DNA of 64,000 bases from Halarcobacter ebronensis (GTDB lineage: Bacteria > Campylobacterota > Campylobacteria > Campylobacterales > Arcobacteraceae), in the NCBI RefSeq assembly GCF_013201825.1, contig NZ_CP053836.1, positions 1,364,001 to 1,428,000 of the forward strand. Reading direction: 5' to 3'. Under the pieces are notes generated by a model. The model was not told where the DNA came from. It saw only the letters and a program-made list of their open reading frames with translations, and did no database searches. This document shows, piece after piece, positions 1-64,000 of the stretch. The position numbers and the translations under genes were made by a program. How positions within the stretch are numbered: position 1 is the stretch's first letter; every line of letters begins with the position of its first letter.

Positions 1-796
1 TAGATATGGGATACCACATAATGTAATTAAAAAAGCAAAAGTGGTATATGGAGAAGATAAAGACAAACTCAATGAACTAATTGAAAGAAGTAGTGCTTTA
101 GAGATTGAGTATAAAAGAAAACTAGAAAAACTTCAAAATGAGATAGAAGAGTTTGAGAGATTAAGCAAAAATCTAAAAGAGCAAAAAGAGAACTTAGATG
201 AGTTTATTTTTGAAGAGAAATCAAAACTTCATAGGGAATATAAAGATGCAAGAGATGAGGCTAAAAAAGCAATTAAAGCAAAAATTGCCGAAGGACACCA
301 ACATCTAAATGTGGCACACGCAAAAGCAAGAGCCATAAAAACTGAACAGGTGCATGATATTGAAGATTTCAAAGTTGGCGATAAAGTAAAATATAGAAGT
401 TCAAAGGGTGAGATTGTATCAATAAAAGGTAAAAAGGCTTTTATTGAAAATGATGCAGGTATGAAGATGCAAGTATCATTAAGTGATTTAAAACCTAGTG
501 GAAATATACCAAAAGTTAAAAAGAAATCAACTGTTACAGTTCAAAAACCTAGCACTGGTCATGTACAGTTAGACTTGCATGGACAAAGAGCAGATGAAGC
601 AATAGAGAATCTTGATAAGTTTTTATCAGATGCTTTAATTGCTGGTTTTGATGAAGTCCTTGTATATCATGGTATAGGAACAGGAAAACTTTCCTTTGCA
701 GTTAAACAGTTTTTGGACAAACATCCAAGAATCAAAGGTTACTCTGATGCCCATCCAAGCCAAGGTGGTTTTGGGGCAAAAGTGATTAAATTATAG
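1..796 (+). CDS. mutS2: Endonuclease MutS2, C-terminal part (5' end outside window)
   Basis: The frame is open from base 2, so this is the last ~264 residues of a protein that begins before the window. In order one sees a long Lys/Glu-rich coiled coil, a KOW-like beta segment (VGDKVKYRSSKGEIVSI) and a C-terminal Smr domain. The Smr domain has the LDLHG motif and the HGIGTGKL motif, which bind and nick nucleic acid in this family. MutS2 proteins act in recombination control or rescue of collided ribosomes rather than classical mismatch repair. The GTG at 41 is an internal codon, not a start, because conserved-looking sequence continues upstream of it. The next gene follows after 10 bases and may be co-transcribed. 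Confidence 0.92.
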   Translation, partial: RYGIPHNVIKKAKVVYGEDKDKLNELIERSSALEIEYKRKLEKLQNEIEEFERLSKNLKEQKENLDEFIFEEKSKLHREYKDARDEAKKAIKAKIAEGHQHLNVAHAKARAIKTEQVHDIEDFKVGDKVKYRSSKGEIVSIKGKKAFIENDAGMKMQVSLSDLKPSGNIPKVKKKSTVTVQKPSTGHVQLDLHGQRADEAIENLDKFLSDALIAGFDEVLVYHGIGTGKLSFAVKQFLDKHPRIKGYSDAHPSQGGFGAKVIKL

Positions 797-806
797 GAAA
801 AAAAAG

Positions 807-1628
807 ATGGAACAAGAGCTACAAACCATTCAAAAATTTTATAACATCATTATAGAGTTTTTTGTCAACTACAGTTTTCAATTAATAGGTGCAATTATAA
901 TTTTTGTAATTGGATGGTTTTTAGCAAATAAAATCTCAAATGCTGTAAGAAAATTGTGTGAGAAAAATGAGTTAGATGTTACTTTGACAAAGTTTGTAGT
1001 AAATATTGTTAAATTTGGACTTATTATTGGTATTACTATTATTGCTTTAGGCAAAATTGGTATTACACTTACTCCTTTTATTGCTGGTATTGGTGCCGCT
1101 TCACTTGGGGCTGGTTTGGCTTTACAAGGAACTTTGTCTAACTATGGAGCTGGTTTGTCTATTATTATAGGAAGACCTTTTATTGTTGGAAATACAATTA
1201 CTGTTGAAGGTATTAGTGGTGTAGTTGAAGAGATAAGACTTGCAAATACAATTCTTTCAACTGAAGATGGAGAGATAATTACAATTCCAAACAAACATAT
1301 AATAGGTGAAGTGATTGTAAACTCTTTTGAGTATAAAGTTGTGGAGAGTGTAGTTGGAATTGATTATAAGTGTGATCCTAAAAAAGCAATAGAGGCAATA
1401 AGAGCTGTTTTAAATAGTTTTGAAAATGAAGTTTCAAAAGAGTTAAAAGCACAAATAGGAATAAAAGAGTTTGGTGATTTTTCTATAAATATAGAGCTTA
1501 GATATTGGAGTTTAACAAAATCATATTTTGAGACACAATATAGGGTGAATTTGGCTATTTATGAAGCCTTTAAACAAAATAATATAAATATCCCATTCCC
1601 AACATATAATCTAATAAAAAAAGACTAA
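807..1628 (+). CDS. Small-conductance mechanosensitive channel, MscS family
   Basis: This 273-residue inner-membrane protein has three predicted transmembrane helices (about residues 22-40, 62-82 and 86-108). The third is the Gly/Ala-rich pore helix (GIGAASLGAGLALQGTLSN) typical of MscS, followed by the cytoplasmic beta domain starting near GRPFIVGNTI. Length matches minimal MscS proteins. Family role: opening under membrane tension to release solutes during hypo-osmotic shock. It lies 10 bases after mutS2 and ends at a strong hairpin shared with the convergent threonine aldolase gene. The family assignment is secure; which MscS subgroup is not. Confidence 0.93.
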   Translation: MEQELQTIQKFYNIIIEFFVNYSFQLIGAIIIFVIGWFLANKISNAVRKLCEKNELDVTLTKFVVNIVKFGLIIGITIIALGKIGITLTPFIAGIGAASLGAGLALQGTLSNYGAGLSIIIGRPFIVGNTITVEGISGVVEEIRLANTILSTEDGEIITIPNKHIIGEVIVNSFEYKVVESVVGIDYKCDPKKAIEAIRAVLNSFENEVSKELKAQIGIKEFGDFSINIELRYWSLTKSYFETQYRVNLAIYEAFKQNNINIPFPTYNLIKKD

Positions 1629-1655
1629 AAGTTATTACTTAATGTAATAACTTTT
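1627..1655. terminator. Bidirectional hairpin terminator, mscS / ltaE
   Basis: A perfect 12-bp inverted repeat (AAAAGTTATTAC and its complement) flanks a 5-base loop and gives A/T runs on both sides. It overlaps the stop codons of both convergent genes. Confidence 0.75.
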
Positions 1656-2642
1656 AAATACTTCAATAACCTTTTTAATATCTTTTTTTGAAATATCCCT
1701 ATGAACTACTATTCTTAACTCTCCATATCCCGATATTAGAATCCCATTGTTTTTTAGATATTCTACTAACTCTTTTGAGTTTTCAACCTCAATAAATAGC
1801 ATATTTGTATCATTTGATATGATTTTTATTTTATCTATCTTTTTTAGTTTTTTTGTTAAATATTTTGCTAATTCATGGTCTTTTTTCAAATTTTTAATAT
1901 GGTTGTCTAAAGCATAAGTTGCAGCTGCAGCTAAAAGTCCAGATTGTCTAAGTCCACCACCAAGCATTTTTCTATAATGTCTAGCTTCTTTTATAAACTC
2001 TTTTGAACCAGTTAAAACAGAACCAATAGGCGCTCCAAGACCTTTAGATAAACAAATAGATACAGAATCAAAATATTTTGTTATATCTTCTAGTTTTACC
2101 TCTAAAGCAACAACTGCATTAAAAACTCTAGCTCCATCTAAATGAAGTGCAAGATTATTCTCTTTTGCAAATTTAGAAGCCTCTTTAATATATTCTAAAC
2201 TCAAAACTTTTCCATTATGAGTATTCTCCAAACATAAAAGTTTTGTTCTTGCATGGTGATTATCAATTGGTTTTATCTTCTTTTTTATTTTCTCTAAATC
2301 CAATGTTGCATCTTTTTCAAACTCAATTGGCTGTGGTTGAATTGAACCTACAACAGCTCCTCCACCAGCTTCATATTTATACAAATGGGCATCTTGTCCA
2401 CAAATATATTCATCGCCTCTTTGGCAATGGCTTAAAAGAGCTAAAAGGTTAGATTGTGTTCCACTTGGTACAAAAACTGCTGCCTCTTTTTTAGCCATTA
2501 AAGCAATTTTTTCTTCAAGTTCAATTACACTAGGATCTTCACCATATACATCATCACCAACCTTTGCATCTTTTATAATTTGTCTCATTTTTTTAGATGG
2601 TTTTGTTACCGTGTCACTTCTTAAATCTATAATTTTATTCAT
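1635..2642 (-). CDS. ltaE: L-threonine aldolase (low-specificity type), PLP enzyme
   Basis: 335 residues, matching the fold-type I threonine aldolase family, which cleaves threonine or allo-threonine to glycine and acetaldehyde. The N-terminus has the family signature (LRSDTVTKPS) and a DDVYGEDPS motif. The PLP lysine is expected at K200 in SICLSKGLGAPIGS, and a His-Leu-Asp-Gly-Ala-Arg motif (HLDGAR) supplies the PLP-pyridine Asp. The start ATG lies after a run of T on this strand. The gene is convergent with mscS and monocistronic as far as visible. Stereospecificity (L-threo or L-allo) cannot be read from the sequence. Confidence 0.93.
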   Translation of the reverse strand: MNKIIDLRSDTVTKPSKKMRQIIKDAKVGDDVYGEDPSVIELEEKIALMAKKEAAVFVPSGTQSNLLALLSHCQRGDEYICGQDAHLYKYEAGGGAVVGSIQPQPIEFEKDATLDLEKIKKKIKPIDNHHARTKLLCLENTHNGKVLSLEYIKEASKFAKENNLALHLDGARVFNAVVALEVKLEDITKYFDSVSICLSKGLGAPIGSVLTGSKEFIKEARHYRKMLGGGLRQSGLLAAAATYALDNHIKNLKKDHELAKYLTKKLKKIDKIKIISNDTNMLFIEVENSKELVEYLKNNGILISGYGELRIVVHRDISKKDIKKVIEVFKSYYIK

Positions 2643-2709
2643 TGCATACCTTTTTATAAATATATAAAGATATTAACTTTTTTATTTTGATTATAAAGTT
2701 AAAAATAGT

Positions 2710-3096
2710 CTATTTTTTAAGTGATTTTACAATATTTTCCATTGCAATATTTGCTTGTTCATTTGGTGCTTCAAGGAAGTTTACAACAAAACTATTTTCA
2801 AGTTCAACAACTCCAATTGCTCTTGGACGTATAGCTAAAACCTCAGGAGTTGGTATCTCTTTACCAAAACAGAAGATAATATTTTTTGCCTCTTTTATTG
2901 CAGGATTTATCTCGCCTTTTATTCTTACTGTGTGTTCATATTGATTAAATGTTGAGATATAAGCAATAATCTCATTTTCATCAATTTTTTTCTTTAATGC
3001 AGCAATTATTTCATCAACACTTGAATAAGACAACTCCTCTTTGTTGAACTCTATCTCAAATATGTGATATTTCTCTTTAAATATTTTTTGTTTCAT
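2710..3096 (-). CDS. Conserved hypothetical protein, possibly DUF6858 family
   Basis: 128 residues when started at the ATG at 3096, which has AAAGGAAAC just upstream; the open frame continues 13 codons further but that longer start lies inside the upstream gene without a better ribosome site. The ATG overlaps the upstream stop codon as ATGA, so the two genes are translationally coupled. No signal peptide or membrane segment is visible. The sequence is compact and mixed alpha/beta, with a conserved-looking IFCFGKEIPTPEVLAIRPRA segment in the middle. I associate this pattern with a small family found in sulfur-oxidising Campylobacterota (DUF6858), from memory only. Function unknown. Confidence 0.75.
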   Translation of the reverse strand: MKQKIFKEKYHIFEIEFNKEELSYSSVDEIIAALKKKIDENEIIAYISTFNQYEHTVRIKGEINPAIKEAKNIIFCFGKEIPTPEVLAIRPRAIGVVELENSFVVNFLEAPNEQANIAMENIVKSLKK

Positions 3097-3647
3097 TTTG
3101 TTTCCTTTAATGTTATAAATGATTTGATTACACAAGCCATACGTTCAGGTATATCTGAAGTATCAATTTTCATATAATCACTTTGTATTTTGTAAATTAA
3201 TTTATCATCAAGGATAAATTCAAATACTAAATAACCAGCAAAAATTTTACTTTTTGGGCTTTTTTTCCCTTTGTCCTCTTTATCATTTTCTAAAATGTAG
3301 TAGTCAATTAGAAGTTTCTTATTATTTGAAATTTGCTCTTTTTGGTATGGCTTAATCTTCTCAAGCAAAATTTCATCCGCTTTTTTACTATCTATATAGT
3401 TAAGAATTTTTGATTGCATATAAATTGATTGCTCAATTCTTGACTTAATAGTAAAGTTCCCACTCTCAAAGAGTTTTATAGCCTCAGTTGCTAAGTTCTT
3501 ATTTGAAATCTTTTCAAATGTTGTGGTTCTCTCTTGACAAGGAACTCTTCTCTCTTTTTTGATTGAATCATTACTTTTTTTTGTAATTATTCCATATCCA
3601 AAAAAAAGAACAAAAGCAGTTAACAAGAGGTAATAAAATTTATTCAT
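3093..3647 (-). CDS. Hypothetical membrane-anchored protein
   Basis: 184 residues. The N-terminus (residues 4-21) is one hydrophobic segment without a clear cleavage site, so the rest is probably a periplasmic domain anchored to the inner membrane. A single CQE motif follows the anchor. The remainder is charged and helical with a short beta region near YLVFEFILDDKLIYKI. I do not recognise a family. A ribosome site (AGGAAT) precedes the ATG. It is coupled through an ATGA overlap to the next gene, which suggests the two products work together. Confidence 0.7.
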   Translation of the reverse strand: MNKFYYLLLTAFVLFFGYGIITKKSNDSIKKERRVPCQERTTTFEKISNKNLATEAIKLFESGNFTIKSRIEQSIYMQSKILNYIDSKKADEILLEKIKPYQKEQISNNKKLLIDYYILENDKEDKGKKSPKSKIFAGYLVFEFILDDKLIYKIQSDYMKIDTSDIPERMACVIKSFITLKETK

Positions 3648-3725
3648 CCAAATTCCTATTAGTTTTAGTTATTAAAATTATAAAGATTTGGAATATTAAC
3701 AAAAGTTTTATTATAAGTTTTTTAA

Positions 3726-3762
3726 ATAATATAATTATAATTTAGAATTATAATTATATTAT
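3726..3762. terminator. Perfect A/T-only hairpin at the 3' end of the DUF748 gene
   Basis: A 17-bp perfect inverted repeat (left arm ATAATATAATTATAATT) with a 3-base loop, made almost only of A and T and including the stop codon at 3759-3761. It lies between two genes on the minus strand. It may end transcription or protect the 3' end. Confidence 0.55.
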
Positions 3763-6629
3763 CTTGTTGAGAGTGTGATTTTAAATTGTGTCCATTTCTC
3801 TTTCTCATTATTGCTTGTAGAAATCTCTTTGAAGTTTAATGACTCTTTAGGTATTTTTTTAATATTAAGAAGATAGTTTTTAATCTCTTCAACTCTTATT
3901 TTTGATAAAGAAACAAGCTCATCTTCTGTAACTTCCTCTTTTGAAGCTAGAAAATCTTTCAAATATGCTACATACGCTTCATTGTCAAAGTAACTCTTTT
4001 TATCTTTATCCTCTTTTGTAAACTCTTTTTTTAGCTCTTCAATATCTTTTTTCTCTTTTAGTGTATTATAGAGTCTTTCTAAAACAATTTTATACTCATC
4101 GCCTTTTGAGACTTTTTTCATCTCATTCTCAATTTTTAGTTCAATTTTTCTATTTTGAAGAGCTTTTTTATCGTTTATAGTATTGTATATTGGTTCAATA
4201 TTTATTGCCAATTTTGGTTTCTTTTCAAGGATTTTTGCAATGGTATCTAAAGCCTCTTTTTCTGAAACTATAATATCACTTTTACCATATTCAAAATCTA
4301 TCCCTTTTAATTTCTCTTCATCAACACCAAAGAGTGAAGCTAAAAGTGAAAAAGGTGCAGTTACAGCTTTTATGATTAAATTTGTAAAAGCTTTCCAGAC
4401 TATTGGTGCAACTGAGAATTGTGGATCATCCACATTTCCTTTAATAGGTAAATCTATATCAATAACTCCATTACTATCTTCTAATAAAGCAATTGCAAAC
4501 TCCAAAGGAAGATTTACTGCATCAGGACTCTTTACATTTTTACCTAACTTAATGTCACTTATTATTACTGAGTTTTGTGCATCAAGATTTGATTTTTTTA
4601 TATTATATTTCAAATTTAGATTTAATTTTCCGCTATCAATCTCTCTTCCTACAAATTTCCCAGAATAAGGAGTGAAGTTTTTAATAGCAATATTTTTAAA
4701 GATGATGTTTGTATCTGTTAGAAGTTTGATATCATTTACATCAAGTGTTCCTGTTATTTTTGTATAACCATATTTATCAACTTCTCCTTCAAGGCTCAAT
4801 TCTGTAGGTTTAGAACTACTTGAATTCAACCTTGAAAACTCTCCATTTAGTTTTGTTATATTTGTTCTAAAAGGGATAGGAAGATTTTTATCTTGGAAAG
4901 TCATTCTCATCTCTTTGATTTTTAAAGGTCCAACATCAAAATGAAAATTGTTATTACTTTTTTCTTCATTTTTAGCCTTTTCTTCTTTCTTTTCGGTTAT
5001 TACATTTTTAGAATTTTGTTTTCCTAGTGTAATTGCAAAGTAGGGCTTATTAACTGTTGAATTGGCTATGCTAAGAGTATTATCTTTATGCTCAATTTTA
5101 TTTACTAGAACATCAATATTTTTTGCAAGGATATCTGTTTTGTTATTTTCATCTTTTAAAAAGAGATAAGGGTCAAGGAATTCAACTTTTTCTATTTTTG
5201 TATTTCCATTGCTGTTTGCAAGTTTATTTATTACAACTTTGATATCTTTTGCATCAATTTTTCTGTTGTTTTTATTATCAACCAAAAGTAAATCAGGTTT
5301 ATTTAAAGAGAGTTTATTTATTAAAACAACACTGTCAATAAAAGAGTTTTCTGAAGCATTTAGATCTATATTTTTAACATTAATATTATTTGAACTATCA
5401 GTTAAATCTGTTTTTTTTACCTTTAGCGCTAACTCTTTTAATGTAATATCTTCACCTTTTATGTTCAATTTTTTAAGTATAAGTGCTATATTTTTAAGCT
5501 CTGTATTAAATGAGTTTGAATCATCTTTAAAGCTAAGATTAGAATTTGTTAAAGCAAACTCATTTAAGTCAATATTCCAAGGCTTGGTTGTTGTTTTTGT
5601 CTCTTCATTACTATTTGAAAGCTCTTTTGAATTTATAAGATTATTAAAGTTGAAGTTCTCTTTTTTATCTTTTTTAATATGAGTATTTACTCCATTTAAA
5701 CTTATAGCTTCTATATTTAGCTGATTTTCTGGATATTTTAAATCCAAGTTATTTATACTAAAACTTTCAAAAGAGAAGAGTCTTCCACTCTTTTCATCAA
5801 GGGCAATATTATTAATCTTTAAATTGGCATGATTAACTTCTATTTTCAAGCTTTTTGCAGTATTTACTTGATAACCAAAGTCAAGGTTTATTGTTGCTTT
5901 TTTATCTAGATTAAAATTTAGAAGATCTTGTTTATATCCAATTAGTTCTGTTGGTTTCAAATCTGTAAGGTTTACATTACCATACATTTCAAAAGGACTT
6001 AATCTAAGCCCACCTTTTATTGCCAATTTTGTATTTTTATTTATAATCATATGAAGTGAATGAGAAGCTAAATTATTTCTAAAAGTTCCCATATCATAAA
6101 AGGTATAGTTAAATTTATCCACTTGGAGTTTATAGGGTTTATTGTTTTTAATAAGTTTTGTAAACTCAATCTTTGCATTTTTTATAACTGTTTTTGAAAA
6201 TTGAAAAGCAATTGAAGATGACTCTTCTGTAGGTTTTTCTTTACTATTTTCATCTTTTTGTTTTAAAATTTTTTGAAGATTCAGACTCTCATCTTCATAT
6301 TGAATTATATTTATATATGGGTTAACCAATAAAAAGTTTTTGAAATTAATATGCTTTTCATCAAGAGATTTTAACATTGCAAAATCTATTGTTGCTTCAT
6401 CAAGAGAGAGGGTGGTTATTCCTTTATCTTCAATTTTTAAACCTTTTAAAGAGGCTTTTAATAAAAAAGGATTAAATTCAATTTTTTCAATTGTTGCAGT
6501 TTGATTTATATTCTCATTTATTATATTTTCTAGCTTTGGTTTTAGTATCTTAGGAATGGCTACAAATCCCAAAATTGCGTAGATTAAAACAAGGCTTAAC
6601 AAGGTTATTAATAGTCTATTATTTTTCAT
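3759..6629 (-). CDS. DUF748 / AsmA-like envelope protein
   Basis: 956 residues. One N-terminal transmembrane anchor (about residues 7-29) is followed by a very long repetitive beta-rich region typical of DUF748 and AsmA/TamB-like proteins, which span or line the periplasm. An N-terminal AsmA-like signature (IEKIEFNPFLLKASLKGLKIED) is visible. Near the C-terminus a segment starting FEYGKSDIIVSEKEALDTIA resembles an OmpA-type fold (start FxxGxSxL, then LAIN.EP) as seen at the end of DUF748 proteins. Family members are thought to act in outer-membrane lipid or protein transport; that is inference here. The gene stands alone with ~80 bases of AT-rich sequence before the LysR gene. Confidence 0.85.
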   Translation of the reverse strand: MKNNRLLITLLSLVLIYAILGFVAIPKILKPKLENIINENINQTATIEKIEFNPFLLKASLKGLKIEDKGITTLSLDEATIDFAMLKSLDEKHINFKNFLLVNPYINIIQYEDESLNLQKILKQKDENSKEKPTEESSSIAFQFSKTVIKNAKIEFTKLIKNNKPYKLQVDKFNYTFYDMGTFRNNLASHSLHMIINKNTKLAIKGGLRLSPFEMYGNVNLTDLKPTELIGYKQDLLNFNLDKKATINLDFGYQVNTAKSLKIEVNHANLKINNIALDEKSGRLFSFESFSINNLDLKYPENQLNIEAISLNGVNTHIKKDKKENFNFNNLINSKELSNSNEETKTTTKPWNIDLNEFALTNSNLSFKDDSNSFNTELKNIALILKKLNIKGEDITLKELALKVKKTDLTDSSNNINVKNIDLNASENSFIDSVVLINKLSLNKPDLLLVDNKNNRKIDAKDIKVVINKLANSNGNTKIEKVEFLDPYLFLKDENNKTDILAKNIDVLVNKIEHKDNTLSIANSTVNKPYFAITLGKQNSKNVITEKKEEKAKNEEKSNNNFHFDVGPLKIKEMRMTFQDKNLPIPFRTNITKLNGEFSRLNSSSSKPTELSLEGEVDKYGYTKITGTLDVNDIKLLTDTNIIFKNIAIKNFTPYSGKFVGREIDSGKLNLNLKYNIKKSNLDAQNSVIISDIKLGKNVKSPDAVNLPLEFAIALLEDSNGVIDIDLPIKGNVDDPQFSVAPIVWKAFTNLIIKAVTAPFSLLASLFGVDEEKLKGIDFEYGKSDIIVSEKEALDTIAKILEKKPKLAINIEPIYNTINDKKALQNRKIELKIENEMKKVSKGDEYKIVLERLYNTLKEKKDIEELKKEFTKEDKDKKSYFDNEAYVAYLKDFLASKEEVTEDELVSLSKIRVEEIKNYLLNIKKIPKESLNFKEISTSNNEKEKWTQFKITLSTR

Positions 6630-6708
6630 AGATAATCCTTTTGTTTTCCATTCAATTATAACATAAAGATACTAATCTATGATTACAAGAATTATCTACT
6701 AGGGGTTT

Positions 6709-7593
6709 TTAATAATAGTTTTTACTTATCATTTGATCCTCAACAAACTCTTTAAAAGTGGTAAAAAGCCTGTTTAATGTTCTATTCTTGTGATATATAA
6801 GATGAAACTCTCTTTTAAACTCAATATTTATAAGCTCAATTTGAAAAAGCTCTTTGTTTTTAAGCTCCTTTTCCACTGCAACTTTTGAGATTGCTGTTAT
6901 AGTATTGTTGTGTCTTAATAAAATCTTTTTTATCTCATCAAACTCATATAACTCCATAAAAATATCCAACTCTTGTGCAAGTTTGCCTAAACCATTTATA
7001 AATACATCCCTTGTTCCTGAACCACTCTCTCTCAAAATCCACTTTTTACCAATTGTGTCAATAAAGGTTTTTTTAGGGGCATTCTTATCACTTGTTACAA
7101 CTATAAGTTCATCATCAATTATCTTCTCTTTTATAATATTTGCATTATCACATGAGGCTTCAATAAGTCCCACATCAAGTGATCCATCCAAAATCTTTTC
7201 TATTATTATTGAGGAGTTTAAAGAGTTGATTTGTAAAGAGACATCTTTATATTGTGATAAAAAATCATAATAGATATTTGGCATTATAAAGTTTGCAATT
7301 GTTTTACTTGCTGCAACATTTAACGTTCCTGCTAGTTTATTGTTTTGGAATATTGTTTTTGCATCAATTAATGAAAGATAGTGTTCATAGGTTATTTTTT
7401 TAAAATATTTTCCCCTATCATTTAAGATAAGTTTTTTACCAACCCTATCAAAAAGCTCCTCTTCCAATTTTCCTTCTAAAGATTTTATTGCCAAAGAGAC
7501 TGCTGATTGGCTTATATTAAGCTCATTTGCTACTTGGCTAACTGCTGGATTTTCACAAAGTTTATAGAAAAAATTTAACTCTTTTAAGGTCAT
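6709..7593 (-). CDS. LysR-family transcriptional regulator
   Basis: 294 residues, standard LysR length. The N-terminal winged helix-turn-helix (residues 1-60, with NISQSAVSLAIKSLEGKLEEELFDR) is followed by a periplasmic-binding-protein-like effector domain (from about residue 90). It is divergent from a YeiH-type transporter gene across 108 bases, the usual LysR arrangement, so it probably controls that gene and its downstream TauE partner. In enterobacteria the LysR protein YeiE sits beside yeiH and responds to sulfite; the same role here is inference. Confidence 0.93.
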   Translation of the reverse strand: MTLKELNFFYKLCENPAVSQVANELNISQSAVSLAIKSLEGKLEEELFDRVGKKLILNDRGKYFKKITYEHYLSLIDAKTIFQNNKLAGTLNVAASKTIANFIMPNIYYDFLSQYKDVSLQINSLNSSIIIEKILDGSLDVGLIEASCDNANIIKEKIIDDELIVVTSDKNAPKKTFIDTIGKKWILRESGSGTRDVFINGLGKLAQELDIFMELYEFDEIKKILLRHNNTITAISKVAVEKELKNKELFQIELINIEFKREFHLIYHKNRTLNRLFTTFKEFVEDQMISKNYY

Positions 7594-7621
7594 ACCCTCT
7601 CTCCTTATAAAAAATATTAAT

Positions 7622-7640
7622 TATTATATTAAAAATAATA
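7622..7640. promoter_or_regulatory. Candidate LysR operator
   Basis: An inverted repeat TATTAT-N7-ATAATA fits the loose T-N11-A shape of LysR sites and lies midway between the two divergent genes. The region is so AT-rich that chance is a real alternative. Confidence 0.3.
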
Positions 7641-7666
7641 TATTTTACAAATTAAATCTCAAGTGA

Positions 7667-7672
7667 TATACT
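7667..7672 (+). promoter_or_regulatory. Candidate -10 box for the yeiH-like gene
   Basis: TATACT, 29 bases before the ATG at 7702, preceded by GTGA; no clear -35, as is usual in Campylobacterota. Confidence 0.4.
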
Positions 7673-7701
7673 CAATTTTATTTTTAATTTAAAGGTTTAT
7701 T

Positions 7702-8730
7702 ATGTTTACAAAAGAGAATAGGGAAAATACACTAAATGGAATACTTTTTGTTGCTCTTTTTGCCTGCGCTGCTACTTTTTTAGCAGAGTTTAGAGTTTTT
7801 AAAAACTTAGGAATTAGTCCTTTGATTATTGGAATTATTCTAGGGATGCTTTATGCAAATACTTTAAGAAATAGATTACCAAAAGAGTGGCAACCAGGAA
7901 TAATCTTCTCTACAAAAACTATTTTAAGAACAGGTATAGTTTTTTATGGTTTTAGACTTACTTTCCAAAGTATTGAAGCTGTTGGATTTAGTGGTGTTTT
8001 AGTTAGTGCTTTAGTTGTATTTTTAACTTTTGTTATTGGATATTTTGTTGGAACAAAAATTTTAAAATTAGATAGAGATACAACAATCTTAACAACAGCA
8101 GGAAGTTCTATTTGCGGTGCAGCAGCAGTTTTAGCAACTGAACCAGTTATAAATGCCAAACCATATAAAAGTGCAGTTGCAGTCTCAACGGTAGTCTTAT
8201 TTGGAACAATTGCTATGTTTTTGTACCCATTTTTATATAAAGCTGGATTTATTCCTTTTAATCAAACAGCTATGGGAGTATATATTGGTGGAACTATTCA
8301 TGAAGTTGCCCATGTAGTTGCAGCTGGAAATGCAATTGGAAGTGAAGCAAGTTCTAATGGAATTATTGTAAAAATGATTAGGGTTATGATGATAGCTCCT
8401 TTTCTAATTTTTTTATCAATTTGGTTGGCAAAAACTGCCAAAGAGAAGACAAAAGATAAAAGAGCAAAGATAACAATACCTTGGTTTGCTGTTATGTTTA
8501 TTGTTGTAGTAGGTTTTAACTCTTTTGAATTTTTACCTTTAGTTGCTGTTGATACAATAAATAATCTTGATACATTTGCTTTAACAATGGCAATGTCAGC
8601 CCTTGGAATGGAGACAAGTTTTGATAAGTTTAAAGATGTGGGAGCAAAACCTGTATATTTAGCATTTATTTTATTCTTATGGTTGATTTTTGGTGGGTTT
8701 TTTATTGTAAAGTTTGCCATGGCTTTGTAA
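7702..8730 (+). CDS. YeiH-family putative sulfate/sulfite exporter (Cons_hypoth698)
   Basis: 342 residues with about ten hydrophobic helices. Family marks include GIILGMLYANTLRNRLP near the N-terminus and the GSSICGAAAVLATEPVI segment, followed by IGGTIHEVAHVVAAG. The family is annotated as putative sulfate exporters, though transport has been little tested. It is divergent from a LysR regulator and 59 bases upstream of a TauE/SafE transporter on the same strand, which strengthens a link with sulfur-oxyanion export. A short hairpin separates it from the next gene. Confidence 0.9.
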   Translation: MFTKENRENTLNGILFVALFACAATFLAEFRVFKNLGISPLIIGIILGMLYANTLRNRLPKEWQPGIIFSTKTILRTGIVFYGFRLTFQSIEAVGFSGVLVSALVVFLTFVIGYFVGTKILKLDRDTTILTTAGSSICGAAAVLATEPVINAKPYKSAVAVSTVVLFGTIAMFLYPFLYKAGFIPFNQTAMGVYIGGTIHEVAHVVAAGNAIGSEASSNGIIVKMIRVMMIAPFLIFLSIWLAKTAKEKTKDKRAKITIPWFAVMFIVVVGFNSFEFLPLVAVDTINNLDTFALTMAMSALGMETSFDKFKDVGAKPVYLAFILFLWLIFGGFFIVKFAMAL

Positions 8731-8746
8731 TTAACTATTTAAGAGA

Positions 8747-8768
8747 AGAAGTGTTAATATACACTTCT
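8747..8768 (+). terminator. Intergenic hairpin between yeiH-like and tauE-like genes
   Basis: AGAAGTGT-N6-ACACTTCT, an 8-bp stem with no T-run after it; more likely an attenuator or mRNA-processing hairpin than a full terminator. Confidence 0.35.
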
Positions 8769-8789
8769 CAAACTTAATAGGACAATACA

Positions 8790-9593
8790 ATGTTAGGAAT
8801 AGAATCAATCATACTTTACATCCTTCTTGGCTCTTTTGTTGGAGTAGCAGCTGGACTTTTTGGAATAGGTGGTGGTGGAATTATTGTTCCAGCTTTAACA
8901 ATGATATTTTTTATGCAAGAGATGCCTTCTGAGAATATGATGCATATGGCATTAGGAACTTCAATGGCAACAATTGTTGTTACCTCAATTTCAAGTCTAA
9001 GAGCACACCACAAAAAAGGTGGAGTTTTATGGGATGTTTTTAAAATGCTTGCTCCTGGAATAATAATAGGAACTTTTTTAGCAACTTTTCTTGCTTCTAT
9101 TCTTAGTTCAAAACATTTAGCAATTTTCTTTTCAATCTTTATGGCGTATGTATCTATTCAAATGTTTTTAAATAAGAAGCCAAAACCAAGTAGAAAAATA
9201 GCAGGTCCAAAGTTGCAATTTACTGCTGGAACAATAATTGGGGCAATCTCAGCAATGGTATCAATTGGAGGAGGTTCTTTAACCGTTCCTTATCTTATTT
9301 GGCAAAATGTGGATATTAGAAAAGCAATAGGAACAAGTGCTGCTGTTGGTTTTCCCATTGCTGTAAGTGGAACTTTGGGATTTATTGTAAATGGTTGGGA
9401 AAATACAGATTTAGAACACTATGTATTTGGTTTTGTCTCTCTTCCAGCTTTCTTTTTTATTGCACTTTTTAGTTATCTAACTGCACCAATAGGAGTAAAA
9501 CTAGCTCACACTTTACCTGTTGATACTGTAAAGAAATATTTTGCTTGTTTACTAATGTTTTTATGTATAAAAATGCTCTATTCTTTTATTTAG
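8790..9593 (+). CDS. TauE/SafE-family sulfite/anion exporter
   Basis: 267 residues with about eight transmembrane helices. It shows the duplicated family motif: an early GLFGIGGGGIIVPAL and a second-half SMVSIGGGSLTVPYL, each followed by ALGTS or AIGTS. Family members export sulfite, sulfoacetate or related anions from the cytoplasm. It follows the YeiH-type gene on the same strand, so the two are probably co-regulated by the LysR protein. Substrate is inferred from family and neighbours only. Confidence 0.92.
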   Translation: MLGIESIILYILLGSFVGVAAGLFGIGGGGIIVPALTMIFFMQEMPSENMMHMALGTSMATIVVTSISSLRAHHKKGGVLWDVFKMLAPGIIIGTFLATFLASILSSKHLAIFFSIFMAYVSIQMFLNKKPKPSRKIAGPKLQFTAGTIIGAISAMVSIGGGSLTVPYLIWQNVDIRKAIGTSAAVGFPIAVSGTLGFIVNGWENTDLEHYVFGFVSLPAFFFIALFSYLTAPIGVKLAHTLPVDTVKKYFACLLMFLCIKMLYSFI

Positions 9594-9600
9594 TATTTGT

Positions 9601-9606
9601 TAAAAT
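9601..9606 (+). promoter_or_regulatory. Candidate -10 box for dapE
   Basis: TAAAAT preceded by TTTGT, 20 bases before the ATG at 9627; AAAAGGAAAAAG just before the ATG serves as ribosome site. Confidence 0.35.
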
Positions 9607-9626
9607 TGCGCTAGAAAAGGAAAAAG

Positions 9627-10727
9627 ATGACAAGCATAGAGTTATTTCAAAAACTATTAAGATTTAAATCACTTACACCCCATGATGATGGAGCTTTTGA
9701 TTTTATAGAAGAGTATTTAGGTGATACTTGGTCGTGTATCAAAGTTGATATGGAAGGTGTAAAAAATAGATTTTTTTATAAAAAATTCAATGAGAAAAAG
9801 CAACACTTATGTTTTGCAGGACATATAGATGTAGTACCTGTAGGGCAGGGTTGGGAAATAGACCCTTTTGCAGCAGAAGTTGTAGATGGAGTAATAAGTG
9901 CAAGAGGTTCTCAAGATATGAAAAGTGGTGATGCTGCCTTTTTATATGCTTGTAAACATGCACAAAATTTTGATGGAACACTTTCAATTTTAATGACAAG
10001 TGATGAAGAGGGTGAGGGAACTTATGGAACTATCAAAATGCTTGAACACTTAAAAGAGATAGACTTTATACCAAATTATGCAGTTGTAGCAGAACCAACT
10101 TGTGAAGAGGTTTTTGGTGATGCTATAAAAGTAGGGCGACGTGGAAGTATAAATGGATATATCACTATAAAAGGTAAACAAGGTCATGCTGCATACCCTG
10201 AAAAATGCATTAATCCAGTTCATAACTTTGCCTCAATTTTACCAAAACTAGCAGGGTATAACCTTGATAATGGAGATGAATATTTTGCCCCATCAAAGAT
10301 GGTAATAACTGATATAAGAGGTGGTATGGAAGTTACAAATGTAACACCAAATGAACTGAAACTGATGTTCAATGTAAGAAATTCAACCAATACCACAAGA
10401 GAGTCTGTAGAAGCATTTATCCATAAAAATTTAGAAGGTTTAGAGTATGACTTTGTGAGCACACAAGGCTCATTTCCTTTTGTAACCAATAAAGAATCAA
10501 AAGTGGTAAAAGCTATGGAAAACTCTATAAAAGAGGTTTTAGGAGTAACCACAAAACACTCAACACATGGAGGAACTTCTGACGCCAGATATTTTGGAGC
10601 TTTTGGAATAGAAGCCATAGAGTTTGGTGTTATAAATGATACTATTCATAGTATTGGTGAGAGAACTACAGTTAAAGAAGTAGAAGGGTTAACTGCTGTT
10701 TTTGAGGACTTGATTAAAAACTTTTAG
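9627..10727 (+). CDS. dapE: Succinyl-diaminopimelate desuccinylase
   Basis: 366 residues, the usual DapE length. It hydrolyses N-succinyl-LL-2,6-diaminopimelate to LL-diaminopimelate in the lysine and peptidoglycan pathway, in the cytoplasm with two zinc ions. Visible metal-site motifs are GHIDVVP (H66, D68), the bridging Asp in RGSQDMKSG (D97), and the catalytic Glu pair in TSDEEGEG (E127, E128). The C-terminal HGGTSDARYF supplies the last conserved residues. The dimerisation domain lies roughly at residues 175-290. Other M20 peptidases share the fold, but the motif wording fits DapE closely. Confidence 0.94.
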   Translation: MTSIELFQKLLRFKSLTPHDDGAFDFIEEYLGDTWSCIKVDMEGVKNRFFYKKFNEKKQHLCFAGHIDVVPVGQGWEIDPFAAEVVDGVISARGSQDMKSGDAAFLYACKHAQNFDGTLSILMTSDEEGEGTYGTIKMLEHLKEIDFIPNYAVVAEPTCEEVFGDAIKVGRRGSINGYITIKGKQGHAAYPEKCINPVHNFASILPKLAGYNLDNGDEYFAPSKMVITDIRGGMEVTNVTPNELKLMFNVRNSTNTTRESVEAFIHKNLEGLEYDFVSTQGSFPFVTNKESKVVKAMENSIKEVLGVTTKHSTHGGTSDARYFGAFGIEAIEFGVINDTIHSIGERTTVKEVEGLTAVFEDLIKNF

Positions 10728-10732
10728 ATTTA

Positions 10733-10747
10733 ATTACATTATGTAAT
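10733..10747. terminator. Possible weak terminator after dapE
   Basis: ATTACAT-T-ATGTAAT, 7-bp arms around a single base, then a T-rich run. Too tight and AT-only to be sure. Confidence 0.3.
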
Positions 10748-10809
10748 ATTTTTTATTATTTCTACAAAACATTGATAGAATTACTTTATATTTATTATGG
10801 AGTAGTTCT

Positions 10810-11352
10810 ATGGAAAACTTACCAAAACAATTGATTGAAAATCAAATCTATGATATTCGTAACTTAAAAGTGATGTTAGATAGTGACTTGGCAACTCTTT
10901 ATCAAGTAGAAACTAAAAGAATAAATGAAGCTGTAAAAAATAACCCTGAAAAATTTCCTGAAGATTTTTATTTTGAACTTAGTGAAAAAGAGTTTGAAGT
11001 TTTGCGGTCGAAAATTTCGACCACAAAATTTACTAAAACAAGAACATTACCTAAAGTGTTTACAGAACAGGGCGTATATATGCTAGCAACTGTACTAAAA
11101 AGTAAAGTTGCCACAGATGTAACTATAAACATCATGCGCACCTTTACAAAGCTTAGAGAGTTTGCAATAACTTATAAAGATATAGTAATAGAACTAAAAA
11201 ATCTAAAAGAAGATTTGAAACTAAATAAAAATCAAACAATAGAAAATACTAAACATATCAAAACAGCCTTTGAACTACTTACTCAAATACTTGAAGATAC
11301 AAAAAAGACAGATGATAAAGTGATGGGGTTTAGGGTTGAAAAAAAGAATTAG
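10810..11352 (+). CDS. ORF6N domain protein (phage-type KilA-N relative)
   Basis: 180 residues. Residues 1-90 match the ORF6N DNA-binding domain common in prophage antirepressors and mobile islands: IYDIRNLKVMLDSDLATLY, then the RINEAVKNNPEKFPEDFYFEL segment, then LPKVFTEQGVYMLATVLKS. The C-terminal third is a predicted coiled coil without the Ant domain seen in full antirepressors. It opens an accessory stretch of unrelated small genes that ends in an IS256 remnant. No other phage gene is present, so it is probably a stand-alone regulator or a phage relic. Confidence 0.88.
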   Translation: MENLPKQLIENQIYDIRNLKVMLDSDLATLYQVETKRINEAVKNNPEKFPEDFYFELSEKEFEVLRSKISTTKFTKTRTLPKVFTEQGVYMLATVLKSKVATDVTINIMRTFTKLREFAITYKDIVIELKNLKEDLKLNKNQTIENTKHIKTAFELLTQILEDTKKTDDKVMGFRVEKKN

Positions 11353-11353
11353 A

Positions 11354-11359
11354 TATAAT
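11354..11359 (+). promoter_or_regulatory. -10 box for the KAP NTPase gene
   Basis: TATAAT 26 bases before the ATG at 11386, directly after the ORF6N stop codon; a ribosome site (AAAGGTGAAG) follows. The NTPase gene probably has its own promoter. Confidence 0.5.
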
Positions 11360-11385
11360 GAAAAACTTGAATAGAAAGGTGAAGT

Positions 11386-13239
11386 ATGCCTAATAAATAT
11401 ATTAATGAATTTTTAGATTATTATACAAAACTTCCAAATCCTCAATATGCAGTCCTTTTAAAGGGAAAGTGGGGAAGTGGAAAAACACATTTTATTAATG
11501 GGTATAAAAAACAATTATATAAAAATCAACAAAAATATATTTATGTAAGTTTGTATGGAGTTACTTCTTTTGATGAAATAGAAACTAAGTTTTTAGAAGC
11601 TATACATCCAAGACTTTACAATAAAAAAACTATTTTTGCAGGAAAAATTGCTAAACAACTTTTAAAAGGTACTTTAAAAATTGATTTAAATGATGATGGA
11701 AAAGCTGATGGAAAAGCTGATGGAAATGCAAGTGTTCAAATACCTAATTTTAAGCCTGAAGATTTATTAAATACTAAAGATTATATTTTAATATTTGATG
11801 ATTTAGAAAGAAGTGGTATAAATATTATTGATTTACTTGGATATATAAACTTTTTTGTAGAACATCAATCTTATAAAGTAATTCTTATTGCAAATGAAGA
11901 AGAACTAGAAAAAACGGATAAATATCCTCAAATAAAAGAAAAACTTATTGGAAAAACTTTTGAGTTTAAAACAAATCCGAGTGCTGCATTTGATAGTTTT
12001 TTAAGTGAATTAAAAAATGAGAAAAGAGTAAAAGAAGATATTTTAGAAAAAGAAAAATCAAAAATATTAAAACTTTTTAAAAATTCAAAATCAAATAATC
12101 TTAGGTTTTTAAGACAAACGTTACTTGATTTTGAAAGGCTTCATGATGAAATTTTAATAAAATATTATGAAAAAGAAGAGATGATTAAAGATATTTTATA
12201 TTGGTTTTTTCTCTTTTCTTTTGAAATAAAACGAGGGAATGATGAAGTTTTAGATTTGCTTAATGATGAACAAAACTCTAATTTTTTATCATTGTTTTCT
12301 TTTAAAAAGAAAGAAGAATTAACTTTTTTAGATAAATATAAACATGATGATAATTCTGATGTGATTATCTCTATTGTACAATGGAAAGAAATATTAATTA
12401 ATTCAAATATTCAAAAAGATGAAATTGAAAAAGCTTTAGAAAATAGCAAATACTACATTGATGAAAATACTCCTTCATGGAAAAAGTTAAGCTCTTTTCA
12501 TAATTTAACAGATGAGGAATTTATAATACTGTTAGAAGATGTATTTAAAAGGTTTCAATCTAATGAATATAAGGATTATAAACATTTTAAGTTTATATCT
12601 TCCTTGTTGTTATTTTTTCAAGAAAAAGAGTTATTAGATATTGAATTTGAAAAACTTTTTGATTTAATAAAGATAAATTTTAAAGTATTATTTGATGAAA
12701 ATAATTTTAATATAGAGGATATATACTTTATAAAAAATAGAGCAATTACCGATACAAGTTATGAAAATATTGCATATTTTGAAAGTGAAAATTTTGAAAA
12801 ATTGAAAAGTTATATAGATGAAGTTTTGGAAGAAAAAAAGAATTTAAAGCAAAAAGAAGATTCAGAAAAAATCATTTTAGCAATAAAAGAAAAAGATACA
12901 CAAATACTTCTTGATTTATTAGAAGGTAAAAATGATATTAGATTTATTTATTATAAAGATAAACCAATATTAAATAATATAAATATTAATAATTTAGTTA
13001 ATGTACTTATTAACACAGATGGCTTAACTATGCATTATTTTGGAGGAATTTTAAAAGATAGATATTATAAGGGAAAAGAAAACTTATTTGTAGAAGATGC
13101 TTTTCTAAAAAAAATATTGAAAAAATCTGAAGAGTATATTAAAGAAAATAAAGGAAAACTTAGTGCCTATAATTTAAATGAACAAATAGTTAAAAATTTA
13201 GAAGTTGCATTAGAGAAAATAGAAAAATTAAAACAATAA
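11386..13239 (+). CDS. KAP-family P-loop NTPase
   Basis: 617 residues. Walker A is GKWGSGKT at residues 27-34 and Walker B is ILIFDDLERS near 133-142, the Asp-Asp-Leu-Glu-Arg form typical of KAP NTPases. KAP proteins are often membrane-attached through helices inserted between Walker A and B; none is visible here, so this one looks cytosolic. Instead that interval holds three tandem copies of a DGKA-type tetrapeptide. The long C-terminal half is helical, charged and unrecognised. PifA, which excludes phage T7, is a known KAP protein, so a defence role is possible but only inferred. GAA is used over GAG more than in nearby core genes, a sign of transfer. Confidence 0.85.
   Translation: MPNKYINEFLDYYTKLPNPQYAVLLKGKWGSGKTHFINGYKKQLYKNQQKYIYVSLYGVTSFDEIETKFLEAIHPRLYNKKTIFAGKIAKQLLKGTLKIDLNDDGKADGKADGNASVQIPNFKPEDLLNTKDYILIFDDLERSGINIIDLLGYINFFVEHQSYKVILIANEEELEKTDKYPQIKEKLIGKTFEFKTNPSAAFDSFLSELKNEKRVKEDILEKEKSKILKLFKNSKSNNLRFLRQTLLDFERLHDEILIKYYEKEEMIKDILYWFFLFSFEIKRGNDEVLDLLNDEQNSNFLSLFSFKKKEELTFLDKYKHDDNSDVIISIVQWKEILINSNIQKDEIEKALENSKYYIDENTPSWKKLSSFHNLTDEEFIILLEDVFKRFQSNEYKDYKHFKFISSLLLFFQEKELLDIEFEKLFDLIKINFKVLFDENNFNIEDIYFIKNRAITDTSYENIAYFESENFEKLKSYIDEVLEEKKNLKQKEDSEKIILAIKEKDTQILLDLLEGKNDIRFIYYKDKPILNNININNLVNVLINTDGLTMHYFGGILKDRYYKGKENLFVEDAFLKKILKKSEEYIKENKGKLSAYNLNEQIVKNLEVALEKIEKLKQ
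11695..11730 (+). repeat. Three 12-base tandem repeats inside the KAP NTPase gene
   Basis: GATGGAAAAGCT occurs twice in tandem, then a diverged third copy GATGGAAATGCA, encoding DGKA-DGKA-DGNA. Being in frame, copy-number change would alter a linker without breaking the protein. Confidence 0.85.
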
Positions 13240-13291
13240 AGATTATTCAAAAAAAATTATAGAGTTATTTTAATATATATAAAGGATTTAA

Positions 13292-13528
13292 ATGCCATTT
13301 TCAAAAGAAGAAAAACAAAAGCTTTTAGAAGTAAAGTTTGTAGGCGAAACAGTTATAAAAAGATTTGAGCAAATAGGTATTGATTCGTTGGAGGTTTTAT
13401 CTAAAAGTAGTCTGGAAGAGATTACAGATATTGTTTCAGATATTTTGGGAAGCAGTTGTTGGAAAAATTCTCCCCAAGCTAAAAAAGCGGTACAAAATGC
13501 GATTGGTTATGCTAAATCTATTCAATAA
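13292..13528 (+). CDS. Small helix-hairpin-helix protein (Cdd1 / pathogenicity-locus type)
   Basis: 78 residues. The core (VGETVIKRFEQIGIDSLEVL) is a helix-hairpin-helix of the non-specific nucleic-acid-binding kind, followed by a Cys-Trp segment (SSCWKNSPQAKKAV) typical of the small family named after the Cdd1 pathogenicity-locus protein. Those proteins have no settled function. A good ribosome site (AAAGGATTTAA) precedes the ATG. It lies 52 bases after the KAP gene on the same strand, within the accessory stretch. Confidence 0.82.
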   Translation: MPFSKEEKQKLLEVKFVGETVIKRFEQIGIDSLEVLSKSSLEEITDIVSDILGSSCWKNSPQAKKAVQNAIGYAKSIQ

Positions 13529-13579
13529 ATCTAAAAATTAAAAAAGAGTTAATAAATTTTAGTATGCAAAGGGTGGAAA

Positions 13580-14059
13580 ATGAAAAATAAATTGCATTTT
13601 ATGTGTGGAAAAATGGCAGCAGGTAAATCGACACTGTCAAAAAAACTCTCTAAAGAACATAATGCCATTTTTTTAAGTGAAGATGAACTTTTAAAAAAGT
13701 TATATCCCGATGAAATAAAAACCATTGAAGATTATATAAAGTATTCAAAAAGATTAAAAGATACGATGTTTGAATTTATTATTGACCTTTTAAAAAAAGG
13801 CAATGAAGTTGTTTTGGATTTTCCAGCAAATACTGTTTCTCAAAGGCAGTGGTTTAAAAATATATTTGAAACAGCAAATGTTGAACATATTATGTATTAT
13901 GTAAAAAGAAGTGATGAAGTGTGTAAAGAGCAACTAAAAAAAAGAAATGAAAACTTACCAAAAGATGCTCCTTTGATAGATGAAGCAACTTTTGATGCAA
14001 TTACCAAATATTTTCAAGAACCAAAAGAAGAGGAAGGTTTTAATATAATGTATGAGTAA
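13580..14059 (+). CDS. Small AAA_33 / zeta-toxin-like P-loop kinase
   Basis: 159 residues. Walker A is GKMAAGKST near residues 10-18, followed by an SEDELL motif where the related kinases have a D-x-D or S-x-D substrate Asp. The middle VVLDFPANTVSQRQWF segment and the RSDEVCKEQLKKRN lid with its Arg match small nucleoside/antibiotic/zeta-toxin-like kinases. Substrate unknown. No partner antitoxin gene is next to it, which argues against a classical toxin. The ATG at 13580 follows a GGGTGG ribosome site. It is in the accessory stretch, directly upstream of the IS256 remnant. Confidence 0.82.
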   Translation: MKNKLHFMCGKMAAGKSTLSKKLSKEHNAIFLSEDELLKKLYPDEIKTIEDYIKYSKRLKDTMFEFIIDLLKKGNEVVLDFPANTVSQRQWFKNIFETANVEHIMYYVKRSDEVCKEQLKKRNENLPKDAPLIDEATFDAITKYFQEPKEEEGFNIMYE

Positions 14060-14120
14060 TTGTGGGGAGTGTTAGAAATTTTATGTCAGTCTGATAGAAT
14101 TTATTCTAAAGGATTGAACT

Positions 14121-14770
14121 ATGAATCAAACACTTGATTTAACTGATGTACTTGAACAAATAAAAGCAGGTGCAAAAATAGATGGTAAAGATGGAGTTTT
14201 AGCTCCACTTATCAAACAACTTACCGAAGCTGCATTACAAGCAGAACTTGAATCTCATCTTATAAGAGAGATAAATAAAAACAGAAAGAATAGCAAATCT
14301 TCTAAAACTATGAAAAGTAGTGTTGGTGAATTTGAACTTGATGTTCCAAGAGATAGAAACGGTTCTTATGAACCTCAAATAGTTAAAAAACATCAAACTC
14401 ATATCTCTGAGCATATAGAACAAAAAATTTTATCTTTGTATGCTTTAGGTAATAGTTATTCTCAAATATCCGAACATATTGAAGAGATGTACGGATTAGA
14501 GTTTTCCAAAGCTACTATTAGTGCTGTTATTGACAAAGTAATACCAAGTGGCAACAAAGACCTCTTGAATCGATTTATCCATTTGTGTGGCTTGATGCAA
14601 TACATTATAAAATTAAAGAGAATGGTAGATATATCTCAAAAGCAGTTTATACTATACTTGCTGTTAGACTAAATGGCAGAAAAGAGATATTAGGACTTTA
14701 TTTATCAGAAAGTGAGGGAGCTAATTTTTGGCTTCAAGTATTAACTGACTTAAATAATAGAGGTTGTTGA
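14121..14770 (+). pseudogene. IS256-family transposase remnant, frameshifted and truncated
   Basis: The first frame (14121 to about 14552) gives the N-terminus of an IS256 transposase (MNQTLDLTDVLEQIKAG; LDVPRDRNGSYEPQIVKK; ISEHIEEMYG). Near 14552 the reading frame is lost: shifting frame restores the expected WQQRPLESIYPFVWLDAIHY and continues to NFWLQVLTDLNNRGC at a stop at 14768. The family norm is ~400 residues, so more than half the protein, including the last catalytic acidic residue, is missing. No matching right-end inverted repeat is seen downstream. This is a dead, partly deleted element that marks the end of the accessory stretch. Confidence 0.85.
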
Positions 14771-14817
14771 TAAGATTACTCAGAATTTTTTGTGGTATTA
14801 ATTGTTATTTCTTTATT

Positions 14818-15594
14818 TTAACTCTTTGATATATATTCATACGCTGTAACACCATAAACTCTTTTAAAATGCCTATTTAAATGGGAAAGATCAGTAAATC
14901 CAAACTCAACTACAGTTCCATATAAATCTTTTGTTGTATCCAAATGTTTTTTTGCATGAACTATTTTACAGTTTAAAAAATATTGATAAGGAGTTATTCC
15001 TGTATTTGCTTTAAAAATCCTAATAAATTGAAATTTTGAAATACTTAATTCTTTAGATATTTCATCAATATCTAGAACTTCATCAAGATTATAGTAAATA
15101 ATCTCTTTTGCTTTTTTTATAAATTCTGTTTCATTTGTATATTCTAAAGAGAAGTCTTTTGAAGTAAAATTACTCATCAAGTTTAAATATAGTTCATTAC
15201 ATAAAGTGATGTCTTTATTGTTTAATATTGAATAAGAAAGGTTTAATATATCATTTTTCAATTTATCTTCATAAACAATAGGTTTAGAAAAAGTGACTAT
15301 ATCTTTTTTTTCTAAAGCTTCTAAAAATAGTTCAGGTTTAATATAAAGCATAACATAATCTAATCCATCTTTGAAGTTCCCTGCCTTTCCATCATGTACT
15401 TGTTCTGGATTAAAAAGCATAACACCATTTTTATATGATGTTTGAGAAACTCCTTCTAAGTTATATTGTTGAACACCATTTAAAGTAACACCTAAGGTGT
15501 ATTCTTCATGTGCATGTTTTTTATAAGAGAATTTACTCATTTTTGCAGATAAAGCAGTAATATCTAATTTATTTTTATATATAAATTTATCCAT
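14818..15594 (-). CDS. AraC-family transcriptional regulator
   Basis: 258 residues. An N-terminal cupin-like ligand domain (residues 1-150, with HAHEEYTLGVTLNGVQQY and FNPEQVHDGKAG) is followed by two AraC helix-turn-helices (about 165-255; ISKFQFIRIFKANTGITPYQY and GFTDLSHLNRHFKRVYGVTAYEY). It starts 4 bases after the stop of a LysE-type exporter gene on the same strand and its ribosome site lies inside that gene, so they form an operon. AraC proteins next to LysE exporters often control the export gene in response to its substrate; here that is inference. Confidence 0.93.
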   Translation of the reverse strand: MDKFIYKNKLDITALSAKMSKFSYKKHAHEEYTLGVTLNGVQQYNLEGVSQTSYKNGVMLFNPEQVHDGKAGNFKDGLDYVMLYIKPELFLEALEKKDIVTFSKPIVYEDKLKNDILNLSYSILNNKDITLCNELYLNLMSNFTSKDFSLEYTNETEFIKKAKEIIYYNLDEVLDIDEISKELSISKFQFIRIFKANTGITPYQYFLNCKIVHAKKHLDTTKDLYGTVVEFGFTDLSHLNRHFKRVYGVTAYEYISKS

Positions 15595-15598
15595 ATTT

Positions 15599-16189
15599 TT
15601 AGCTAAACTCCGTAACTCCTGATATCATAATAGCACAATATACTAAAAACAGGGATAATAATGTATTTGAAATTCTTTTATGTTTTTTCAAAAATGACTT
15701 TAATAAGCTTCCAAATATTACCCAGAAAAAGAATGACATTGAACCTATACTTGCAACAACAATAGCAAAAATAAGTAACTCAAATAAAGAGCTATAATAA
15801 GGCATAATAAAACTTGGAAAAACTGTTATGCAAAAAAGAATCACTTTTGGATTTATAAACTGCATTAAAAATCCAGATTTAAAAGTGCCAAAATCTTTTT
15901 TCTCATTTGATGAATTATCCATATTATAAATTTGATATGCTAAATATAAAATATAGCTTGCCCCAATTATTTCCATTACAAGCATAGCTTTTGGTATAAA
16001 TGAAGCCAATAAAGAGTTTAAAATAACAGACAATACTAAAATAATTACAAAAGCAATAGATGCTCCATAACAAAAACTAACTGCTCTTTTTACTCCATAG
16101 TTTTGAACAGTTGACAAAGTAACTATATGAGTAGGGCCTGGGGTAAATGTGATGATAATACAGTAGATTAAAAATGATAATATATTCAT
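15599..16189 (-). CDS. LysE/RhtB-family amino-acid exporter
   Basis: 196 residues, about six transmembrane helices. Family marks are the N-terminal TPGPTHIVTLSTVQNYGVKRAVSFCYG segment and, mid-protein, FKSGFLMQFINPKVILFCITVFPSF. Family members export amino acids or derivatives from the cytoplasm. The start ATG follows AAAAAGGAAAAAAC. It sits between a small exported peptide gene upstream and an AraC regulator gene 4 bases downstream. Substrate is not deducible. Confidence 0.93.
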   Translation of the reverse strand: MNILSFLIYCIIITFTPGPTHIVTLSTVQNYGVKRAVSFCYGASIAFVIILVLSVILNSLLASFIPKAMLVMEIIGASYILYLAYQIYNMDNSSNEKKDFGTFKSGFLMQFINPKVILFCITVFPSFIMPYYSSLFELLIFAIVVASIGSMSFFFWVIFGSLLKSFLKKHKRISNTLLSLFLVYCAIMISGVTEFS

Positions 16190-16209
16190 GTTTTTTCCTT
16201 TTTTTGCTA

Positions 16210-16365
16210 TTACATATTACAATGTAATTTAAAGAATATTTCTTTACTGCTATTTGTTAAAGTAGATTTAGCTCCCTTATCAGCTTGGTTAATACTTCCA
16301 GCACTTAAACTTTTTATTACTATTAAAGAAAATAAAATTAATAGCATTAGTTTTATAAATCTCAT
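16210..16365 (-). CDS. Small exported peptide, 51 residues, unknown function
   Basis: A short frame of 51 codons whose ATG at 16365 has a strong ribosome site (AAAAGGAGTCAGTT). The N-terminus reads as a signal peptide (MRFIKLMLLILFSLIV, then SLSAGS with a likely cleavage after Ala), leaving a mature part of about 28 residues with one Cys. It lies 15 bases after the DUF2000 gene and 20 bases before the LysE gene, all on the minus strand, so it is probably in one operon. It could be the 5' remnant of a longer gene. Confidence 0.5.
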   Translation of the reverse strand: MRFIKLMLLILFSLIVIKSLSAGSINQADKGAKSTLTNSSKEIFFKLHCNM

Positions 16366-16380
16366 AACTGACTCCTTTTA

Positions 16381-16791
16381 CTATTCATGTAGTTTCGCAC
16401 CTCTAGTCACTTTATCAACAATCTTTTTTTCTGCTCTTATACCAATTCCAACCACAGGAAGATTTTCTGTTTTATAAGCACGAACTGTTTCCCTATTGGC
16501 AGAGTCGTGACCAGTGGCAAACATATCTTCGATATATAATGCAACTGTGATTTCTTTAGATTTTGCACGTTGAAGAATAGTCTGTAACTTTTCTCTAGAA
16601 GTTTTTAAGATTATCGTTGGTTGAATACTTAAAGGAGAATATTCTTTTCCTGATTTGTCTATATATATTTCTCCAATTATTTGTGGAGATTGTCCCACAA
16701 TTCCAGAAGTTAAAAAAGAGACTACATTTAATTTTTGCCAACTTTGTAAGTCTTCAGCAACTACTATTGCTACTTTAGTTTGAAATTCCAT
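16381..16791 (-). CDS. DUF2000 family protein
   Basis: 136 residues covering the whole DUF2000 fold. Marks are KVAIVVAEDLQSWQKLNVVSFLTSGI at the start, GEIYIDKSGKEYSPLSIQP in the middle, and the conserved IEDMFATGHDSANRETVRAY plus VVGIGIRAEKKIVDKV near the end. The family is small, cytosolic and of unknown function, related to peptidyl-tRNA hydrolase-like folds. It is often found beside AraC-type regulators, as here. The ATG at 16791 is preceded by AAAAGGAGTACAA. Confidence 0.88.
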   Translation of the reverse strand: MEFQTKVAIVVAEDLQSWQKLNVVSFLTSGIVGQSPQIIGEIYIDKSGKEYSPLSIQPTIILKTSREKLQTILQRAKSKEITVALYIEDMFATGHDSANRETVRAYKTENLPVVGIGIRAEKKIVDKVTRGAKLHE

Positions 16792-17103
16792 TTGTACTCC
16801 TTTTTTGGAATTATACTTAGTTGCCTATTTTTTGAATAGTACATTATTGCATTTTGAAAGTTATGTAGATATATTTTTAAAAGGTCATTTGAGTACATTG
16901 ATATATAATAAACCCTAAAAATAAGGGCTATATAGTAATAAAGTATTAGTTGATATGCCAACCATCTAAAATCATCAATTTATGAATAACTGATGTCTAT
17001 AATATATAAAAGTTCAACAACCTGTAGTTTTTGGAACTTTAGTTGACTATGATATAATTTCATTCAACTATCAGTCATTGACACAAAATTCTAAACGGTC
17101 TCT
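16792..17103. other. Intergenic region with no supported gene
   Basis: AT-rich sequence between the DUF2000 gene start and the chemoreceptor terminator. Short frames here lack ribosome sites and read like random AT-rich translation. One inverted repeat, TAGTTGA (17040-17046) and TCAACTA (17064-17070), is 17 bases apart with a TATAAT-like box between. Confidence 0.5.
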
Positions 17104-17133
17104 AATTGTGATAAGGCGTAGCCTATCACAATT
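17104..17133 (-). terminator. Hairpin after the chemoreceptor gene
   Basis: AATTGTGATAAGGC and GCCTATCACAATT pair over ~13 bp with one bulged A and a GTA loop, 12 bases past the stop codon at 17145. It is one of the more GC-rich hairpins in the window; no strong T-run follows. Confidence 0.55.
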
Positions 17134-17144
17134 TAAGAATTTAT

Positions 17145-19118
17145 TTAAAAGTTTTCCCAATCATCATTATCTTTTTCGTCTTTGATATTTTCTTTTTGTA
17201 TTGTGGTTTTTGACTTTTCTTTTGTCTCTTTCTCTTTTTTATTTTTTTTAGCTACAACATTATCTTTCCCTCTAAATTCTTTTTTATTGGCATCATTTAC
17301 TATAAATTTAGCTATTTGATCTGTTAAGCTTGCAATATCTTGTGTTTCAGATGCAATTATTGCATTTTCTTGTGTTTGCTGATCCAATTGATTTACAGCA
17401 ATATTTATTTGTTCTATTCCAGAAAGCTGTTCTTTTGAAGCATTTTCAACATCAGAGATTAGATTTGTTGTTTCTTGGATATCTTCATTTAATATTTTAT
17501 ATCCTTTTATCATCTCATCTGCAATATTTTTCCCATCATTAGCTTTATTTGTTGCATTTTCTACTAATGATTTTATTTCACTTGCAGCTTCAGCACTTCT
17601 AGATGCTAAGTTTCTAACTTCCCCTGCAACAACAGCAAAACCTTTTCCTGCTTCACCTGCCGTTGCCGCTTCCACTGCTGCATTTAAACTTAGAATATTC
17701 GTTTGGAAAGCTATTTGGTCTATTACACTTATAGCTTCACTTATTGCAGCAACTTGTATATTTATATCTTCCATTGCTAATGTTGTGTCATTTGCTAGTT
17801 TTTCACCTTTATTCGCTGATTCAGTTACTCCAACTGAAAGTTGAGACATTTTTGCTATGTTTTCTGTATTACTTCTAATATTACTTGTTATCTCTTCTAA
17901 AGCTGCTGCCGTTTCTTCAAGTGAACTTGCTGCTTCATTGGAACTTTTATTTAATTTATCTACATTATTTAGTAAACTATTTGAGCTTTTTTCTAGTGTT
18001 AAACCATTTGATTTATTTTCCACTAACATTTCAGTTATCGAATCGCCTAAATTATTTACTCCAGAGGCAAGTTTTAAAAGATGTTCTTTTAATCCTTTTG
18101 TAGATATTTTGTTTAAATAGTTATATGAAGAGTATTGTTCTACAATATCTAATACATTATTAATATTATTTTCTAGATTATCTGCCATTTTATTTAATAC
18201 ATCTTTTAGCTGCATTAAAGCTGGATTTGATACATTTAAATCTAATCTTTGCACTAAGTCACCTTGTTCAAATTCCCCTAATACTGCAATAGTTTCATCT
18301 ATTAATTTCCTATCTTCTTCTATACCCTTTTCAGTTTTTTCAATATTTTCATTTACTACTTTTGCCATACTGCCAAATTCATCTGATGAATCGATTTCTA
18401 TCAATTTTACTTCTGCTATCTCTCGATTTAAGTATTTAAAGAATGCTATTAATCCTATTTGGAATCTATTTAGTTTATTAACAATCTCTTTAATAATAAG
18501 AAAAGCTGTTCCAATTCCTAATATAAGTGCTGCAACAATAATCACAAGAACCATTGTTTTTGCATCTTCATATTCGATATCTCCTCTTTCACTAGCTTTT
18601 TGTCCACCTTTAATATTCATTTCAACCAATTTAAGCATCTCAGAAGAGTATTTATTAAATGAAGATTCCCCTTCTTGTAAAATTTTCATTGCTTCTTCTG
18701 TCTTATTTTGTCTCGAAACCTTTAATAGGTGTTCATTTATTTTTAAATAATTGCTAAACTCTTTTGAGAACATATCATATACATCTTGCTCTTCAGAAGA
18801 AGAAATTAATTTTTCATATATTGCACGATTTTTTTTGATAGTATTTAATACTTCTGCCATTTCATCTTCTGCTTTTTTCATATCTTCTGGAGTTTGTGAT
18901 AATACATGTAAGTATTCTGTAATACGTAGATCAGAAGTATTAGTATTAATCTCTTCTACCACTTTGATACTTGGCATCCAATTATTTGACATTATTGATG
19001 ATTCTTCATTTATCATGCTCATTCGTTGTAAAGAAATAAATCCAAGTACACCAATTAGTACTAAAACAATTCCAAAACCTAAACTTAATTTTGTAGTGAT
19101 TTTTATATTTTTAAACAT
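17145..19118 (-). CDS. Methyl-accepting chemotaxis protein with C-terminal DWENF tether
   Basis: 657 residues from the ATG at 19118, whose ribosome site is the GGAG 4 codons upstream; the ATG at 19130 contains that site and is less likely. Layout: TM1 (about 7-27), periplasmic four-helix-bundle sensor (30-185), TM2 (about 188-210), a cytoplasmic linker with HAMP-like helices, then the signalling domain. The hairpin tip is [21 protein letters not shown] long Lys/Glu-rich flexible tail ends in DWENF, the W-x-x-F pentapeptide class used in enterobacterial Tar/Tsr (NWETF) to tether CheR. A kinase-like gene lies just upstream on the same strand (63 bases), so both may share a promoter. Ligand unknown. 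Confidence 0.95.
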
Positions 19119-19180
19119 ATTTTTCTCCATCTTTATTCTTATATTTATTATTAGAAATAAAATTAAATAATTTGATTATA

Positions 19181-19867
19181 TTATTCAATGCTACTTAAGT
19201 GAATACAAACCTCAATTCCATAGACACTTTTCCCTTTAAATTTAAACTTTTTATTTGCTATTTTTATCTCTCCTTTATAATATTCTTCAATAATCTTTTT
19301 TGATATATGTAAACTAATATCTAAGGGAATCTCATCAACAGTGACATTAGTACTTTTAAATGTAATGATAGTTTTGTTTTTATTTGTTTGCGTATTAATT
19401 ACTACAAGTTTAGATTCACTCTTATTTTTTAGAACATTTATTAATGACTTTAAAATATATAGAAATATTTTCGATAATTCATTTTCATAACCAAAAATAT
19501 AAATAGTAGTAAAATAATCAGTTTCAATAGAGATATTGTATTTTTTATAAATAGAAGTGTAGGAAGATACTATATTTTGTAAAGTATTATTAATATTAAA
19601 TTGTTTGATTTCTTTTCTATCCCATAAAAAAGTCTCAAAGGAGTTAATAGTATTTATTATTGATGCAATATTTTCATTTATTGAAACTAAGGTTTCATTA
19701 TACGTAGCTTCTGTAACCAAACCATATTCACTGTTAACTAAAGTCCCTGATGACATAGTATATATTTTATTTAATTTAGTTTTCCATTCATTTATTGCAT
19801 GTGTAATTTCATCAGCTAATTGTAGAATTCTATAATTTTTTTCAGTAAATAAATCATTTTTATTCAT
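19181..19867 (-). CDS. Degenerate histidine-kinase-like protein without sensor domain
   Basis: 228 residues with no membrane segment. Residues 14-110 look like a dimerisation helix pair resembling Arcobacter-type kinases (H-x-W-R-x-P-L box), here altered to EITHAINEWKTKL with H23. Residues ~130-225 resemble the ATPase domain: ENELSKIFLYILKSLINVL at the N-box position and HISKKIIEEYYKGEIKI followed by a GIEVCIHL end strand. The Asn pair expected in the N-box (normally NLINNA) reads LKSLIN, and no clear DxGxG box is seen. So it is probably a catalytically dead or diverged kinase, perhaps a scaffold or regulator for the adjacent receptor. Confidence 0.65.
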   Translation of the reverse strand: MNKNDLFTEKNYRILQLADEITHAINEWKTKLNKIYTMSSGTLVNSEYGLVTEATYNETLVSINENIASIINTINSFETFLWDRKEIKQFNINNTLQNIVSSYTSIYKKYNISIETDYFTTIYIFGYENELSKIFLYILKSLINVLKNKSESKLVVINTQTNKNKTIITFKSTNVTVDEIPLDISLHISKKIIEEYYKGEIKIANKKFKFKGKSVYGIEVCIHLSSIE

Positions 19868-19932
19868 AGAGATCTTTTAATATCATTTTTCATCTAGCTA
19901 TTATTGTATCTTACTACTATATACGATATCTA

Positions 19933-19946
19933 TATCCTATAGGATA
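19933..19946. promoter_or_regulatory. Palindromic operator, distal copy
   Basis: TATCCTATAGGATA, a perfect 14-bp palindrome 66 bases upstream of the kinase-like gene start. The same core recurs at 20062 and as a half-site at 20165. Confidence 0.65.
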
Positions 19947-20061
19947 AATTATTTGTATTTATTATAAAAATATTAAGAATTACTAATGTATTAAATATAT
20001 AAAAAATTATAATAAAAAGTATTTTGTATATGAAATAGTGTTTTATATTTTGAATATTTGA

Positions 20062-20079
20062 TTTATCCTATAGGATAAA
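20062..20079. promoter_or_regulatory. Palindromic operator, proximal copy (18 bp perfect)
   Basis: TTTATCCTATAGGATAAA, a perfect 18-bp palindrome ending 21 bases before the TATAAT box of the XRE gene, so a bound protein would cover the -35 region. Confidence 0.7.
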
Positions 20080-20100
20080 GATAAAAAAAAACTCTAAGTA

Positions 20101-20106
20101 TATAAT
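20101..20106 (+). promoter_or_regulatory. -10 box for the XRE regulator
   Basis: TATAAT 75 bases before the ATG at 20182; no -35 consensus, that position being next to the 18-bp palindrome. Confidence 0.5.
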
Positions 20107-20164
20107 AGTAATTTCTGTTTAGATATCTATACTCTAATTCTCTACAGTTTTAATAAAAGTTTTT

Positions 20165-20174
20165 ATAGGATAAA
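20165..20174 (+). promoter_or_regulatory. Operator half-site over the XRE ribosome site
   Basis: ATAGGATAAA repeats one arm of the palindromes and includes the AGGA that serves as ribosome site for the ATG at 20182. Confidence 0.5.
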
Positions 20175-20181
20175 TAAAATA

Positions 20182-20430
20182 ATGAATATTTTTACTAACT
20201 CAACCCAATGTGAGGTTGATTTTTTTCATAAAAGAATATCAAAAAATATTAAAAAAATAAGATTAGAAAATAACTTAAAGCAGTTGGATGTGGCATTAGA
20301 AATAGGGATTAACTCAGTTGCATTTTATTCAAATTGTGAGAACTGTAAATATGGAAAACATTTTAATTTAGGACATATTTATAAGATAGCAAAGATTTTT
20401 AATATTGAACCTTACGAATTGTTAAAATAA
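20182..20430 (+). CDS. Small XRE-family HTH regulator
   Basis: 82 residues, almost all one Cro/C1-type helix-turn-helix: KRISKNIKKIRLENNLKQLDVALEIGINSVAFYSNCE, then HFNLGHIYKIAKIFNIEPYELL. It carries Cys at positions 9, 47 and 50 of the protein (the latter two as CENC), so redox or metal sensing is conceivable, though not shown. Two perfect palindromes and a half-site with a common TATAGGATA core lie in its 314-base upstream region, which it shares with the divergent kinase-like and chemoreceptor genes. The simplest reading is an autoregulated repressor controlling both directions. Confidence 0.88.
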   Translation: MNIFTNSTQCEVDFFHKRISKNIKKIRLENNLKQLDVALEIGINSVAFYSNCENCKYGKHFNLGHIYKIAKIFNIEPYELLK

Positions 20431-20500
20431 TTCTAATATAAATAATATTATTTAAAGGTTCAATATAACTTTGATGGGATAAATATTATTATTTTAGTTA

Positions 20501-21010
20501 TTACCCCATTGCAGATTTTGTTGCAAAAATCACTATTCCTATAGCAAATAATAAAACTATCAAGGTTGAAACAATTTTATAAAAAGAGAATTTTATAGTG
20601 ATATTTTCATTATTTTTTGCTTCGAGATTATTATATTTAACACATAAATAAATTAAAATAAATCCTATAAAAGTGCTTATAACCTCTATAAGAAAAAGAG
20701 TTGATGGCATAGTTACAGGACTTGTTGGAAAGATTTTTAATAAATCAAATAGATATACAAGAATATAAAGCAAAGCAAAAAGAGCACTTAAAACTATAGA
20801 ATACTTTTTCCTTTTGGCAACCAAAAAAGCCACAATAAAACTAAGAAGCCCCAATATGGTAAGAAAGATGTTAAACAAGGCTAAAACGGTTTCACTGTAG
20901 TGAGAGAAGTCTCTTGTTTCTACTGGACCACCTGGAACTAGGATTGTAAGTAATATAGATAAAAGAACTAATAAAAATGAGATAATATAATGTATTTTTT
21001 TTAAAATCAT
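20501..21010 (-). CDS. Hypothetical multi-pass membrane protein
   Basis: 169 residues with about five hydrophobic helices (roughly 7-27, 42-66, 72-92, 103-124 and 146-164). No charged catalytic motif or known family signature is seen; a GGPVETRDFSHYSE stretch between the first two helices is the only distinctive polar segment. ATG at 21010 with AAAGG upstream. It lies alone, between the XRE gene and a divergent PEBP gene. Function unknown. Confidence 0.72.
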   Translation of the reverse strand: MILKKIHYIISFLLVLLSILLTILVPGGPVETRDFSHYSETVLALFNIFLTILGLLSFIVAFLVAKRKKYSIVLSALFALLYILVYLFDLLKIFPTSPVTMPSTLFLIEVISTFIGFILIYLCVKYNNLEAKNNENITIKFSFYKIVSTLIVLLFAIGIVIFATKSAMG

Positions 21011-21124
21011 TGCTAACCTTTAGATGTTAAAACGTAAAAATATTTTACTTAAACTGCTGTTCCAAAAAGATTAAAATTGAAAAATTAAATAAAAAATTTT
21101 TATTTTTTAAAGAAGAGATTTTGA

Positions 21125-21130
21125 TATAAT
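21125..21130 (+). promoter_or_regulatory. -10 box for the PEBP gene
   Basis: TATAAT in a TTTTGATATAATTTC context, close to the Campylobacterota vegetative consensus, 43 bases before the ATG. Confidence 0.55.
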
Positions 21131-21173
21131 TTCATACTTTTATTCAAAAAGTTTATATAAATGAGGAGTAGTA

Positions 21174-21698
21174 ATGAAAAAAATATTAATATTATTGGCT
21201 TTTGGTATAACAATTTTATTTGCAGATAATTTTACTTTAAAAAGTGATGATTTAAAAGGGCAATTAACAAGTAAACAGGTTTTTAATGGTTTTGGATGTG
21301 TGGGGGAAAATATCTCACCAAAGTTGTCTTGGAGTGGTGCTCCAAAAGAGACTAAATCATTTGCATTAACTGTGTATGATCCAGATGCACCAACAGGTTC
21401 AGGATGGTGGCATTGGATTGTGTTTGATATTCCTAAAGATAAAACATCTTTGGAAGAAGGGTTTGGAAACAAAATCTCAAAAGATATTGTTCAAAGTATT
21501 ACTGATTATGGTAAACCAGGATTTGGTGGAGCTTGTCCTCCTAAAGGAGATAAAGCCCATAGATATGTCTTTACAATATATGCTTTAGATGTTGAAAAAC
21601 TTGGACTTGATGAAAATGCAAATGCACCTACTGTAGGATTTACTTTAAATTTCCATACATTACAAAAGGCTTCTATAATCTCATATTATGGAAGATAA
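21174..21698 (+). CDS. YbhB/YbcL-type PEBP (Raf kinase inhibitor-like) protein, exported
   Basis: 174 residues. A signal peptide (MKKILILLAFGITILFA) precedes the PEBP fold. Family marks are the CVGENISPKLSW segment, the DPDAPTGSGWWHW ligand-site motif, and the GYG-type GKPGFGGACPPKGDKAHRYVFTIYAL segment. Bacterial members are periplasmic or cytoplasmic with no clear enzymatic role; the phosphate-binding pocket residues are all present. A GAGGAG ribosome site precedes the ATG. It converges on the aldehyde dehydrogenase gene with a shared hairpin between. Confidence 0.93.
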   Translation: MKKILILLAFGITILFADNFTLKSDDLKGQLTSKQVFNGFGCVGENISPKLSWSGAPKETKSFALTVYDPDAPTGSGWWHWIVFDIPKDKTSLEEGFGNKISKDIVQSITDYGKPGFGGACPPKGDKAHRYVFTIYALDVEKLGLDENANAPTVGFTLNFHTLQKASIISYYGR

Positions 21699-21707
21699 AA
21701 TAGTTTT

Positions 21708-21733
21708 AAGAGTTAGCAGAACTGCTAACTCTT
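21708..21733. terminator. Bidirectional terminator, PEBP / aldA
   Basis: AAGAGTTAGCAG and its complement, a 12-bp stem, then TTATTT; sits between two convergent stop codons. Confidence 0.8.
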
Positions 21734-21736
21734 TAT

Positions 21737-23188
21737 TTAGTATTGTCTATTCATATCATATTGTAGATATACAACTTTTTTCTGTAAAAACTCTTCAAGT
21801 CCATGTTTCCCATCGGCTCCACCAATACCAGATTTTCTCCAACCTGCATGGAAACCTTGCATAGCTTCAAAGTTTTCTCTGTTGATATATGTTTCTCCAA
21901 ATTTTATCTCTTTGCAAGCTCTCATTGCCAAATCAATATTTTGAGTATATATTGATGAAGTTAGTCCATACTCACTATCATTTGCCATTGCAATTGCTTC
22001 ATCAAAAGTCTCAAAAGTTACAATTGGAAGAACAGGACCAAATATCTCTTCATGTATAATTTTCATATTTTGTTTTACATTTGTAATTACTGTTGGTTCA
22101 TAATAAAATCCATCATCTCTAGATGCAATTTTCCCTCCTGTTACAACAGTTGCTCCCTCTTTTACTGCTCCATCCACAAGTGATTGTACATGTTTTATTG
22201 CAGCTTCATTAATAAGAGGACCCATATCAACTTCCTCTTTAAGTGGATCTCCATAAGTAGTGGCAGACATGGCTTCTATCATCTTTTGAGTAAACTCTTT
22301 TTCTATGCTTTTGTGTACATAAACTCTCTCTGCACAATTGCAAACTTGTCCATTGTTTATAACTCTTGAGTTTTTAATTGCCTCAACAGCTAAATCTATA
22401 TTTGCATCACCCATAACAATCGCAGGAGCTTTTCCTCCAAGTTCCAAAGATACTCTTGTTACATTTTTTGCAGCTGCTTCCATAATTTTAACCCCAGTTG
22501 GAACACTACCTGTAAAACTTACAATTCCAACTTTTTCATTCTTTGCAAGTGCATTTCCTATCTCTGAACCAGAACCTGAAACGAGATTAAACACCCCTTT
22601 GGGTAAATCAATTTCATCAACAAGTTTTGCAAATTCAAAGGCATTGTTTGGTGTGTCTGTACTTGGTTTTATTACAATAGTATTTCCTGTTAAAAGTGCA
22701 GGGGCAAGTTTTCTTGCAATTAAAAAGAAAGGGAAATTCCAAGGTAAAATACCAGCAGCAACTCCAACAGGAAGTTTAAACAAAAAGATATTCTCATTTG
22801 GTCTATCACTTTGAAGAACTTCTCCTTCATATCGTCTTGCCCACTCAGCCATATAATCAATATAATCAGCTGTAAAATTAACTTCAACAGTAGCTAAACC
22901 TAAAACTTTTCCTTGTTCTTCTGTAATTGTTTTTGCTAACATATCAACATTATCTCTAATCTTTTGAGCAATCTTTTTTAGGTAAGAGGCTCTTTGAATT
23001 GCAGGAAGTTTTTCCCAAGATTTTTGTGCTTCATATGCTGCATCTACAGCTTTTGCCACATCCTCTTTTGTACCCTTTGGAATATAAGAGATTACTTGTT
23101 TATCAGAAGGGTTTATTACTGGAATTGTTTCATTTTTTGATATAAACTGACCATTAATATACATTTGGTAAACTTTTTTTTCGCTCAT
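21737..23188 (-). CDS. aldA: Lactaldehyde/glycolaldehyde dehydrogenase (AldA type)
   Basis: 483 residues, close in length and wording to E. coli AldA, which oxidises L-lactaldehyde to L-lactate and glycolaldehyde to glycolate with NAD. Shared stretches include FTADYIDYMAEWARRYEGE, AGILPWNFPFFLIARK and GETYINRENFEAMQGFHAG. The general base is E249 (LELGGK) and the nucleophile C283 (GQVCNCAERV). It is divergent from an L-2-hydroxyacid dehydrogenase gene across 352 bases, which could take the lactate on to pyruvate. ATG at 23188 follows AAGGAGCATATA. Confidence 0.92.
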   Translation of the reverse strand: MSEKKVYQMYINGQFISKNETIPVINPSDKQVISYIPKGTKEDVAKAVDAAYEAQKSWEKLPAIQRASYLKKIAQKIRDNVDMLAKTITEEQGKVLGLATVEVNFTADYIDYMAEWARRYEGEVLQSDRPNENIFLFKLPVGVAAGILPWNFPFFLIARKLAPALLTGNTIVIKPSTDTPNNAFEFAKLVDEIDLPKGVFNLVSGSGSEIGNALAKNEKVGIVSFTGSVPTGVKIMEAAAKNVTRVSLELGGKAPAIVMGDANIDLAVEAIKNSRVINNGQVCNCAERVYVHKSIEKEFTQKMIEAMSATTYGDPLKEEVDMGPLINEAAIKHVQSLVDGAVKEGATVVTGGKIASRDDGFYYEPTVITNVKQNMKIIHEEIFGPVLPIVTFETFDEAIAMANDSEYGLTSSIYTQNIDLAMRACKEIKFGETYINRENFEAMQGFHAGWRKSGIGGADGKHGLEEFLQKKVVYLQYDMNRQY

Positions 23189-23540
23189 TATATGCTCCTT
23201 GTAAATTAGAATTAATAACTATTTTATAATTTTAAAATAAATAACTTATTAATGAAGATAACTACTTTTTTATTAAATATTAAAAGAAAATTAATAAATA
23301 TTGATTTAAAATTATATTTACTGTTTAAAAGCTCTATATAGAACTAATATTAAGAGTAACTCTAAAGTTTTCTAAAATAAAAATAATTTTATTTTACCTT
23401 TCTTAAAGTGAATATTTGCTCCTTTTATCACTATTATTAGGCTTAATTGCATAGTTATAAAGTTTACTATTTATTGGAACTTTTTGATAGTTAAATGGTT
23501 CTATTATTTTTTTGAATCAAAATTTGAGGGAGAGATATAA
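23189..23540. other. Divergent intergenic region, aldA / L-2-hydroxyacid dehydrogenase
   Basis: 352 bases of very AT-rich DNA holding the two divergent promoters. I see no confident box or operator and no small gene; GAGGGAGAG before 23541 is the ribosome site of the plus-strand gene. Confidence 0.5.
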
Positions 23541-24530
23541 ATGCATATAAATAAATTAGTTGTTGTAGGTGTTGGGCATGTTGGTTCTTATGTTTTAGCA
23601 GATGCTATGAAAATTGGATTGTTTGGAGAGATAGGTGTAATAGATATATTAGAAAATGTTGCCTATGGAGAGGCTTTGGATCAAGCACAAGCAACAGCGC
23701 TTACATATATGAACAATATAAAAGTTACAAGTGGTGGATATGAACAGTGTAAAGATGCTGATGTTATTATAGTTGCAGCTGGTCCTAGTGTAATACCAAA
23801 TGAAAATGACCCTACAGCAGAACCAGATAGAGCTCTTCTTACAAAAACAAATTGTGAAGTAATAAGAGAAGTTATGACAGGTATAACCAAATATACAAAA
23901 GATGCAATTATTATACTTATTACAAATCCTTTGGATACTATGGTTTATATTGCAGAAAATGAGTTTGCTTATCCAAAAGGCAGAGTTTTTGGTACTGGTA
24001 CAATGCTTGATTCAGCAAGACTTAGAAAAGTGATTGCTGATATTTATGATATTGATCCAAAATCTGTAACTGGATATATGATGGGAGAACATGGAAAAAC
24101 TGCTTTTCCAGTTTTAAGCAATCTAAATATCTCTGGTATAAATTTTAAAGATTTACCCAAATATTTTAAAACAAAAAATCATATTTTAAATCCAGAAATT
24201 ATACAAAAAGAGATTGTTTCTGCAGCTTATAAAGTTTTTAATGGAAAGGGTTGGACAAATGCTGGTGTTGCACAAGCTGCAATAACTATGGCAAAAGCTG
24301 TTATGTTGGATGAAAGAAGTATCTATCCAACTTCTACAACACTAAAAGGACAATATGGACACAATGGCGATGTTGCTTTAAGTATGCCTTGTATTATTGG
24401 ACGAGAGGGGGTAATTACTCAATTACCTGTTACATTGGATGAGTGGGAAACTAAAAAACTAGAAGAATCGATTGCTTATATAAAACAAACAATGGAAGAT
24501 GCAAAAACTGGTCTTGAATATTTAAAATAA
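23541..24530 (+). CDS. L-lactate / L-2-hydroxyacid dehydrogenase (HicDH-like)
   Basis: 329 residues of the LDH/MDH family. The Rossmann motif is GVGHVGSYVLADAM; the catalytic His is in MMGEHGKTAF and the substrate-binding Arg in GTMLDSARLRKV. The mobile specificity loop is long (AGPSVIPNENDPTAEPDRALL), more like L-2-hydroxyisocaproate dehydrogenases than classic LDH, so branched or longer 2-hydroxyacids are possible substrates. Context with aldA and an SLC13 anion transporter fits lactate or related acids. Malate dehydrogenase is less likely because the loop lacks the usual second Arg pattern. It is convergent with the transporter gene. Confidence 0.85.
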   Translation: MHINKLVVVGVGHVGSYVLADAMKIGLFGEIGVIDILENVAYGEALDQAQATALTYMNNIKVTSGGYEQCKDADVIIVAAGPSVIPNENDPTAEPDRALLTKTNCEVIREVMTGITKYTKDAIIILITNPLDTMVYIAENEFAYPKGRVFGTGTMLDSARLRKVIADIYDIDPKSVTGYMMGEHGKTAFPVLSNLNISGINFKDLPKYFKTKNHILNPEIIQKEIVSAAYKVFNGKGWTNAGVAQAAITMAKAVMLDERSIYPTSTTLKGQYGHNGDVALSMPCIIGREGVITQLPVTLDEWETKKLEESIAYIKQTMEDAKTGLEYLK

Positions 24531-24531
24531 A

Positions 24532-24557
24532 ATAGAAGATAGTTCTCTATCTTCTAT
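24532..24557. terminator. Bidirectional terminator, 2-hydroxyacid dehydrogenase / SLC13 gene
   Basis: ATAGAAGATAG-TTCT-CTATCTTCTAT, an 11-bp perfect stem containing the transporter's last codon and stop region. Confidence 0.75.
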
Positions 24558-25903
24558 ATGTTTAAAAGTTTTATCCAAAAATATTCTAATGGATATAAAA
24601 ATAGGGTAGTTATAATAGCTGTTGTAATTAATATTTTTAATACATATTTTTGTTTTATTTTTGCAAGCGCTAGCCCTACAATCAAAGGTGGTGCTTGATA
24701 TGAAAAAAATATATTTGAATAAGCAGCAACTTGTATCATAAATATTTGATTTAGATTAAATCCTGTAACATCACTTATATGTTGGGCTAGAGGTGTAAAA
24801 ATAGCAGGAATAGTCGGCTGTGTTGTGAATATCCCAGTTAATGACATAAATAAGCTTACTTTTAAATAGTTTATTATTTCATATTCTGATGGTTCATAAA
24901 AATCTATAGCATTAGATAATAATGTTCTAATAAAATCACTATTGGCAACAACACTTCCAAGTCCAATAACTGTAGCTACAAATAATAAAGATGAAAATTT
25001 TAAACTATTTAAATCTTCTGTTTTTATAATACCAATAAAAGGCAATCCAAGGAAAATTATTCCACAAATAGCAATAATACTAGGTGAAATTTTATGAATA
25101 AAATCGGTAGCCCAAAATAGGATCATTATAAATATTGTAATAAGTACAATTATCTCATTTTTGTCAAGTTTAACTTTTGTTCTGTTTTTATTTGATATTT
25201 TTGCTTTATCATTGAAAAAATAGTAAATCAAACCTACAATTATGATATTTTTTAAAAACCCTAAAATTATAAAATTGCTTACTAAATAGTGCGAATATAA
25301 GATTTCATAATTATAGATTTGTGAGGCAAGACCAGAAAGGATCATATTGGGTACATTTGCAGGAAGAATAGTAAAACCTGACATAGATGTAGTTAAAATA
25401 AAAGCTAGAAGTATTCCAATATAGCCTTTATCGTTCTCTTTAAATCCAAAACTATTTGCAACAGCTATTGAAATAGGAACCATTAATACAACTCTTCCAA
25501 CACTAGAAGGCATAATAAAACTAAAAATAGTAGAAAAAATAGCAATTGATACTATTAGATTTAAATAACTGATATTTTTTATATTTGCAAAATATTTTGA
25601 AACTCTATTTGTAAGATTTACATTTTTTATTGCACTTGCTATTAACATTCCTGCAAAAACTAACCAAAAGGCAGAAGAGGAAAATCCTGAAAATATAATC
25701 TCTTTTGAACTTAAAGAAAAAATAGTACAAGAAAAAAGAAATAATAAAGAACTTAGAAAACTAGGTACTAAGTTTGTAGCCCAAAATATAATAGTTGTAG
25801 CAATGGTACTAATAAGAATAATATCTTTCTGATCTACTATAAAATTTGATAAAATTAAATAAATAAAAACAGGAATAACAATAATTGAAATATTTTTTAG
25901 CAT
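24554..25903 (-). CDS. SLC13/DASS-family anion transporter
   Basis: 449 residues with about 11-12 membrane segments. Family marks are the repeated Ser-Asn/Thr loops, here FIMPSSVGRVVLMVPI in the first half and LTGIFTTQPTIPAIFTPLA in the second, with SGFTILPANVPNMILSG between. Relatives import di- and monocarboxylates or sulfate with sodium. Its place next to a lactate-type dehydrogenase suggests a hydroxyacid or carboxylate substrate; that is inference. Convergent with the dehydrogenase gene, 44 bases downstream of the MocR gene's stop on the same strand. Confidence 0.85.
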   Translation of the reverse strand: MLKNISIIVIPVFIYLILSNFIVDQKDIILISTIATTIIFWATNLVPSFLSSLLFLFSCTIFSLSSKEIIFSGFSSSAFWLVFAGMLIASAIKNVNLTNRVSKYFANIKNISYLNLIVSIAIFSTIFSFIMPSSVGRVVLMVPISIAVANSFGFKENDKGYIGILLAFILTTSMSGFTILPANVPNMILSGLASQIYNYEILYSHYLVSNFIILGFLKNIIIVGLIYYFFNDKAKISNKNRTKVKLDKNEIIVLITIFIMILFWATDFIHKISPSIIAICGIIFLGLPFIGIIKTEDLNSLKFSSLLFVATVIGLGSVVANSDFIRTLLSNAIDFYEPSEYEIINYLKVSLFMSLTGIFTTQPTIPAIFTPLAQHISDVTGFNLNQIFMIQVAAYSNIFFSYQAPPLIVGLALAKIKQKYVLKILITTAIITTLFLYPLEYFWIKLLNI

Positions 25904-25947
25904 AAATAATCTTTTTATTAAATTGACAAAGATTAATACAAGTATTC

Positions 25948-27348
25948 TTAATCTTTGATATTTTTATCCCTTTTTTCTTTTTGCCAAAGGGAGTTAAATA
26001 TTTTTATAGCTTTTTTTAACTCTTCTTCTTTAAAGCCACCAAAACCCATAGATAAAACTGTTTGTTCTTTTGAAATCTCTCTTAGATAGATTTTAATATA
26101 GTTTTTTCTACACTCCTCTTGAAATTTTAATAAATCAATATTAACCATAGATTTAATTAGTATATTTAAACCAGAACCCTCTTTTAAAATCTTTATATCT
26201 TTCCCCATAGTATTAAGAAGTTCCTCTTTTAAAATATCATGTTTCTTTTTATTTTGAGTTCTTACCTTTCTTAAGTGCCTATCCCAAAATCCCTCTTTTA
26301 TAAATAAAGCAAGGGTTTTTTGTATATCTATGGGAATATTTGAAAAGGGATAATCAAACTCTTTTTTGTATTTTTCTAGTAGTTTAACAGGTAAAACTAA
26401 ATATGCAATTCTTAATGAGGGAGATAAAGATTTTGAAAAAGTTCCCGTATATATTACTTGAGTATTATTGTTAATGCCTTGCATTGCAGGGATTGGTTTA
26501 TTGTTATAACTTAATTCACTATCATAATCATCTTCAATGATATAGGAGTTATTCTCTTTTGCCCAATTTATTATCTCAATTCTATTTGCAATAGGAGTTG
26601 TAACTCCAAAAAAATATTGATGTGACGGGGTTAGATATAGAAGTTTTGCTTTGGATTTTTTTAATTGCTTTAGATTTATACCATTTTGTTGTACTTCAAT
26701 CTCTTCAATCTCAAAATTATGTTGTTCAAAAACTTTTTTTGCAACTCTGTAACTTGGAGTTTCAAAAGCAATCTTTTTTATTTCATCTTTTAATATCTTT
26801 GAAACTATAAACATAGAATCTGCAAAACCACTTGTGAGAACAATATTTTCAATTGTACAGTTTACACTCCTTGAACTTTTAAGATATTTTACAATTTGTT
26901 CTCTAAGTTCAATATCCCCTTGATTGTTGTGATATACTCCAAGATTTAAAGAGCTTTTTAAAACTTTATTATAAAGTCTTAGCCAAGTTTTTTTTGGAAA
27001 AGTATCAGCACTTAAACAAGCTGGATAAAAGTCATATTTGACAATATCATCTAATGTTTTATTCTCTAAGTCAACTTCTTTTTCTTTTTTAAAACTATCA
27101 TAAAGGTTCTCACTAACAAAATATCCACTTTGAGGAATACTCTCTATATAACCCTCTGCAAAAAGTTGATTATAAGCTGTTTGTACAGTATTTTTACTAA
27201 TCTTATAATCTGTTGTCATCTTTCTAATGGAAGGCAGTTTCTCTCCTGCTTTTAGATTTGTTTGAATATCTTTTTTTATCTCTTCATAAAGTTGAAGATA
27301 GATTGGTTTTTTTGAATTTGGATCTATATTATACAAAACTGTCTCCAT
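25948..27348 (-). CDS. MocR/PdxR-type GntR regulator with aminotransferase domain
   Basis: 466 residues from the ATG at 27348. An N-terminal GntR winged helix (residues 10-75; GEKLPSIRKMTTDYKISKNTVQTAYNQLFAEGYI) is joined to a fold-type I aminotransferase domain. The PLP site shows DDYDSELSY and the Lys in GTFSKSLSPSLRIAYLVLP. MocR proteins use PLP or its adduct with an amino acid as effector. A TTG 12 codons upstream is in frame but overlaps a promoter-like TTGTAC. The gene is divergent from a run of small genes including a PPOX-family protein, which it probably controls. Confidence 0.92.
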   Translation of the reverse strand: METVLYNIDPNSKKPIYLQLYEEIKKDIQTNLKAGEKLPSIRKMTTDYKISKNTVQTAYNQLFAEGYIESIPQSGYFVSENLYDSFKKEKEVDLENKTLDDIVKYDFYPACLSADTFPKKTWLRLYNKVLKSSLNLGVYHNNQGDIELREQIVKYLKSSRSVNCTIENIVLTSGFADSMFIVSKILKDEIKKIAFETPSYRVAKKVFEQHNFEIEEIEVQQNGINLKQLKKSKAKLLYLTPSHQYFFGVTTPIANRIEIINWAKENNSYIIEDDYDSELSYNNKPIPAMQGINNNTQVIYTGTFSKSLSPSLRIAYLVLPVKLLEKYKKEFDYPFSNIPIDIQKTLALFIKEGFWDRHLRKVRTQNKKKHDILKEELLNTMGKDIKILKEGSGLNILIKSMVNIDLLKFQEECRKNYIKIYLREISKEQTVLSMGFGGFKEEELKKAIKIFNSLWQKEKRDKNIKD

Positions 27349-27354
27349 AAAAAA

Positions 27355-27384
27355 ATTATAATTTGTATCTTGTAATAAGTACAA
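27355..27384 (-). promoter_or_regulatory. Promoter of the MocR gene, suggesting a leaderless transcript
   Basis: On the minus strand TTGTAC (27384-27379) and TATAAT (27360-27355) are 18 bases apart, and the ATG begins 6 bases after the -10. TTGTA (27363) and TACAA (27384) also form an inverted repeat that could be a MocR site. Another TATAAT lies at 27399-27394. Confidence 0.45.
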
Positions 27385-27434
27385 TTTAAAGATATTATAC
27401 GAAAAACAACTTAATAGATATTAAAGGATATAAA

Positions 27435-27884
27435 ATGGATAAAAGAATAAATCTTGGTAAAAAAGCACCACATATGTACGACAAATTAATATCTTTAAAG
27501 CATGATATGCAAGCTTTGATAAAAGACGCAAATATAAATGAGGGATTTAGTCATCTATTATTACTTAGAGCTTCACAAATAAATGGATGTGCTTTTTGTG
27601 TAAGGCTTCATACAAAAGATGCTTTAGATACAGGTGAAACTATAGATAGAGTAAGTGTTCTTCCTGCTTGGCAAGAAACCGAATATTTTAATGAAAAAGA
27701 GAGGGCAAGTTTGGAGTTAGTTGAGGCAATTTGTTATATCAAAGATACACATATACCTGATACTCTTTATGAAAATATAAAAGAGGTTTTAAATGAAAAG
27801 GAGATCTTAGCAGTTGAATGGTTGGCACTTATAATAAATGCGTTAAATATATTAGCTATAAGTAGTAGATTAGAAGTAAAATAG
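27435..27884 (+). CDS. Carboxymuconolactone decarboxylase / AhpD-like protein
   Basis: 149 residues. The AhpD core motif with the redox Cys pair is LRASQINGCAFCVRLHTKDAL (C-x-x-C plus His), which in AhpD reduces peroxide-linked lipoyl partners. The domain fills almost the entire protein, as is normal for the small CMD family. AAAGGATATAAA precedes the ATG. First gene of a plus-strand series of small genes (CMD, PPOX, GNAT, YciI, Crp) divergent from the MocR regulator. True decarboxylase activity is unlikely. Confidence 0.9.
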   Translation: MDKRINLGKKAPHMYDKLISLKHDMQALIKDANINEGFSHLLLLRASQINGCAFCVRLHTKDALDTGETIDRVSVLPAWQETEYFNEKERASLELVEAICYIKDTHIPDTLYENIKEVLNEKEILAVEWLALIINALNILAISSRLEVK

Positions 27885-27893
27885 GAAATATAA

Positions 27894-28490
27894 ATGAGAA
27901 GAAGTGAATTTGAAATAGTTAAAAAAGAGATAATAGACGAGATTTTAAATAGTAGTGAATATGCAACTTTGGCATTAAGTTGTGATAATAAACCCTATAG
28001 CATACCTGTAAATTTTGTATATGATGGAAATGTTGTATATTTCCATGGAGCAAAAAAAGGGAAGAAAAAAGAGTTTATTGTATCAAACTCTTATGCTGCT
28101 TTTAGTGTTGCTTTGCCTTACTCTTTAATCCAATCATATTTTAGCAGCACTGATGACTTAGCTTGTCCTGCTACACAATTTTTTAGATCAGTTTGCGCAA
28201 GTGGGCAAATTTTTATAGTAGAAGACTATGATGAAAAAGTAAGAGCATTATCCCTTTTAATGGAAAAACTTCAACCAGAAGGAAAATATAAACCATTAAA
28301 CCAAGAGGTTTATACTAAAATGATAAATGCAACAGAAGTTTTTAGATTTGATATTGAAAATATAACAGGAAAACTAAAAGTTGGGCAAAATTTACCTAAA
28401 GATAGATTTAATATGGTTTTAGATTACCTTGAAAAAAGAGGTTATAATATAGATAAAGAAACAATTTTAAGTATGAAGGAAAATAGATGA
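27894..28490 (+). CDS. PPOX-class flavin-binding protein (NimA-like)
   Basis: 198 residues with a split-barrel flavin fold: EYATLALSCDNKPYSIPVNFVYDGNVVYFHGAKKGKKKEFI matches the pyridoxamine-phosphate-oxidase-like family that includes nitroimidazole-resistance NimA. The HGAKKGKK segment is the usual FMN phosphate site. It lies 9 bases after the CMD gene and its stop overlaps the next ATG (ATGA), so it is in the same operon. PLP-related chemistry would fit a MocR-controlled operon but the substrate is unknown. Confidence 0.87.
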   Translation: MRRSEFEIVKKEIIDEILNSSEYATLALSCDNKPYSIPVNFVYDGNVVYFHGAKKGKKKEFIVSNSYAAFSVALPYSLIQSYFSSTDDLACPATQFFRSVCASGQIFIVEDYDEKVRALSLLMEKLQPEGKYKPLNQEVYTKMINATEVFRFDIENITGKLKVGQNLPKDRFNMVLDYLEKRGYNIDKETILSMKENR

Positions 28491-29050
28491 TAGAGTGTAG
28501 ATTAGCAACCTTAAATGATATAGATGAGATTTTAAAACTTCATTCACGGTATCAAGTTGATACTATAAATGAAGAGGATAAAAAAGATGGATTTATAACA
28601 ACAGCTTTTACCAAAGAGCAGTTAACTTCACTTATAAAAGATGAGAAAGGACTTTTTATAGCAAAAAAAGATGGAAATATTGTTGCTTATGTTATGGCAG
28701 CATCTTGGGCATATTGGTCAGCATGGCCTATGTTTGTACATATGATAAAAGATTTATCAAATGTTAAATTTCAAGGTGTTACATTAAGTGTGGATAACTC
28801 ATATCAATATGGACCAGTTTGTGTGGATAAAAGTGTAAGAGGAACGGATGTTTTAAAACTTATTTTTGATTTTGCAAGAAAAGAGATGAATAAAAGATAT
28901 CCTATTTTGGTAACTTTTATAAACAAAATAAATCCAAGATCTTATGAAGCACATACTAGAAAACTAGGACTTGAAGTTGTAAAAGAGTTTCAGTTTAATA
29001 ATAACAACTATTATGAGCTTTGTTATGATACTTCAAAAGCAGTAAACTAA
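28487..29050 (+). CDS. GNAT-family N-acetyltransferase
   Basis: 187 residues. N-terminal IECRLATLNDIDEILKLHSRYQ and the central beta-4 region with the acetyl-CoA site (GPVCVDKSVRGTDVLKLIFDFA, the V-R-G-x-x-V form) are visible. C-terminal part FINKINPRSYEAHTRKLGLEVV is typical of GNAT end strands. Coupled to the previous gene by an ATGA overlap. Substrate unknown. Confidence 0.88.
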   Translation: MIECRLATLNDIDEILKLHSRYQVDTINEEDKKDGFITTAFTKEQLTSLIKDEKGLFIAKKDGNIVAYVMAASWAYWSAWPMFVHMIKDLSNVKFQGVTLSVDNSYQYGPVCVDKSVRGTDVLKLIFDFARKEMNKRYPILVTFINKINPRSYEAHTRKLGLEVVKEFQFNNNNYYELCYDTSKAVN

Positions 29051-29054
29051 AAAG

Positions 29055-29070
29055 CCTCAAGAGGTTTTTT
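29055..29070 (+). terminator. Small terminator-like hairpin inside the gene series
   Basis: CCTC-AA-GAGG followed by six T, directly after the GNAT stop codon; the flanking AAAG can extend pairing with the T-run. Probably attenuates the downstream genes. Confidence 0.45.
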
Positions 29071-29083
29071 GTAAAGGATAAAG

Positions 29084-29371
29084 ATGTTTATAGTTTTACT
29101 TACATATATAAAACCACTTGAGGTTGTTGATGAATATTTGCAATCACATGTTGAGTATTTAAAAGAGCAATATAAAAATAATAATTTTATAGCTTCAGGT
29201 AGAAAAGTTCCAAGAGAGGGTGGAGTGATCCTTTCAAAATTGGATTCAAAAGAGAGATTAGAAGAGGTATTAAGTCAAGATCCATTTAATATTGCAGGTC
29301 TTGCAAAATATGAGATTGTTGAGTTTATTCCAAGTATGACCTCAAAAGAGTTTGAAAATCTAAAAGAGTAA
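29084..29371 (+). CDS. YciI-family protein
   Basis: 95 residues. Typical YciI pattern: FIVLLTYIKPLEVVDEYLQSHVEYLKEQY at the start with the conserved His, FIASGRKVPREGGVILSK in the middle, and a DPFNIAGLAKYEIVEF end. The family has a ferredoxin-like dimer with a possible His-Asp active pair; reaction is mostly unknown. GTAAAGGATAAAG precedes the ATG. Confidence 0.92.
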   Translation: MFIVLLTYIKPLEVVDEYLQSHVEYLKEQYKNNNFIASGRKVPREGGVILSKLDSKERLEEVLSQDPFNIAGLAKYEIVEFIPSMTSKEFENLKE

Positions 29372-29372
29372 G

Positions 29373-29993
29373 ATGAAAAAGAGTGAAGAGTATTTTAAGC
29401 AATTAAGAGAGGCTTGCAAACAGTATTATGAGTTCAGTGATGAATCATTTGAGGCTTTTAAAAATATCTGTTTTATAAAAGAGGTCAAAAAGGGTGAAGT
29501 GCTGCAAGATACATACTCAAAAGCGAAATATATCTATTTTATTTGTAAAGGGATTCTTCGTACATACTATTTAAATGAAGAAGGAACAATATATACAAAA
29601 AACCTTTTTAGTGAGAATTATTTCTCTGCTTCAAAGGTCTCTTTACTTACAAAAGAGGACTCTTATTTAAATATTGAAGCTTTGGAAGACTCAATCTTAA
29701 TCTATATCGATTTTGAAGGCTACAAAAATCTTATTGATACAAATATACAATTTAAAGATTTTTATATCAACTATTTGGAAAAGAATTGGGTGATTGTAAA
29801 AGAGAAAAATGAGATTTCATTGATTATTGATGATGCCACAACCAGATATTTGAATTTTATAAAAAATAATCCAAATATAGAAAATAGAATTTCACAACAC
29901 CATATTGCAAATCACTTAGGAATAACACCCACGCAACTTAGTCGAATAAGAAAAAAACTCAAATCAACCTATGTAAATGACAAAATAAATTAA
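29373..29993 (+). CDS. Crp/Fnr-family transcriptional regulator
   Basis: 206 residues. A cyclic-nucleotide-binding-type beta barrel (residues 30-125; KKGEVLQDTYSKAKYIYFICKGILRTYYL) is followed by a C-terminal helix-turn-helix (HHIANHLGITPTQLSRIRKKL). No Cys cluster for an iron-sulfur centre is present, so it is not an Fnr oxygen sensor. It follows the YciI gene by one base, indicating tight coupling. Effector and targets unknown. Confidence 0.92.
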   Translation: MKKSEEYFKQLREACKQYYEFSDESFEAFKNICFIKEVKKGEVLQDTYSKAKYIYFICKGILRTYYLNEEGTIYTKNLFSENYFSASKVSLLTKEDSYLNIEALEDSILIYIDFEGYKNLIDTNIQFKDFYINYLEKNWVIVKEKNEISLIIDDATTRYLNFIKNNPNIENRISQHHIANHLGITPTQLSRIRKKLKSTYVNDKIN

Positions 29994-29994
29994 A

Positions 29995-30000
29995 TATAAT
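29995..30000 (+). promoter_or_regulatory. -10 box for the DMT transporter gene
   Basis: TATAAT 28 bases before the ATG at 30029, right after the Crp-type gene's stop; suggests an own promoter. Confidence 0.5.
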
Positions 30001-30028
30001 ACTATTCCATAAAAAAGGAATATTTTAT

Positions 30029-30910
30029 ATGAGTGAAAATTTTAAAGCACATATTTTAGTTATAATAGCCACTTTTTTAATAGCGGGTTCATTTATCGTT
30101 TCAAAAAAATTAGCAGGTATCATTGACCCTATATCTTTGACTCTTTTTCGATTTGTTTTTGCTTCAATAGTTTTAGCTCCCATCATTTTTATAAAACAAA
30201 AATACAGAACTAAAGTAAGAGAAACATTTAAACGAGCTTTGGTTATCAGTCTGTTTTACTCTTTGTATTTTATTGGTTTATTCAAAGCTTTGGAGTACAC
30301 CACTGCTTTAAATACTGGTACACTGTTTACTTTAGTTCCTCTTCTAACTGCATTTTTTGCCATTTTTGTGTTTAAACAAACCATCACACTTTTTCAGTTT
30401 TTTATCTATTTAGTTGGTATAGTTGGAACGTGTATGGTTGTATTTAAAGGGGATTTACAACTGTTTTTAAATCTTTCATTAAACTATGGTGATGTAATCT
30501 TTTTGTTTGCCATTGTTACTATGGCTTTATATTCTATCAGTGCCAAACATTTTTATAAAGAGGGTGATGAAGTATTAGTTTTAACCTTTATGACCTTAAT
30601 AGGTGGTATTATCTGGATGGGTTTGGCTTTAGTGTTTTTCGATATCCCTTTACAATGGGAGAAAATTAACGGTGATCTGTTTTTATATATGTCTTATTTG
30701 GCCATTGCTGCAACACTGTTTACTGTGTATTTAAATCAAAAAGCAACAATAATTTTAGGACCAAAAAAAGTTATGGCATATATTTATATAAATCCAGCTG
30801 TAGTTGCACTTTTGATGTTTTTATTTTATTCTCAAAGCATAAGTTTATGGATTTGTTTTGGAATAGTAATTTCATCATTAGCTACAATAATTCTCCTTTA
30901 TAAAAACTAG
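30029..30910 (+). CDS. DMT-family (EamA) transporter
   Basis: 293 residues, ten predicted membrane helices forming two EamA halves. Each half starts with a helix such as HILVIIATFLIAGSFIVSKKLAG, and the second ends in IYINPAVVALLMFLFYSQSI, the usual EamA end. Family members export or import amino acids, metabolites or sugars. AAAAAGGAATATTTT precedes the ATG. Substrate unknown. Confidence 0.9.
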   Translation: MSENFKAHILVIIATFLIAGSFIVSKKLAGIIDPISLTLFRFVFASIVLAPIIFIKQKYRTKVRETFKRALVISLFYSLYFIGLFKALEYTTALNTGTLFTLVPLLTAFFAIFVFKQTITLFQFFIYLVGIVGTCMVVFKGDLQLFLNLSLNYGDVIFLFAIVTMALYSISAKHFYKEGDEVLVLTFMTLIGGIIWMGLALVFFDIPLQWEKINGDLFLYMSYLAIAATLFTVYLNQKATIILGPKKVMAYIYINPAVVALLMFLFYSQSISLWICFGIVISSLATIILLYKN

Positions 30911-31029
30911 GAATGATAAGTATTTTTTTATCCAAAGAAAGATAGATTATTTACCAAATATGAATATAAATTTTTAAAAATAATAAAATAAATACCCAAG
31001 AAATAGATATTTTTTTTATAAAATTATTT

Positions 31030-31049
31030 TTCACCCTTATTTCACCCTT
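31030..31049 (+). promoter_or_regulatory. Direct repeats upstream of the second chemoreceptor gene
   Basis: TTCACCCTT occurs at 31030-31038 and again at 31041-31049, 11 bases apart (one helical turn), upstream of a TATATTATATTTTG stretch. Might be paired half-sites for an activator. Confidence 0.35.
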
Positions 31050-31090
31050 TTTTTTTATATTATATTTTGAGAAAAAAAGAAGGAGAAAGT

Positions 31091-33283
31091 GTGTTAAAGA
31101 ATATCTCAATAAAATTTAAATTGATTTTATCATTTTTATTAATTATTGTATTAATAGCTATACTAGGATTTTATAGTAATTATGCAATTAATAAATCAAG
31201 TAATGGATTTGTGAAATATAAAACGTCAACAGAAAAAAGCATTTTAATTGAATCAGTGCAAATAAAAATTCTATTGATAAGAAATATAGTAAACAAATAC
31301 ATAAGAATTCAATCAAAAGAGGGTATTCAAGATTTTGATAAACTAATGGAAGAAGAATTAATTTTAATACAAAAGTTTGAAAAAATTACAAATGATTCAA
31401 ATTTAAAAAACAATGAAAGAGTTAAAAATTTATTAAATGAATATAAAGTAAATTTTAATGCAATTGTAAAGTTATTTAAAGACATGGAGTATTATAAAAA
31501 AATTGGTTTCACAACTCATCGTAAAAATGTTGATAAATATCTAAATTTTATTACCAATGAATTTTATAAAAGAAATCAAATAAATAATTACCGTATATAT
31601 TCAGAGGTAATTGCAAATTTATCTTATGCAAGACAAGAATTGCCTAGAATGGTTAATGTTGATGCAAATGTTTATAATGCGGTTGAAAAAGCTTTGAATT
31701 CTACAAAGGATAAATTGGAACATTTAAAGTCAACGGTAGATGAAGATTTAAAAACTGTTGTAATTAATATAATTGAAGAACAAGGTAAATATGAGAATGC
31801 TATAAAAAAAGTATATGAATTATTAGTTGAAAAAAATATAGTCGTAGTAAAGCTTGATAAAATTGAAAATGAAATTTCATTAATGGGTAATGGCTTACAA
31901 AAAAGAATATTGGATGACCAGAAAAAAATAAATAAAGAAGTTACTACATTAAATGATACTATAAAAACATTGATAACAAGTATTTCTATTGCTATTTTAA
32001 TCATTGCTGTAGTATTAGCTCTATTTTTGCCAAAATATATTATGAATCTATTAGATAAATTTCAAGATGGTTTATTAAACTTCTTTAAGTTTTTAAATAA
32101 AGAAGACTTAGAGATTAAGTTAATGAAATTTGAAGGAAATAATGAAATAGTACATATGTCTAAATTAATTAATAAAAATATTGAAAAAACTAAAAGTATA
32201 ATTGAAGAGGATTCTTTTTTTATAGATGATGTAAAAAGAGTTGTAACAGAGGTTTCAAAAGGTAAATTAAATAACAGTATTGTAAAAGAACCTTCAACTG
32301 ATTCTTTAAAAGATTTAAAAAAGATTTTTAACGACATGTTACTTAATATATCAAAAATCATTTGTGAAGATTTAGATAAAGTTACAGATGTTTTAGATAA
32401 GTATTCAAATTTAGATTTTACTTCAAGAATAGAGAAAGATAATGGAAATTTATCTTTAGGTTTAAATAATCTTGCCGATATAATAAATAGAATGTTATTG
32501 GAAAATAAGAAAAACGGTACAACTCTTGATAATAGTTCAACAATATTATTAAATTATGTTAATACTTTAAATAAAAATTCAAATGAATCTGCTGTTGCAT
32601 TGGAAGAGACTGCCGCTGCATTAGAAGAGATAACCAGTAATATTTCAAATAACACAAACAATATTATAAAAATGAGTAATATCGCAGATAATTTATCAAA
32701 GGCAGCTTTACATGGTGAAGAACTTGCTCTTAAAACAACTCAATCAATGGAAAAAATAAATGAAGAGGTTAGTGCAATAAATGAAGCCATAATAATGATT
32801 GATCAAATTGCATTTCAAACAAATATTCTTTCTCTCAATGCGGCAGTTGAAGCAGCTACAGCAGGAGAATCAGGTAAAGGATTTGCTGTTGTTGCACAAG
32901 AAGTGAGAAATTTAGCAAGTAGAAGTGCAGAAGTTGCTAAAGAGATAAAACATCTTGTTGAGAATGCAACTACTAAATCTCATGAAGGTAGAGCAATAGC
33001 TGATAAAATGAAATCTGGATACCATGATTTAAACAATTATGTTACAGATACTTTAACAATAATAAAAAATGTAGAAATGGCATCTAAAGAGCAACAAACA
33101 GGAATTGAACAAATTAATGATGCTATTAGTAGTTTAGACCATCAAACACAAGAAAATGCTACTATTGCTACTCAAACTTATACAATAGCAGAAGAGACAG
33201 ATAAAGTTGCAAAAATTATTATTTCAAAAGTTGAAGAAAATAAGTTTAATGATTTTGAAATAGAGGAAGAAGAAAAAATATAA
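31091..33283 (+). CDS. Methyl-accepting chemotaxis protein, no C-terminal tether
   Basis: 730 residues from the GTG at 31091, which has AAGGAGAAA 3 bases upstream; an in-frame TTG at 31067 lies before that site. Layout: TM1 (about 8-28), a long periplasmic helical sensor (about 30-305) larger than in the other two receptors of this window, TM2 (about 298-318), the same linker ([24 protein letters not shown]) and signalling domain with tip [19 protein letters not shown]. It ends in EIEEEEKI without a W-x-x-F pentapeptide. Codon use leans to GAA over GAG more than in neighbours. Ligand unknown. Confidence 0.95.
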
Positions 33284-33308
33284 GAGATAAAAAAGTTGTT
33301 TAATATCT

Positions 33309-33337
33309 AAGATACAACTCTAAAAGGGTTGTATCTT
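33309..33337 (+). terminator. Terminator after the chemoreceptor gene
   Basis: AAGATACAAC-N9-GTTGTATCTT, a 10-bp stem ending in TTTA, 25 bases after the stop codon. Confidence 0.75.
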
Positions 33338-33604
33338 TTAAAATAAAACTTAAAAAAATTACTGTCAAAATTAATTAATTATTCAAATAAAAAATATAAT
33401 ATATATATGGATATTTTTTAATTAAATTAAAAAAAATCTTACTAAATTGTTTATAAATCATAAATTATTGAAATAAATTTATTTTTCTTATTGTTTCTGT
33501 ATAAAAAATAGTTTTAAATTGTTGTATAAATAATATACTATTTTAGTGTAGTTAAAATATTATATTCTGCTAAACTTATTTTTTCTTTTACTACGAGGGA
33601 CAAA
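33338..33604. other. Leader region of the ethanolamine operon
   Basis: 267 AT-rich bases. I looked for a cobalamin riboswitch, expected for a B12-dependent enzyme, and saw no recognisable B12 box. A TATATTCTG stretch near 33561 may be the -10; GAGGGACAAA before 33605 is the ribosome site. Confidence 0.4.
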
Positions 33605-35005
33605 ATGAGTAAAGAGTATAAATTTGTATATGGAAGTAAAACTTACCATTTTAATGATTTAAAAGATTTAATGGCAAAAGCAACTCCAAAAAGATCAGGT
33701 GACATTTTAGCTGAAGTAGCAGCTTTGTCAGAAGAGGAGAGAGTAATAGCTCAAATGAGACTCTCTGAAGTACCACTAACAGAATTTTTAGAAAATCCAC
33801 TAATATCTTATGAAGATGATGAAGTAACAAGACTAATAATAGATGAACATGATAAAAAAGCTTTTGAGAGTATAAAAAATTTAAGTGTAGGTGAGTTTAG
33901 AAACTGGCTTTTAAGTGATGAAACAACCTCAAAAACTTTAAATGACGTAAAACAAGGTTTAACTCCTGAAATGGTTGCAGCAGTAAGCAAAATAATGAGA
34001 AACCAAGAGCTTATAATGGTTGCAAGAAAGTGTGAAGTTATAACCTCTTTTAGAAGTACAATAGGGCTTAAAGGACATCTTTCAACAAGACTTCAACCAA
34101 ATCATCCAACAGATGATGTAATGGGGATTGCAGCAAGTGTTTTAGATGGGCTTTTATATGGGAATGGTGATGCTGTTATTGGAATAAATCCTGCAACAGA
34201 TAATGTAAAACAGACAGCAAAACTTCTTAAACTTTTGGATGAAGTTATCTCTAAATATGAGATACCAACTCAATCTTGTGTATTAACTCATGTTACAAAT
34301 ACTATTGAAGTAATAGAGCAAAAAGGACCTGTGGATTTGGTTTTTCAATCAATTGGAGGAACTGAGGCTACAAACTCAAGTTTTGGATTTAGTCTAAAAA
34401 CTTTAAAAGAGGCACAAGATGCAGCTCTATCTCTAAAAAGAGGAACAGTTGGAAACAATGTTATGTATTTTGAAACAGGACAAGGAAGTGCATTATCTGC
34501 TAATGCAAACTTTGGCGTTGATCAACAAACTTGTGAAGCAAGAGCTTATGCAGTTGCAAGAAAATTTTCGCCACTTTTAGTAAATACTGTTGTTGGTTTT
34601 ATTGGTCCTGAGTATCTTTATGATGGAAAAGAGATTACAAGAGCAGGTTTAGAAGATCACTTTTGTGGAAAACTTTTAGGTGTTCCTATGGGTTGTGATA
34701 TCTGTTATACAAACCATGCGGAAGCAGACCAAAATGATATGGATAACTTACTAACACTTTTAGGTGTTGCAGGAGTTAATTTTATTATGGGAATACCTGG
34801 AAGTGACGATATTATGCTTAACTATCAAACTACCTCTTTCCATGATGCTTTATATGCAAGAAGAGTTTTAAATCTAGATCCAGCTCCTGAGTTTAAAGCT
34901 TGGCTTGAGAAGATGCAAATATTTAAAAATATGGATGGATATTTACTAAATAGTTCTATTCCTCCTCTATTTGAAAAACCATTATCAAATATCTTAGGGA
35001 AATAG
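33605..35005 (+). CDS. eutB: Ethanolamine ammonia-lyase, large subunit
   Basis: 466 residues, normal for EutB. It forms the TIM-barrel catalytic subunit that, with adenosylcobalamin, converts ethanolamine to acetaldehyde and ammonia. Recognisable stretches are LKGHLSTRLQPNHPTDDV, the FQSIGGTEATNSSFGFS loop, MYFETGQGSALSANAN and MGCDICYTNHAEADQND. It stops two bases before eutC and is followed by an ethanolamine permease gene. No carboxysome-like shell genes or reactivase gene eutA is in the window. Confidence 0.96.
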   Translation: MSKEYKFVYGSKTYHFNDLKDLMAKATPKRSGDILAEVAALSEEERVIAQMRLSEVPLTEFLENPLISYEDDEVTRLIIDEHDKKAFESIKNLSVGEFRNWLLSDETTSKTLNDVKQGLTPEMVAAVSKIMRNQELIMVARKCEVITSFRSTIGLKGHLSTRLQPNHPTDDVMGIAASVLDGLLYGNGDAVIGINPATDNVKQTAKLLKLLDEVISKYEIPTQSCVLTHVTNTIEVIEQKGPVDLVFQSIGGTEATNSSFGFSLKTLKEAQDAALSLKRGTVGNNVMYFETGQGSALSANANFGVDQQTCEARAYAVARKFSPLLVNTVVGFIGPEYLYDGKEITRAGLEDHFCGKLLGVPMGCDICYTNHAEADQNDMDNLLTLLGVAGVNFIMGIPGSDDIMLNYQTTSFHDALYARRVLNLDPAPEFKAWLEKMQIFKNMDGYLLNSSIPPLFEKPLSNILGK

Positions 35006-35007
35006 TT

Positions 35008-35859
35008 ATGGAAGAGAATATTATAAAAAACCCTTGGTCTGCTTTAAGAGAGTACACAGATGCAAGAATCGGTTTAGGAAGAACAGGTGTTAGTCTTCCA
35101 ACTTCAAAACTTTTGGAGTTCCAACTAGCTCATGCAATGGCTAGGGATGCGGTACATCTTCCTTTGAACATTGATAATCTTTTGGATGGTTTTGCAAATA
35201 TGCCTTTAGAGTTAGAACTTCTTGAAAAAGAGGCAACAAAAGGAGTTTTAAAAGAGGGGATTATCCCACTACTTCTACACTCACAAGCTGTTAATAGACA
35301 TGTTTATTTACAAAGACCAGATTTAGGAAGAAGACTTAATAAAGAGTCAAGAAAAAAACTAGAGGAGCTTCAAAAACTAGACTCTTATGATTTAGCAATT
35401 GTAATTGTAGATGGACTCTCTTCAATTGCAATAAAAGAGAATGCAATAAATTTTATACACAAACTATCAAAAGAGCTTGTAAATGATAGCTTAGATTGGT
35501 CTTTGGCTCCTTTTTCAATAGTTGAACAAGGAAGAGTTGCAATAGGTGATGAAGTAGGTTCACTTCTAAATGCAAAAGCAGTTCTTGTTCTAATAGGCGA
35601 AAGACCAGGACTTAGCTCACCAGATAGTTTAGGTTTATATCTGACTTATAACCCAAAGGTTGGATTAAATGATTCAAATAGAAACTGTATTTCAAATGTT
35701 CGTATGGAAGGATTAAGTTATGAGGAGGCTACAAAAAAGGCACTGTATTTATTAAAAGAATCGAGAAGATTAGAACTATCAGGGGTTCAAATAAAAGATA
35801 GAACTGAAGATAATGAAACAATTCAAATAAAACAAGAGAAAAATTTTTTACTAAATTAA
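35008..35859 (+). CDS. eutC: Ethanolamine ammonia-lyase, small subunit
   Basis: 283 residues. EutC completes the cobalamin site with EutB. Family marks are ARIGLGRTGVSLPTSKLLEFQLAHAMARDAVH at the start and, later, FSIVEQGRVAIGDEVGSLL with LIGERPGLSSPDSLGLYLTY. It starts two bases after eutB and is followed at 14 bases by the permease gene. The C-terminal ~25 residues (rich in Lys, Glu, Asn) look disordered and slightly longer than usual. Confidence 0.95.
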   Translation: MEENIIKNPWSALREYTDARIGLGRTGVSLPTSKLLEFQLAHAMARDAVHLPLNIDNLLDGFANMPLELELLEKEATKGVLKEGIIPLLLHSQAVNRHVYLQRPDLGRRLNKESRKKLEELQKLDSYDLAIVIVDGLSSIAIKENAINFIHKLSKELVNDSLDWSLAPFSIVEQGRVAIGDEVGSLLNAKAVLVLIGERPGLSSPDSLGLYLTYNPKVGLNDSNRNCISNVRMEGLSYEEATKKALYLLKESRRLELSGVQIKDRTEDNETIQIKQEKNFLLN

Positions 35860-35873
35860 AGGAGACAATAGTA

Positions 35874-37277
35874 ATGAAAATTGATAATGATTATTTAGCC
35901 AAACGGCAGTTAAAAAGAGGAACAGCAGGTTGGCTTTTACTTGCTGGACTTGGTATATCTTATGTTATTTCAGGTGATTTTGCCGGATGGAATTTTGGAA
36001 TTGCTGAAGCAGGTTGGGGTGGTTTTTTAATTGCATCTATTTTAATGGGTGTTATGTATATGTTTTTAGTACTTTCACTTGCTGAAATGTCAGCTGCAAT
36101 TCCTGCTGCTGGTGGTGGATATAGTTTTGCTAGACAAGTAATGGGACCAGCTGGTGGTTATTTAACAGGACTTGCAATTTTAATTGAGTATGCTTTAGCA
36201 CCAGCTGCTATTGTAATCTTTATTGGAGCAGCAACGCAGAGTCTTCTTGGTATTAATGGACCAATTGTTTATGCAGTTTTTTATGCAATTTTTATTGCAA
36301 TTCACGTTTTAGGAGCAGGTGAAGCACTTAAAACTATGATGGTAATTAGTGCTTTAGCAGTATTTGCAATTATTGCTACAGCTATTGCTTTAATTGGTCA
36401 TTTTGATGTTGCAAATCTTTTTGATATAGCTCCTTCTGTTGATGTTGCAGGTGCTACTACTTTCTTACCATTTGGTTGGCATGGAGTTTGGGCAGCATTA
36501 CCTTTTGCAATGTGGTTATTTTTAGCTGTTGAGGGAGTTCCTTTGGCTGCTGAAGAGGCAAAAGATCCTGCTAAAGATGTACCAAAGGGTATTATTGGTG
36601 CGATGCTTTTCCTTTTAGTATCTGCTGCGTTAGTTCTATTTTTATTAGCAGGTGCTAGTGGTGCAAAAATGATTGGGGCAAGTGCAGTTCCTTTGGTTGA
36701 TGCTTTAAATGCTGTTGGAAACAATGGTTTAGGAACAGTTGTTAATGTATTAGCTTTAGCTGGGCTTATTGCATCATTTTTCTCAATTATTTATGGTTAT
36801 AGTAGACTTATCTTTGCACTTTCAAGAGCTGGATATTTACCAAAATTTTTATCACTAACAAGTAAAAGAAAAACTCCAACTTGGGCTTTAATTGTTCCAG
36901 GTGTATTAGGGTTTATCGCTTCACTTACAGGTGAGGGTGATTTAATGTTAGCAATGGCAGTTGTAGGTGCTACTATTTCATATGCTTTAATGTCTTTAAG
37001 TCATATTTTACTAAGAATTAAACAACCAGAGTTAAATAGACCATATAAAACTCCAGGTGGAGTAGTAACATCTGCAATCGCTTTTGTATTATCTTTAGTA
37101 GCATTAACAGGTGTTTACGCTTTTGATCCAAGAGCTTTTAACTATACTATTGTGTTATACCTTATTGGTGCTGCTTATTATTTCTTCTATAGTAAAAATC
37201 ATCTTGTTGCAAAAACTGCGCAAGAGGAGTTTGAAATGATTGAAAAAGCTGAATTAGAGTTAGAACACGAACTTTAA
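35874..37277 (+). CDS. eat: Ethanolamine permease (APC superfamily)
   Basis: 467 residues with twelve predicted membrane helices. The start (KRGTAGWLLLAGLGISYVISGDFAGWNFG) and the PAAGGGYSFARQVMGPAGGYLTG segment fit the ethanolamine permease branch of the APC family. It is the last gene of the eutB-eutC-permease operon (GGAGACAATAGT before the ATG) and ends at a perfect 13-bp terminator stem, so substrate assignment rests on both family and context. Confidence 0.93.
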   Translation: MKIDNDYLAKRQLKRGTAGWLLLAGLGISYVISGDFAGWNFGIAEAGWGGFLIASILMGVMYMFLVLSLAEMSAAIPAAGGGYSFARQVMGPAGGYLTGLAILIEYALAPAAIVIFIGAATQSLLGINGPIVYAVFYAIFIAIHVLGAGEALKTMMVISALAVFAIIATAIALIGHFDVANLFDIAPSVDVAGATTFLPFGWHGVWAALPFAMWLFLAVEGVPLAAEEAKDPAKDVPKGIIGAMLFLLVSAALVLFLLAGASGAKMIGASAVPLVDALNAVGNNGLGTVVNVLALAGLIASFFSIIYGYSRLIFALSRAGYLPKFLSLTSKRKTPTWALIVPGVLGFIASLTGEGDLMLAMAVVGATISYALMSLSHILLRIKQPELNRPYKTPGGVVTSAIAFVLSLVALTGVYAFDPRAFNYTIVLYLIGAAYYFFYSKNHLVAKTAQEEFEMIEKAELELEHEL

Positions 37278-37280
37278 TAA

Positions 37281-37310
37281 ATTTAAACACTCTTTTTAGA
37301 GTGTTTAAAT
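37281..37310 (+). terminator. Terminator of the ethanolamine operon
   Basis: ATTTAAACACTCT-TTTT-AGAGTGTTTAAAT, a perfect 13-bp stem 4 bases after the permease stop codon. Confidence 0.85.
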
Positions 37311-37623
37311 CCCTTCATTTAGAAGTAGAGTAATAGTAGATGAAGCTTTAAAGTTTGCTAATTGCTTACCTGTAGCTTTAAGAGCACTTTTTGTAAAAGA
37401 TTGGGATGTCAATCAAGTTCAAAAAGAGTTTGAAAGTTTTGAAATCATGAATGAAGATGTAAAGAGCTTAAGAAGTGATCATAATTTTTCAAGAGACAAT
37501 GCCATTGAAATTGTTTCATCTGTTTTATTAAATCATGTAGAACAAGTCTATTTTTCTAAAATGATGGATAATATGTCCGATGAGATAAAACTATTTTGGA
37601 ACTATAAGAGTCCTAATATATAA
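37309..37623 (+). pseudogene. DUF2267-domain remnant lacking its 5' end
   Basis: An open frame from about 37309 to a TAA at 37621 with no start codon near its beginning. Translation gives VDEALKFANCLPVALRALF followed by VKDWDV and, later, NAIEIVSSVLLNHVEQVYF and MMDNMSDEIKLFW. This matches the second half of DUF2267 proteins (an LP-x-x-x-R-x-x-[FY]-x-x-x-W motif, then a helical end with a terminal Leu-Phe-Trp). The N-terminal third is missing and the frame starts inside the terminator, so it is a truncated relic. A first-base ATG at 37447 would give only the last part. Confidence 0.65.
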
Positions 37624-37634
37624 CTGTAGAGATT

Positions 37635-38144
37635 TTAGTATTCCCAGTTTTTAAACTCTTTGTTGCTATCTTTCATATCTTCATAAAGCCAAACCATTCT
37701 ATCTAAAAACCAACTTTTACTTAAATATGTTAAGGAAATACCCAATAAAGCAGCCCAAAATGAATAATAAATTATGGCATAAATACAGATTGCAATACCT
37801 AAGAGTGATATGATATTTAAAAACGAATAAAGCATTGTATGATGATGTTTTGGTATTTCGATGTTATCTCTATTTAAATAAATTCTTTCCCCTAAAACTG
37901 ATTTTGAAGCCCAATTTTTAGTTGATTTTGGTTTAGAAAAAATTATAGGATTTAAAAACATCCATAATATTGAAATAAAAATAAAAAAAAGAGACCACCA
38001 TCCTAAATAGTATCTACTCCAAAAAGAGAGAATAATAATAGGTAAAACACTATATCTTGTCCAAACACTTAATGGATTTGCATGTCTCATCCACCTCTCA
38101 TCATTTAGTTGAAAAAGTTTAGAAAGTTTTTTTTCAAAAGTCAT
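37635..38144 (-). CDS. DUF6653 family membrane protein
   Basis: 169 residues with about four hydrophobic helices. The conserved pattern is RHANPLSVWTRYSVLPIIILS near the start, then FLNPIIFSKPKSTKNWASKSVLGERIYL, and a C-terminal SWFLDRMVWLYEDM. I associate these with DUF6653, a small membrane family also present in archaea; function unknown. ATG at 38144 with AAAGGTACAAA upstream. No partner genes on this strand. Confidence 0.8.
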   Translation of the reverse strand: MTFEKKLSKLFQLNDERWMRHANPLSVWTRYSVLPIIILSFWSRYYLGWWSLFFIFISILWMFLNPIIFSKPKSTKNWASKSVLGERIYLNRDNIEIPKHHHTMLYSFLNIISLLGIAICIYAIIYYSFWAALLGISLTYLSKSWFLDRMVWLYEDMKDSNKEFKNWEY

Positions 38145-38301
38145 TTTGTACCTTTATATTATATGGCTTGTTATTTTTATTATATTGAAATGGTATTTAA
38201 AAAACTTAAATATATTACTATTGTAACTATTAGAAAAACACTTTAAATAATTAAAGAGCAAATAAGGTATCATATTTGAAACTTTTGTTACAAAAACAAA
38301 G

Positions 38302-38307
38302 TATAAT
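38302..38307 (+). promoter_or_regulatory. -10 box upstream of 38336
   Basis: TATAAT 28 bases before the ATG, after an AAAACAAAG stretch. Confidence 0.45.
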
Positions 38308-38335
38308 TAATAAAAAATAATTCTGGGCAAAAGAG

Positions 38336-38950
38336 ATGATTGAGAAACTAAAAGATTTGGAAGCAGAATTTTTAGAACACTATCCCAAAGGTTTAGAGGA
38401 TGAAGAGATTCTAAAAATTGTAAAACGATTTAAGTCAGAAAAGTTTGAGCAAGAGTGTAAAGAGCTGTTTAAAAAAGAGAATTTTCCCCAACCTGAGTTA
38501 ATCTGTAGTAGTTTTGTAAAGATTGTCTCAAAATCTCCACTTATTTCCCTTTTTGAAAAACCAAAATTAAGAGATGCTATAAACTCTATGGGAATTTATG
38601 AAAAAGATATGTTCTCTTTAGCTTTAGAGGATTTATTGTATGGCAATAAAAAAGATGGTTTTGAGAGTTTATCCGAAATTTTAATAGAGTATAAACTTGC
38701 TAAATGGACTATAATCACTCTGGTTCCATACTACCTAAATCGAAAAAATGAGTATTTTATAAAACCAACAACAACTAAAGATATTTTAAAATATTTTGAG
38801 ATAAATACAATTGTTTATAAACCAAAAGTAGATTATGAGTTTTATAAAGAATATAAAAAGTTTTTAGATAATCTCAAAAAAGAGGCTGACTCTTCCCTTA
38901 CAAGTGATAATGCGGGATTTACAGGATTTTTAAGAATGAGTTTAAAGTAG
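38336..38950 (+). CDS. Conserved hypothetical protein
   Basis: 204 residues, acidic N-terminus, helical, no signal peptide or membrane segment. Distinct segments are FPQPELICSSFVKIVSKSPL and KWTIITLVPYYLNRKNEYF. The C-terminus ends in DNAGFTGFLRMSLK. I do not recognise a family. It is followed after one base by a GNAT gene, implying an operon. ATG preceded by a weak GGGCAAAAG site. Confidence 0.65.
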   Translation: MIEKLKDLEAEFLEHYPKGLEDEEILKIVKRFKSEKFEQECKELFKKENFPQPELICSSFVKIVSKSPLISLFEKPKLRDAINSMGIYEKDMFSLALEDLLYGNKKDGFESLSEILIEYKLAKWTIITLVPYYLNRKNEYFIKPTTTKDILKYFEINTIVYKPKVDYEFYKEYKKFLDNLKKEADSSLTSDNAGFTGFLRMSLK

Positions 38951-38951
38951 T

Positions 38952-39425
38952 ATGGCAAAGTTACTAATTATCAATGAAAAAGAGTATATAAGAGCTGCAA
39001 ATATAGATGATATTGAAGAGTTAAGTCTATTATCTATTAGTTTGGAAAATTATGTTTTCAAAGAAAAAATGCCTGAATGGTTTAAAGAAGAGCTTTCATT
39101 TAGAGGTTTTAGATTTAGAGTAACAAGTAGTCAGTTTAAACATTTTGTTTATGTTAAAGATGAAGAGATAGTAGGTTTTATTGCCATAAAAAATGATAAT
39201 CATATTTTCCATCTTTTTGTAAAAGAGAGTTTCCATAGGCAAGGTATAGCAAAAAAGCTTTGGCAGTGTGTTAAAGAGATTTTTGATGTTTCTAATATGG
39301 AAGTTAACTCTTCACTTTATGCAATAAAAGTTTATGAGTCTTTTGGTTTTAAAATATCAGATGAAGAGAAGTTCTTTTTTCAATTAAGATTTCAACCAAT
39401 GCGTTATGATAGCTTCTATTTATAG
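38952..39425 (+). CDS. GNAT-family N-acetyltransferase
   Basis: 157 residues. [23 protein letters not shown] at the start, then [32 protein letters not shown] gives the acetyl-CoA motif (R-Q-G-I-A-K) and the C-terminal [15 protein letters not shown] the usual end strand. It starts one base after the preceding gene. Substrate unknown. Confidence 0.92.
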
Positions 39426-39456
39426 GGCTAAAATCAATAAAAAAGCATTTTTATAC

Positions 39457-39462
39457 TATAAT
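39457..39462 (+). promoter_or_regulatory. -10 box for yjdM
   Basis: TATAAT 30 bases before the ATG at 39493, in a TTTTTATACTATAAT context. Confidence 0.5.
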
Positions 39463-39492
39463 CACATCTCAAAAAATCAAAAAAGGAAATTA

Positions 39493-39840
39493 ATGGAGCA
39501 ACTACCTAACTGCCCTAAATGTAACAGTGAATATAGTTACGAAGATGGTTCTTTATTTATCTGCCCTGAGTGTGCCCATGAGTGGTCAAAAGATGTAGAT
39601 AATAGTGTAGAAGAGGATACTCTTGTGGTAAAAGATGCAAATGGTACACCTTTAGCTGATGGGGATGATGTAACTGTTATTAAAGATTTAAAAGTTAAAG
39701 GAAGCTCTTCAGGAATAAAAGTTGGTACTAAAATAAAAGGTATTAGACTTGTTGAAGGAAATGATGGTCATAACATTGATTGTAAAGTTCCAGGTGTTGG
39801 AGCAATTAAACTAAAACAAGAGTTTGTAAAAAAATCATAA
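39493..39840 (+). CDS. yjdM: YjdM/PhnA-type zinc-ribbon protein
   Basis: 115 residues from the ATG at 39493, which has AAAAAGGAAATTA upstream; the frame extends further 5' into the GNAT gene but without a site. A zinc ribbon ([15 protein letters not shown] and [10 protein letters not shown]) is followed by the YjdM domain ([28 protein letters not shown] and GTKIKGIRL). Once called PhnA, but not phosphonoacetate hydrolase; role unclear. Converges on ribB with a shared hairpin. Confidence 0.93.
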
Positions 39841-39842
39841 TA

Positions 39843-39867
39843 AATAAAGGAGAAAATCTCCTTTATT
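39843..39867. terminator. Bidirectional terminator, yjdM / ribB
   Basis: AATAAAGGAG-N5-CTCCTTTATT, a 10-bp stem that includes the ribB stop codon. Confidence 0.78.
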
Positions 39868-40498
39868 CTTCTACAAATTGTCTATACTTGATAATATCAT
39901 CAACGCTTAATATTGGCATATCATATTTTTTAGCAAAAGCTGTTATTTGTTCACCTTTTGCCATAGTTCCATCTTCATTTGTAAGTTCACAAAGAACAGC
40001 AACTGGTTCAAGTTTTGCTAATTTCATTAAATCAATACTAGCTTCTGTATGTCCTTGTCTCTCAAAAACACCGCCATCTCTTGCTCTTAGTGGGAAAATA
40101 TGACCAGGTGAGACAATGTGTTTTATACCATCTTCTTTTATTGCAGCTTTTATAGTTGTAACTCTATCTTTTGCACTAACTCCTGTTGTAACATTATCTT
40201 TTGCCTCAATTGAGATTGTAAAAGGAGTTTGATATTTAGAGTTGTTTGCTTCTACCATCATAGGAAGTTGTAACTCTTCAACTTTTTTTGAAGTCAAACA
40301 AAGACATACTATTCCACTGCACTCTCTAATTAGTAGAGCCATTTGGCTTTCAGTAATAGTGTGTGCATAGAAAAAAATATCTGCTTCATTTTCTCTATCT
40401 TTATTGTCTGTAACAACAACACCTTTTCCATTTTGAAGTGCTTTAATAGCATTTTGGACATCAATTTTGAAGTCCCAGTTTAAGATTTTTTGATTCAT
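39863..40498 (-). CDS. ribB: 3,4-dihydroxy-2-butanone-4-phosphate synthase
   Basis: 211 residues, single-domain RibB without a fused GTP cyclohydrolase II. It makes the four-carbon unit of riboflavin from ribulose 5-phosphate. Active-site marks are [15 protein letters not shown] near residue 32, the [28 protein letters not shown] stretch with its His and Arg residues, and [17 protein letters not shown]. An FMN riboswitch lies upstream, so it is probably repressed by FMN. The ~92 bases between riboswitch and ATG would hold the expression platform. Confidence 0.95.
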
Positions 40499-40590
40499 TA
40501 TTTAATCCTTTTTTGAATTAAACTTATTGAATCAGGGCCAATATGTAAGTAATACGAAATTATTAAATTAACAGTAGTATAACTTTTATA

Positions 40591-40723
40591 TTCTCTTTCA
40601 TCCAGACTTTAACTGTTGGTTTTGGATTTGCACCAAATCTGCTTGACCTTTACATTTGTAAAGCGCTCGTGGACTTCTATAAAGTATAGTTACCACCAGT
40701 AAGGAATTTCACCTTGCCCTGAG
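40591..40723 (-). promoter_or_regulatory. FMN riboswitch (RFN element)
   Basis: Reading the minus strand, the conserved RFN blocks appear in order: AGGGCAAGGTGAAATTCC, then ACTGGTGGTAA, AAGTCCACGAGC, a variable stem, then GATTTGGTGCAAATCC, AAAACCAACAGT and AGTCTGGATGAAAGAG. Its 3' end is about 90 bases upstream of ribB. FMN binding is expected to lower ribB expression. Confidence 0.95.
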
Positions 40724-41026
40724 AAATAAATTTATAAAATTATAACTAAATTTCACTTAGAAAAGAGAAGAAAATTATTTTTTAATAAGAAAGTAGATTT
40801 GTTTTTAGATATTACTCTAAATTATATACTTAATAAGTTATTTATAATTAATAATTAATAAAAATCAAGCTAATATGCAGTGAAAATAATCTTACAAGGT
40901 CTATTCGAAAGTAGTTCTATAAAAATAATAATTTATAACTAACTTTGATTATATAATCTAAACTTATTTACAAATTATTTTTTTTAAGTATTTTTATTGT
41001 GATTGTAAAATAGCTGGGAGAATTAA
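40724..41026. other. Intergenic region upstream of the third chemoreceptor
   Basis: 303 AT-rich bases with the divergent promoters of the riboswitch transcript and the receptor. A GGGAG before the GTG at 41027 is the ribosome site. No gene or clear repeat seen. Confidence 0.45.
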
Positions 41027-42994
41027 GTGTTCATAAATAATTTAAAAATGAAAAGTAAATTGTCTGTAATTGTAATGATAGGCATAATAAGTTTACTAAT
41101 AGTGGTAGTTCCAACAAGACTTGAACTAAATAGTACTTTAGAAAAATTGGATAAGTTTTTTAATCTAAATAAACTGGATAAAAGATTTGGCAAAATGGTC
41201 GGAGTTGAAAAGGAGTTTTTTTTAAAAGATGATATAACTATTTTAAAAACTCATCAAGAGTTGTTTAAAGAGTCAACACTATATCTTGATAATTTATTAC
41301 AAAGTTATGAAAATAGTAATGAGAGCAAAAAAGTAGAGAAGATAAAAGAGTTAATCGAAAAGCATAAAGAGGATTTCCTTGAGTTTGTTCAAGGATTAAA
41401 GAGTAATCAAAATAGTAGGGAAAAAATAGATTTATTGATTTCAAACTCTACTAAAATAGACTCTCTAATTTCAGAATTAAGAAGAGAGATAAATGAAGAG
41501 ATTACTGATACTCTAAACTTTGTACAAGAGTTTACTATAATAATATTTGTCATAGCATTAATTCTTCTTTTAGTTAGTGCAAGGGTTTTTGTATTTTCTA
41601 TTTTAAAATCTTTAAAAGAGCTTCAACGGGGACAAGTGGATTTTTTCTCATTTCTTCACCATGAAACAAAAAATGTTGAGTTGATAAAAATTGATTCAAA
41701 AGATGAAATAGGGCAAATGGCAAAAGTGATTAATGAAAATATCTTAAATGCAAAAAAGATTTTTGATGAAGATAATGCTTTAATTACTGATGCAAAAATG
41801 GTAATACAAAGGGTGAAAAATGGTTGGTATTCACAACTTATAGAAAAAAGCACTTCAAATTCATCAATGGAAGAGTTTAAACAAAATGTAAACGATATGA
41901 TTTTGGCAACAGAAAATAGATTTGTTGATATGGATGCTATTTTGCAAGAGTATACAAAACATGATTATAGAAATAAACTTCTAATGAAAGATACAGATGA
42001 GAGAAATGGAGTTTTAGAGGATTTTATTATTGGTATTAATACTTTGCAAGAATCAATAACCAATATGCTTCTTGATAATAAAAAAAATGGGCTTACATTA
42101 GATAAAAGTTCAGATATTTTACTTGAAAATTTTGATGTTTTAAATAGAAATTCAAATTTTGCAGCAGCAGCATTAGAAGAAACAGCGGCAGCTTTAGAAG
42201 AGATAACTTCTAATATCTCACAAAATACTCAAAATGTAGTAAAGATGTCAACTTATGCAAACGAATTAACTCAATCTGCAAGTGAAGGGCATAAATTAGC
42301 AACTGAAACTACAATATCAATGGATGAGATAAATAGTGAAGTAACAGCAATAAATGAAGCTATTACAGTTATCGATCAAATTGCCTTTCAAACAAATATT
42401 CTTTCTCTAAATGCTGCTGTTGAAGCTGCAACAGCAGGTGAAGCAGGAAAAGGTTTTGCTGTTGTTGCCCAAGAGGTTAGAAATCTAGCTTCTAGATCTG
42501 CTGAAGCTGCAAAAGAGATTAAATCTTTAGTTGAAAATGCAACGCAAAAAGCAAATAGCGGGAAAGATATTGCAGCTAAAATGATCGATGGTTATAATGG
42601 ATTAAATCAGAATATATCTAAAACTATTGAGCTTATTTCTGATGTTGAATCTGCTTCAAAAGAACAACTTTCAGGTATTCATCAAATTAATAATGCAATT
42701 GCACAATTGGATAAACAAACCCAAGAGAATAATTCTATTGCTTCTCAAACTTATGATGTAGCAGTCCAAACTGATGAACTGGCTAAACTTGTAGTTTCAA
42801 ATGCAAATGAAAATGAATTTAATGGGAAAGATAGTGTAAAAGCTGATATTTTAAGAGCTGAGATGAAAAATAATGAAATTAAAAAAGAGGAAAACTCTAA
42901 GCAAAAAATAGATCCAAAGAAAAAAGTTAAAAAAGAAGAAAAATCAAAAATAGCTCCTATTGTTGATAACGACACTGAGTGGGAAGAGTTTTAA
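41027..42994 (+). CDS. Methyl-accepting chemotaxis protein with C-terminal EWEEF tether
   Basis: 655 residues from a GTG with GGGAG upstream. TM1 (about 11-28), a periplasmic helical sensor of ~130 residues, TM2 (about 167-188), then the linker ([24 protein letters not shown]) and signalling domain with tip [20 protein letters not shown]. After a Lys-rich flexible tail of ~50 residues it ends in EWEEF, a W-x-x-F pentapeptide comparable with CheR-binding tails. It ends inside a 36-base palindrome shared with the convergent PhnD-like gene. Ligand unknown. Confidence 0.95.
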
Positions 42995-43028
42995 AATAAC
43001 CAGTAGGAGATCTCCTACTGGTTATTTT
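42993..43028. terminator. Bidirectional terminator, 36-base perfect palindrome
   Basis: Two 18-base arms (AAAATAACCAGTAGGAGA and its exact complement) with no spacer, flanked by A and T runs; it contains stop-region bases of both convergent genes. Confidence 0.85.
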
Positions 43029-43842
43029 TCATCAAATCTTGCTCTTTCATAGCTTGAGTTAAAACCTCATAACCTTCAAGCTCTTTGTTTGTTGTAACCA
43101 CCCATTTATTAAGACCTTCCATTTGCATCATTTTTTTAATAATTGGATCATTTGGATCTTGAGATAACATCATTTGAGTAAATGCTTCTTGTATTTTTTC
43201 ATCTAAACTATCTAAAACAGTAAAATTACAATGGCAATAACCTTCACTTACATAAAATGACTCAATCACTCCACTTGGGAAAAGTCCATCTTCCAAAGCT
43301 CTAATCCAAGTTGTTATACCAATTGCACCTGCATCAATCTCATTATTTTTTATTGCATCTAAAATATCAAATTCACTTCTACCTGTATCTCCATGTTTTC
43401 CCATATCAGAGTTATATCTAACAAGATTTATCTCATCAAAACAATTAGACTCATTTTGAAGATATTTAATAGGTAAAATGGCAGCTTGTGCAGAATCTCC
43501 ACTTCCTAAACCAAATCTTTTCCCTTTTAGATCTTCAACAGATTTAATCCCACTTGATGCTTTTGTAATAAATACTGATTTAAAATCAATATCTGTATCT
43601 CTCATAAGTAAGGCTTTTACTTTCCCTTTACTTAATTCATAAGATCTAACCCAAGCAACATTTGTATTCCATGCTACATCTATTTTACCTGATAATAGAT
43701 ACTCAATTTGTGCCTCATAGTTTGAGAAAAGTACATAATCAAGTCTAAAGCCTCTATCATTGAAATAATCTCTAATAATATCCCAAATAGGAATTACCTT
43801 TGGATCATAAGCAACAGCTCCTAGCATAAGTGTTTTTTGCAT
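43015..43842 (-). CDS. PhnD-like substrate-binding protein without signal peptide
   Basis: 275 residues, periplasmic-binding-protein fold of the phosphate/phosphonate (PhnD) family: LMLGAVAYDPKVIPIWDIIRDYF, LLSGKIDVAWNTNVAWVRSY, the SVEDLKGKRFGLGSGDSAQAAILP hinge segment and AIKNNEIDAGAIGITTWIRAL. The N-terminus (MQKTLMLGAVAYD) enters the first strand directly, so there is no signal peptide or lipobox and the protein should stay in the cytoplasm. No ABC permease or ATPase gene is near. It ends a three-gene operon after an atypical acyl-CoA dehydrogenase and a diiron protein, suggesting a role in binding a small substrate for them. Confidence 0.85.
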   Translation of the reverse strand: MQKTLMLGAVAYDPKVIPIWDIIRDYFNDRGFRLDYVLFSNYEAQIEYLLSGKIDVAWNTNVAWVRSYELSKGKVKALLMRDTDIDFKSVFITKASSGIKSVEDLKGKRFGLGSGDSAQAAILPIKYLQNESNCFDEINLVRYNSDMGKHGDTGRSEFDILDAIKNNEIDAGAIGITTWIRALEDGLFPSGVIESFYVSEGYCHCNFTVLDSLDEKIQEAFTQMMLSQDPNDPIIKKMMQMEGLNKWVVTTNKELEGYEVLTQAMKEQDLMKNNQ

Positions 43843-43852
43843 ATTAAGTCCT

Positions 43853-44980
43853 TTATAAAATTGGTTGATTTGTTAGAGCTTTTCCAAGCCAAATAGATAA
43901 TACATCAGTACTTGGTGCCATAACTTGTGCTGCATAAGAGTCTCTTAAAAGTCTTTCAATAATAATTCTTTTTGCATAAGCTGTACCACCACCAATTTTC
44001 ATAGCTTTACTACAAACTGCAACAGCAGCTTCTGAAGCATTTAATCTTGCAGAGATAATTTGAGCTAAAGCATCTGCATCACCATTTGCTCCACTTTTTG
44101 CAGCTGCTAGTGTAAAATGTTTAGCAGCAGTTGCTTTAGTATAAATATCAGCCAAATGGTTTTGCACAGTTGGAATAGTACATAAAGCACTATCATCACT
44201 ATATTTTCTATTCATACTATATTCAATAATAGTATTGCAAGCATTTAAAGCAACTCCACTATAAACTGCACTAAGTCCTATTACAAAGAATGGTGCAACA
44301 ACATTAAATACCTGCTCAGCACCTGATCCAGCAGCACCAATTCTATATTTAACATCCACATTAACATCTTCAAAAACCATAGGCATTGAAGCATTTCCTC
44401 TCATACCTAAACCATCCCAGTTATTCTCTTGGAAAGTAATTCCATTTAAATCTTTTGCAATAATCCAGTTATCTAGTCCTTGCGCATCAAAGCTATTTGA
44501 TAAAACCAAATAAAAATCAGCATATAAAGCAGAAGTTACAAAACTTTTTCTACCATTCATAAATAGTTTCTCTCCAGCTTTTTTAACTGAGATCTCTGGA
44601 TTATAAAAGTGAGTACCAGTTCCTGTTTCACTAAAAGCCAAAGCTAAAAGAAGTTCACCTTGTGCAATTTTAGGAAGAAACTCTTTTTTCATCTCATCAC
44701 TTCCATAAGCAACAATACACATAGTTGCAACATTGTGCATCATATAACATAAACCAGTTGTAGCACAACTACTTGCAAAAGCTAATACTGTTTGCGTATG
44801 TTCTTCTAATCCAAGCCCCATTCCTCCAAACTCTTTTGGAACAATAAGACCTGTAATTTTCTCTTTTTTAATAGCTTCAAAGCTATCAACTGGGAATTTT
44901 GCATCAATATCAACATTTTGTGTATATGGTGCAACATTTGTTTTTGCGAACTCTAACATTTTATTATAAATACTACTCAT
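43853..44980 (-). CDS. Acyl-CoA dehydrogenase-fold flavoprotein, probably not a dehydrogenase
   Basis: 375 residues with the ACAD layout: N-terminal helices, a middle beta domain (LLLALAFSETGTGTHF, GMRGNASMPMVFEDVNVD) and C-terminal helices for FAD. Aligning its end RDSYAAQVMAPSTDVL with the usual RDxxxxxIYEGTSEI places Ala355 where most ACADs have the catalytic Glu. Some true dehydrogenases keep the Glu elsewhere, so this is not proof, but ACAD-fold monooxygenases such as DszC also lack it. It sits 8 bases after the diiron gene and 10 bases before the PhnD-like gene. Confidence 0.85.
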   Translation of the reverse strand: MSSIYNKMLEFAKTNVAPYTQNVDIDAKFPVDSFEAIKKEKITGLIVPKEFGGMGLGLEEHTQTVLAFASSCATTGLCYMMHNVATMCIVAYGSDEMKKEFLPKIAQGELLLALAFSETGTGTHFYNPEISVKKAGEKLFMNGRKSFVTSALYADFYLVLSNSFDAQGLDNWIIAKDLNGITFQENNWDGLGMRGNASMPMVFEDVNVDVKYRIGAAGSGAEQVFNVVAPFFVIGLSAVYSGVALNACNTIIEYSMNRKYSDDSALCTIPTVQNHLADIYTKATAAKHFTLAAAKSGANGDADALAQIISARLNASEAAVAVCSKAMKIGGGTAYAKRIIIERLLRDSYAAQVMAPSTDVLSIWLGKALTNQPIL

Positions 44981-44988
44981 TTTCTTTC

Positions 44989-46251
44989 CTACATAAAATT
45001 TGGTGTGTGTACTTGTGAGACTTCATTTGCCAAATCCTCATCCATACCTATATCAATCAATCTTTTTATTCTATTTTGATTCATCTTCTCTTTTAACTCT
45101 TCTACTAAATCAAAACCTCTTTTATAAGCAATTGGATTATCTCCTCCACCTGCAAGTATAGCTAAAGACTCCAAGAGCATAGAAGATTCACTGCTTACTT
45201 CATCCATAAACTCTTTTCTTTTAAAGGCAGTGTTTTTTAGTGCATTTATTCTAGATGGATTTTGTTGTATGGCAGATTTTACATGCTCAATTCCATAAGC
45301 AACATGTCTCATTTCATCTCTTTTTGCAAGTCGAATGATTTTTTTAGTGGCATCATCAGGCATATATTTTTCCAAAAAGCCAAGTAAATCTACAAAAGTT
45401 CCTTCTCCCATAACATGAAGTAAAAATGAACTTTTTATATAATCATCCTCTTTAAACAAAGAGTAAAGTGATCTTTGGGTTATTTCACTTGAGTATTGAA
45501 ATCCTCCACCATTTGCATTTGCTCTTTTTGTAAACACTTCAATATGTCTTGCTTCATCATTCATAAGTGATGACAAAAATAGTGGAATTTCCATATAATA
45601 TGGATTTATTTTGCTAATAAATTTTCCAGGAATATATAAAGCTGAAAACTCGTTTTCAACCAAATAAGTCATAATTTGACAAACCGCTCTCTCTAGTACA
45701 GGGTCTAAGTTTGGAATCTCATTCCAAGGAATATCTGTTGTTGCATTCCATTGTAGATTTTTTCCCTCTTCATAAAGAATAGAAACTGGTTCTGACCAAA
45801 CAAGTTCCTTATGTGAGAGTTCAAAATCATAAAAAGGTGTTCCCTCTTGTGTTACTATTCCTCTTGTTAAAAGACCATTGTCCTCTGGAGCTTTTGAAAG
45901 AATTGTATCACTTAATTCCAAATCCTTCATTTTTGGATTTGAAGAGTCAATCCCATTCATTTTTTTATTCCAAGAGGCTTTGCCTGTAAAACTATTTTTA
46001 CTAAGTTTTTTTATTTTGTATGAAAATTGTTCTTTTAAAGAGGTTCTTCCTAAATATTCATGCCCTCTAAGTCTTGCCCATCCTCTAAGTTCAATTTCAA
46101 TATTACTTTTTTGTGAAATAATTTCGATAATTTCACCTTTATTGGCAACTAAAAATGCATTCTCAAGTTTTAGAAATAACTCTTTTGAAGGGGGAATATT
46201 TCCTGTGAAGATTGATATGCTATGATTTAGATTATTCAATGAATTCTCCAA
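44989..46251 (-). CDS. TusA-like / ferritin-like diiron fusion protein
   Basis: 420 residues. Residues ~12-70 resemble TusA/SirA (TG-N-x-P-P start, GEIIEIISQKS strand, RGWARLRGHEYLG end), but the CPxP Cys of sulfur-carrier TusA is replaced (GNIPPS). After a linker, residues ~185-330 form a ferritin-like helical bundle with two iron-ligand sets: E199/E201 with E233-A-R-H236, and E283 with E313-M-R-H316. This pattern is that of diiron oxygenases or oxidases. It is first in a tight operon with an ACAD-fold and a PhnD-fold protein. Reaction unknown. Divergent from an aldo/keto reductase gene across 209 bases. Confidence 0.8.
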   Translation of the reverse strand: MENSLNNLNHSISIFTGNIPPSKELFLKLENAFLVANKGEIIEIISQKSNIEIELRGWARLRGHEYLGRTSLKEQFSYKIKKLSKNSFTGKASWNKKMNGIDSSNPKMKDLELSDTILSKAPEDNGLLTRGIVTQEGTPFYDFELSHKELVWSEPVSILYEEGKNLQWNATTDIPWNEIPNLDPVLERAVCQIMTYLVENEFSALYIPGKFISKINPYYMEIPLFLSSLMNDEARHIEVFTKRANANGGGFQYSSEITQRSLYSLFKEDDYIKSSFLLHVMGEGTFVDLLGFLEKYMPDDATKKIIRLAKRDEMRHVAYGIEHVKSAIQQNPSRINALKNTAFKRKEFMDEVSSESSMLLESLAILAGGGDNPIAYKRGFDLVEELKEKMNQNRIKRLIDIGMDEDLANEVSQVHTPNFM

Positions 46252-46460
46252 ATTGTGGTTTATTTTTGTAATATAATCAATTAATTAATTATATTAAAAT
46301 CTCTACCTGAGATCTTATAAGAAAAAGTTTACCAAACAAATAATTAATTTAAAATTTATTGGTAAATAAAAATTAACCTTTTTTGTAATTACATTTATTT
46401 AATAAATATTGTTTTAATCTACATTGATTATAATTATGAAAAAATTTAGAGTAAAAAAAT

Positions 46461-47300
46461 ATGCGACATTTTATTTCAAATAGAAATATAGAAATCCCAA
46501 ATATAATTTATGGTACAGCTTGGAAAAAGTATAGTACTTCTTTTTTAGTTAAACAAGCTATTTTAGAAGGTTTTAGAGCAATTGATACAGCAGGACAACC
46601 TAAACATTATCATGAAGATTTAGTGGGAAAAGGATTAGAGGACGCTTATAGAAGTGGAATCAAAAGAGAGAGTTTGTTTCTTCAAACTAAATACACACCA
46701 ATTGAGGGACAAGATAAAACAAATATGCCCTATTTGGAAAGAGATAGTGTTGTTACTCAAATAGAGAAATCTTTTAAAAGATCAAAAGAGAACTTAAGAA
46801 CAAAATATATTGATTCTTATCTTTTACATTCTCCTGTTTTCCCTTCAAAAAGATTATTGGAAGTTTGGGATGTTATGAGTGGTTTGGTAAAAAATAAAGA
46901 GGTGGGGCAAATTGGAATTTGTAACTGTTATGATTTGGATGTTTTAATCTACTTATATGAAAAAAGTGAGATAAAACCCTCTATTGTTCAAAATAGATTC
47001 TATTCTCAAACAGGATACGATAAAGAGATAAGAAAATGGTGTAAAGAGAAAAGTATAGTATACCAAGGATTCTGGACACTAACTGCAAACCAAACAATTG
47101 TTGATAGCTCTTTGGTTTTTGATTTATCAGAGAAATATAGAGTTAATCAAGCAACAATTTTTTATAGATTTTTAAATCATATAGGTATAGTTCCTTTAAA
47201 TGGAACAACAAATACTGAACATATGAGAGAAGATATGAAAATTAATAGTTTTGAGTTAACAAAAAATGAGATAGAGTGGTTGGAAGTGTTGTTAAAATAG
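46461..47300 (+). CDS. Aldo/keto reductase
   Basis: 279 residues, TIM-barrel AKR. The catalytic set is visible: the Asp in FRAIDTAGQPKHYHEDLVG with the Tyr nearby, the Lys in LFLQTKYTP, and the His in YLLHSPVF. The NADPH-binding end reads IVPLNGTTNTEHMREDM. The Tyr context (HYHED) is unusual; the canonical form is Y-x-N-E. It faces the diiron operon across 209 bases, so it may be co-regulated, and converges on the DsbC-like gene. Substrate unknown. Confidence 0.9.
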   Translation: MRHFISNRNIEIPNIIYGTAWKKYSTSFLVKQAILEGFRAIDTAGQPKHYHEDLVGKGLEDAYRSGIKRESLFLQTKYTPIEGQDKTNMPYLERDSVVTQIEKSFKRSKENLRTKYIDSYLLHSPVFPSKRLLEVWDVMSGLVKNKEVGQIGICNCYDLDVLIYLYEKSEIKPSIVQNRFYSQTGYDKEIRKWCKEKSIVYQGFWTLTANQTIVDSSLVFDLSEKYRVNQATIFYRFLNHIGIVPLNGTTNTEHMREDMKINSFELTKNEIEWLEVLLK

Positions 47301-47320
47301 ATTGTAAAACAATCTATTTT
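47294..47320. terminator. Bidirectional terminator, aldo/keto reductase / DsbC-like
   Basis: AAAATAGATTG-TAAAA-CAATCTATTTT, an 11-bp stem covering the stop codons of both convergent genes. Confidence 0.78.
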
Positions 47321-48051
47321 AACTCAATACCATATTTTTCTAGAAGTGCAGCCCAAGATACTTTTAGACCATTTTTATCAAATAGTGTTGGAGTTCCTCT
47401 AACGCCTAATTGCTCTGCAATAGCCATTTGCTCATCTAAATGTTTTTCTAGTTTTTCAAGCTCTCCATCTTTATATTTTCTATTTTTAAAAGCAGGAGTA
47501 TTAGCTGTTGTAGTTGTCATTGCTTTTACTTGCTCATCATAACCTTTTTTACTCATTATATATAAAGAGATATCTTTAGCATTTGTATGCATTGGAAGAG
47601 GGTAGAAGAAAACTCTCATTTTAACTTTATCTTCTATTTGATGAAAATATGATTCAAATTTTTTACAAAATGGACACTCAGGATCAGTAAACAGAACAAG
47701 TTCCTCTTTTCCTTTACCAAATGTAAATACCTCTTTACCAAGTGTTGGTTTTAAATCTACAGGTAAATCAGGAATCATAAGAGGCATACCAGAATCAGTA
47801 TCAACCATCTCCCCTTGAATTAGATATTTTTTACTTTTTGTTAAATAAATTTTATGTGCTTGACCTCTAACATTTATATTTAAAAGATAGACATCACCAG
47901 CATCAAAACCTCTTACAACATCAATTTGTGCCTCTTTAAAAAGCTTTAATGAACTAAGTTCATTTAACTGTTCTTTGCTAAGAGGTGTATTAGCATAAGC
48001 AATACTACAAATAGAGATTGCAATAAAAATTGCCTTTAATAGTTTAATCAT
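47314..48051 (-). CDS. DsbC/DsbG-like periplasmic thiol-disulfide protein
   Basis: 245 residues. Signal peptide (MIKLLKAIFIAISICSIAYA), a DsbC-like N-terminal domain (about 25-100, ARG-type GFDAGDVYLLNINVRG), then a thioredoxin fold with the C-P-F-C active site (TDPECPFCKKFESYF) and cis-Pro loop (RGTPTLFDKNG). Family members isomerise or reduce disulfides, or keep single Cys reduced, in the periplasm. No DsbD-type partner gene is next to it. Confidence 0.9.
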   Translation of the reverse strand: MIKLLKAIFIAISICSIAYANTPLSKEQLNELSSLKLFKEAQIDVVRGFDAGDVYLLNINVRGQAHKIYLTKSKKYLIQGEMVDTDSGMPLMIPDLPVDLKPTLGKEVFTFGKGKEELVLFTDPECPFCKKFESYFHQIEDKVKMRVFFYPLPMHTNAKDISLYIMSKKGYDEQVKAMTTTTANTPAFKNRKYKDGELEKLEKHLDEQMAIAEQLGVRGTPTLFDKNGLKVSWAALLEKYGIELK

Positions 48052-48117
48052 TTCTATTCCTATTTAAAAATTTATACAATAATACAATGTTAATGTTTAG
48101 AAAACGTGAAGTTTACA

Positions 48118-49017
48118 CTATATTATTATCTTATGTAAAATAAAACTACTTAGAAGGGAGATTAATATTCCATAACCTACAATAGCAGAACTAAGTCTTG
48201 GAGCAAGTCCAACCATTGCTGCAATTGCCCCTGCTGTTATCATAGGTGACATCCCAGCTTCTAAAATAGATACCATTGCTGCTTCATTATTCCAAGAGAA
48301 AATTTCACAAATAACAATTGCAATTAGTGGTGCAATAAAGAGTTTAATAACTAATGCAACACTAAAAGGTTTTATATCCTCTTTTGGAAGTTTAAATTGC
48401 AGTTGTAAACCAACAGCAACTAAAGTAACAGGAATTGTTGTATTTGCAAATATCTTTAAAATATCTGTTGTAATTTTATTAAACTCTGTACCCATTAGAA
48501 GTAAACCTGCAATTAAAGCCATAAAAGGAGGGAAGGTTATTATTTTATAAAAAATCAATTTTAAACTAATCTCTTTTTTATTGGCATAAAATGAAGCAAT
48601 AAAAGTTCCATAAATAGAAAAAGCAATAAAAGTACCAAACTGGTCATATATAAGAATATAAGGCAAAGAGCTATCCCCTAAATATGTACTAATTATTGGA
48701 ATTCCTAAAAATGATGAGTTTGTTAACACTGCAACAAGCATTAAAGCTCCCGTTACTTCTTTGCTAAAGTTAAAATATTTTGATGAAAAAAGTACTAAAA
48801 CTGCTGAAATTGTCATTACAACCCAAGCAATTATTATAGGAATTATAGCTTCCATAGTAAAGTTTAATTTTGGTATTTGCAAAAGAATTATTGAAGGTAA
48901 AGATATATATATTGCAAATTGGTTTAGTGTAGTTGCTGCATCTTTTGAAAATACCTTTAGTTTGCTAATAAGGTATCCAAATGAGATACATAATAAAATT
49001 AATATTAAATTTTCCAT
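48118..49017 (-). CDS. AEC-family transporter (auxin efflux carrier type)
   Basis: 299 residues with ten predicted membrane helices. Family marks are FGYLISKLKVFSKDAATTLNQFAIYISLPS near the start and, in the second half, FANTTIPVTLVAVGLQL and LEAGMSPMITAGAIA. Relatives transport malate, malonate or other organic anions. Its ATG shares a base with the stop codon of the HxlR regulator gene (TAATG), so the two are translationally coupled and the regulator probably controls it. Confidence 0.92.
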   Translation of the reverse strand: MENLILILLCISFGYLISKLKVFSKDAATTLNQFAIYISLPSIILLQIPKLNFTMEAIIPIIIAWVVMTISAVLVLFSSKYFNFSKEVTGALMLVAVLTNSSFLGIPIISTYLGDSSLPYILIYDQFGTFIAFSIYGTFIASFYANKKEISLKLIFYKIITFPPFMALIAGLLLMGTEFNKITTDILKIFANTTIPVTLVAVGLQLQFKLPKEDIKPFSVALVIKLFIAPLIAIVICEIFSWNNEAAMVSILEAGMSPMITAGAIAAMVGLAPRLSSAIVGYGILISLLSSFILHKIII

Positions 49018-49409
49018 TAAGAATTAAAGCCTGCTTTTTTAGATATATTTAATTCACAACATGATTTTTCATCGGTTATCTCTCCATGTTCGTCAACATA
49101 GGATATTCCCCATTTATACATCTCTTTTAATACAGGTTTTAAATTTTCCCCTGCATTTGTCAATGAATAAACAACCTTCGGTGGTACTTCTGGAAAAACT
49201 TCTCTATTTATAATATTTTTCTCTTCTAACTCTTTAAGTTTTATTGTTAAAGTTTTTTGAGTAATTTCTGAAATTGCTTCGTGCAACTCTTTAAATCTTT
49301 TTTCCCCTGCAAGTAATTGCCAAATAATTGATAATTTCCATCTATCATTAAAAATATCAAGGGTTACTGCAACTGAACATTTATACTCTTTATCGTTTAT
49401 ATAATACAT
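49017..49409 (-). CDS. HxlR-family transcriptional regulator
   Basis: 130 residues, winged helix of the HxlR/DUF24 class: CSVAVTLDIFNDRWKLSIIWQLLAGEKRFKELHEAI, then ISEITQKTLTIKLKELEEKNII and a C-terminal Lys/Glu helix. A Cys at position 11 lies where redox-sensing HxlR proteins such as YodB and HypR have their sensor Cys; three more Cys/Cys-like positions occur near the C-terminus (SCCELN). It is coupled to the AEC gene and divergent from a reductase operon, fitting quinone or electrophile sensing. Confidence 0.92.
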   Translation of the reverse strand: MYYINDKEYKCSVAVTLDIFNDRWKLSIIWQLLAGEKRFKELHEAISEITQKTLTIKLKELEEKNIINREVFPEVPPKVVYSLTNAGENLKPVLKEMYKWGISYVDEHGEITDEKSCCELNISKKAGFNS

Positions 49410-49456
49410 GATAAATCCTTTTCGAACATAATTATATCATAAATATAATAAAACTA

Positions 49457-49482
49457 CCTTACTTACCAAAAGTAAAGTAAGG
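49457..49482. promoter_or_regulatory. Candidate HxlR operator
   Basis: CCTTACTT (49457-49464) pairs with AAGTAAGG (49475-49482), and within it TTACTT-N5-AAGTAA (49459-49475) is a perfect inverted repeat. It lies centrally in the 133-base divergent region between the regulator and the reductase operon. Confidence 0.55.
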
Positions 49483-49542
49483 GTAATTTAAGTTTACTTT
49501 ATTTATAATTCCAAAGCATATCCCAAAATTCAAGGATTATTA

Positions 49543-50460
49543 TTGACTAACACAGAAAACAAAACTAAATATTTTATTGGGATGATTGTTGCAATGCTTT
49601 TTTGGGGATTTGCTTGGACCTCAGGAAAGGCAACAGCTGAACACTCTAATGCCGAAGTGGCAGCATTTTGGAGATATGCAATCTCTTTTTTAAGTGTTAT
49701 ACCTATTATTTGGTATATGAAGACCCCTCTAAAAGCAGATAAAATAGGCTTAATATATATGATATTAGCAGGACTTCTTATCTCTTTTTTCAATTATCTG
49801 TTTTTTGCAGGGTTGTCTCACGGACAAGCAGGATATGGAGGTACAATTGTTACGGCAATCTCTCCTATAATAACTTATATATTATCAATTGTAATTATGA
49901 AAACAGAAGTTTCAAATAGACAGATAATTGCACTTCTAATTGGAATTTTTGGTACCTTTATTCTTCTAAAAATTCCTTTTGAAGGACTTGGCTTTTTAAA
50001 TATAAATAGCTCATATTTTTTAGCTTGTGCCCTTGTTTGGTCTGTTGTAACAATTTTTGCACAAAAAGCAGGGAAAAGAGGAGTAGATCCAATGTTTTAT
50101 ACTTTTGTTGTATTTGGAATAACAGCAGTAACTAATATGATTTTTGCACTCCCTTATCACCCTTTTGCTTTGGCAAGTTTTGATTCTGTCTTTTGGTGGA
50201 ATATTATGTTTATAGGTCTTTTAGCAGGAACTTTTAGTACAGCACTGTTTTTTATATCTGCTAGTCATTTAGGAGCACATCAAGCAGGTGTTTTTATGTT
50301 TATTGTTCCTGTTGGTGCAATTGTTTCTAGTTGGTTCTTTTATGGTGAACATATTATGTTATCAACCATTGTAGGATGTATGTTGTCTTTTGTGGCAGTT
50401 ATTCTTTTTAATACAAAAAGAAGATTAAGAAGAGCAAAAATTATTCAAGGAGATATTTAA
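49543..50460 (+). CDS. DMT-family (EamA) transporter, TTG start
   Basis: 305 residues, ten membrane helices in two EamA halves (IVAMLFWGFAWTSGKATAEH at the start; SASHLGAHQAGVFMFIVPVGAIVSSWF in the second). It begins at a TTG with AAGGA 7 bases upstream; no better in-frame start precedes the first helix. First gene of the reductase operon opposite the HxlR gene and coupled to the next gene by a TAATG overlap. It may export a toxic product or import a substrate; unknown. Confidence 0.88.
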   Translation: MTNTENKTKYFIGMIVAMLFWGFAWTSGKATAEHSNAEVAAFWRYAISFLSVIPIIWYMKTPLKADKIGLIYMILAGLLISFFNYLFFAGLSHGQAGYGGTIVTAISPIITYILSIVIMKTEVSNRQIIALLIGIFGTFILLKIPFEGLGFLNINSSYFLACALVWSVVTIFAQKAGKRGVDPMFYTFVVFGITAVTNMIFALPYHPFALASFDSVFWWNIMFIGLLAGTFSTALFFISASHLGAHQAGVFMFIVPVGAIVSSWFFYGEHIMLSTIVGCMLSFVAVILFNTKRRLRRAKIIQGDI

Positions 50461-51038
50461 TGAAAAAAATTTTAATTATAAATGGACATCAATATTATGA
50501 TGTGGTTGCAAAAGGTGAATTGACTGAAGCAATTATCAATAGAGCTAAAGATTTTTTTGATAAAAATGGTTTTGAGGTTAAATATACTCATATTGAAAAA
50601 GGTTATGAAAAAAGTGAAGAGATAGAAAAACTTGAGTGGGCTGATTATTTACTGTTTCAATATCCAGTATATTGGATGAGTATGCCTTGGCTTGCAAAAA
50701 AATATTTTGATGAAGTTTTGACTCAAGGAAAACATTATGCAAGTGACGGTAGAAGTAGAAGTGATGCTTCAAAAACGTACGGAAGTGGTGGACTTCTAAA
50801 AGGAAAATATATGTTATCCCTAACATATAACTGCCCAACTAGCGAGTTTAATAACAAAGATGGTTTTTTTGATGGATTATCTTTAGATGAAGCAAATATT
50901 GCAGTACATAAAATATTCCAATTTTGTGGATTAGAGCCATTAGAAACTTATTCTGTACATGATATTTTCAAAGGCAATATGGATTTAGAAGCAGAATTAA
51001 AAAGATTAGATGTTACACTAGAAAAAAACTTTAAATAA
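50460..51038 (+). CDS. NAD(P)H quinone oxidoreductase, MdaB/flavodoxin-like
   Basis: 192 residues of the flavodoxin_2 type: KKILIINGHQYYDVVAKGELTEAIINRA, WADYLLFQYPVYWMSMPWLAKKYFDEVL and YMLSLTYNCPTSEFN match MdaB-type quinone reductases using FAD or FMN. They carry two-electron reduction of quinones. Overlaps the transporter gene as TAATG and is followed by a nitroreductase gene after 16 bases. Confidence 0.93.
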   Translation: MKKILIINGHQYYDVVAKGELTEAIINRAKDFFDKNGFEVKYTHIEKGYEKSEEIEKLEWADYLLFQYPVYWMSMPWLAKKYFDEVLTQGKHYASDGRSRSDASKTYGSGGLLKGKYMLSLTYNCPTSEFNNKDGFFDGLSLDEANIAVHKIFQFCGLEPLETYSVHDIFKGNMDLEAELKRLDVTLEKNFK

Positions 51039-51054
51039 TTCTTTAGGAGTAATT

Positions 51055-51804
51055 ATGAATGAGATAATTAAACAATTAAGTTCTAGAAAATCAATTAGAG
51101 AGTTTACAGGTGAAAGTGTAGAGGATGATGATTTAGAACTTATTCTAAAAACAGCTCAAAGATGTCCTAGTTCTATAAATGGACAACAAATATCACTTGT
51201 TTATACAAGAGATAAAGAGAAAATAAAAGAGATTGCAAAACTTTGCAATAATCAACAACATATAGAAGAGTGTGATGTTTTTATTACAATAGTAGTTGAT
51301 TTTAACCGAACAGCATTTGCTTTGGAACAAGTGAATGAAAAACAAGTTATCCATAGTCATGCAGAGGGAATATTGGTTGGAGCAGTTGATGCTGGAATTA
51401 TGTTAAATGCTATTCAAATTGTAGCAGAATCTCTTGGTTATGGAACAACGGCAATCGGTGCAGTTAGAAGAGATCCCGAGGCATTTATAAAACTTTTAAA
51501 TCTTCCAACAAAAACCTTTCCTATTGTTGGTACTACAATTGGTGTTGCAACACAAAAAGCAAAGGATGTACCACTAAAACCAAAAATTCCACTAAAAGGT
51601 TTCGCTTTTGAGGATGAGTATAATGATGAAGAAATAAAGAAAAGTGTGTTAGAGTATGAACAAACCATGAAACAATATAGAAAAGAGAATAATATGGAGT
51701 TTTTCCCTTCATACTGTGAGAGAACAGCTTCTTATTATAAAAAATTATATTGTCCTAAAATTTCGGAAAGTTATAAAAAACAAGGTTTTGAATTTATTGA
51801 TTAA
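51055..51804 (+). CDS. Nitroreductase, NfsA/FRP-like
   Basis: 249 residues. FMN-site marks are LSSRKSIREFTGESV, the RCPSSINGQQISLVY loop, and SLGYGTTAIGAVRRDPEAF, which is the NfsA/Frp subgroup pattern with a C-terminal extension beyond 200 residues. Such enzymes reduce nitroaromatics or quinones with NADPH. GGAGTAATT before the ATG; in the reductase operon. Confidence 0.92.
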   Translation: MNEIIKQLSSRKSIREFTGESVEDDDLELILKTAQRCPSSINGQQISLVYTRDKEKIKEIAKLCNNQQHIEECDVFITIVVDFNRTAFALEQVNEKQVIHSHAEGILVGAVDAGIMLNAIQIVAESLGYGTTAIGAVRRDPEAFIKLLNLPTKTFPIVGTTIGVATQKAKDVPLKPKIPLKGFAFEDEYNDEEIKKSVLEYEQTMKQYRKENNMEFFPSYCERTASYYKKLYCPKISESYKKQGFEFID

Positions 51805-51821
51805 TTTTAAGAGGAAAATAT

Positions 51822-52118
51822 ATGAATAATATAGTTGTTATTGCAAATTTAACTATAAAAGAAGAGTTTTTAACTTTAGTTTATGAAGCATTAGTTAGAT
51901 TACATAAAATGACAAATGAGAATGACAAAGGTTGTATCTCATATAAGTTGCATAAAGATATAAGTAGAGAAAATAGTTATACATTTATTGAAATTTGGGA
52001 AAATGAAGAGGCATTAAAACTTCATACTCAAAAGGAACATTTCCAAGAATTTACACATTTTATTGATGGAAAAATCGTGGATATGAGTGTAGAAAAATTA
52101 GAAGAGATTGCTCTTTAA
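51822..52118 (+). CDS. ABM-type putative quinol monooxygenase
   Basis: 98 residues of the antibiotic-biosynthesis-monooxygenase (ABM) fold: VVIANLTIKEEFLTLVYEALV, KGCISYKLHKDISRENSYTFIEIWENEEALKLH and a final HFQEF. YgiN in E. coli, a quinol monooxygenase beside MdaB, is a close parallel to this gene order. AGAGGAAAATAT precedes the ATG. Confidence 0.92.
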   Translation: MNNIVVIANLTIKEEFLTLVYEALVRLHKMTNENDKGCISYKLHKDISRENSYTFIEIWENEEALKLHTQKEHFQEFTHFIDGKIVDMSVEKLEEIAL

Positions 52119-52130
52119 AAAAGGATTTAT

Positions 52131-53264
52131 ATGAATTTTAGATATCAAAATCCAACACTTATTGAATTTGGTCAGGGAAAAATATCGGAAATTTCATCAT
52201 TAATTTCAAAAACAAAAAGAGTTTTAGTTGTTTATGGTGGAGGAAGTATTAAAAGTAATGGTGTATATGAACAAGTTTCAAAGGCACTATCTTCTTTTGT
52301 TTGGTTTGAGTTTGGTGGCGTTGAGCCAAATCCAACAGTTGAAACCCTTAATAAAGCTGTAGTTTTTGCAAGAGAAAATCAAGTTGATTTTATTTTAGCA
52401 GTTGGTGGTGGTTCTGTTATTGATGGTTCTAAATATATTGCAAATGCTTTCTTTTATGAAGGAGAAGGTTGGGATATTTTAGAAGGAAAACATACTCCAA
52501 CAAGAGCATTGGAACTTGGCGCTGTTTTAACATTAGCTGCAACTGGAAGTGAATCAAATACAGGGGCTGTAATTACAAAAAAACAGACAAAAGAGAAGAG
52601 ATTTTTTCACTCTGCTTTTTCTTATCCAAAATTTGCAATTATGGATCCAGATGTTTTAAAAAGTTTAAGCCAAAGACAATTAGCAAATGGAGTTATAGAC
52701 TCTTTTGTACATACTTGTGAACAATACTTGACATACAAACATGGACTTTTGGCACAAGACTATTATGCTGAAGGAATTTTAAGAGCATTAGTTGAGTTGG
52801 CTTTAAGTTTTGATAATAGAGATGATTTATGGTATGCAAATCTTATGTGGCTTGCAAATCAAGCATTAAATGGACTTATTGGTCTTGGAGTTCCTCAAGA
52901 TTGGGCAACCCACTATATAGGACATGAATTAAGTGGACTTTATGGAATAGATCATGCTAGAACTCTAGCTATTATACAACCAAATCTTTTAAGAGTTTTA
53001 AAAGAACAAAAGAGTGAGAAACTGTTGCAAATGGGAGAGAATGTATTTAAGTTAGAAAACAATACTGTTGATAATGTAATAAATACAATAGAGAATATCT
53101 ATAAAACATTGGGAGTAGATTTAAAAATCTCTTCTTATACAGAAGATAAAGATATTAAAGAAAAAGTAATTAATCTTTTAATAAAACATGGCTTTACTCA
53201 TTTTGGTGAAAAAGGGACAATTGATTCTACTGTAGTAGGACAAATTTTAGATAAATCAATTTAA
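52131..53264 (+). CDS. Iron-containing alcohol dehydrogenase, YqhD-like
   Basis: 377 residues. The NADP-binding GGGSVIDGSKYIA and the LTLAATGSESNTGAVI segment are present, as are the metal ligands in DSFVHTCEQYL (Asp, His) and in WATHYIGHELSGLYGIDHARTLAI (His, His). The pattern is closest to YqhD, an NADPH-dependent reductase of reactive aldehydes. Within the reductase operon it fits detoxification of aldehydes. AAAAAAGGATTTAT precedes the ATG. Confidence 0.93.
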   Translation: MNFRYQNPTLIEFGQGKISEISSLISKTKRVLVVYGGGSIKSNGVYEQVSKALSSFVWFEFGGVEPNPTVETLNKAVVFARENQVDFILAVGGGSVIDGSKYIANAFFYEGEGWDILEGKHTPTRALELGAVLTLAATGSESNTGAVITKKQTKEKRFFHSAFSYPKFAIMDPDVLKSLSQRQLANGVIDSFVHTCEQYLTYKHGLLAQDYYAEGILRALVELALSFDNRDDLWYANLMWLANQALNGLIGLGVPQDWATHYIGHELSGLYGIDHARTLAIIQPNLLRVLKEQKSEKLLQMGENVFKLENNTVDNVINTIENIYKTLGVDLKISSYTEDKDIKEKVINLLIKHGFTHFGEKGTIDSTVVGQILDKSI

Positions 53265-53279
53265 TAAAAAAGGATAAAT

Positions 53280-53915
53280 ATGGATAAAACATTTATGGAA
53301 GCAATGGATTTTAGACATGCTTGTAAAGTTTTTGATGATACAAAAAAGATTTCAGATGAACAGATGAAGTTTATATTAGAAGTAGGAAGAAAATCTCCAA
53401 GCTCTTTTGGACAAGAGGGATGGAAGTTTTTAGTTATTACTAATGAAGAGTTAAAAGCAAAATTAAGACCATTTTGTTGGGATCAACCACAAATTACAAC
53501 TTGTTCTCATTTAGTTATTATTCTTTCAAGTATTGAAGATTTAAAACCTACAAGCGGTACTCCAGCAAAAAGATTTTCAAGAAGAGAATTACCTCAGGAT
53601 AAAATTGATGCTTATGTAGAGCTTTATAAAAATCATTTAACAGTAACAGGTGTATTAGATAGTGATAGAACTGTTCTTGCTTGGGGCGCTAGACAAACAT
53701 ATTTAGCTGCTGCAAATATGATGACAGCTGCTGCTACAAAAGGAATAGATTCTTGTCCAATTGAAGGATATGATAAAGATAATGTTGAGAAAGTATTGGA
53801 ACTTGATACAAGCAAATATCAACTTTCATTGGTACTACCTTTTGGATACAGAATTAATCCTCAATCAACACAAATGAGAAGACCATTTGATGAAGTTGTA
53901 GAGTTTATTAAATAA
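53280..53915 (+). CDS. Nitroreductase, NfsB-like
   Basis: 211 residues. EAMDFRHACKVFDDTKKISDEQMKFILEVGRKSPSSFGQEGWKF gives the FMN-binding start, and AANMMTAAATKGIDSCPIEGYDKDNVEKVL the second conserved block. This is the NfsB/YdgI-like subgroup and distinct from the NfsA-like gene in the same operon. Reduces nitro compounds or quinones. AAAAGGATAAAT precedes the ATG. Confidence 0.92.
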   Translation: MDKTFMEAMDFRHACKVFDDTKKISDEQMKFILEVGRKSPSSFGQEGWKFLVITNEELKAKLRPFCWDQPQITTCSHLVIILSSIEDLKPTSGTPAKRFSRRELPQDKIDAYVELYKNHLTVTGVLDSDRTVLAWGARQTYLAAANMMTAAATKGIDSCPIEGYDKDNVEKVLELDTSKYQLSLVLPFGYRINPQSTQMRRPFDEVVEFIK

Positions 53916-53925
53916 AGGAATTATT

Positions 53926-54957
53926 ATGAGTAGACTATTTAGCAGTGGCAAAATTGGAACATGTGAACTTAAAAATAGAGTTGTAATGCCTCCAATGTGT
54001 ATGTATAAAAGTGATGATAGTGCTACTTTAAAAGAGTTTCATTATATTCACTATACAAGTAGAGCCATTGCTAATGTAGGTCTTATAATAGTTGAAGCAA
54101 CTGCTGTTGAACCAAAAGGAAGAATCTCTAATAATGATTTGGGACTTTGGGATGATTTTCAAATAGTTGAACACAAAAAACTTGTGGATTCTTGTCATAA
54201 TTTTGGTTCAAAAATGGCAATTCAATTAGCCCATGCAGGAAGAAAAAGTTTGGCTACAGATTCAACTCCTGTGGCTCCAAGCTCAATTGCATTTGATTCA
54301 AAAGAGCCTTTTAAAATGCCAAAAGAGCTTAGTTTAGAAGAGATAGAAGAGATAAAGTTTAAATTTTTGGCTTCTGCAAAAAGAGCTAAAGAGGCTGGAT
54401 ACGATATTTTAGAACTTCATGGTGCGCATGGATATCTTCTTTGTGAGTTTTTATCCCCTTTAACAAACAAAAGAAGTGATATCTATGGAGGAAGTTTAGA
54501 AAATAGATGTAGGTTAACTTTAGAGATTGCAAAACTTATAAAAGAGAATATTGAATTACCTTTAATTGTAAGAATTTCAGCAACAGAGTGGAAAAGCAAA
54601 GGTTGGGATTTAAATGATTCAATTTATTTAAGCAAAGAGCTTGAAAAAATTGGAGTTGATGCAATTCATGTATCAGCAGGAGGAAATCAAAAAGAGCCAG
54701 ATTTGATGCCAAAACTAACACCTTTATATCAGTGTGATTATGCAAAAAAAATAAAAGAAAATATCTCTATTGTTGTTATTGCAGTTGGACTTATTACAAC
54801 TGTAAAACAAGGTGAAATCTTACTTGAAGAGGGTGTTTGTGATTTTGTTGCTTATGGAAGAGAGCTTCTTAGAAATCCAAATTTGCTTTTTAGTGCAGCA
54901 AAAGAGATAAACAAAATGGAATTGATAGATAACTCATATGTAAGAGCTTATCTATAA
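53926..54957 (+). CDS. Old yellow enzyme, YqjM type (NADPH dehydrogenase)
   Basis: 343 residues. The thermophilic-like OYE marks are the Cys in MPPMCMYKSDD (C25), HYTSRAIANVGLIIVEATAV, and HGAHGYLLCEFLSPLTNKRSDIYGGSLENR with the substrate His pair. YqjM reduces activated C=C bonds of unsaturated carbonyls with NADPH and is induced by toxic electrophiles. Last gene of the reductase operon. Converges on the MFS transporter gene; only a short weak hairpin lies between. Confidence 0.94.
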   Translation: MSRLFSSGKIGTCELKNRVVMPPMCMYKSDDSATLKEFHYIHYTSRAIANVGLIIVEATAVEPKGRISNNDLGLWDDFQIVEHKKLVDSCHNFGSKMAIQLAHAGRKSLATDSTPVAPSSIAFDSKEPFKMPKELSLEEIEEIKFKFLASAKRAKEAGYDILELHGAHGYLLCEFLSPLTNKRSDIYGGSLENRCRLTLEIAKLIKENIELPLIVRISATEWKSKGWDLNDSIYLSKELEKIGVDAIHVSAGGNQKEPDLMPKLTPLYQCDYAKKIKENISIVVIAVGLITTVKQGEILLEEGVCDFVAYGRELLRNPNLLFSAAKEINKMELIDNSYVRAYL

Positions 54958-54980
54958 ATTTTTTAATCTTAATTTTTCTT

Positions 54981-56120
54981 TTAGAAGAATCTTTTTATAA
55001 ATAGAGTTAATCCAATAATAATAAATAAAAGAGAACCCACTATTTCAAAAAAGTTTTGAACACCAACAAAAGCAAGAAGTGGATGGAAAGCTATTGGAGA
55101 GAAAAACTGCCCTAAAAAGAGTGAACCAGTCATATATCCTGAAGCTTTTACTCTTAATTCATAGGTTGTGAAACTTAACATCCATGAGACCATATTAGTC
55201 ATCATAACTCCTCCACCAAAACCTAAAATTGATGCTGTTATATAAAAAAGATGAATATCATTTACTAATCCAACACCTGTAAACCCAAAAGCAACTATAG
55301 TTAACCCCAAAATGTAAATTGCAGGAAAAGTGAATCTTTTTTTTAGTTTTGTAAAAGTTATTGCACCAACTGCATTTGAAAGGAATGCCAAAGCAATTAT
55401 TGAGCCTGCCATTTTTCCACTTGCTCCAAAGTGATCAATTAGTAAAAAAGGCATTTGTGTAGGTAATACAAAGAAAATAAGCATATAAAAAAATGCCAAG
55501 AAATATATAAAAAAGAGTTTTTTAGGAAAATAGTTTATATTTTTGTTTTCATTTGTCTCTACACTTTTTGGAACTTCATATAGAAAAAATAGTGCCATTG
55601 GAAGAAGTAAAAATCCAATTAGATAGATTCCAAAAGGAAGCCTCCAACTAATATCTGATAAAAAACCTCCACCAAAAACAAAAAATACTCCACCAATTGC
55701 CATAAAGGCACTTTGATAGCCCATAAATTTATGTCTTTGTTCTTCATCAAAATAGTCACCTACCAATGAAGTTGTAACAATCATAAGTGTTGCTACTGCA
55801 ATACCAAATAGAGCTCTTGAAATTAAAAAATATTCAATTTTATCTAAGTAGAGTCCAGCACTTCCTGTTAATGCAAAAAGAGTAAGTGCAAATAATGCAG
55901 ATTTTTTTTTACCAATTTTTGAGATTATAAGACCTATGAAGGGTGCAAAAATTGCAATTGTAAAAGAGGGTAGTGTAACTATAAGTCTAGAGTAAAATTC
56001 AATATTTTCAACACTATTAAAATAGTTTTGTAGCCTTGGTAGAGTTGTTACTATTGCAACATTTGACATGAGTGTAGTCATTGAAAGCAAAAGTAGTGTT
56101 AAAATAGCACTTCTTTTTAT
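54981..56120 (-). CDS. MFS transporter, probable AUA start
   Basis: 379 residues if begun at ATA (56120-56118), which has AAGGA 6 bases upstream and restores a normal MFS start with a charged KRSA followed by the first helix (ILTLLLLSMTTLMSNVAIV). The nearest canonical start is a TTG at 56090 with no ribosome site and would cut into the first helix. Twelve helices; the loop motif between helices 2 and 3 reads GLIISKIGKKKSALFALTLF. Drug- or metabolite-efflux subgroup likely. It converges on the OYE gene, so it is a candidate partner of the reductase operon. Substrate unknown. Confidence 0.85.
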   Translation of the reverse strand: MKRSAILTLLLLSMTTLMSNVAIVTTLPRLQNYFNSVENIEFYSRLIVTLPSFTIAIFAPFIGLIISKIGKKKSALFALTLFALTGSAGLYLDKIEYFLISRALFGIAVATLMIVTTSLVGDYFDEEQRHKFMGYQSAFMAIGGVFFVFGGGFLSDISWRLPFGIYLIGFLLLPMALFFLYEVPKSVETNENKNINYFPKKLFFIYFLAFFYMLIFFVLPTQMPFLLIDHFGASGKMAGSIIALAFLSNAVGAITFTKLKKRFTFPAIYILGLTIVAFGFTGVGLVNDIHLFYITASILGFGGGVMMTNMVSWMLSFTTYELRVKASGYMTGSLFLGQFFSPIAFHPLLAFVGVQNFFEIVGSLLFIIIGLTLFIKRFF

Positions 56121-56193
56121 TTTAAATCCTTAATTAATTACATAAATATATCTTTGATATTATATCTTTTATTTTCAATTACTTTTCTTATGT

Positions 56194-56199
56194 TATAAT
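56194..56199 (+). promoter_or_regulatory. Extended -10 box for thiI
   Basis: TGTTATAAT, a TGn-extended TATAAT, 30 bases before the ATG at 56230. Confidence 0.6.
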
Positions 56200-56229
56200 T
56201 CGCGATATTTTATAAAGGTTTTGTTAATA

Positions 56230-57690
56230 ATGGTTGAGTTAGAGATTAAGAGTCAAAAATTTATTGTTAAATTTTTTCCTGAGATTATGATAAAAGGGAC
56301 AAAAGCAAAGAGACAGATGATCGATCAGCTTTTTGCAAATTTGAAAAAAATCTTAGGCAAAATCTCTCAAGAGATAGAGTATAAAAAATTTTTTGACAAA
56401 ATAGAGATTGTTTGCCCAATAGAGGTTGTTGTAGAAGTTAGACAAAAACTTTTGGAGACTTCAGGTGTTGAAGTGGTTTTAGAGGCAATACAAATTGACA
56501 ATATGACAACAATTGATGAGATAAAAGTTGTTGTAAATGAAAAAATGGCAAAAGAGATTCAAAATAGATCTTTTGTGGTACGAGCTAAAAGAACAGGTCA
56601 GCAAGGGTTTAAATCAGTTGAGATTGAACAAACTGTTGGAGGATATATGCTTGCAAACAATCCTTCAAGTAGAGTTGATTTAAAAAATGCAGACGTTACT
56701 ATAAATATTGAATTAATACATAAACAACTTAATATAATCACAAATAGATATCACGGATTATCAGGTTTTCCTATAGGAACACAAGGGGATATTTTGTCTT
56801 TAATGTCAGGTGGTTTTGACTCAACTGTTGCAAGTTATTTGACTATGAAAAGAGGAATTAAAACTCACTTTATCTTCTTTAATCTTGGTGGAATTGCCCA
56901 TGAAATTGGGGTTAAACAAGTTGCCTTATACCTTTGGAATAGATTTGGTTCTTCACATAGAATAACTTTTACATCAGTTCCTTTTGAAGATGTTGTAACG
57001 GAGATTTTTAACTCTACAAGCCCTTCATATATGGGTGTAACTTTAAAAAGATTAATGTTAATGGCTTCAGAAAGAATAGCAAACAATCTTGGAATTGATG
57101 CTTTATTAACAGGTGAGAGTGTTGCTCAAGTATCAAGTCAAACATTAAGAAACCTAGCTTTAATTGATCAAGTTACAAATAAACTTGTACTAAGACCTCT
57201 TTCAACTATGAATAAACCACAAATTATTGATATTGCAAATGAGATTGGTACTAGAAAATTTGCAGAGAGTATGCCAGAGTATTGTGGTGTAATTTCAAAA
57301 AATCCGATAACTCATGGTTCTTTTGATAGAATGGAAAAAGAGGCAAAAAAATTCAACTATGAAGTTTTGGATAAAGCAGTTGAAAACTCTACTCAAATCT
57401 ATGTGGATGAGATAGTTGAAGATGTTAATCAAATAGGTCAAGTTGAGATTGTAAATGATATCTCAAGTGGTAACTATACGGTAATAGATATTAGGCAAAA
57501 TGATGAGTGTATAAAAACTTGTTGTGAGACTTTAAAAATACCATTTTATAAGCTAAAATCGCAGTTTGAGAAGTTGCCTCAAGATAGAGAATATCTATTT
57601 TATTGTGATAAAGGTATTTTAAGCCAATTACATGCTCAATATCTAATAGACTCAAAAGGGTATAAAAATATTAGAGTTTATAGACCATAA
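56230..57690 (+). CDS. thiI: tRNA 4-thiouridine synthase with rhodanese domain
   Basis: 486 residues from the ATG at 56230 (AAAGG upstream; a TTG three codons earlier is in frame). Domains in order: NFLD-like and THUMP (about 1-165), the PP-loop ATP pyrophosphatase (MSGGFDSTVASYL near 191), and a C-terminal rhodanese ending LFYCDKGILSQ with the persulfide Cys at about 459. A second Cys sits in EYCGVISKNP, the position of the resolving Cys in E. coli ThiI. It makes s4U8 in tRNA and supplies sulfur for thiamin thiazole. Ends in a hairpin. Confidence 0.94.
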   Translation: MVELEIKSQKFIVKFFPEIMIKGTKAKRQMIDQLFANLKKILGKISQEIEYKKFFDKIEIVCPIEVVVEVRQKLLETSGVEVVLEAIQIDNMTTIDEIKVVVNEKMAKEIQNRSFVVRAKRTGQQGFKSVEIEQTVGGYMLANNPSSRVDLKNADVTINIELIHKQLNIITNRYHGLSGFPIGTQGDILSLMSGGFDSTVASYLTMKRGIKTHFIFFNLGGIAHEIGVKQVALYLWNRFGSSHRITFTSVPFEDVVTEIFNSTSPSYMGVTLKRLMLMASERIANNLGIDALLTGESVAQVSSQTLRNLALIDQVTNKLVLRPLSTMNKPQIIDIANEIGTRKFAESMPEYCGVISKNPITHGSFDRMEKEAKKFNYEVLDKAVENSTQIYVDEIVEDVNQIGQVEIVNDISSGNYTVIDIRQNDECIKTCCETLKIPFYKLKSQFEKLPQDREYLFYCDKGILSQLHAQYLIDSKGYKNIRVYRP

Positions 57691-57701
57691 GTTTATGGTC
57701 T
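57682..57701 (+). terminator. Terminator at the end of thiI
   Basis: AGACCATAA and TTATGGTCT, a 9-bp stem that includes the thiI stop codon, followed by a short T-run. Confidence 0.65.
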
Positions 57702-57751
57702 TTGTAATACCTTTTGAAGATTTAAAAATTTAATAATTTATGGAGGATATT

Positions 57752-58804
57752 ATGTCTGATTTTATTAGTGTTAAAGGGAATTCATTTCCTAGATTTATTA
57801 TGATTTCTTCAATTCCAGTTATACTTTTTGTTTGTTTGCTAATGGGATTTAATAATATTATCTCTTTAAAAGTTGAGATACACTCAATATTAATCATATT
57901 TTTAATTCTCCTTATTTTTCTATTTTTTATACCACATAATGCTTGGTACTCATATTCACTTCTAAAAAAGAAAATCAATGGTTCAAAAAATAAATTTGAA
58001 GAGTTTATTACTTCAAAAGAGGTTACTATTCAAAATACAACAAAATCATATGCCTCTTTGGATGACTATTTTAGTAATTTTACAAAAAATCTAAGAAATG
58101 ATAATTTTGCAAATATTGCTACATCATTATTTCCAACCCTTGGTATTTTAGGTACTTTTTCTGCCATTGCTATTTCAATGCCAAACTTCACAGTTGATTC
58201 AAAACAAGCATTGGAAAATGAGATCACTCTTTTATTAAGTGGAGTAGGAACAGCTTTTTATGCCTCAATTTATGGTATTTTCTTATCAATTTGGTGGACA
58301 TTCTTTGAAAAAAGAGGGTTAACAAAAATAGAAAATGAAATAAATCTAATAAAAAGCAGTAATAAACATAGACTTTGGTCAAAAGATGAAATTGATATGA
58401 TGTTATTACTTGAAACTCAAAGGGATAAATTTGCAGACAAGATAGAAAAACTTTTAACTCCTGATTATCTTTTTAAACTTGATGAGATTGTAAAATCAAA
58501 ACTAGAGTATTTAGAAAGAATAAATAAAGCATTTGTAATTATTGAGAATAAAGTCTCTAAAAACTATGAACATCTCTCATCAACTTTAGAAGGAACTACT
58601 TTAAAACAAGATGAATTACTTAAAAACTTTGAAGAAATTCAAAAAAATATAAAAGAGATAAATGCAAGTTTTGATAAGAGTTTAAAAAATCAAAACGCCA
58701 ACCAAAAAGCTATTAAGTCTGAGACTTATTCAGTTTTATCTTCATTAGAGCTTGTTGCCAGCGATTTAAAAGAGCTAGGAAAAGAGCTAGTAAATGGAAA
58801 ATAG
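57752..58804 (+). CDS. MotA/TolQ/ExbB-like proton channel protein
   Basis: 350 residues from the ATG at 57752, whose GGAGG ribosome site contains the upstream ATG at 57740. Four membrane helices (about 14-33, 44-62, 119-142, 162-184); helices 3 and 4 form the MotA-type core (TSLFPTLGILGTFSAIAISM, SGVGTAFYASIYGIFLSIWW). The C-terminal 150 residues are helical, probably coiled coil, cytoplasmic. It overlaps the next gene (an OmpA/MotB-like protein) by 11 bases. The pair resembles stator units such as ZorA/ZorB but no Zorya effector or flagellar gene is near. Confidence 0.9.
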   Translation: MSDFISVKGNSFPRFIMISSIPVILFVCLLMGFNNIISLKVEIHSILIIFLILLIFLFFIPHNAWYSYSLLKKKINGSKNKFEEFITSKEVTIQNTTKSYASLDDYFSNFTKNLRNDNFANIATSLFPTLGILGTFSAIAISMPNFTVDSKQALENEITLLLSGVGTAFYASIYGIFLSIWWTFFEKRGLTKIENEINLIKSSNKHRLWSKDEIDMMLLLETQRDKFADKIEKLLTPDYLFKLDEIVKSKLEYLERINKAFVIIENKVSKNYEHLSSTLEGTTLKQDELLKNFEEIQKNIKEINASFDKSLKNQNANQKAIKSETYSVLSSLELVASDLKELGKELVNGK

Positions 58805-59990
58805 AGACAACAATACAAACTTTTGGATATCTTATGCCGATTTAATGGCGGGACTTCTTTTTGTTTTTATTCTTCTAATTGGAGCTATTATTGTAAAGTA
58901 TGCGCTTTTACAAGATGAGAGCAATAGTTTAGAAGCAAGGCTAAAAAAAGAAAGATTGGCTTTAGAAAAGAGTAAAGAAGAGTTAGCTTTAAAAGAGGAT
59001 AGACTAAAGAATATTGTAAGTGAGCTTAACAAAAGTGAATATGAAGTTTTAAAACTTCAAGAAGAGACAAAAGAGTTAAATGAAAAACTCAAATATAAGC
59101 TTTTGGAAAATGAACAATTAAAACTCTCAATAGATGAAAAAATAAAACTTTTACAAGAGTTTAATCTCTCAAAAGAGGAGCTTGAAAATAGACTTGCAAA
59201 ACTTGAAAAAGAGAATAAAGAGTTAATAGAGAAAAGAGAGTCTCTTAATAAGCTTATTGTAGACCAAGATGAGAAGTATGCAAAACTTGAAAAAGAGAAT
59301 GAAGCAAAACTTGATGTTTTGGTAAAAGAGAGTTTGGATAAAGAGAAATTAATTGAACTTTTTAAAAAGAAAAATCAAGAACTTGAAGATGAGATGAAAG
59401 TTATTAAAACAAGACTAAATGATAGTCAAAAAGATCATCTTCAATTGGTTACTGAACTTGAAAATACAAAGAAAAAAATAAAAAATCTTACAGGAATTAA
59501 AATAAGAGTTATTACTCTTTTAAAAGAGAAACTAGGCAAAAATATAAAAATAGATCCAAAGAGTGGGAATTTAACTCTATCTTCAAATGTACTTTTTGAT
59601 GAGGGAAAATCTGAACTTAAAGCTAACTCTAAAGTCTTTTTAAAAAATGCAGTGTATGACTATTTTCAAACAATACTTTCAAATGATGAGATAAACAAAT
59701 ATATTGATAAAATCTTTATTGTTGGACATACAAACTCTGTTGGAACCTTTTTATATAATTTAGACCTTTCTCAAAAAAGGGCACTGTCAGTTATGGAGTT
59801 TTTATTGTCATTGGAGTTTAAAAATAAAGAGAAATTAAAAGAGCTTCTTGTTGCAAGTGGAAGATCATATCTTGACCCAATCAATGATAAAGATGGTAAA
59901 GAGGACAAAGAGGCTTCAAGAAGAATAGAGATAAAACTAAATATAAAAAATGAAGAAGCAATAAAAGAGATAGAGAGTATCCTGGAGTAG
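58794..59990 (+). CDS. MotB/OmpA-like protein with long coiled coil
   Basis: 398 residues. A short cytoplasmic tail, then one membrane helix (17-40) preceded by Asp16 in SYADLMAGLLFVFILL, the place of the proton-carrying Asp of MotB-like proteins. Residues ~45-235 are a continuous Lys/Glu/Leu coiled coil. The OmpA-type peptidoglycan-binding domain follows (VLFDEGKSELKANSKVFL, GHTNSVGTFLYNLDLSQKRALSV, EASRRIEIKLNI). Its ATG is inside the upstream gene. Together they would form an ion-driven complex spanning to the cell wall. Length of the coiled coil is well above flagellar MotB. Confidence 0.9.
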   Translation: MENRDNNTNFWISYADLMAGLLFVFILLIGAIIVKYALLQDESNSLEARLKKERLALEKSKEELALKEDRLKNIVSELNKSEYEVLKLQEETKELNEKLKYKLLENEQLKLSIDEKIKLLQEFNLSKEELENRLAKLEKENKELIEKRESLNKLIVDQDEKYAKLEKENEAKLDVLVKESLDKEKLIELFKKKNQELEDEMKVIKTRLNDSQKDHLQLVTELENTKKKIKNLTGIKIRVITLLKEKLGKNIKIDPKSGNLTLSSNVLFDEGKSELKANSKVFLKNAVYDYFQTILSNDEINKYIDKIFIVGHTNSVGTFLYNLDLSQKRALSVMEFLLSLEFKNKEKLKELLVASGRSYLDPINDKDGKEDKEASRRIEIKLNIKNEEAIKEIESILE

Positions 59991-60018
59991 GGCTTTATAA
60001 GAATAAGCCCTAGTTTTT
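59988..60018 (+). terminator. Terminator after the MotB-like gene
   Basis: TAGGGCTT-N9-AAGCCCTA, an 8-bp stem starting at the stop codon, followed by GTTTTT. Confidence 0.8.
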
Positions 60019-60068
60019 GAATTAATTTTGTATGTGTTTTGTTTTTTTTTGTAATATTTCTCTGTTCC

Positions 60069-60797
60069 TTATATAAATTCTGTCATGTAAGTTCTATATA
60101 TAAGGGGTACAAGGTTCTGTTGGCATTTTTTATTTGTTCTACTCTCTATTGTTGTTGCACTAAAAAATCTATTCCAGAGTTTTGTAAACTTCTCTTCCTC
60201 TTTTGAATAATTTGGCTCATTAAACTCTAAGATTCTCTCTACTTTGATCTCTAAATTGTTTTTTATAAATGCCAGCTCTCTTTTTATATCATGGATAATA
60301 AAGTTTTGATTATTTAATCTTTTAAAAAAGTGTTTTCCCAAAAGATATACAAGATTGAACTCAGATTCTAGTTTTGCATACAAAACACCATCTTCTAGCT
60401 CCTGAAATCTAAGAAAACCATACATTTTATGAAGATTTCTAAATAACTCTTTTTCTAAATTTTGAAGATAAAAAACTTCAGGAATATTTATATTAAAAAG
60501 CTCATTACTGTTCTTAAATCCTAAAATAATATATTTTAAAAGATCAATTTCAAACTCAGCCTTATCACACAAAAAAGAGTTTAATATAAGCTCAAAACTT
60601 GTTTTTGGAAAACTCTTTTTTATGGCACTTAAAACCTTTTTTGCTTTAAATTCATCACTTTTTATTTCAATTAACTCTTCAAGTATAAGAGTTGTTGGTT
60701 TTTCTTTTAAAATTGCTGTTGGTTTTAATTTTTTATAATAGACCTCGTAAACAAGAGTTAAAAATCCTTCAAAGGTTCTGTCATAGAGTAAAATCAT
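60069..60797 (-). CDS. Putative DNA repair protein, TIGR03915 type
   Basis: 242 residues. The start MILLYDRTFEGFLTLVYEVYY and the later VLYAKLESEFNLVYLLGKHFF and FIIHDIKRELAFI fit TIGR03915, a family always paired with a radical SAM protein (TIGR03916). No membrane segment. It is coupled to that gene here by an ATGA overlap. The pair is linked to DNA repair only by its fold and gene context in other genomes; the reaction is undetermined. Confidence 0.88.
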   Translation of the reverse strand: MILLYDRTFEGFLTLVYEVYYKKLKPTAILKEKPTTLILEELIEIKSDEFKAKKVLSAIKKSFPKTSFELILNSFLCDKAEFEIDLLKYIILGFKNSNELFNINIPEVFYLQNLEKELFRNLHKMYGFLRFQELEDGVLYAKLESEFNLVYLLGKHFFKRLNNQNFIIHDIKRELAFIKNNLEIKVERILEFNEPNYSKEEEKFTKLWNRFFSATTIESRTNKKCQQNLVPLIYRTYMTEFI

Positions 60798-62038
60798 AAT
60801 TCACCTGTAATTGCGCTATAGGTTATATCAAATAGTGAGGGTTGTTTAACTTCAATTTTTTTTGTTGGAGCAATTAAAGCAGTTTTGATTCTATCACTCT
60901 CAAAGGGCAACTCTTTTTGATATCTTCCTTTACAGGTTATAAAATATTTTGCTCTTTTTAGAGATATTTTTAGTTTAATTAAATCTTCAAAGTCCAAAGA
61001 TTTATAACGTCTGGCTTTTAGTATTTTAAATACACCTCTTACTCCAACTCCAGGAATACGAAGAAGTTCATCCTTTGAAACTTTATTTATCTCCATTGGA
61101 AAGTATTGAAGATTGTTTAAAGCCCAAAAAGTTTTTGGATCAAGTTCTTCATCTAGATTTGGATTTTGTTCATTTACAATCTCTTCCCAAGAAAAGTCAT
61201 AAAATCTTAAAAGCCAATCAGCTTGATAAAGCCGATGTTCTCTCAAAAGTGGAGGTTTGGTAATAATTGTTGGAAGATTTTTATCATCATTTACAGGAAT
61301 ATATGCACTATAATAAACTCTTTTTAATAAGGCTTTATCATATAAAACTGAACTTAATTTTAAGATATCTTTGTCACTCTCAGGAGTTGCTCCAACTATT
61401 AGTTGAGTGCTCATTCCTATTGGTTTTGAACTCTTTTGCATACTAATATCTCTAGCTAATTTAAGTGGCTGCAGAACACTCTGTTTTGTTTTATTTGGAG
61501 CTAATAATTTTAGAGATTTATCACTTGGAAGTTCAATATTTGAGCTAACTCTATTTGCAAGAGATACTATTTGTTCTATTAGTTTTTCATCACTTCCTGG
61601 AATTAGTTTTACATGAATATATCCATTAAATCTATACTCTTGCCTTAAAATTTTAAGGGTTCTTAGTATAAGAGTACTTGTATGATCTTCACTATCAATT
61701 ATTCCGCTACTTAAAAATAAACCTTCAATATAGTTTCTTTTATAAAAATTAATTGTGATATCAGCTAACTCCCTAGGAGAAAAGGCAGCTCTTTTTATCT
61801 CATTGCTTTTTCTATTTATACAGTAAGCACAATCATAGATGCAATAGTTTGTTAAAAGTACTTTTAATAATGAGACACATCTTCCATCAGGGGTAAAAGT
61901 GTGACAAATACCACTTTTGTGAGTTGCTCCTATCTCTCCTGTTTTATAGTTATTGTCACTTCCGCTTGAACTGCAAGATACATCATATTTGGCACTATCA
62001 GCTAAGATTTCCATCTTTTCAAAAATATCTTTTCTCAT
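60794..62038 (-). CDS. Putative DNA modification/repair radical SAM protein, TIGR03916 type
   Basis: 414 residues. The radical SAM cluster motif is CIYDCAYC (C66, C70, C73; C-x3-C-x2-C). The N-terminus SCSSSGSDNNYKTGEIG and SGICHTFTPDGRCVSLLKVLLTNY belong to the family. A C-terminal helix-hairpin-helix (LLRIPGVGVRGVFKILKARR) suggests DNA binding. It overlaps the TIGR03915 partner by ATGA. Reaction not established. Confidence 0.92.
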   Translation of the reverse strand: MRKDIFEKMEILADSAKYDVSCSSSGSDNNYKTGEIGATHKSGICHTFTPDGRCVSLLKVLLTNYCIYDCAYCINRKSNEIKRAAFSPRELADITINFYKRNYIEGLFLSSGIIDSEDHTSTLILRTLKILRQEYRFNGYIHVKLIPGSDEKLIEQIVSLANRVSSNIELPSDKSLKLLAPNKTKQSVLQPLKLARDISMQKSSKPIGMSTQLIVGATPESDKDILKLSSVLYDKALLKRVYYSAYIPVNDDKNLPTIITKPPLLREHRLYQADWLLRFYDFSWEEIVNEQNPNLDEELDPKTFWALNNLQYFPMEINKVSKDELLRIPGVGVRGVFKILKARRYKSLDFEDLIKLKISLKRAKYFITCKGRYQKELPFESDRIKTALIAPTKKIEVKQPSLFDITYSAITGEL

Positions 62039-62094
62039 AAAGATATTTTAACTATTTATTTTTTGCTACTTAGATTTTATTGCAGTTTGCAATA

Positions 62095-63633
62095 TTACTT
62101 ATAAATAAGTCTTAAAAATCCAAAAAGAAAGATAACAATTGCAAACTCTTTTGGCTCAAAACCATATAGAAGATAAAAGAGAGATGCAAAGATTAGTGCA
62201 AAAGAGAGAGCGTAAGATTTTTGACTCTCTTTTTTTAGTTTAAAGAGGTATTCAAGTTGATTTTTTGAGAGCTCAACTTCAAGGGTTCCTTCACTTGCTT
62301 TTTTAACCATAGTTTTGAAATCTTTTGTTATAAAAGGAAGCTCTTTTATCTCAGAGATTAATGTTTCAACAATTGAATCCTTTGCTCCTATTGCTTTTGG
62401 AATATTTTTATTTAAAATTGGCAAAATATCTTTTATTCCATTGAAGTTCTCAATATAGGTTGTTCCAAGTCCTTCAATTATTGCACTAACCCTTAAAATA
62501 TAGATTGCATCACTTGGAAGTTTAAAGGGAAGATTTCTAGTTTTTTCCAAAACATTAAAAGCCAAACTTTGCATAGATTGACTATCTAAACTATCATTTG
62601 AAAAGATTTCAAACATTTTTGAAGTAAACTCTGCAAGTTCACTACTTGGAGCTTCATAAGCAATTGTTCCAAGCCTTTTACTAGCACTAATATAAGTTTC
62701 ATAGTCTTGCTCATTGGCTGCTTTAATTAGTTCAATAATTGCAACCCTTTTGTCATTTGGTACAGTTTTAACCATTCCAAAATCAAGAAGAATTAATTCA
62801 CCTTTTTTATTTACAAGCAGATTTCCAGGGTGTGGATCGGCATGAAAATAACCATTTACCAACATTTGAGTTGTGTAGAAGTTAACTAAATTTGCAATAA
62901 TCTTTTTGAAATCAACTTTATATTTTGAAAGGTTTTCTTTATCATCAAATCTATAACCCTCTTCAAAACTCATCACAAGTGCATCATCATTTGAGTATTT
63001 TCTATAGGCTTTTGGAAATCTTATTTTCTCTTTTTTATAGACCTTTCTAAAATTTTTTAAATTTTGTAACTCTTGATTTAAAGAGACCTCTTGGACAATC
63101 ATCTTTGAAAATTCACTTACAACTGCTTCAATTGAGTTTTTTGTATAGTGTGAAAAGAGAGGTTTAAAGAGTCTATTGAAAAAATTTATTATTTTAATAT
63201 CTGCTAGAACTTGCTCTTTTATTCCTTCACGTCTAAGTTTTACAGCTACTTTTTTTCCGTTTTTAAGATATGCTGTATGTACTTGTCCAATTGAAGCTGA
63301 AGCAATTGGTTCAATAATAAACTCTTCAAAGATTTCTTTATTTGCAAAGGCTTTATTAAATACTTTTTCAAAAGCATCACTTCTCATAGGAGGAATTTGA
63401 TCGTGCAGACTTTTTAACTCTGCTAAGTAATCTTTTGAAAAGAAATCTGCTCTTGTTGCTAAGACTTGAGCTAGTTTTATAAAACTTGCTCCCAAAACTA
63501 ATATAGTTTCTTTTAATTTTTTTGGGCTTAAGGGTTTAAAGATAATAAAGCTATTTTTTCTTTTTATAACTAAATAGATTGTCAATAAAAAAGTAAAAAC
63601 CCTGTAAACTCTAAATGGTGAAAAATATTTTAT
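62095..63633 (-). CDS. AarF/UbiB-family kinase-like protein, probable AUA start
   Basis: 512 residues if begun at ATA (63633-63631), which lies 5 bases after AAAGGAG and gives a N-terminus KYFSPFRVYRVFTFLLTIYL typical of the family. The first canonical start, TTG at 63585, has no ribosome site and loses 16 residues. Kinase-like marks are KVAVKLRREG (ATP Lys), FHADPHPGNLLV and LDFGMV. A C-terminal membrane helix pair follows (ALSFALIFASLFYLLYG; IVIFLFGFLRLIY). UbiB relatives assist quinone synthesis or lipid transport. The upstream gene is pdxH, whose stop is 10 bases before the ATA. Confidence 0.88.
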   Translation of the reverse strand: MKYFSPFRVYRVFTFLLTIYLVIKRKNSFIIFKPLSPKKLKETILVLGASFIKLAQVLATRADFFSKDYLAELKSLHDQIPPMRSDAFEKVFNKAFANKEIFEEFIIEPIASASIGQVHTAYLKNGKKVAVKLRREGIKEQVLADIKIINFFNRLFKPLFSHYTKNSIEAVVSEFSKMIVQEVSLNQELQNLKNFRKVYKKEKIRFPKAYRKYSNDDALVMSFEEGYRFDDKENLSKYKVDFKKIIANLVNFYTTQMLVNGYFHADPHPGNLLVNKKGELILLDFGMVKTVPNDKRVAIIELIKAANEQDYETYISASKRLGTIAYEAPSSELAEFTSKMFEIFSNDSLDSQSMQSLAFNVLEKTRNLPFKLPSDAIYILRVSAIIEGLGTTYIENFNGIKDILPILNKNIPKAIGAKDSIVETLISEIKELPFITKDFKTMVKKASEGTLEVELSKNQLEYLFKLKKESQKSYALSFALIFASLFYLLYGFEPKEFAIVIFLFGFLRLIYK

Positions 63634-63643
63634 TTTAGCTCCT

Positions 63644-64000
63644 TTATGGCTCTAACCTACTTATTTCCCAAGAGTTATCTTTTTGTTTATAGGCAAATCT
63701 ATCATGAAGTCTATTTAAGCCCCCTTGCCAAAACTCAAAGTACTTAGGAATAATCTGATATCCTCCCCAAAAAGAGGGGAAAGGGATCTCTCCTTTAGCA
63801 AATTTTTTTCTCATTTCATCAAATTTTGTCTCTAAAACTGTTCTTGAGTTTACAATCTTACTTTGATGTGAGACCCAAGCACCAATTTGACTACCTCTAG
63901 GTCGAGAGAGAAAATATTTCAAAGACTCTCCCTTTGGGATTTTTTTAATTTCCCCTTCAATCCTTACTTGTCTTTCAAGTCCAAGCCAAGCAAAGTGGAC
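63644..64000 (-). CDS. pdxH: Pyridoxamine 5'-phosphate oxidase (5' end outside window)
   Basis: The last 118 codons of PdxH; the frame is open to the window edge. Visible family marks are LERQVRIEGEIKKIPKGESLKYFLSRPRGSQIGAWVS (Arg-Pro-Arg-Gly-Ser motif), PFPSFWGGYQIIPKYFEFWQGG and the C-terminal LNRLHDRFAYKQKDNSWEISRLEP with the FMN-binding Arg. It oxidises pyridoxamine or pyridoxine phosphate to PLP with FMN. An internal ATG at 63922 is not the start. It is followed at 10 bases by the AarF gene. Confidence 0.95.
   Translation of the reverse strand, partial: VHFAWLGLERQVRIEGEIKKIPKGESLKYFLSRPRGSQIGAWVSHQSKIVNSRTVLETKFDEMRKKFAKGEIPFPSFWGGYQIIPKYFEFWQGGLNRLHDRFAYKQKDNSWEISRLEP

Follow-up and report, generated by a model that had tools for sequence, protein, structure and literature searches.

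To investigate whether a small XRE regulator of Halarcobacter ebronensis acts on its own gene and on its divergent neighbours through the palindromes that lie between them, we analyzed a window of 64,000 nucleotides (the whole stretch of DNA under study) and compared it with the rest of the genome and with related genomes. An earlier sequence-only reading had placed palindromes at 19933 and 20062 and a half-site at 20165 between the XRE gene and a divergent kinase-like gene, and these coordinates were confirmed (Table 1). As it had claimed, the half-site (20165-20174) covers the Shine-Dalgarno AGGA of the regulator gene, which lies at 20167-20170, 11 bases 5' of the ATG at 20182; the distal copy is 66 bases from the divergent gene's ATG (19867); the 18-bp copy abuts the -35 position that follows from the TATAAT at 20101-20106, a presumed -10 element that a sigma-70 scan of the + strand does not list as a promoter; and the 82-residue protein carries a CxxC (C52-E-N-C55, encoded by the ORF at 20182-20430). 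Beyond this, the reading proposed that the regulator represses itself and the divergent receptor/kinase-like genes, possibly by a redox or metal cue.

Table 1. Features of the regulator locus, in window positions
Feature	Position	Strand	Basis or remarks
Chemoreceptor (MCP), 661 aa, presumed second target	17145..19130	-	Pfam MCPsignal 131.8 bits, 4HB_MCP_1 102.4 bits; downstream of kinase-like gene
Kinase-like protein, 228 aa, presumed target	19181..19867	-	Asn in place of catalytic His, no glycine boxes; nothing above Pfam cut-off
Operator O1 (predicted), perfect 14-bp dyad TATCCTATAGGATA	19933..19946	no strand	Sequence; also in G062, G063
Operator O2 (predicted), perfect 18-bp dyad TTTATCCTATAGGATAAA	20062..20079	no strand	Adjoins regulator's promoter; relatives share the 18-mer
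TATAAT, presumed -10 of regulator gene	20101..20106	+	Sequence; aligned with TATAGT of G032
Operator O3 (predicted), right half-site only ATAGGATAAA	20165..20174	+	Contains Shine-Dalgarno AGGA; alignment with G032
XRE regulator, 82 aa	20182..20430	+	ORF translation; Pfam HTH_3; relatives in other genomes

According to Pfam, the regulator is a bare XRE domain: it matches PF01381 (HTH_3) at 25.2 bits, above the cut-off of 23, and so has the HTH_3-type DNA-binding domain of XRE / Cro-C1-type regulators, while PF12844 stays at 27.1 bits, below its cut-off of 30.2. Its recognition helix is INSVAFYSNC (residues 43-52). An NCBIfam scan at E 0.001 returned no family matching it, and HipB-type models of that collection gave generic weak matches in some relatives and none for the window protein. 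The co-directional toxin gene expected of type II antitoxins (HipB, HigA) was not found at the locus, where the gene 3' of the regulator is convergent (20501-21010, minus). When aligned with the intact kinases of G084 and G085 (MHQWKQPL), the divergent kinase-like protein has Asn in place of the catalytic His and lacks the ATP-binding glycine-rich boxes; a search of its own genome at E 1e-5 gives 27 matching places, counting the protein itself, and in G068 the kinase-like gene is interrupted by 8 stops and the regulator frame is broken. Two further features of the window concern RNA. A terminator-like hairpin with a T-tract lies at 20200-20219, within the first codons of the regulator gene, and was rejected as a conserved attenuator: G062 and G063 keep the stem and not the T-tract, and the other relatives folded lack it. 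The sole Rfam match in the window at gathering score is an FMN riboswitch (RF00050, 115.2 bits, 40586-40730, minus).

The palindrome is rare in the genome. The exact 14-mer TATCCTATAGGATA occurs twice in the whole 3.17-Mb single-contig genome, of which the window is G000:C1:1364001-1428000, both times at the window locus. Allowing up to two mismatches, the window contains 2 matches, both of them exact, against a shuffle mean of 0.40 (5 of 100 shuffles reach 2). Across the genome, one mismatch adds two places (reversed control, 2 forward and 2 reverse strand matches), and a 16-mer with up to two mismatches finds 7 (control, 4 strand matches each way); since sites with two mismatches are near control frequency, we give weight only to exact or near-exact sites. 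One of the one-mismatch sites, TAACCTATAGGATA at 92231, lies 6 bp 5' of the ATG of a paralog, the one other relative listed for this genome, and occupies its ribosome site; the paralog adjoins a Nitro_FeMo-Co protein and a ferredoxin and has a divergent chemoreceptor. The other, TATCTTATAGGATA (L004:1501-1514, G000:C1:1272404-1272417), lies 5 bp before a Gp49-like gene, which is followed by an addiction-module antidote gene. Beyond the paralog's site and this toxin-antitoxin site we found no wider regulon in the genome at the exact or one-mismatch level. This search for random occurrence of the palindrome across the genome did not refute the proposed regulation. An operator-like site starts a Gp49-like toxin/antidote pair in two genomes (this one and G072:C5, L124:6512-6525), with no XRE regulator beside it; such sites may be convergent operators or cross-talk.

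Relatives of the XRE protein are widespread. We found them in 75 of 104 genomes of its taxonomic family (E 1e-4), and a 22-member profile at E 1e-8 matched in 189 of 397 Campylobacterota genomes and 46 of 68 genera, weak matches possibly including other XRE proteins. Related named records are from Arcobacter, Aliarcobacter and other Campylobacterota, and plasmids of Aliarcobacter faecis, A. cryaerophilus, Sulfurimonas aquatica and Sulfuricurvum kujiense are among the named carriers; of nine such records, the five checked are annotated as helix-turn-helix regulators. The palindromes accompany these proteins. In the 104 genomes, TAWCCTATAGGATA gave 44 strand matches (reversed control, 13) at 26 distinct places, 24 of which lie at most 350 bp upstream of a relative by their coordinates; of the two exceptions, one falls within a 250-aa ORF (G052) and one precedes a toxin-antitoxin-like pair (G072). 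The 18-mer occurs in 17 stretches of GTDB r220, and all six from Campylobacterota are upstream of a relative; none was found near the other 11. The pattern TWATCCYATAGGATAWA gave 80 strand matches in 55 of the 397 phylum genomes (control, 3). Inspection of 20 of its otherwise unexplained loci showed a relative in 10, the coding end of one conserved gene in 8 (...YPMG-stop, other strand), a sensor-like gene in one (G058) and a contig edge in one. The 8 coding-end loci, at which no RNA family or tRNA was found, were rejected as operators, so the pattern alone overstates the operator count; we accordingly give less weight to the phylum-wide count, and the odds of repression are unchanged. In G058, TTATCCCATAGGATAAA (L302:533-549, G058:C5:123432) lies 27 bp before a sensor-like gene, with the same-class regulator on another contig, and is a possible trans target.

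In many relatives the sites come as a spaced pair. For each of 101 loci we took the highest-scoring pair of similar dyads with a spacing of 51-59 bp in the upstream DNA and compared it with 20 shuffles; seven rows had been dropped beforehand (the fragment L087, the duplicates L146, L157, L158 and L159, and second starts of L239 and L240). All 20 shuffles were beaten at 68 loci, with spacings of 55 (28 loci), 56 (23), 54 (6), 53 (4), 57 (3), 58 (2) and 52 bp (2), and in 57 of these 68 the centre of the proximal dyad lies 10-16 bp before the start. Among 40 copies added later, 20 beat all shuffles with spacings of 52-57 bp; overall, 53 of 141 loci fail. The right half of the proximal dyad contains AGG, GGA or GAG in 55 of the 60 cases centred 8-18 bp before the start, and the distal dyad is the better palindrome in 39 of 68 loci, equal in 20 and worse in 9. 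In 35 aligned promoters of the sub-class (spacing 55/56), ATTnTA (TAnAAT on the other strand) is found some 18-20 bp inward of the distal dyad, and TAnAGT precedes the proximal dyad by about 20 bp; these may be the -10 elements of two overlapping back-to-back promoters. A divergent neighbour is present at 89 of 107 regulator genes as called by a simple ORF caller; the gap measures 70-140 bp in 55 cases (median 106). Pfam assigned 17 of 30 such divergent genes, picked with a bias to longer ones, to signalling (chemoreceptors, GGDEF/EAL, kinases, PAS, response regulators and HDOD) and three to TerD, TerB and HSDR_N, leaving 10 unmatched.

The window locus departs from this layout. Together with G062 and G063 it fails the 55-bp pair test, and compared with G032, which passes, these three have their promoter and proximal site separated by about 39 more bases and keep only the right half of the proximal site, while O2 is perfect and a further perfect site, O1, lies close to the divergent gene. 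By this alignment O3 appears to correspond to what in relatives is a full proximal dyad, and the window locus to be a derived three-site variant within a broad set of privately coded repressors.

Half-site sequences vary from one sub-class to another together with the recognition helix: GGATA goes with IKSVAFYSNC, GGTTA with FTTATFYTNA, GGTGAA or GCTGAA with FNSVSFYCDC, GTAGTT with NKSVSLVSAC, GGGAATA with HKSVSMVSKI and ATCGTT with MSGGAYLGRA. In 88 copies with a pair, chosen from DNA alone and with relatedness controlled only partly, operator distance correlated with helix distance at r 0.646 and with distance in the rest of the protein at 0.505; partial correlations were 0.51 for the helix given the rest and 0.23 for the rest given the helix, and 0 of 1000 permutations were as high. 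Two plasmids of A. cryaerophilus, pACRY43158 and pCNAC48, provide the strongest single argument that the palindromes are the regulator's sites. Between the two, 543 of 549 aligned bases agree in the divergent gene, 273 of 276 in the next gene along and 176 of 180 in the convergent gene, whereas the regulator is identical at 152 of 250 and the intergenic region at 74 of 101, and the operator pair TTTATCCCATAGGATAAA and TTTAACCTATAGGATAAA gives way to ATTCACCAAAAGGTGAAT and ATTAACCAATAGGTGAAA. The neighbour has thus stayed the same while the regulator and both operators were exchanged. Two arrangements of relatives were also observed. In L088 (G085:C7), two relatives lie in tandem beside kinase-like genes (at about 6973 and 7396) with differing operator codes, as if one had been placed ahead of the other, and in three genomes the sub-class QRGNAFFNYA (L122, L120 and L121) lies between a chemoreceptor and a Nitro_FeMo-Co/ferredoxin pair, with TAACCTATAGGATA on its ribosome site.

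These data bear on other ways of reading the locus. The cue suggested by the sequence-only reading, in which the CxxC would bind metal or form a disulfide and so release the DNA, is not supported and is quite unlikely. The window protein and those of G062, G063 and G068 have both C52 and C55, but the two occur together in only 14 of 101 relatives; position 55 in the sub-class (n=50) is N in 27, C in 11, L in 8, V in 2, T in 1 and R in 1; and Cys52, although invariant there (50/50), is within the recognition helix, so that DNA contact or packing explains its invariance. Conserved sensing cysteines like those of thiol/metal-sensing regulators are thus not seen. We consider it very improbable that another protein binds the palindromes, for example the antitoxin of a Gp49-like/antidote pair, with the XRE gene merely one of its targets: a pair of this kind does follow TATCTTATAGGATA in this genome, and a similar one follows TATCCTATAGGATA in G072, but a third-party binder predicts neither operators that change with the XRE helix nor operators swapped with the XRE gene, and both are seen. 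Chance palindromes in AT-rich DNA, which 5 of 100 window shuffles could be taken to allow, have next to no probability, as the exact copies, their conservation, their association with relatives and the co-change with the helix already contradict them.

By analogy with Rco of pLS20, a dimer at O2 could instead activate one of the two promoters, the regulator's or the divergent one, when its level is low and repress when it is high. O2 adjoins the -35 position and distal dyads are more often the better palindromes, both of which would suit such a switch, but in relatives both presumed -10 elements have a dyad some 20 bp downstream, a position at which binding would block, and we regard activation as unlikely. 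Local repression of the regulator's own gene and the divergent gene through a private operator code remains the reading we favour, at a probability of roughly 85%, given the association of the sites with relatives (in the 104 genomes and in GTDB r220), the paired dyads, the plasmid swap and the helix-operator correlation. On these comparisons the palindromes are very likely the window regulator's own operators, and the repression that the sequence-only reading had proposed is the natural interpretation, with sites nearly only beside relatives and changing together with the helix. Which gene is controlled we infer from position, and dimer binding, repression over activation and promoter positions are likewise inferences; binding of the palindromes as a dimer is putative for the window protein, in keeping with their presence and co-variation with the helix.

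Several known systems resemble this one. Among solved structures, the profile of the relatives comes closest to SinR (2.2e-6), followed by C.BclI (3.5e-6) and CylR2 (1.3e-4). SinR and CylR2 are small repressors of nearby promoters and, as a type, the closest solved relatives of the window regulator by profile; unlike them, it has no SinI-like partner or cytolysin genes, and in alignments its family has extra residues around helix 3 and the KHFN segment. The restriction-modification controller proteins (C.BclI, C.Esp1396I and C.Kpn2I) are likewise small XRE dimers of about 80 aa that bind dyads and act on their own gene and a neighbour, and C.Kpn2I is reported to sit by overlapping divergent promoters and to block elongation of its own transcript (PMC6237814). 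In contrast to C proteins, the present family has operators about 55 bp apart and varied neighbours; no restriction-modification genes were recognised near the window gene (five ORFs by Pfam, and ORFs of 15-26 kb read), and one relative, L112, has a divergent HSDR_N protein. Rco of pLS20 is reported to act at overlapping divergent promoters from two operators of one repressor, activating at low and repressing at high level (PMC4207663); it controls conjugation genes as a tetramer with looping, whereas the window family has single short dyads and no looping evidence. A large-scale survey of XRE motifs reports palindromes upstream of XRE genes in 223 motif clusters; its main text contains no Campylobacter, Helicobacter, Arcobacter or CTATAG, and the window motif may be among these clusters (PMC12565409). 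Our literature search, with subscription papers mostly and bioRxiv preprints wholly outside its reach, found no description of the family or its operator, and a full-text search for four motif strings matched 205 papers, with only CCTATAGG occurring among the 20 matches listed.

The likeness to phage CI/Cro immunity regions lies in the exchange of a repressor gene and its cognate operators as a block, with specificities differing at one locus. Unlike those repressors, this family has non-phage neighbours and no close phage relatives: we found no protein relative in IMG/VR, and an Aliarcobacter relative used as query found none in INPHARED. Matches in PHROG were confined to generic repressors (the window protein's best being 3.3e-7), and a 16-mer search of viral sequence matched 17 stretches. 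We tentatively raise the idea, on balance doubtful, of a non-phage, phylum-wide counterpart of immunity regions, in which a repressor and two operators are exchangeable cassettes that diversify into private DNA codes, with same-code copies tending to be kept apart because in one cell they would silence each other's targets. A sample of 100 copies from 42 genomes of the family, 27 of them with more than one copy, contains 57 distinct 10-residue helix strings, and none of its 120 within-genome pairs shares at least 7 of 10 helix residues, where permutations give a mean of 11.4 such pairs (sd 3.4) and 0 of 2000 reach so low a count. This count and the block swap on plasmids speak for the idea. 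Against it, one copy per orthologous group gives the same count, the sample omits copies (2 of 11 matches sampled in G050, 8 of 9 in G085, 7 of 8 in G031, 4 of 8 in G029 and 3 of 7 in G012), and G351, outside the sample, has two copies of the same sub-class and hence of the same code.

Under local repression, a dimer of the XRE protein would bind the dyad TATCCTATAGGATA. In the usual layout of the family, one dimer would sit at the start of the regulator's transcript, over the ribosome site, and a second near where the divergent gene begins, at a distance of about 55 bp; together they would block the two overlapping back-to-back promoters, keeping the neighbour low and setting the regulator's own level. 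In the window lineage this layout would have been rebuilt, with O1 near the divergent gene, O2 by the promoter and the half-site O3 on the ribosome site. If this is true, the locus would give access to a broad regulator family, of which we found no description, in a phylum that includes pathogens and nitrogen fixers. Because the operators lie beside each regulator, pairs of regulator and target could be recognised in the DNA sequence. Chemoreceptors, cyclic-di-GMP enzymes and kinases make up many of the divergent genes to which a name could be given. The family would also be a natural data set for shifts in the DNA specificity of helix-turn-helix proteins.

Follow-up and report, generated by a model that had tools for sequence, protein, structure and literature searches.

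The closest relatives of the locus studied here have been grouped in mycobacteria and other Actinobacteria, where the Rv1678-Rv1681 set (NF049986, NF049984, NF049985, NF049973) contains the same adjacent pair of genes, in the same order, for an acyl-CoA dehydrogenase (ACAD)-fold protein and a PhnD-like protein. This pair is recognised by NCBI as families without an assigned function, and none of the papers we found gives a tested function for Rv1678-Rv1681. In Mycobacterium tuberculosis Rv1680 has been listed as a putative component of a phosphonate transporter (PMC8562490). We place the pair in this species from the names of the NCBI families and from a locus on a mycobacterial plasmid, and not from that genome itself. 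Another described system of relevance is MesD, a folate-independent methionine synthase which needs oxygen and whose methyl donor is unknown (PMC7857596).

The window, i.e. the whole stretch of 64,000 nucleotides analysed here, belongs to a complete 3.17-Mb genome, and its nearest named relatives are Arcobacteraceae. It harbours three genes, all on the minus strand: gene 1 (44989..46239, 416 aa) for a TusA-like region fused to a ferritin-like diiron protein, gene 2 (43853..44980, 375 aa) for an ACAD-fold flavoprotein and gene 3 (43015..43842, 275 aa) for a PhnD-fold protein without a leader. The coordinates, the order and the gaps of 8 and 10 nucleotides given for this trio by an earlier, sequence-only reading are correct. 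Gene 1 more likely starts at TTG 46239 than at the alternative TTG at 46251, because a GGAG ribosome-binding site (46246..46249, minus strand) lies six bases before the former and relatives have the same TTG start. The trio is flanked by a divergent aldo/keto reductase gene upstream and a convergent chemoreceptor gene downstream, neither of which is kept beside it in relatives. Elsewhere in the window an FMN riboswitch (115 bits; 40586-40730, minus strand) lies directly upstream of a ribB-like gene (39863-40498).

The sequence-only reading had made its operon depend on the co-occurrence of the three genes in other genomes, and this was found. Gene 1 is present in 30 of 249 Campylobacterota genomes, all of them among the 33 which possess gene 3 (hypergeometric P ~1e-35), and in the Campylobacterota relatives the trio genes are adjacent and their order is kept. 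The trio is confirmed as a genuine conserved unit, beyond a chance arrangement; no other neighbour is widely shared in the relatives' loci. It occurs in at least five phyla (Campylobacterota, Brachyspira, Bacillota, Planctomycetota and Acidobacteriota), with the diiron gene placed after gene 3 in the last two. A named scan of the 80 best-scoring ACAD/PhnD-like loci found the diiron gene in 39 loci from these five groups and an Rv1681-type radical-SAM gene in 40 (Actinomycetota and one Dormiibacterota); because only the best-scoring 80 are covered, the phylum counts do not represent frequencies. None of the 80 loci has both genes, one locus being truncated.

The trio is not described in any paper found in our literature search, so the earlier statement that no described system has this trio holds in this respect. 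It has to be restricted, however, as genes 2 and 3 are related to the NCBIfam Rv1679/FadE16 and Rv1680 families, and for this reason we regard the trio as one form of a wider ACAD + PhnD-like module which has at least three. The window trio itself lies outside the Rv1678-Rv1681 set, since no radical-SAM partner is found among the surrounding ORFs. In a Rhodococcus opacus plasmid (L035:6907-9855) an Rv1678-type membrane gene lies together with the ACAD and PhnD-like genes, and only a partial radical-SAM match comes after this group. A Miltoncostaea oceani plasmid (L036:2208-9852) carries the ACAD and PhnD-like genes beside Rv1681-like radical SAM, CMD peroxidase-like, DoxX and arsenosugar-type glycosyltransferase genes. 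A link to arsenosugars, considered on account of these neighbours, was rejected because it is based on this single locus.

The N-terminal, middle and C-terminal ACAD domains of gene 2 all exceed their Pfam cut-offs, which assigns the protein to the ACAD fold. Its best NCBIfam match is the Rv1679 family acyl-CoA dehydrogenase (NF049984; 277.9 bits, E 1.4e-82), and as the membership cut-off of this family is 600 bits, the protein is a relative and not a member. The sequence-only reading had noted Ala355 at the position of the SCAD-type catalytic Glu. This residue is indeed there and is invariant in 32 of 32 aligned homologues, as part of an Ala355-Pro356 pair (codons from 43918 down) which replaces the Glu throughout the alignment. 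An alternative catalytic Glu was looked for at the sequence level, and none was found at the site used by isovaleryl-CoA dehydrogenase, where the residues are aromatic or hydrophobic (Phe231/Phe232, with Phe232 invariant). Lacking a catalytic Glu at both positions, the protein can not be classed as an acyl-CoA dehydrogenase in the enzymatic sense. Ordinary acyl-CoA metabolism, with the binding protein as an unrelated adjoining gene, would be consistent with the Pfam scores of the ACAD domains, but is contradicted by the loss of the catalytic Glu in all aligned homologues and by the strict co-occurrence of the trio, and we regard it as highly improbable. Flavin monooxygenases such as DszC and the nitrososynthases typically have an ACAD fold without a catalytic base, and a nitrososynthase is among the relatives of gene 2.

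Gene 1 starts with a TusA-like region (approximately residues 8-78; 46006..46218, minus strand), which is recognised by a profile match and by the order of strands and helices in the AlphaFold model. The window protein matches weakly (E 0.0023), while values as good as E 1.3e-8 are reached in other family members. The earlier description of this region as Cys-less agrees with an alignment of 31 members, in which the sulfur-carrying CysPro motif is absent, and the protein is therefore not classed as a TusA sulfur carrier. The ferritin-like domain follows at approximately residues 144-410 (45010..45810, minus strand). The two ExxH sets previously read from the sequence (E233/H236 and E313/H316) are present and correspond to E229/H232 and E309/H312 when counted from TTG 46239, but they make up only half of the metal set, which is completed by E195/E197 and E279. 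E195, E197, H232, E279, E309 and H312 are invariant in the 31 homologues, E229 is conserved in 30 of them, and an HTPNFM motif just beyond the domain, formed by the last residues of the protein, is kept in nearly all family members. The AlphaFold model is helical and confident (pLDDT 91.5). With four carboxylates and two His in a four-helix bundle, the predicted metal site is that of a carboxylate-bridged diiron protein of the ferritin-like type.

The best fold matches of gene 1 are VlmB and a VlmB homologue (Z 22.7-22.8), followed by R2-like ligand-binding oxidases (~21-22) and aldehyde-deformylating oxygenase (~20-21); with Z ~20-23 for all, these subfamilies are near-tied. In valanimycin biosynthesis VlmH and VlmB are paired for a hydroxylation and a subsequent further oxidation. 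By analogy, the ACAD-fold protein of the trio could hydroxylate an amine which the VlmB-like diiron protein oxidises further, with an amino-phosphonate or a comparable substrate carried by the PhnD fold. The rank of the two VlmB folds, the nitrososynthase mentioned above and an AurF profile which matches 15 of the 31 gene 1 members all point in this direction. However, the gap in Z to the R2-like oxidases is only ~1, biosynthetic neighbours are absent, and the radical-SAM and methionine-synthase partners of other forms of the module are unsuited to N-oxidation, so that N-oxygenation appears unlikely.

Gene 3 matches the Pfam Phosphonate-bd profile (E 6e-24). That this PhnD-type protein has no signal peptide, as stated before, is supported by its model (pLDDT 93.5), in which the protein begins at beta-strand 1, and the reported lack of ABC partners could be reproduced, as no ABC genes are found in the operon or conserved with the cassette. 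The best NCBIfam match is the Rv1680 family SBP-like protein (NF049985; 320.4 bits, E 1.1e-95); the membership cut-off being 400 bits, gene 3 is again a relative rather than a member. Against the ABC phosphonate-binding PhnD family (TIGR03431) it scores only 62.7 bits with a cut-off of 261 bits, and having neither an export signal nor ABC partners it does not belong to that family. Among solved structures, proteins which bind phosphonate or phosphite come closest (Z up to 25.9), and in the alignment the invariant H150 falls on the site His in the GxHD motif of PtxB, the His of the phosphonate site. A second invariant element of the gene 3 family, H204-C205, is absent from a periplasmic selenate-type relative. 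A link to selenium, considered because of this selenate-binding relative, was rejected, as the relative misses the HC pair and selenium genes are not consistently present in the vicinity. Further fold relatives are ArrX and AioX, which bind arsenate or arsenite, and Thi5.

THI5, MqnA and MqnD show that proteins of this kind can be enzymes. Accordingly, the PhnD-fold protein of the trio could itself consume a residue of its pocket or rearrange its substrate, the other two proteins preparing or finishing the product, which would be a small cofactor-like compound. A periplasmic-binding-protein fold without signal peptide or transporter, the invariant H204-C205 and the presence of Thi5 in the fold list would suit such a role. 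Since the closest folds are by far the phosphonate and phosphite binders, and thiamine or quinone genes are not conserved nearby, we assign a low probability to an enzymatic function of gene 3.

Upstream of gene 1 lies a 5' leader RNA element (46236..46318, minus strand) which consists of the helices P1 and P2 and a weak P3 over the ribosome site. The P1 hairpin (AUCUC-AGGUA-GAGAU; 46299..46313, minus strand) is the part common to the operons of Campylobacterota and Brachyspira. Besides the window, a five-pair hairpin with the loop [ACU]G[GU]NN is found 39-100 nt before gene 1 in 28 of the 31 readable Campylobacterota/Brachyspira diiron operons of the named scan, with a chance expectation of 0.1 per 186 nt in shuffled window sequence. 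In six loci, mostly from Helicobacter, a copy also precedes the ACAD gene, where the gap is long. The hairpin is missing from the diiron loci of Bacillota, Planctomycetota and Acidobacteriota. Four of the five P1 pairs show two-sided changes, in related sequences which are not independent, and a figure of 100% pairing for P1 is given by construction because pairing was the criterion by which the hairpins were chosen. P1 is followed in Arcobacteraceae by a second covarying helix, and in most members, weakly in the window, a third one covers the ribosome site.

A leader model (R1) was used to search 104 Arcobacteraceae genomes, where all strong matches which could be placed lie before the trio, except for one scar, and the weaker matches inspected lie in unrelated places. 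The scar (L178:7139-7223, minus strand) was seen in an Arcobacteraceae genome from which the three genes are gone. A second model (R2) gave its ten best matches in 40 genomes all at trio loci; twelve later matches inspected lie within genes or before unrelated genes, bar one at an operon of a second type which is described below. Rfam offers no match to the leader at gathering score and, up to E 10, nothing beyond chance level, and no SAM, TPP or other riboswitch was found by Rfam search before the Bacillota and actinobacterial operons. CsrA-type and IRE-type hairpins were rejected as, in our judgement, their loop sequences are unsuitable. The leader hairpin, seen in Campylobacterota and Brachyspira and there at these operons only, is a candidate for an orphan riboswitch or a protein-binding hairpin.

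ArrX and AioX act as sensors. The PhnD-like protein might likewise be a sensor or chaperone which, by binding the substrate or product, regulates the two oxygenases or, via the leader hairpin, their translation. Such a role would agree with these arsenate- or arsenite-binding fold relatives and with the dedicated hairpin, which precedes gene 1 and also the ACAD gene if the gap there is long enough. Nevertheless, the pocket residues and the pairing with the ACAD protein are kept also in the hairpin-less systems of Actinobacteria and Bacillota, which makes a sensor or chaperone quite unlikely.

The operon of the second type, here called the sister operon, encodes in a row an ACAD protein, a PhnD-like protein, a core methionine synthase and an OsmC-like protein. 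It was found in three Campylobacterota and in Bacillus sp. EB600 (L149:6073-9595, L056:8521-12140, L058:5516-9218, L146:7139-10944), the latter organism carrying both the diiron and the sister operon. Its PhnD-like proteins form a second subfamily with a GDHxGGE motif, and the leader hairpin is also present at two of the Campylobacterota sister operons (L149, L058). The zinc residues of MetE (HxC, Glu and Cys) and its homocysteine-site motifs are retained in the synthase. In the genome with L149 (G141) neither another methionine synthase nor MetF was found. The sister operon is a candidate for a new folate-independent methionine synthase system. In the ACAD tree the sister operons nest beside the Campylobacterota diiron operons (support 100/100), whereas the PhnD tree places their PhnD-like proteins on a deep separate branch; because only the ACAD tree joins the two forms, the ACAD gene appears to have been exchanged between them within one module.

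A link of the trio itself to methionine by phyletic pattern was dropped: MetE was first found in all 26 trio genomes tested, and a larger sample gave a weaker picture. Full-length MetE is present in 28 of 30 trio genomes and 133 of 216 others, a weak association which is uncorrected for phylogeny and is excluded as support. Because MetF is present in trio genomes, though diverged, the trio does not look like a replacement of MetF.

The conserved unit, the ligand set, the missing ACAD base, the leaderless PhnD fold, the exchangeable third partner and the dedicated leader are established. Because the three genes travel together through at least five phyla, with a small RNA hairpin of their own in two, the trio looks like an undescribed pathway. 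The explanation we tentatively favour, at somewhat less than even probability, is that the trio forms one cytosolic O2-dependent oxidative enzyme system acting on a small anionic, probably sulfur- or methyl-related metabolite, and is neither a transporter nor part of acyl-CoA beta-oxidation. The redox pathway suggested by the sequence-only reading, with a PhnD fold that presents or senses a small substrate, likewise stands as a proposal. The PhnD-fold protein would hold a small oxyanion-bearing metabolite in its phosphonate-type pocket with the His-Cys pair, and the ACAD-fold protein, supplied with reduced flavin by a general reductase, would oxygenate or oxidise the metabolite held there. The diiron protein might then carry out another O2-dependent reaction, for which its TusA-like region would provide docking or handling, and the leader RNA probably tunes translation of gene 1 to the metabolite. 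A sulfur- or methyl-related compound seems most likely since a core methionine synthase and an OsmC-like protein take the place of the diiron protein in the sister operon, which in two genomes has the same hairpin.

This sulfur or methyl link is the weakest part of the favoured explanation and is based on the methionine-synthase sister operon, the TusA-like, DoxX-like and OsmC-like partners and the shared hairpin. The TusA-like region, which lacks the sulfur-carrying Cys, counts against sulfur, and the cassette contains no flavin reductase, which speaks against the explanation as a whole. Hard to explain, too, is the radical-SAM protein which replaces the diiron protein in aerobic Actinobacteria and poorly fits O2 chemistry alone.

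A further-reaching and rather doubtful proposal is that the ACAD + PhnD-like module represents a new type of O2-dependent enzyme, by which a sulfur or one-carbon unit of a small anion is set free or activated for use by third partners of different kinds (diiron protein, radical SAM or core methionine synthase), with a new riboswitch class sensing the metabolite in Campylobacterota and Brachyspira. If true, the form with the methionine synthase would add another route to methionine which needs neither B12 nor folate. The ACAD + PhnD-like core is found across many phyla of bacteria; its carriers include Helicobacter, Brachyspira and, going by the names of the NCBI families, Mycobacterium tuberculosis. 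The dedicated leader RNA, common to two different operons, can serve as a direct handle on the metabolite. Rv1680 is listed as a putative part of a phosphonate transporter, although the homologues studied here have no leader peptide and no transporter genes conserved beside them.

Comparing the trio with known systems, gene 3 has the fold and the site His in common with the phosphonate- and phosphite-binding proteins PhnD and PtxB, but differs from them by the missing signal peptide, the lack of ABC genes in the cassette and its own HC, RDxD and KHGDTG motifs. MesD/MesX (PMC7857596) resembles the sister operon in that a core methionine synthase lies beside a flavoprotein-type partner; MesX (DUF1852) was not among the genes seen in that operon, however, and the window trio is without a methionine synthase. 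Gene 1 shares the fold and the carboxylate/His ligand set with R2-like ligand-binding oxidase, VlmB and aldehyde-deformylating oxygenase, at only 12-20% identity, and has in addition its own TusA-like N-terminal region and C-terminal HTPNFM. Finally, while the Rv1678-Rv1681 set combines the ACAD/PhnD-like pair with radical-SAM and DoxX-like membrane partners, the trio combines it with a diiron protein.
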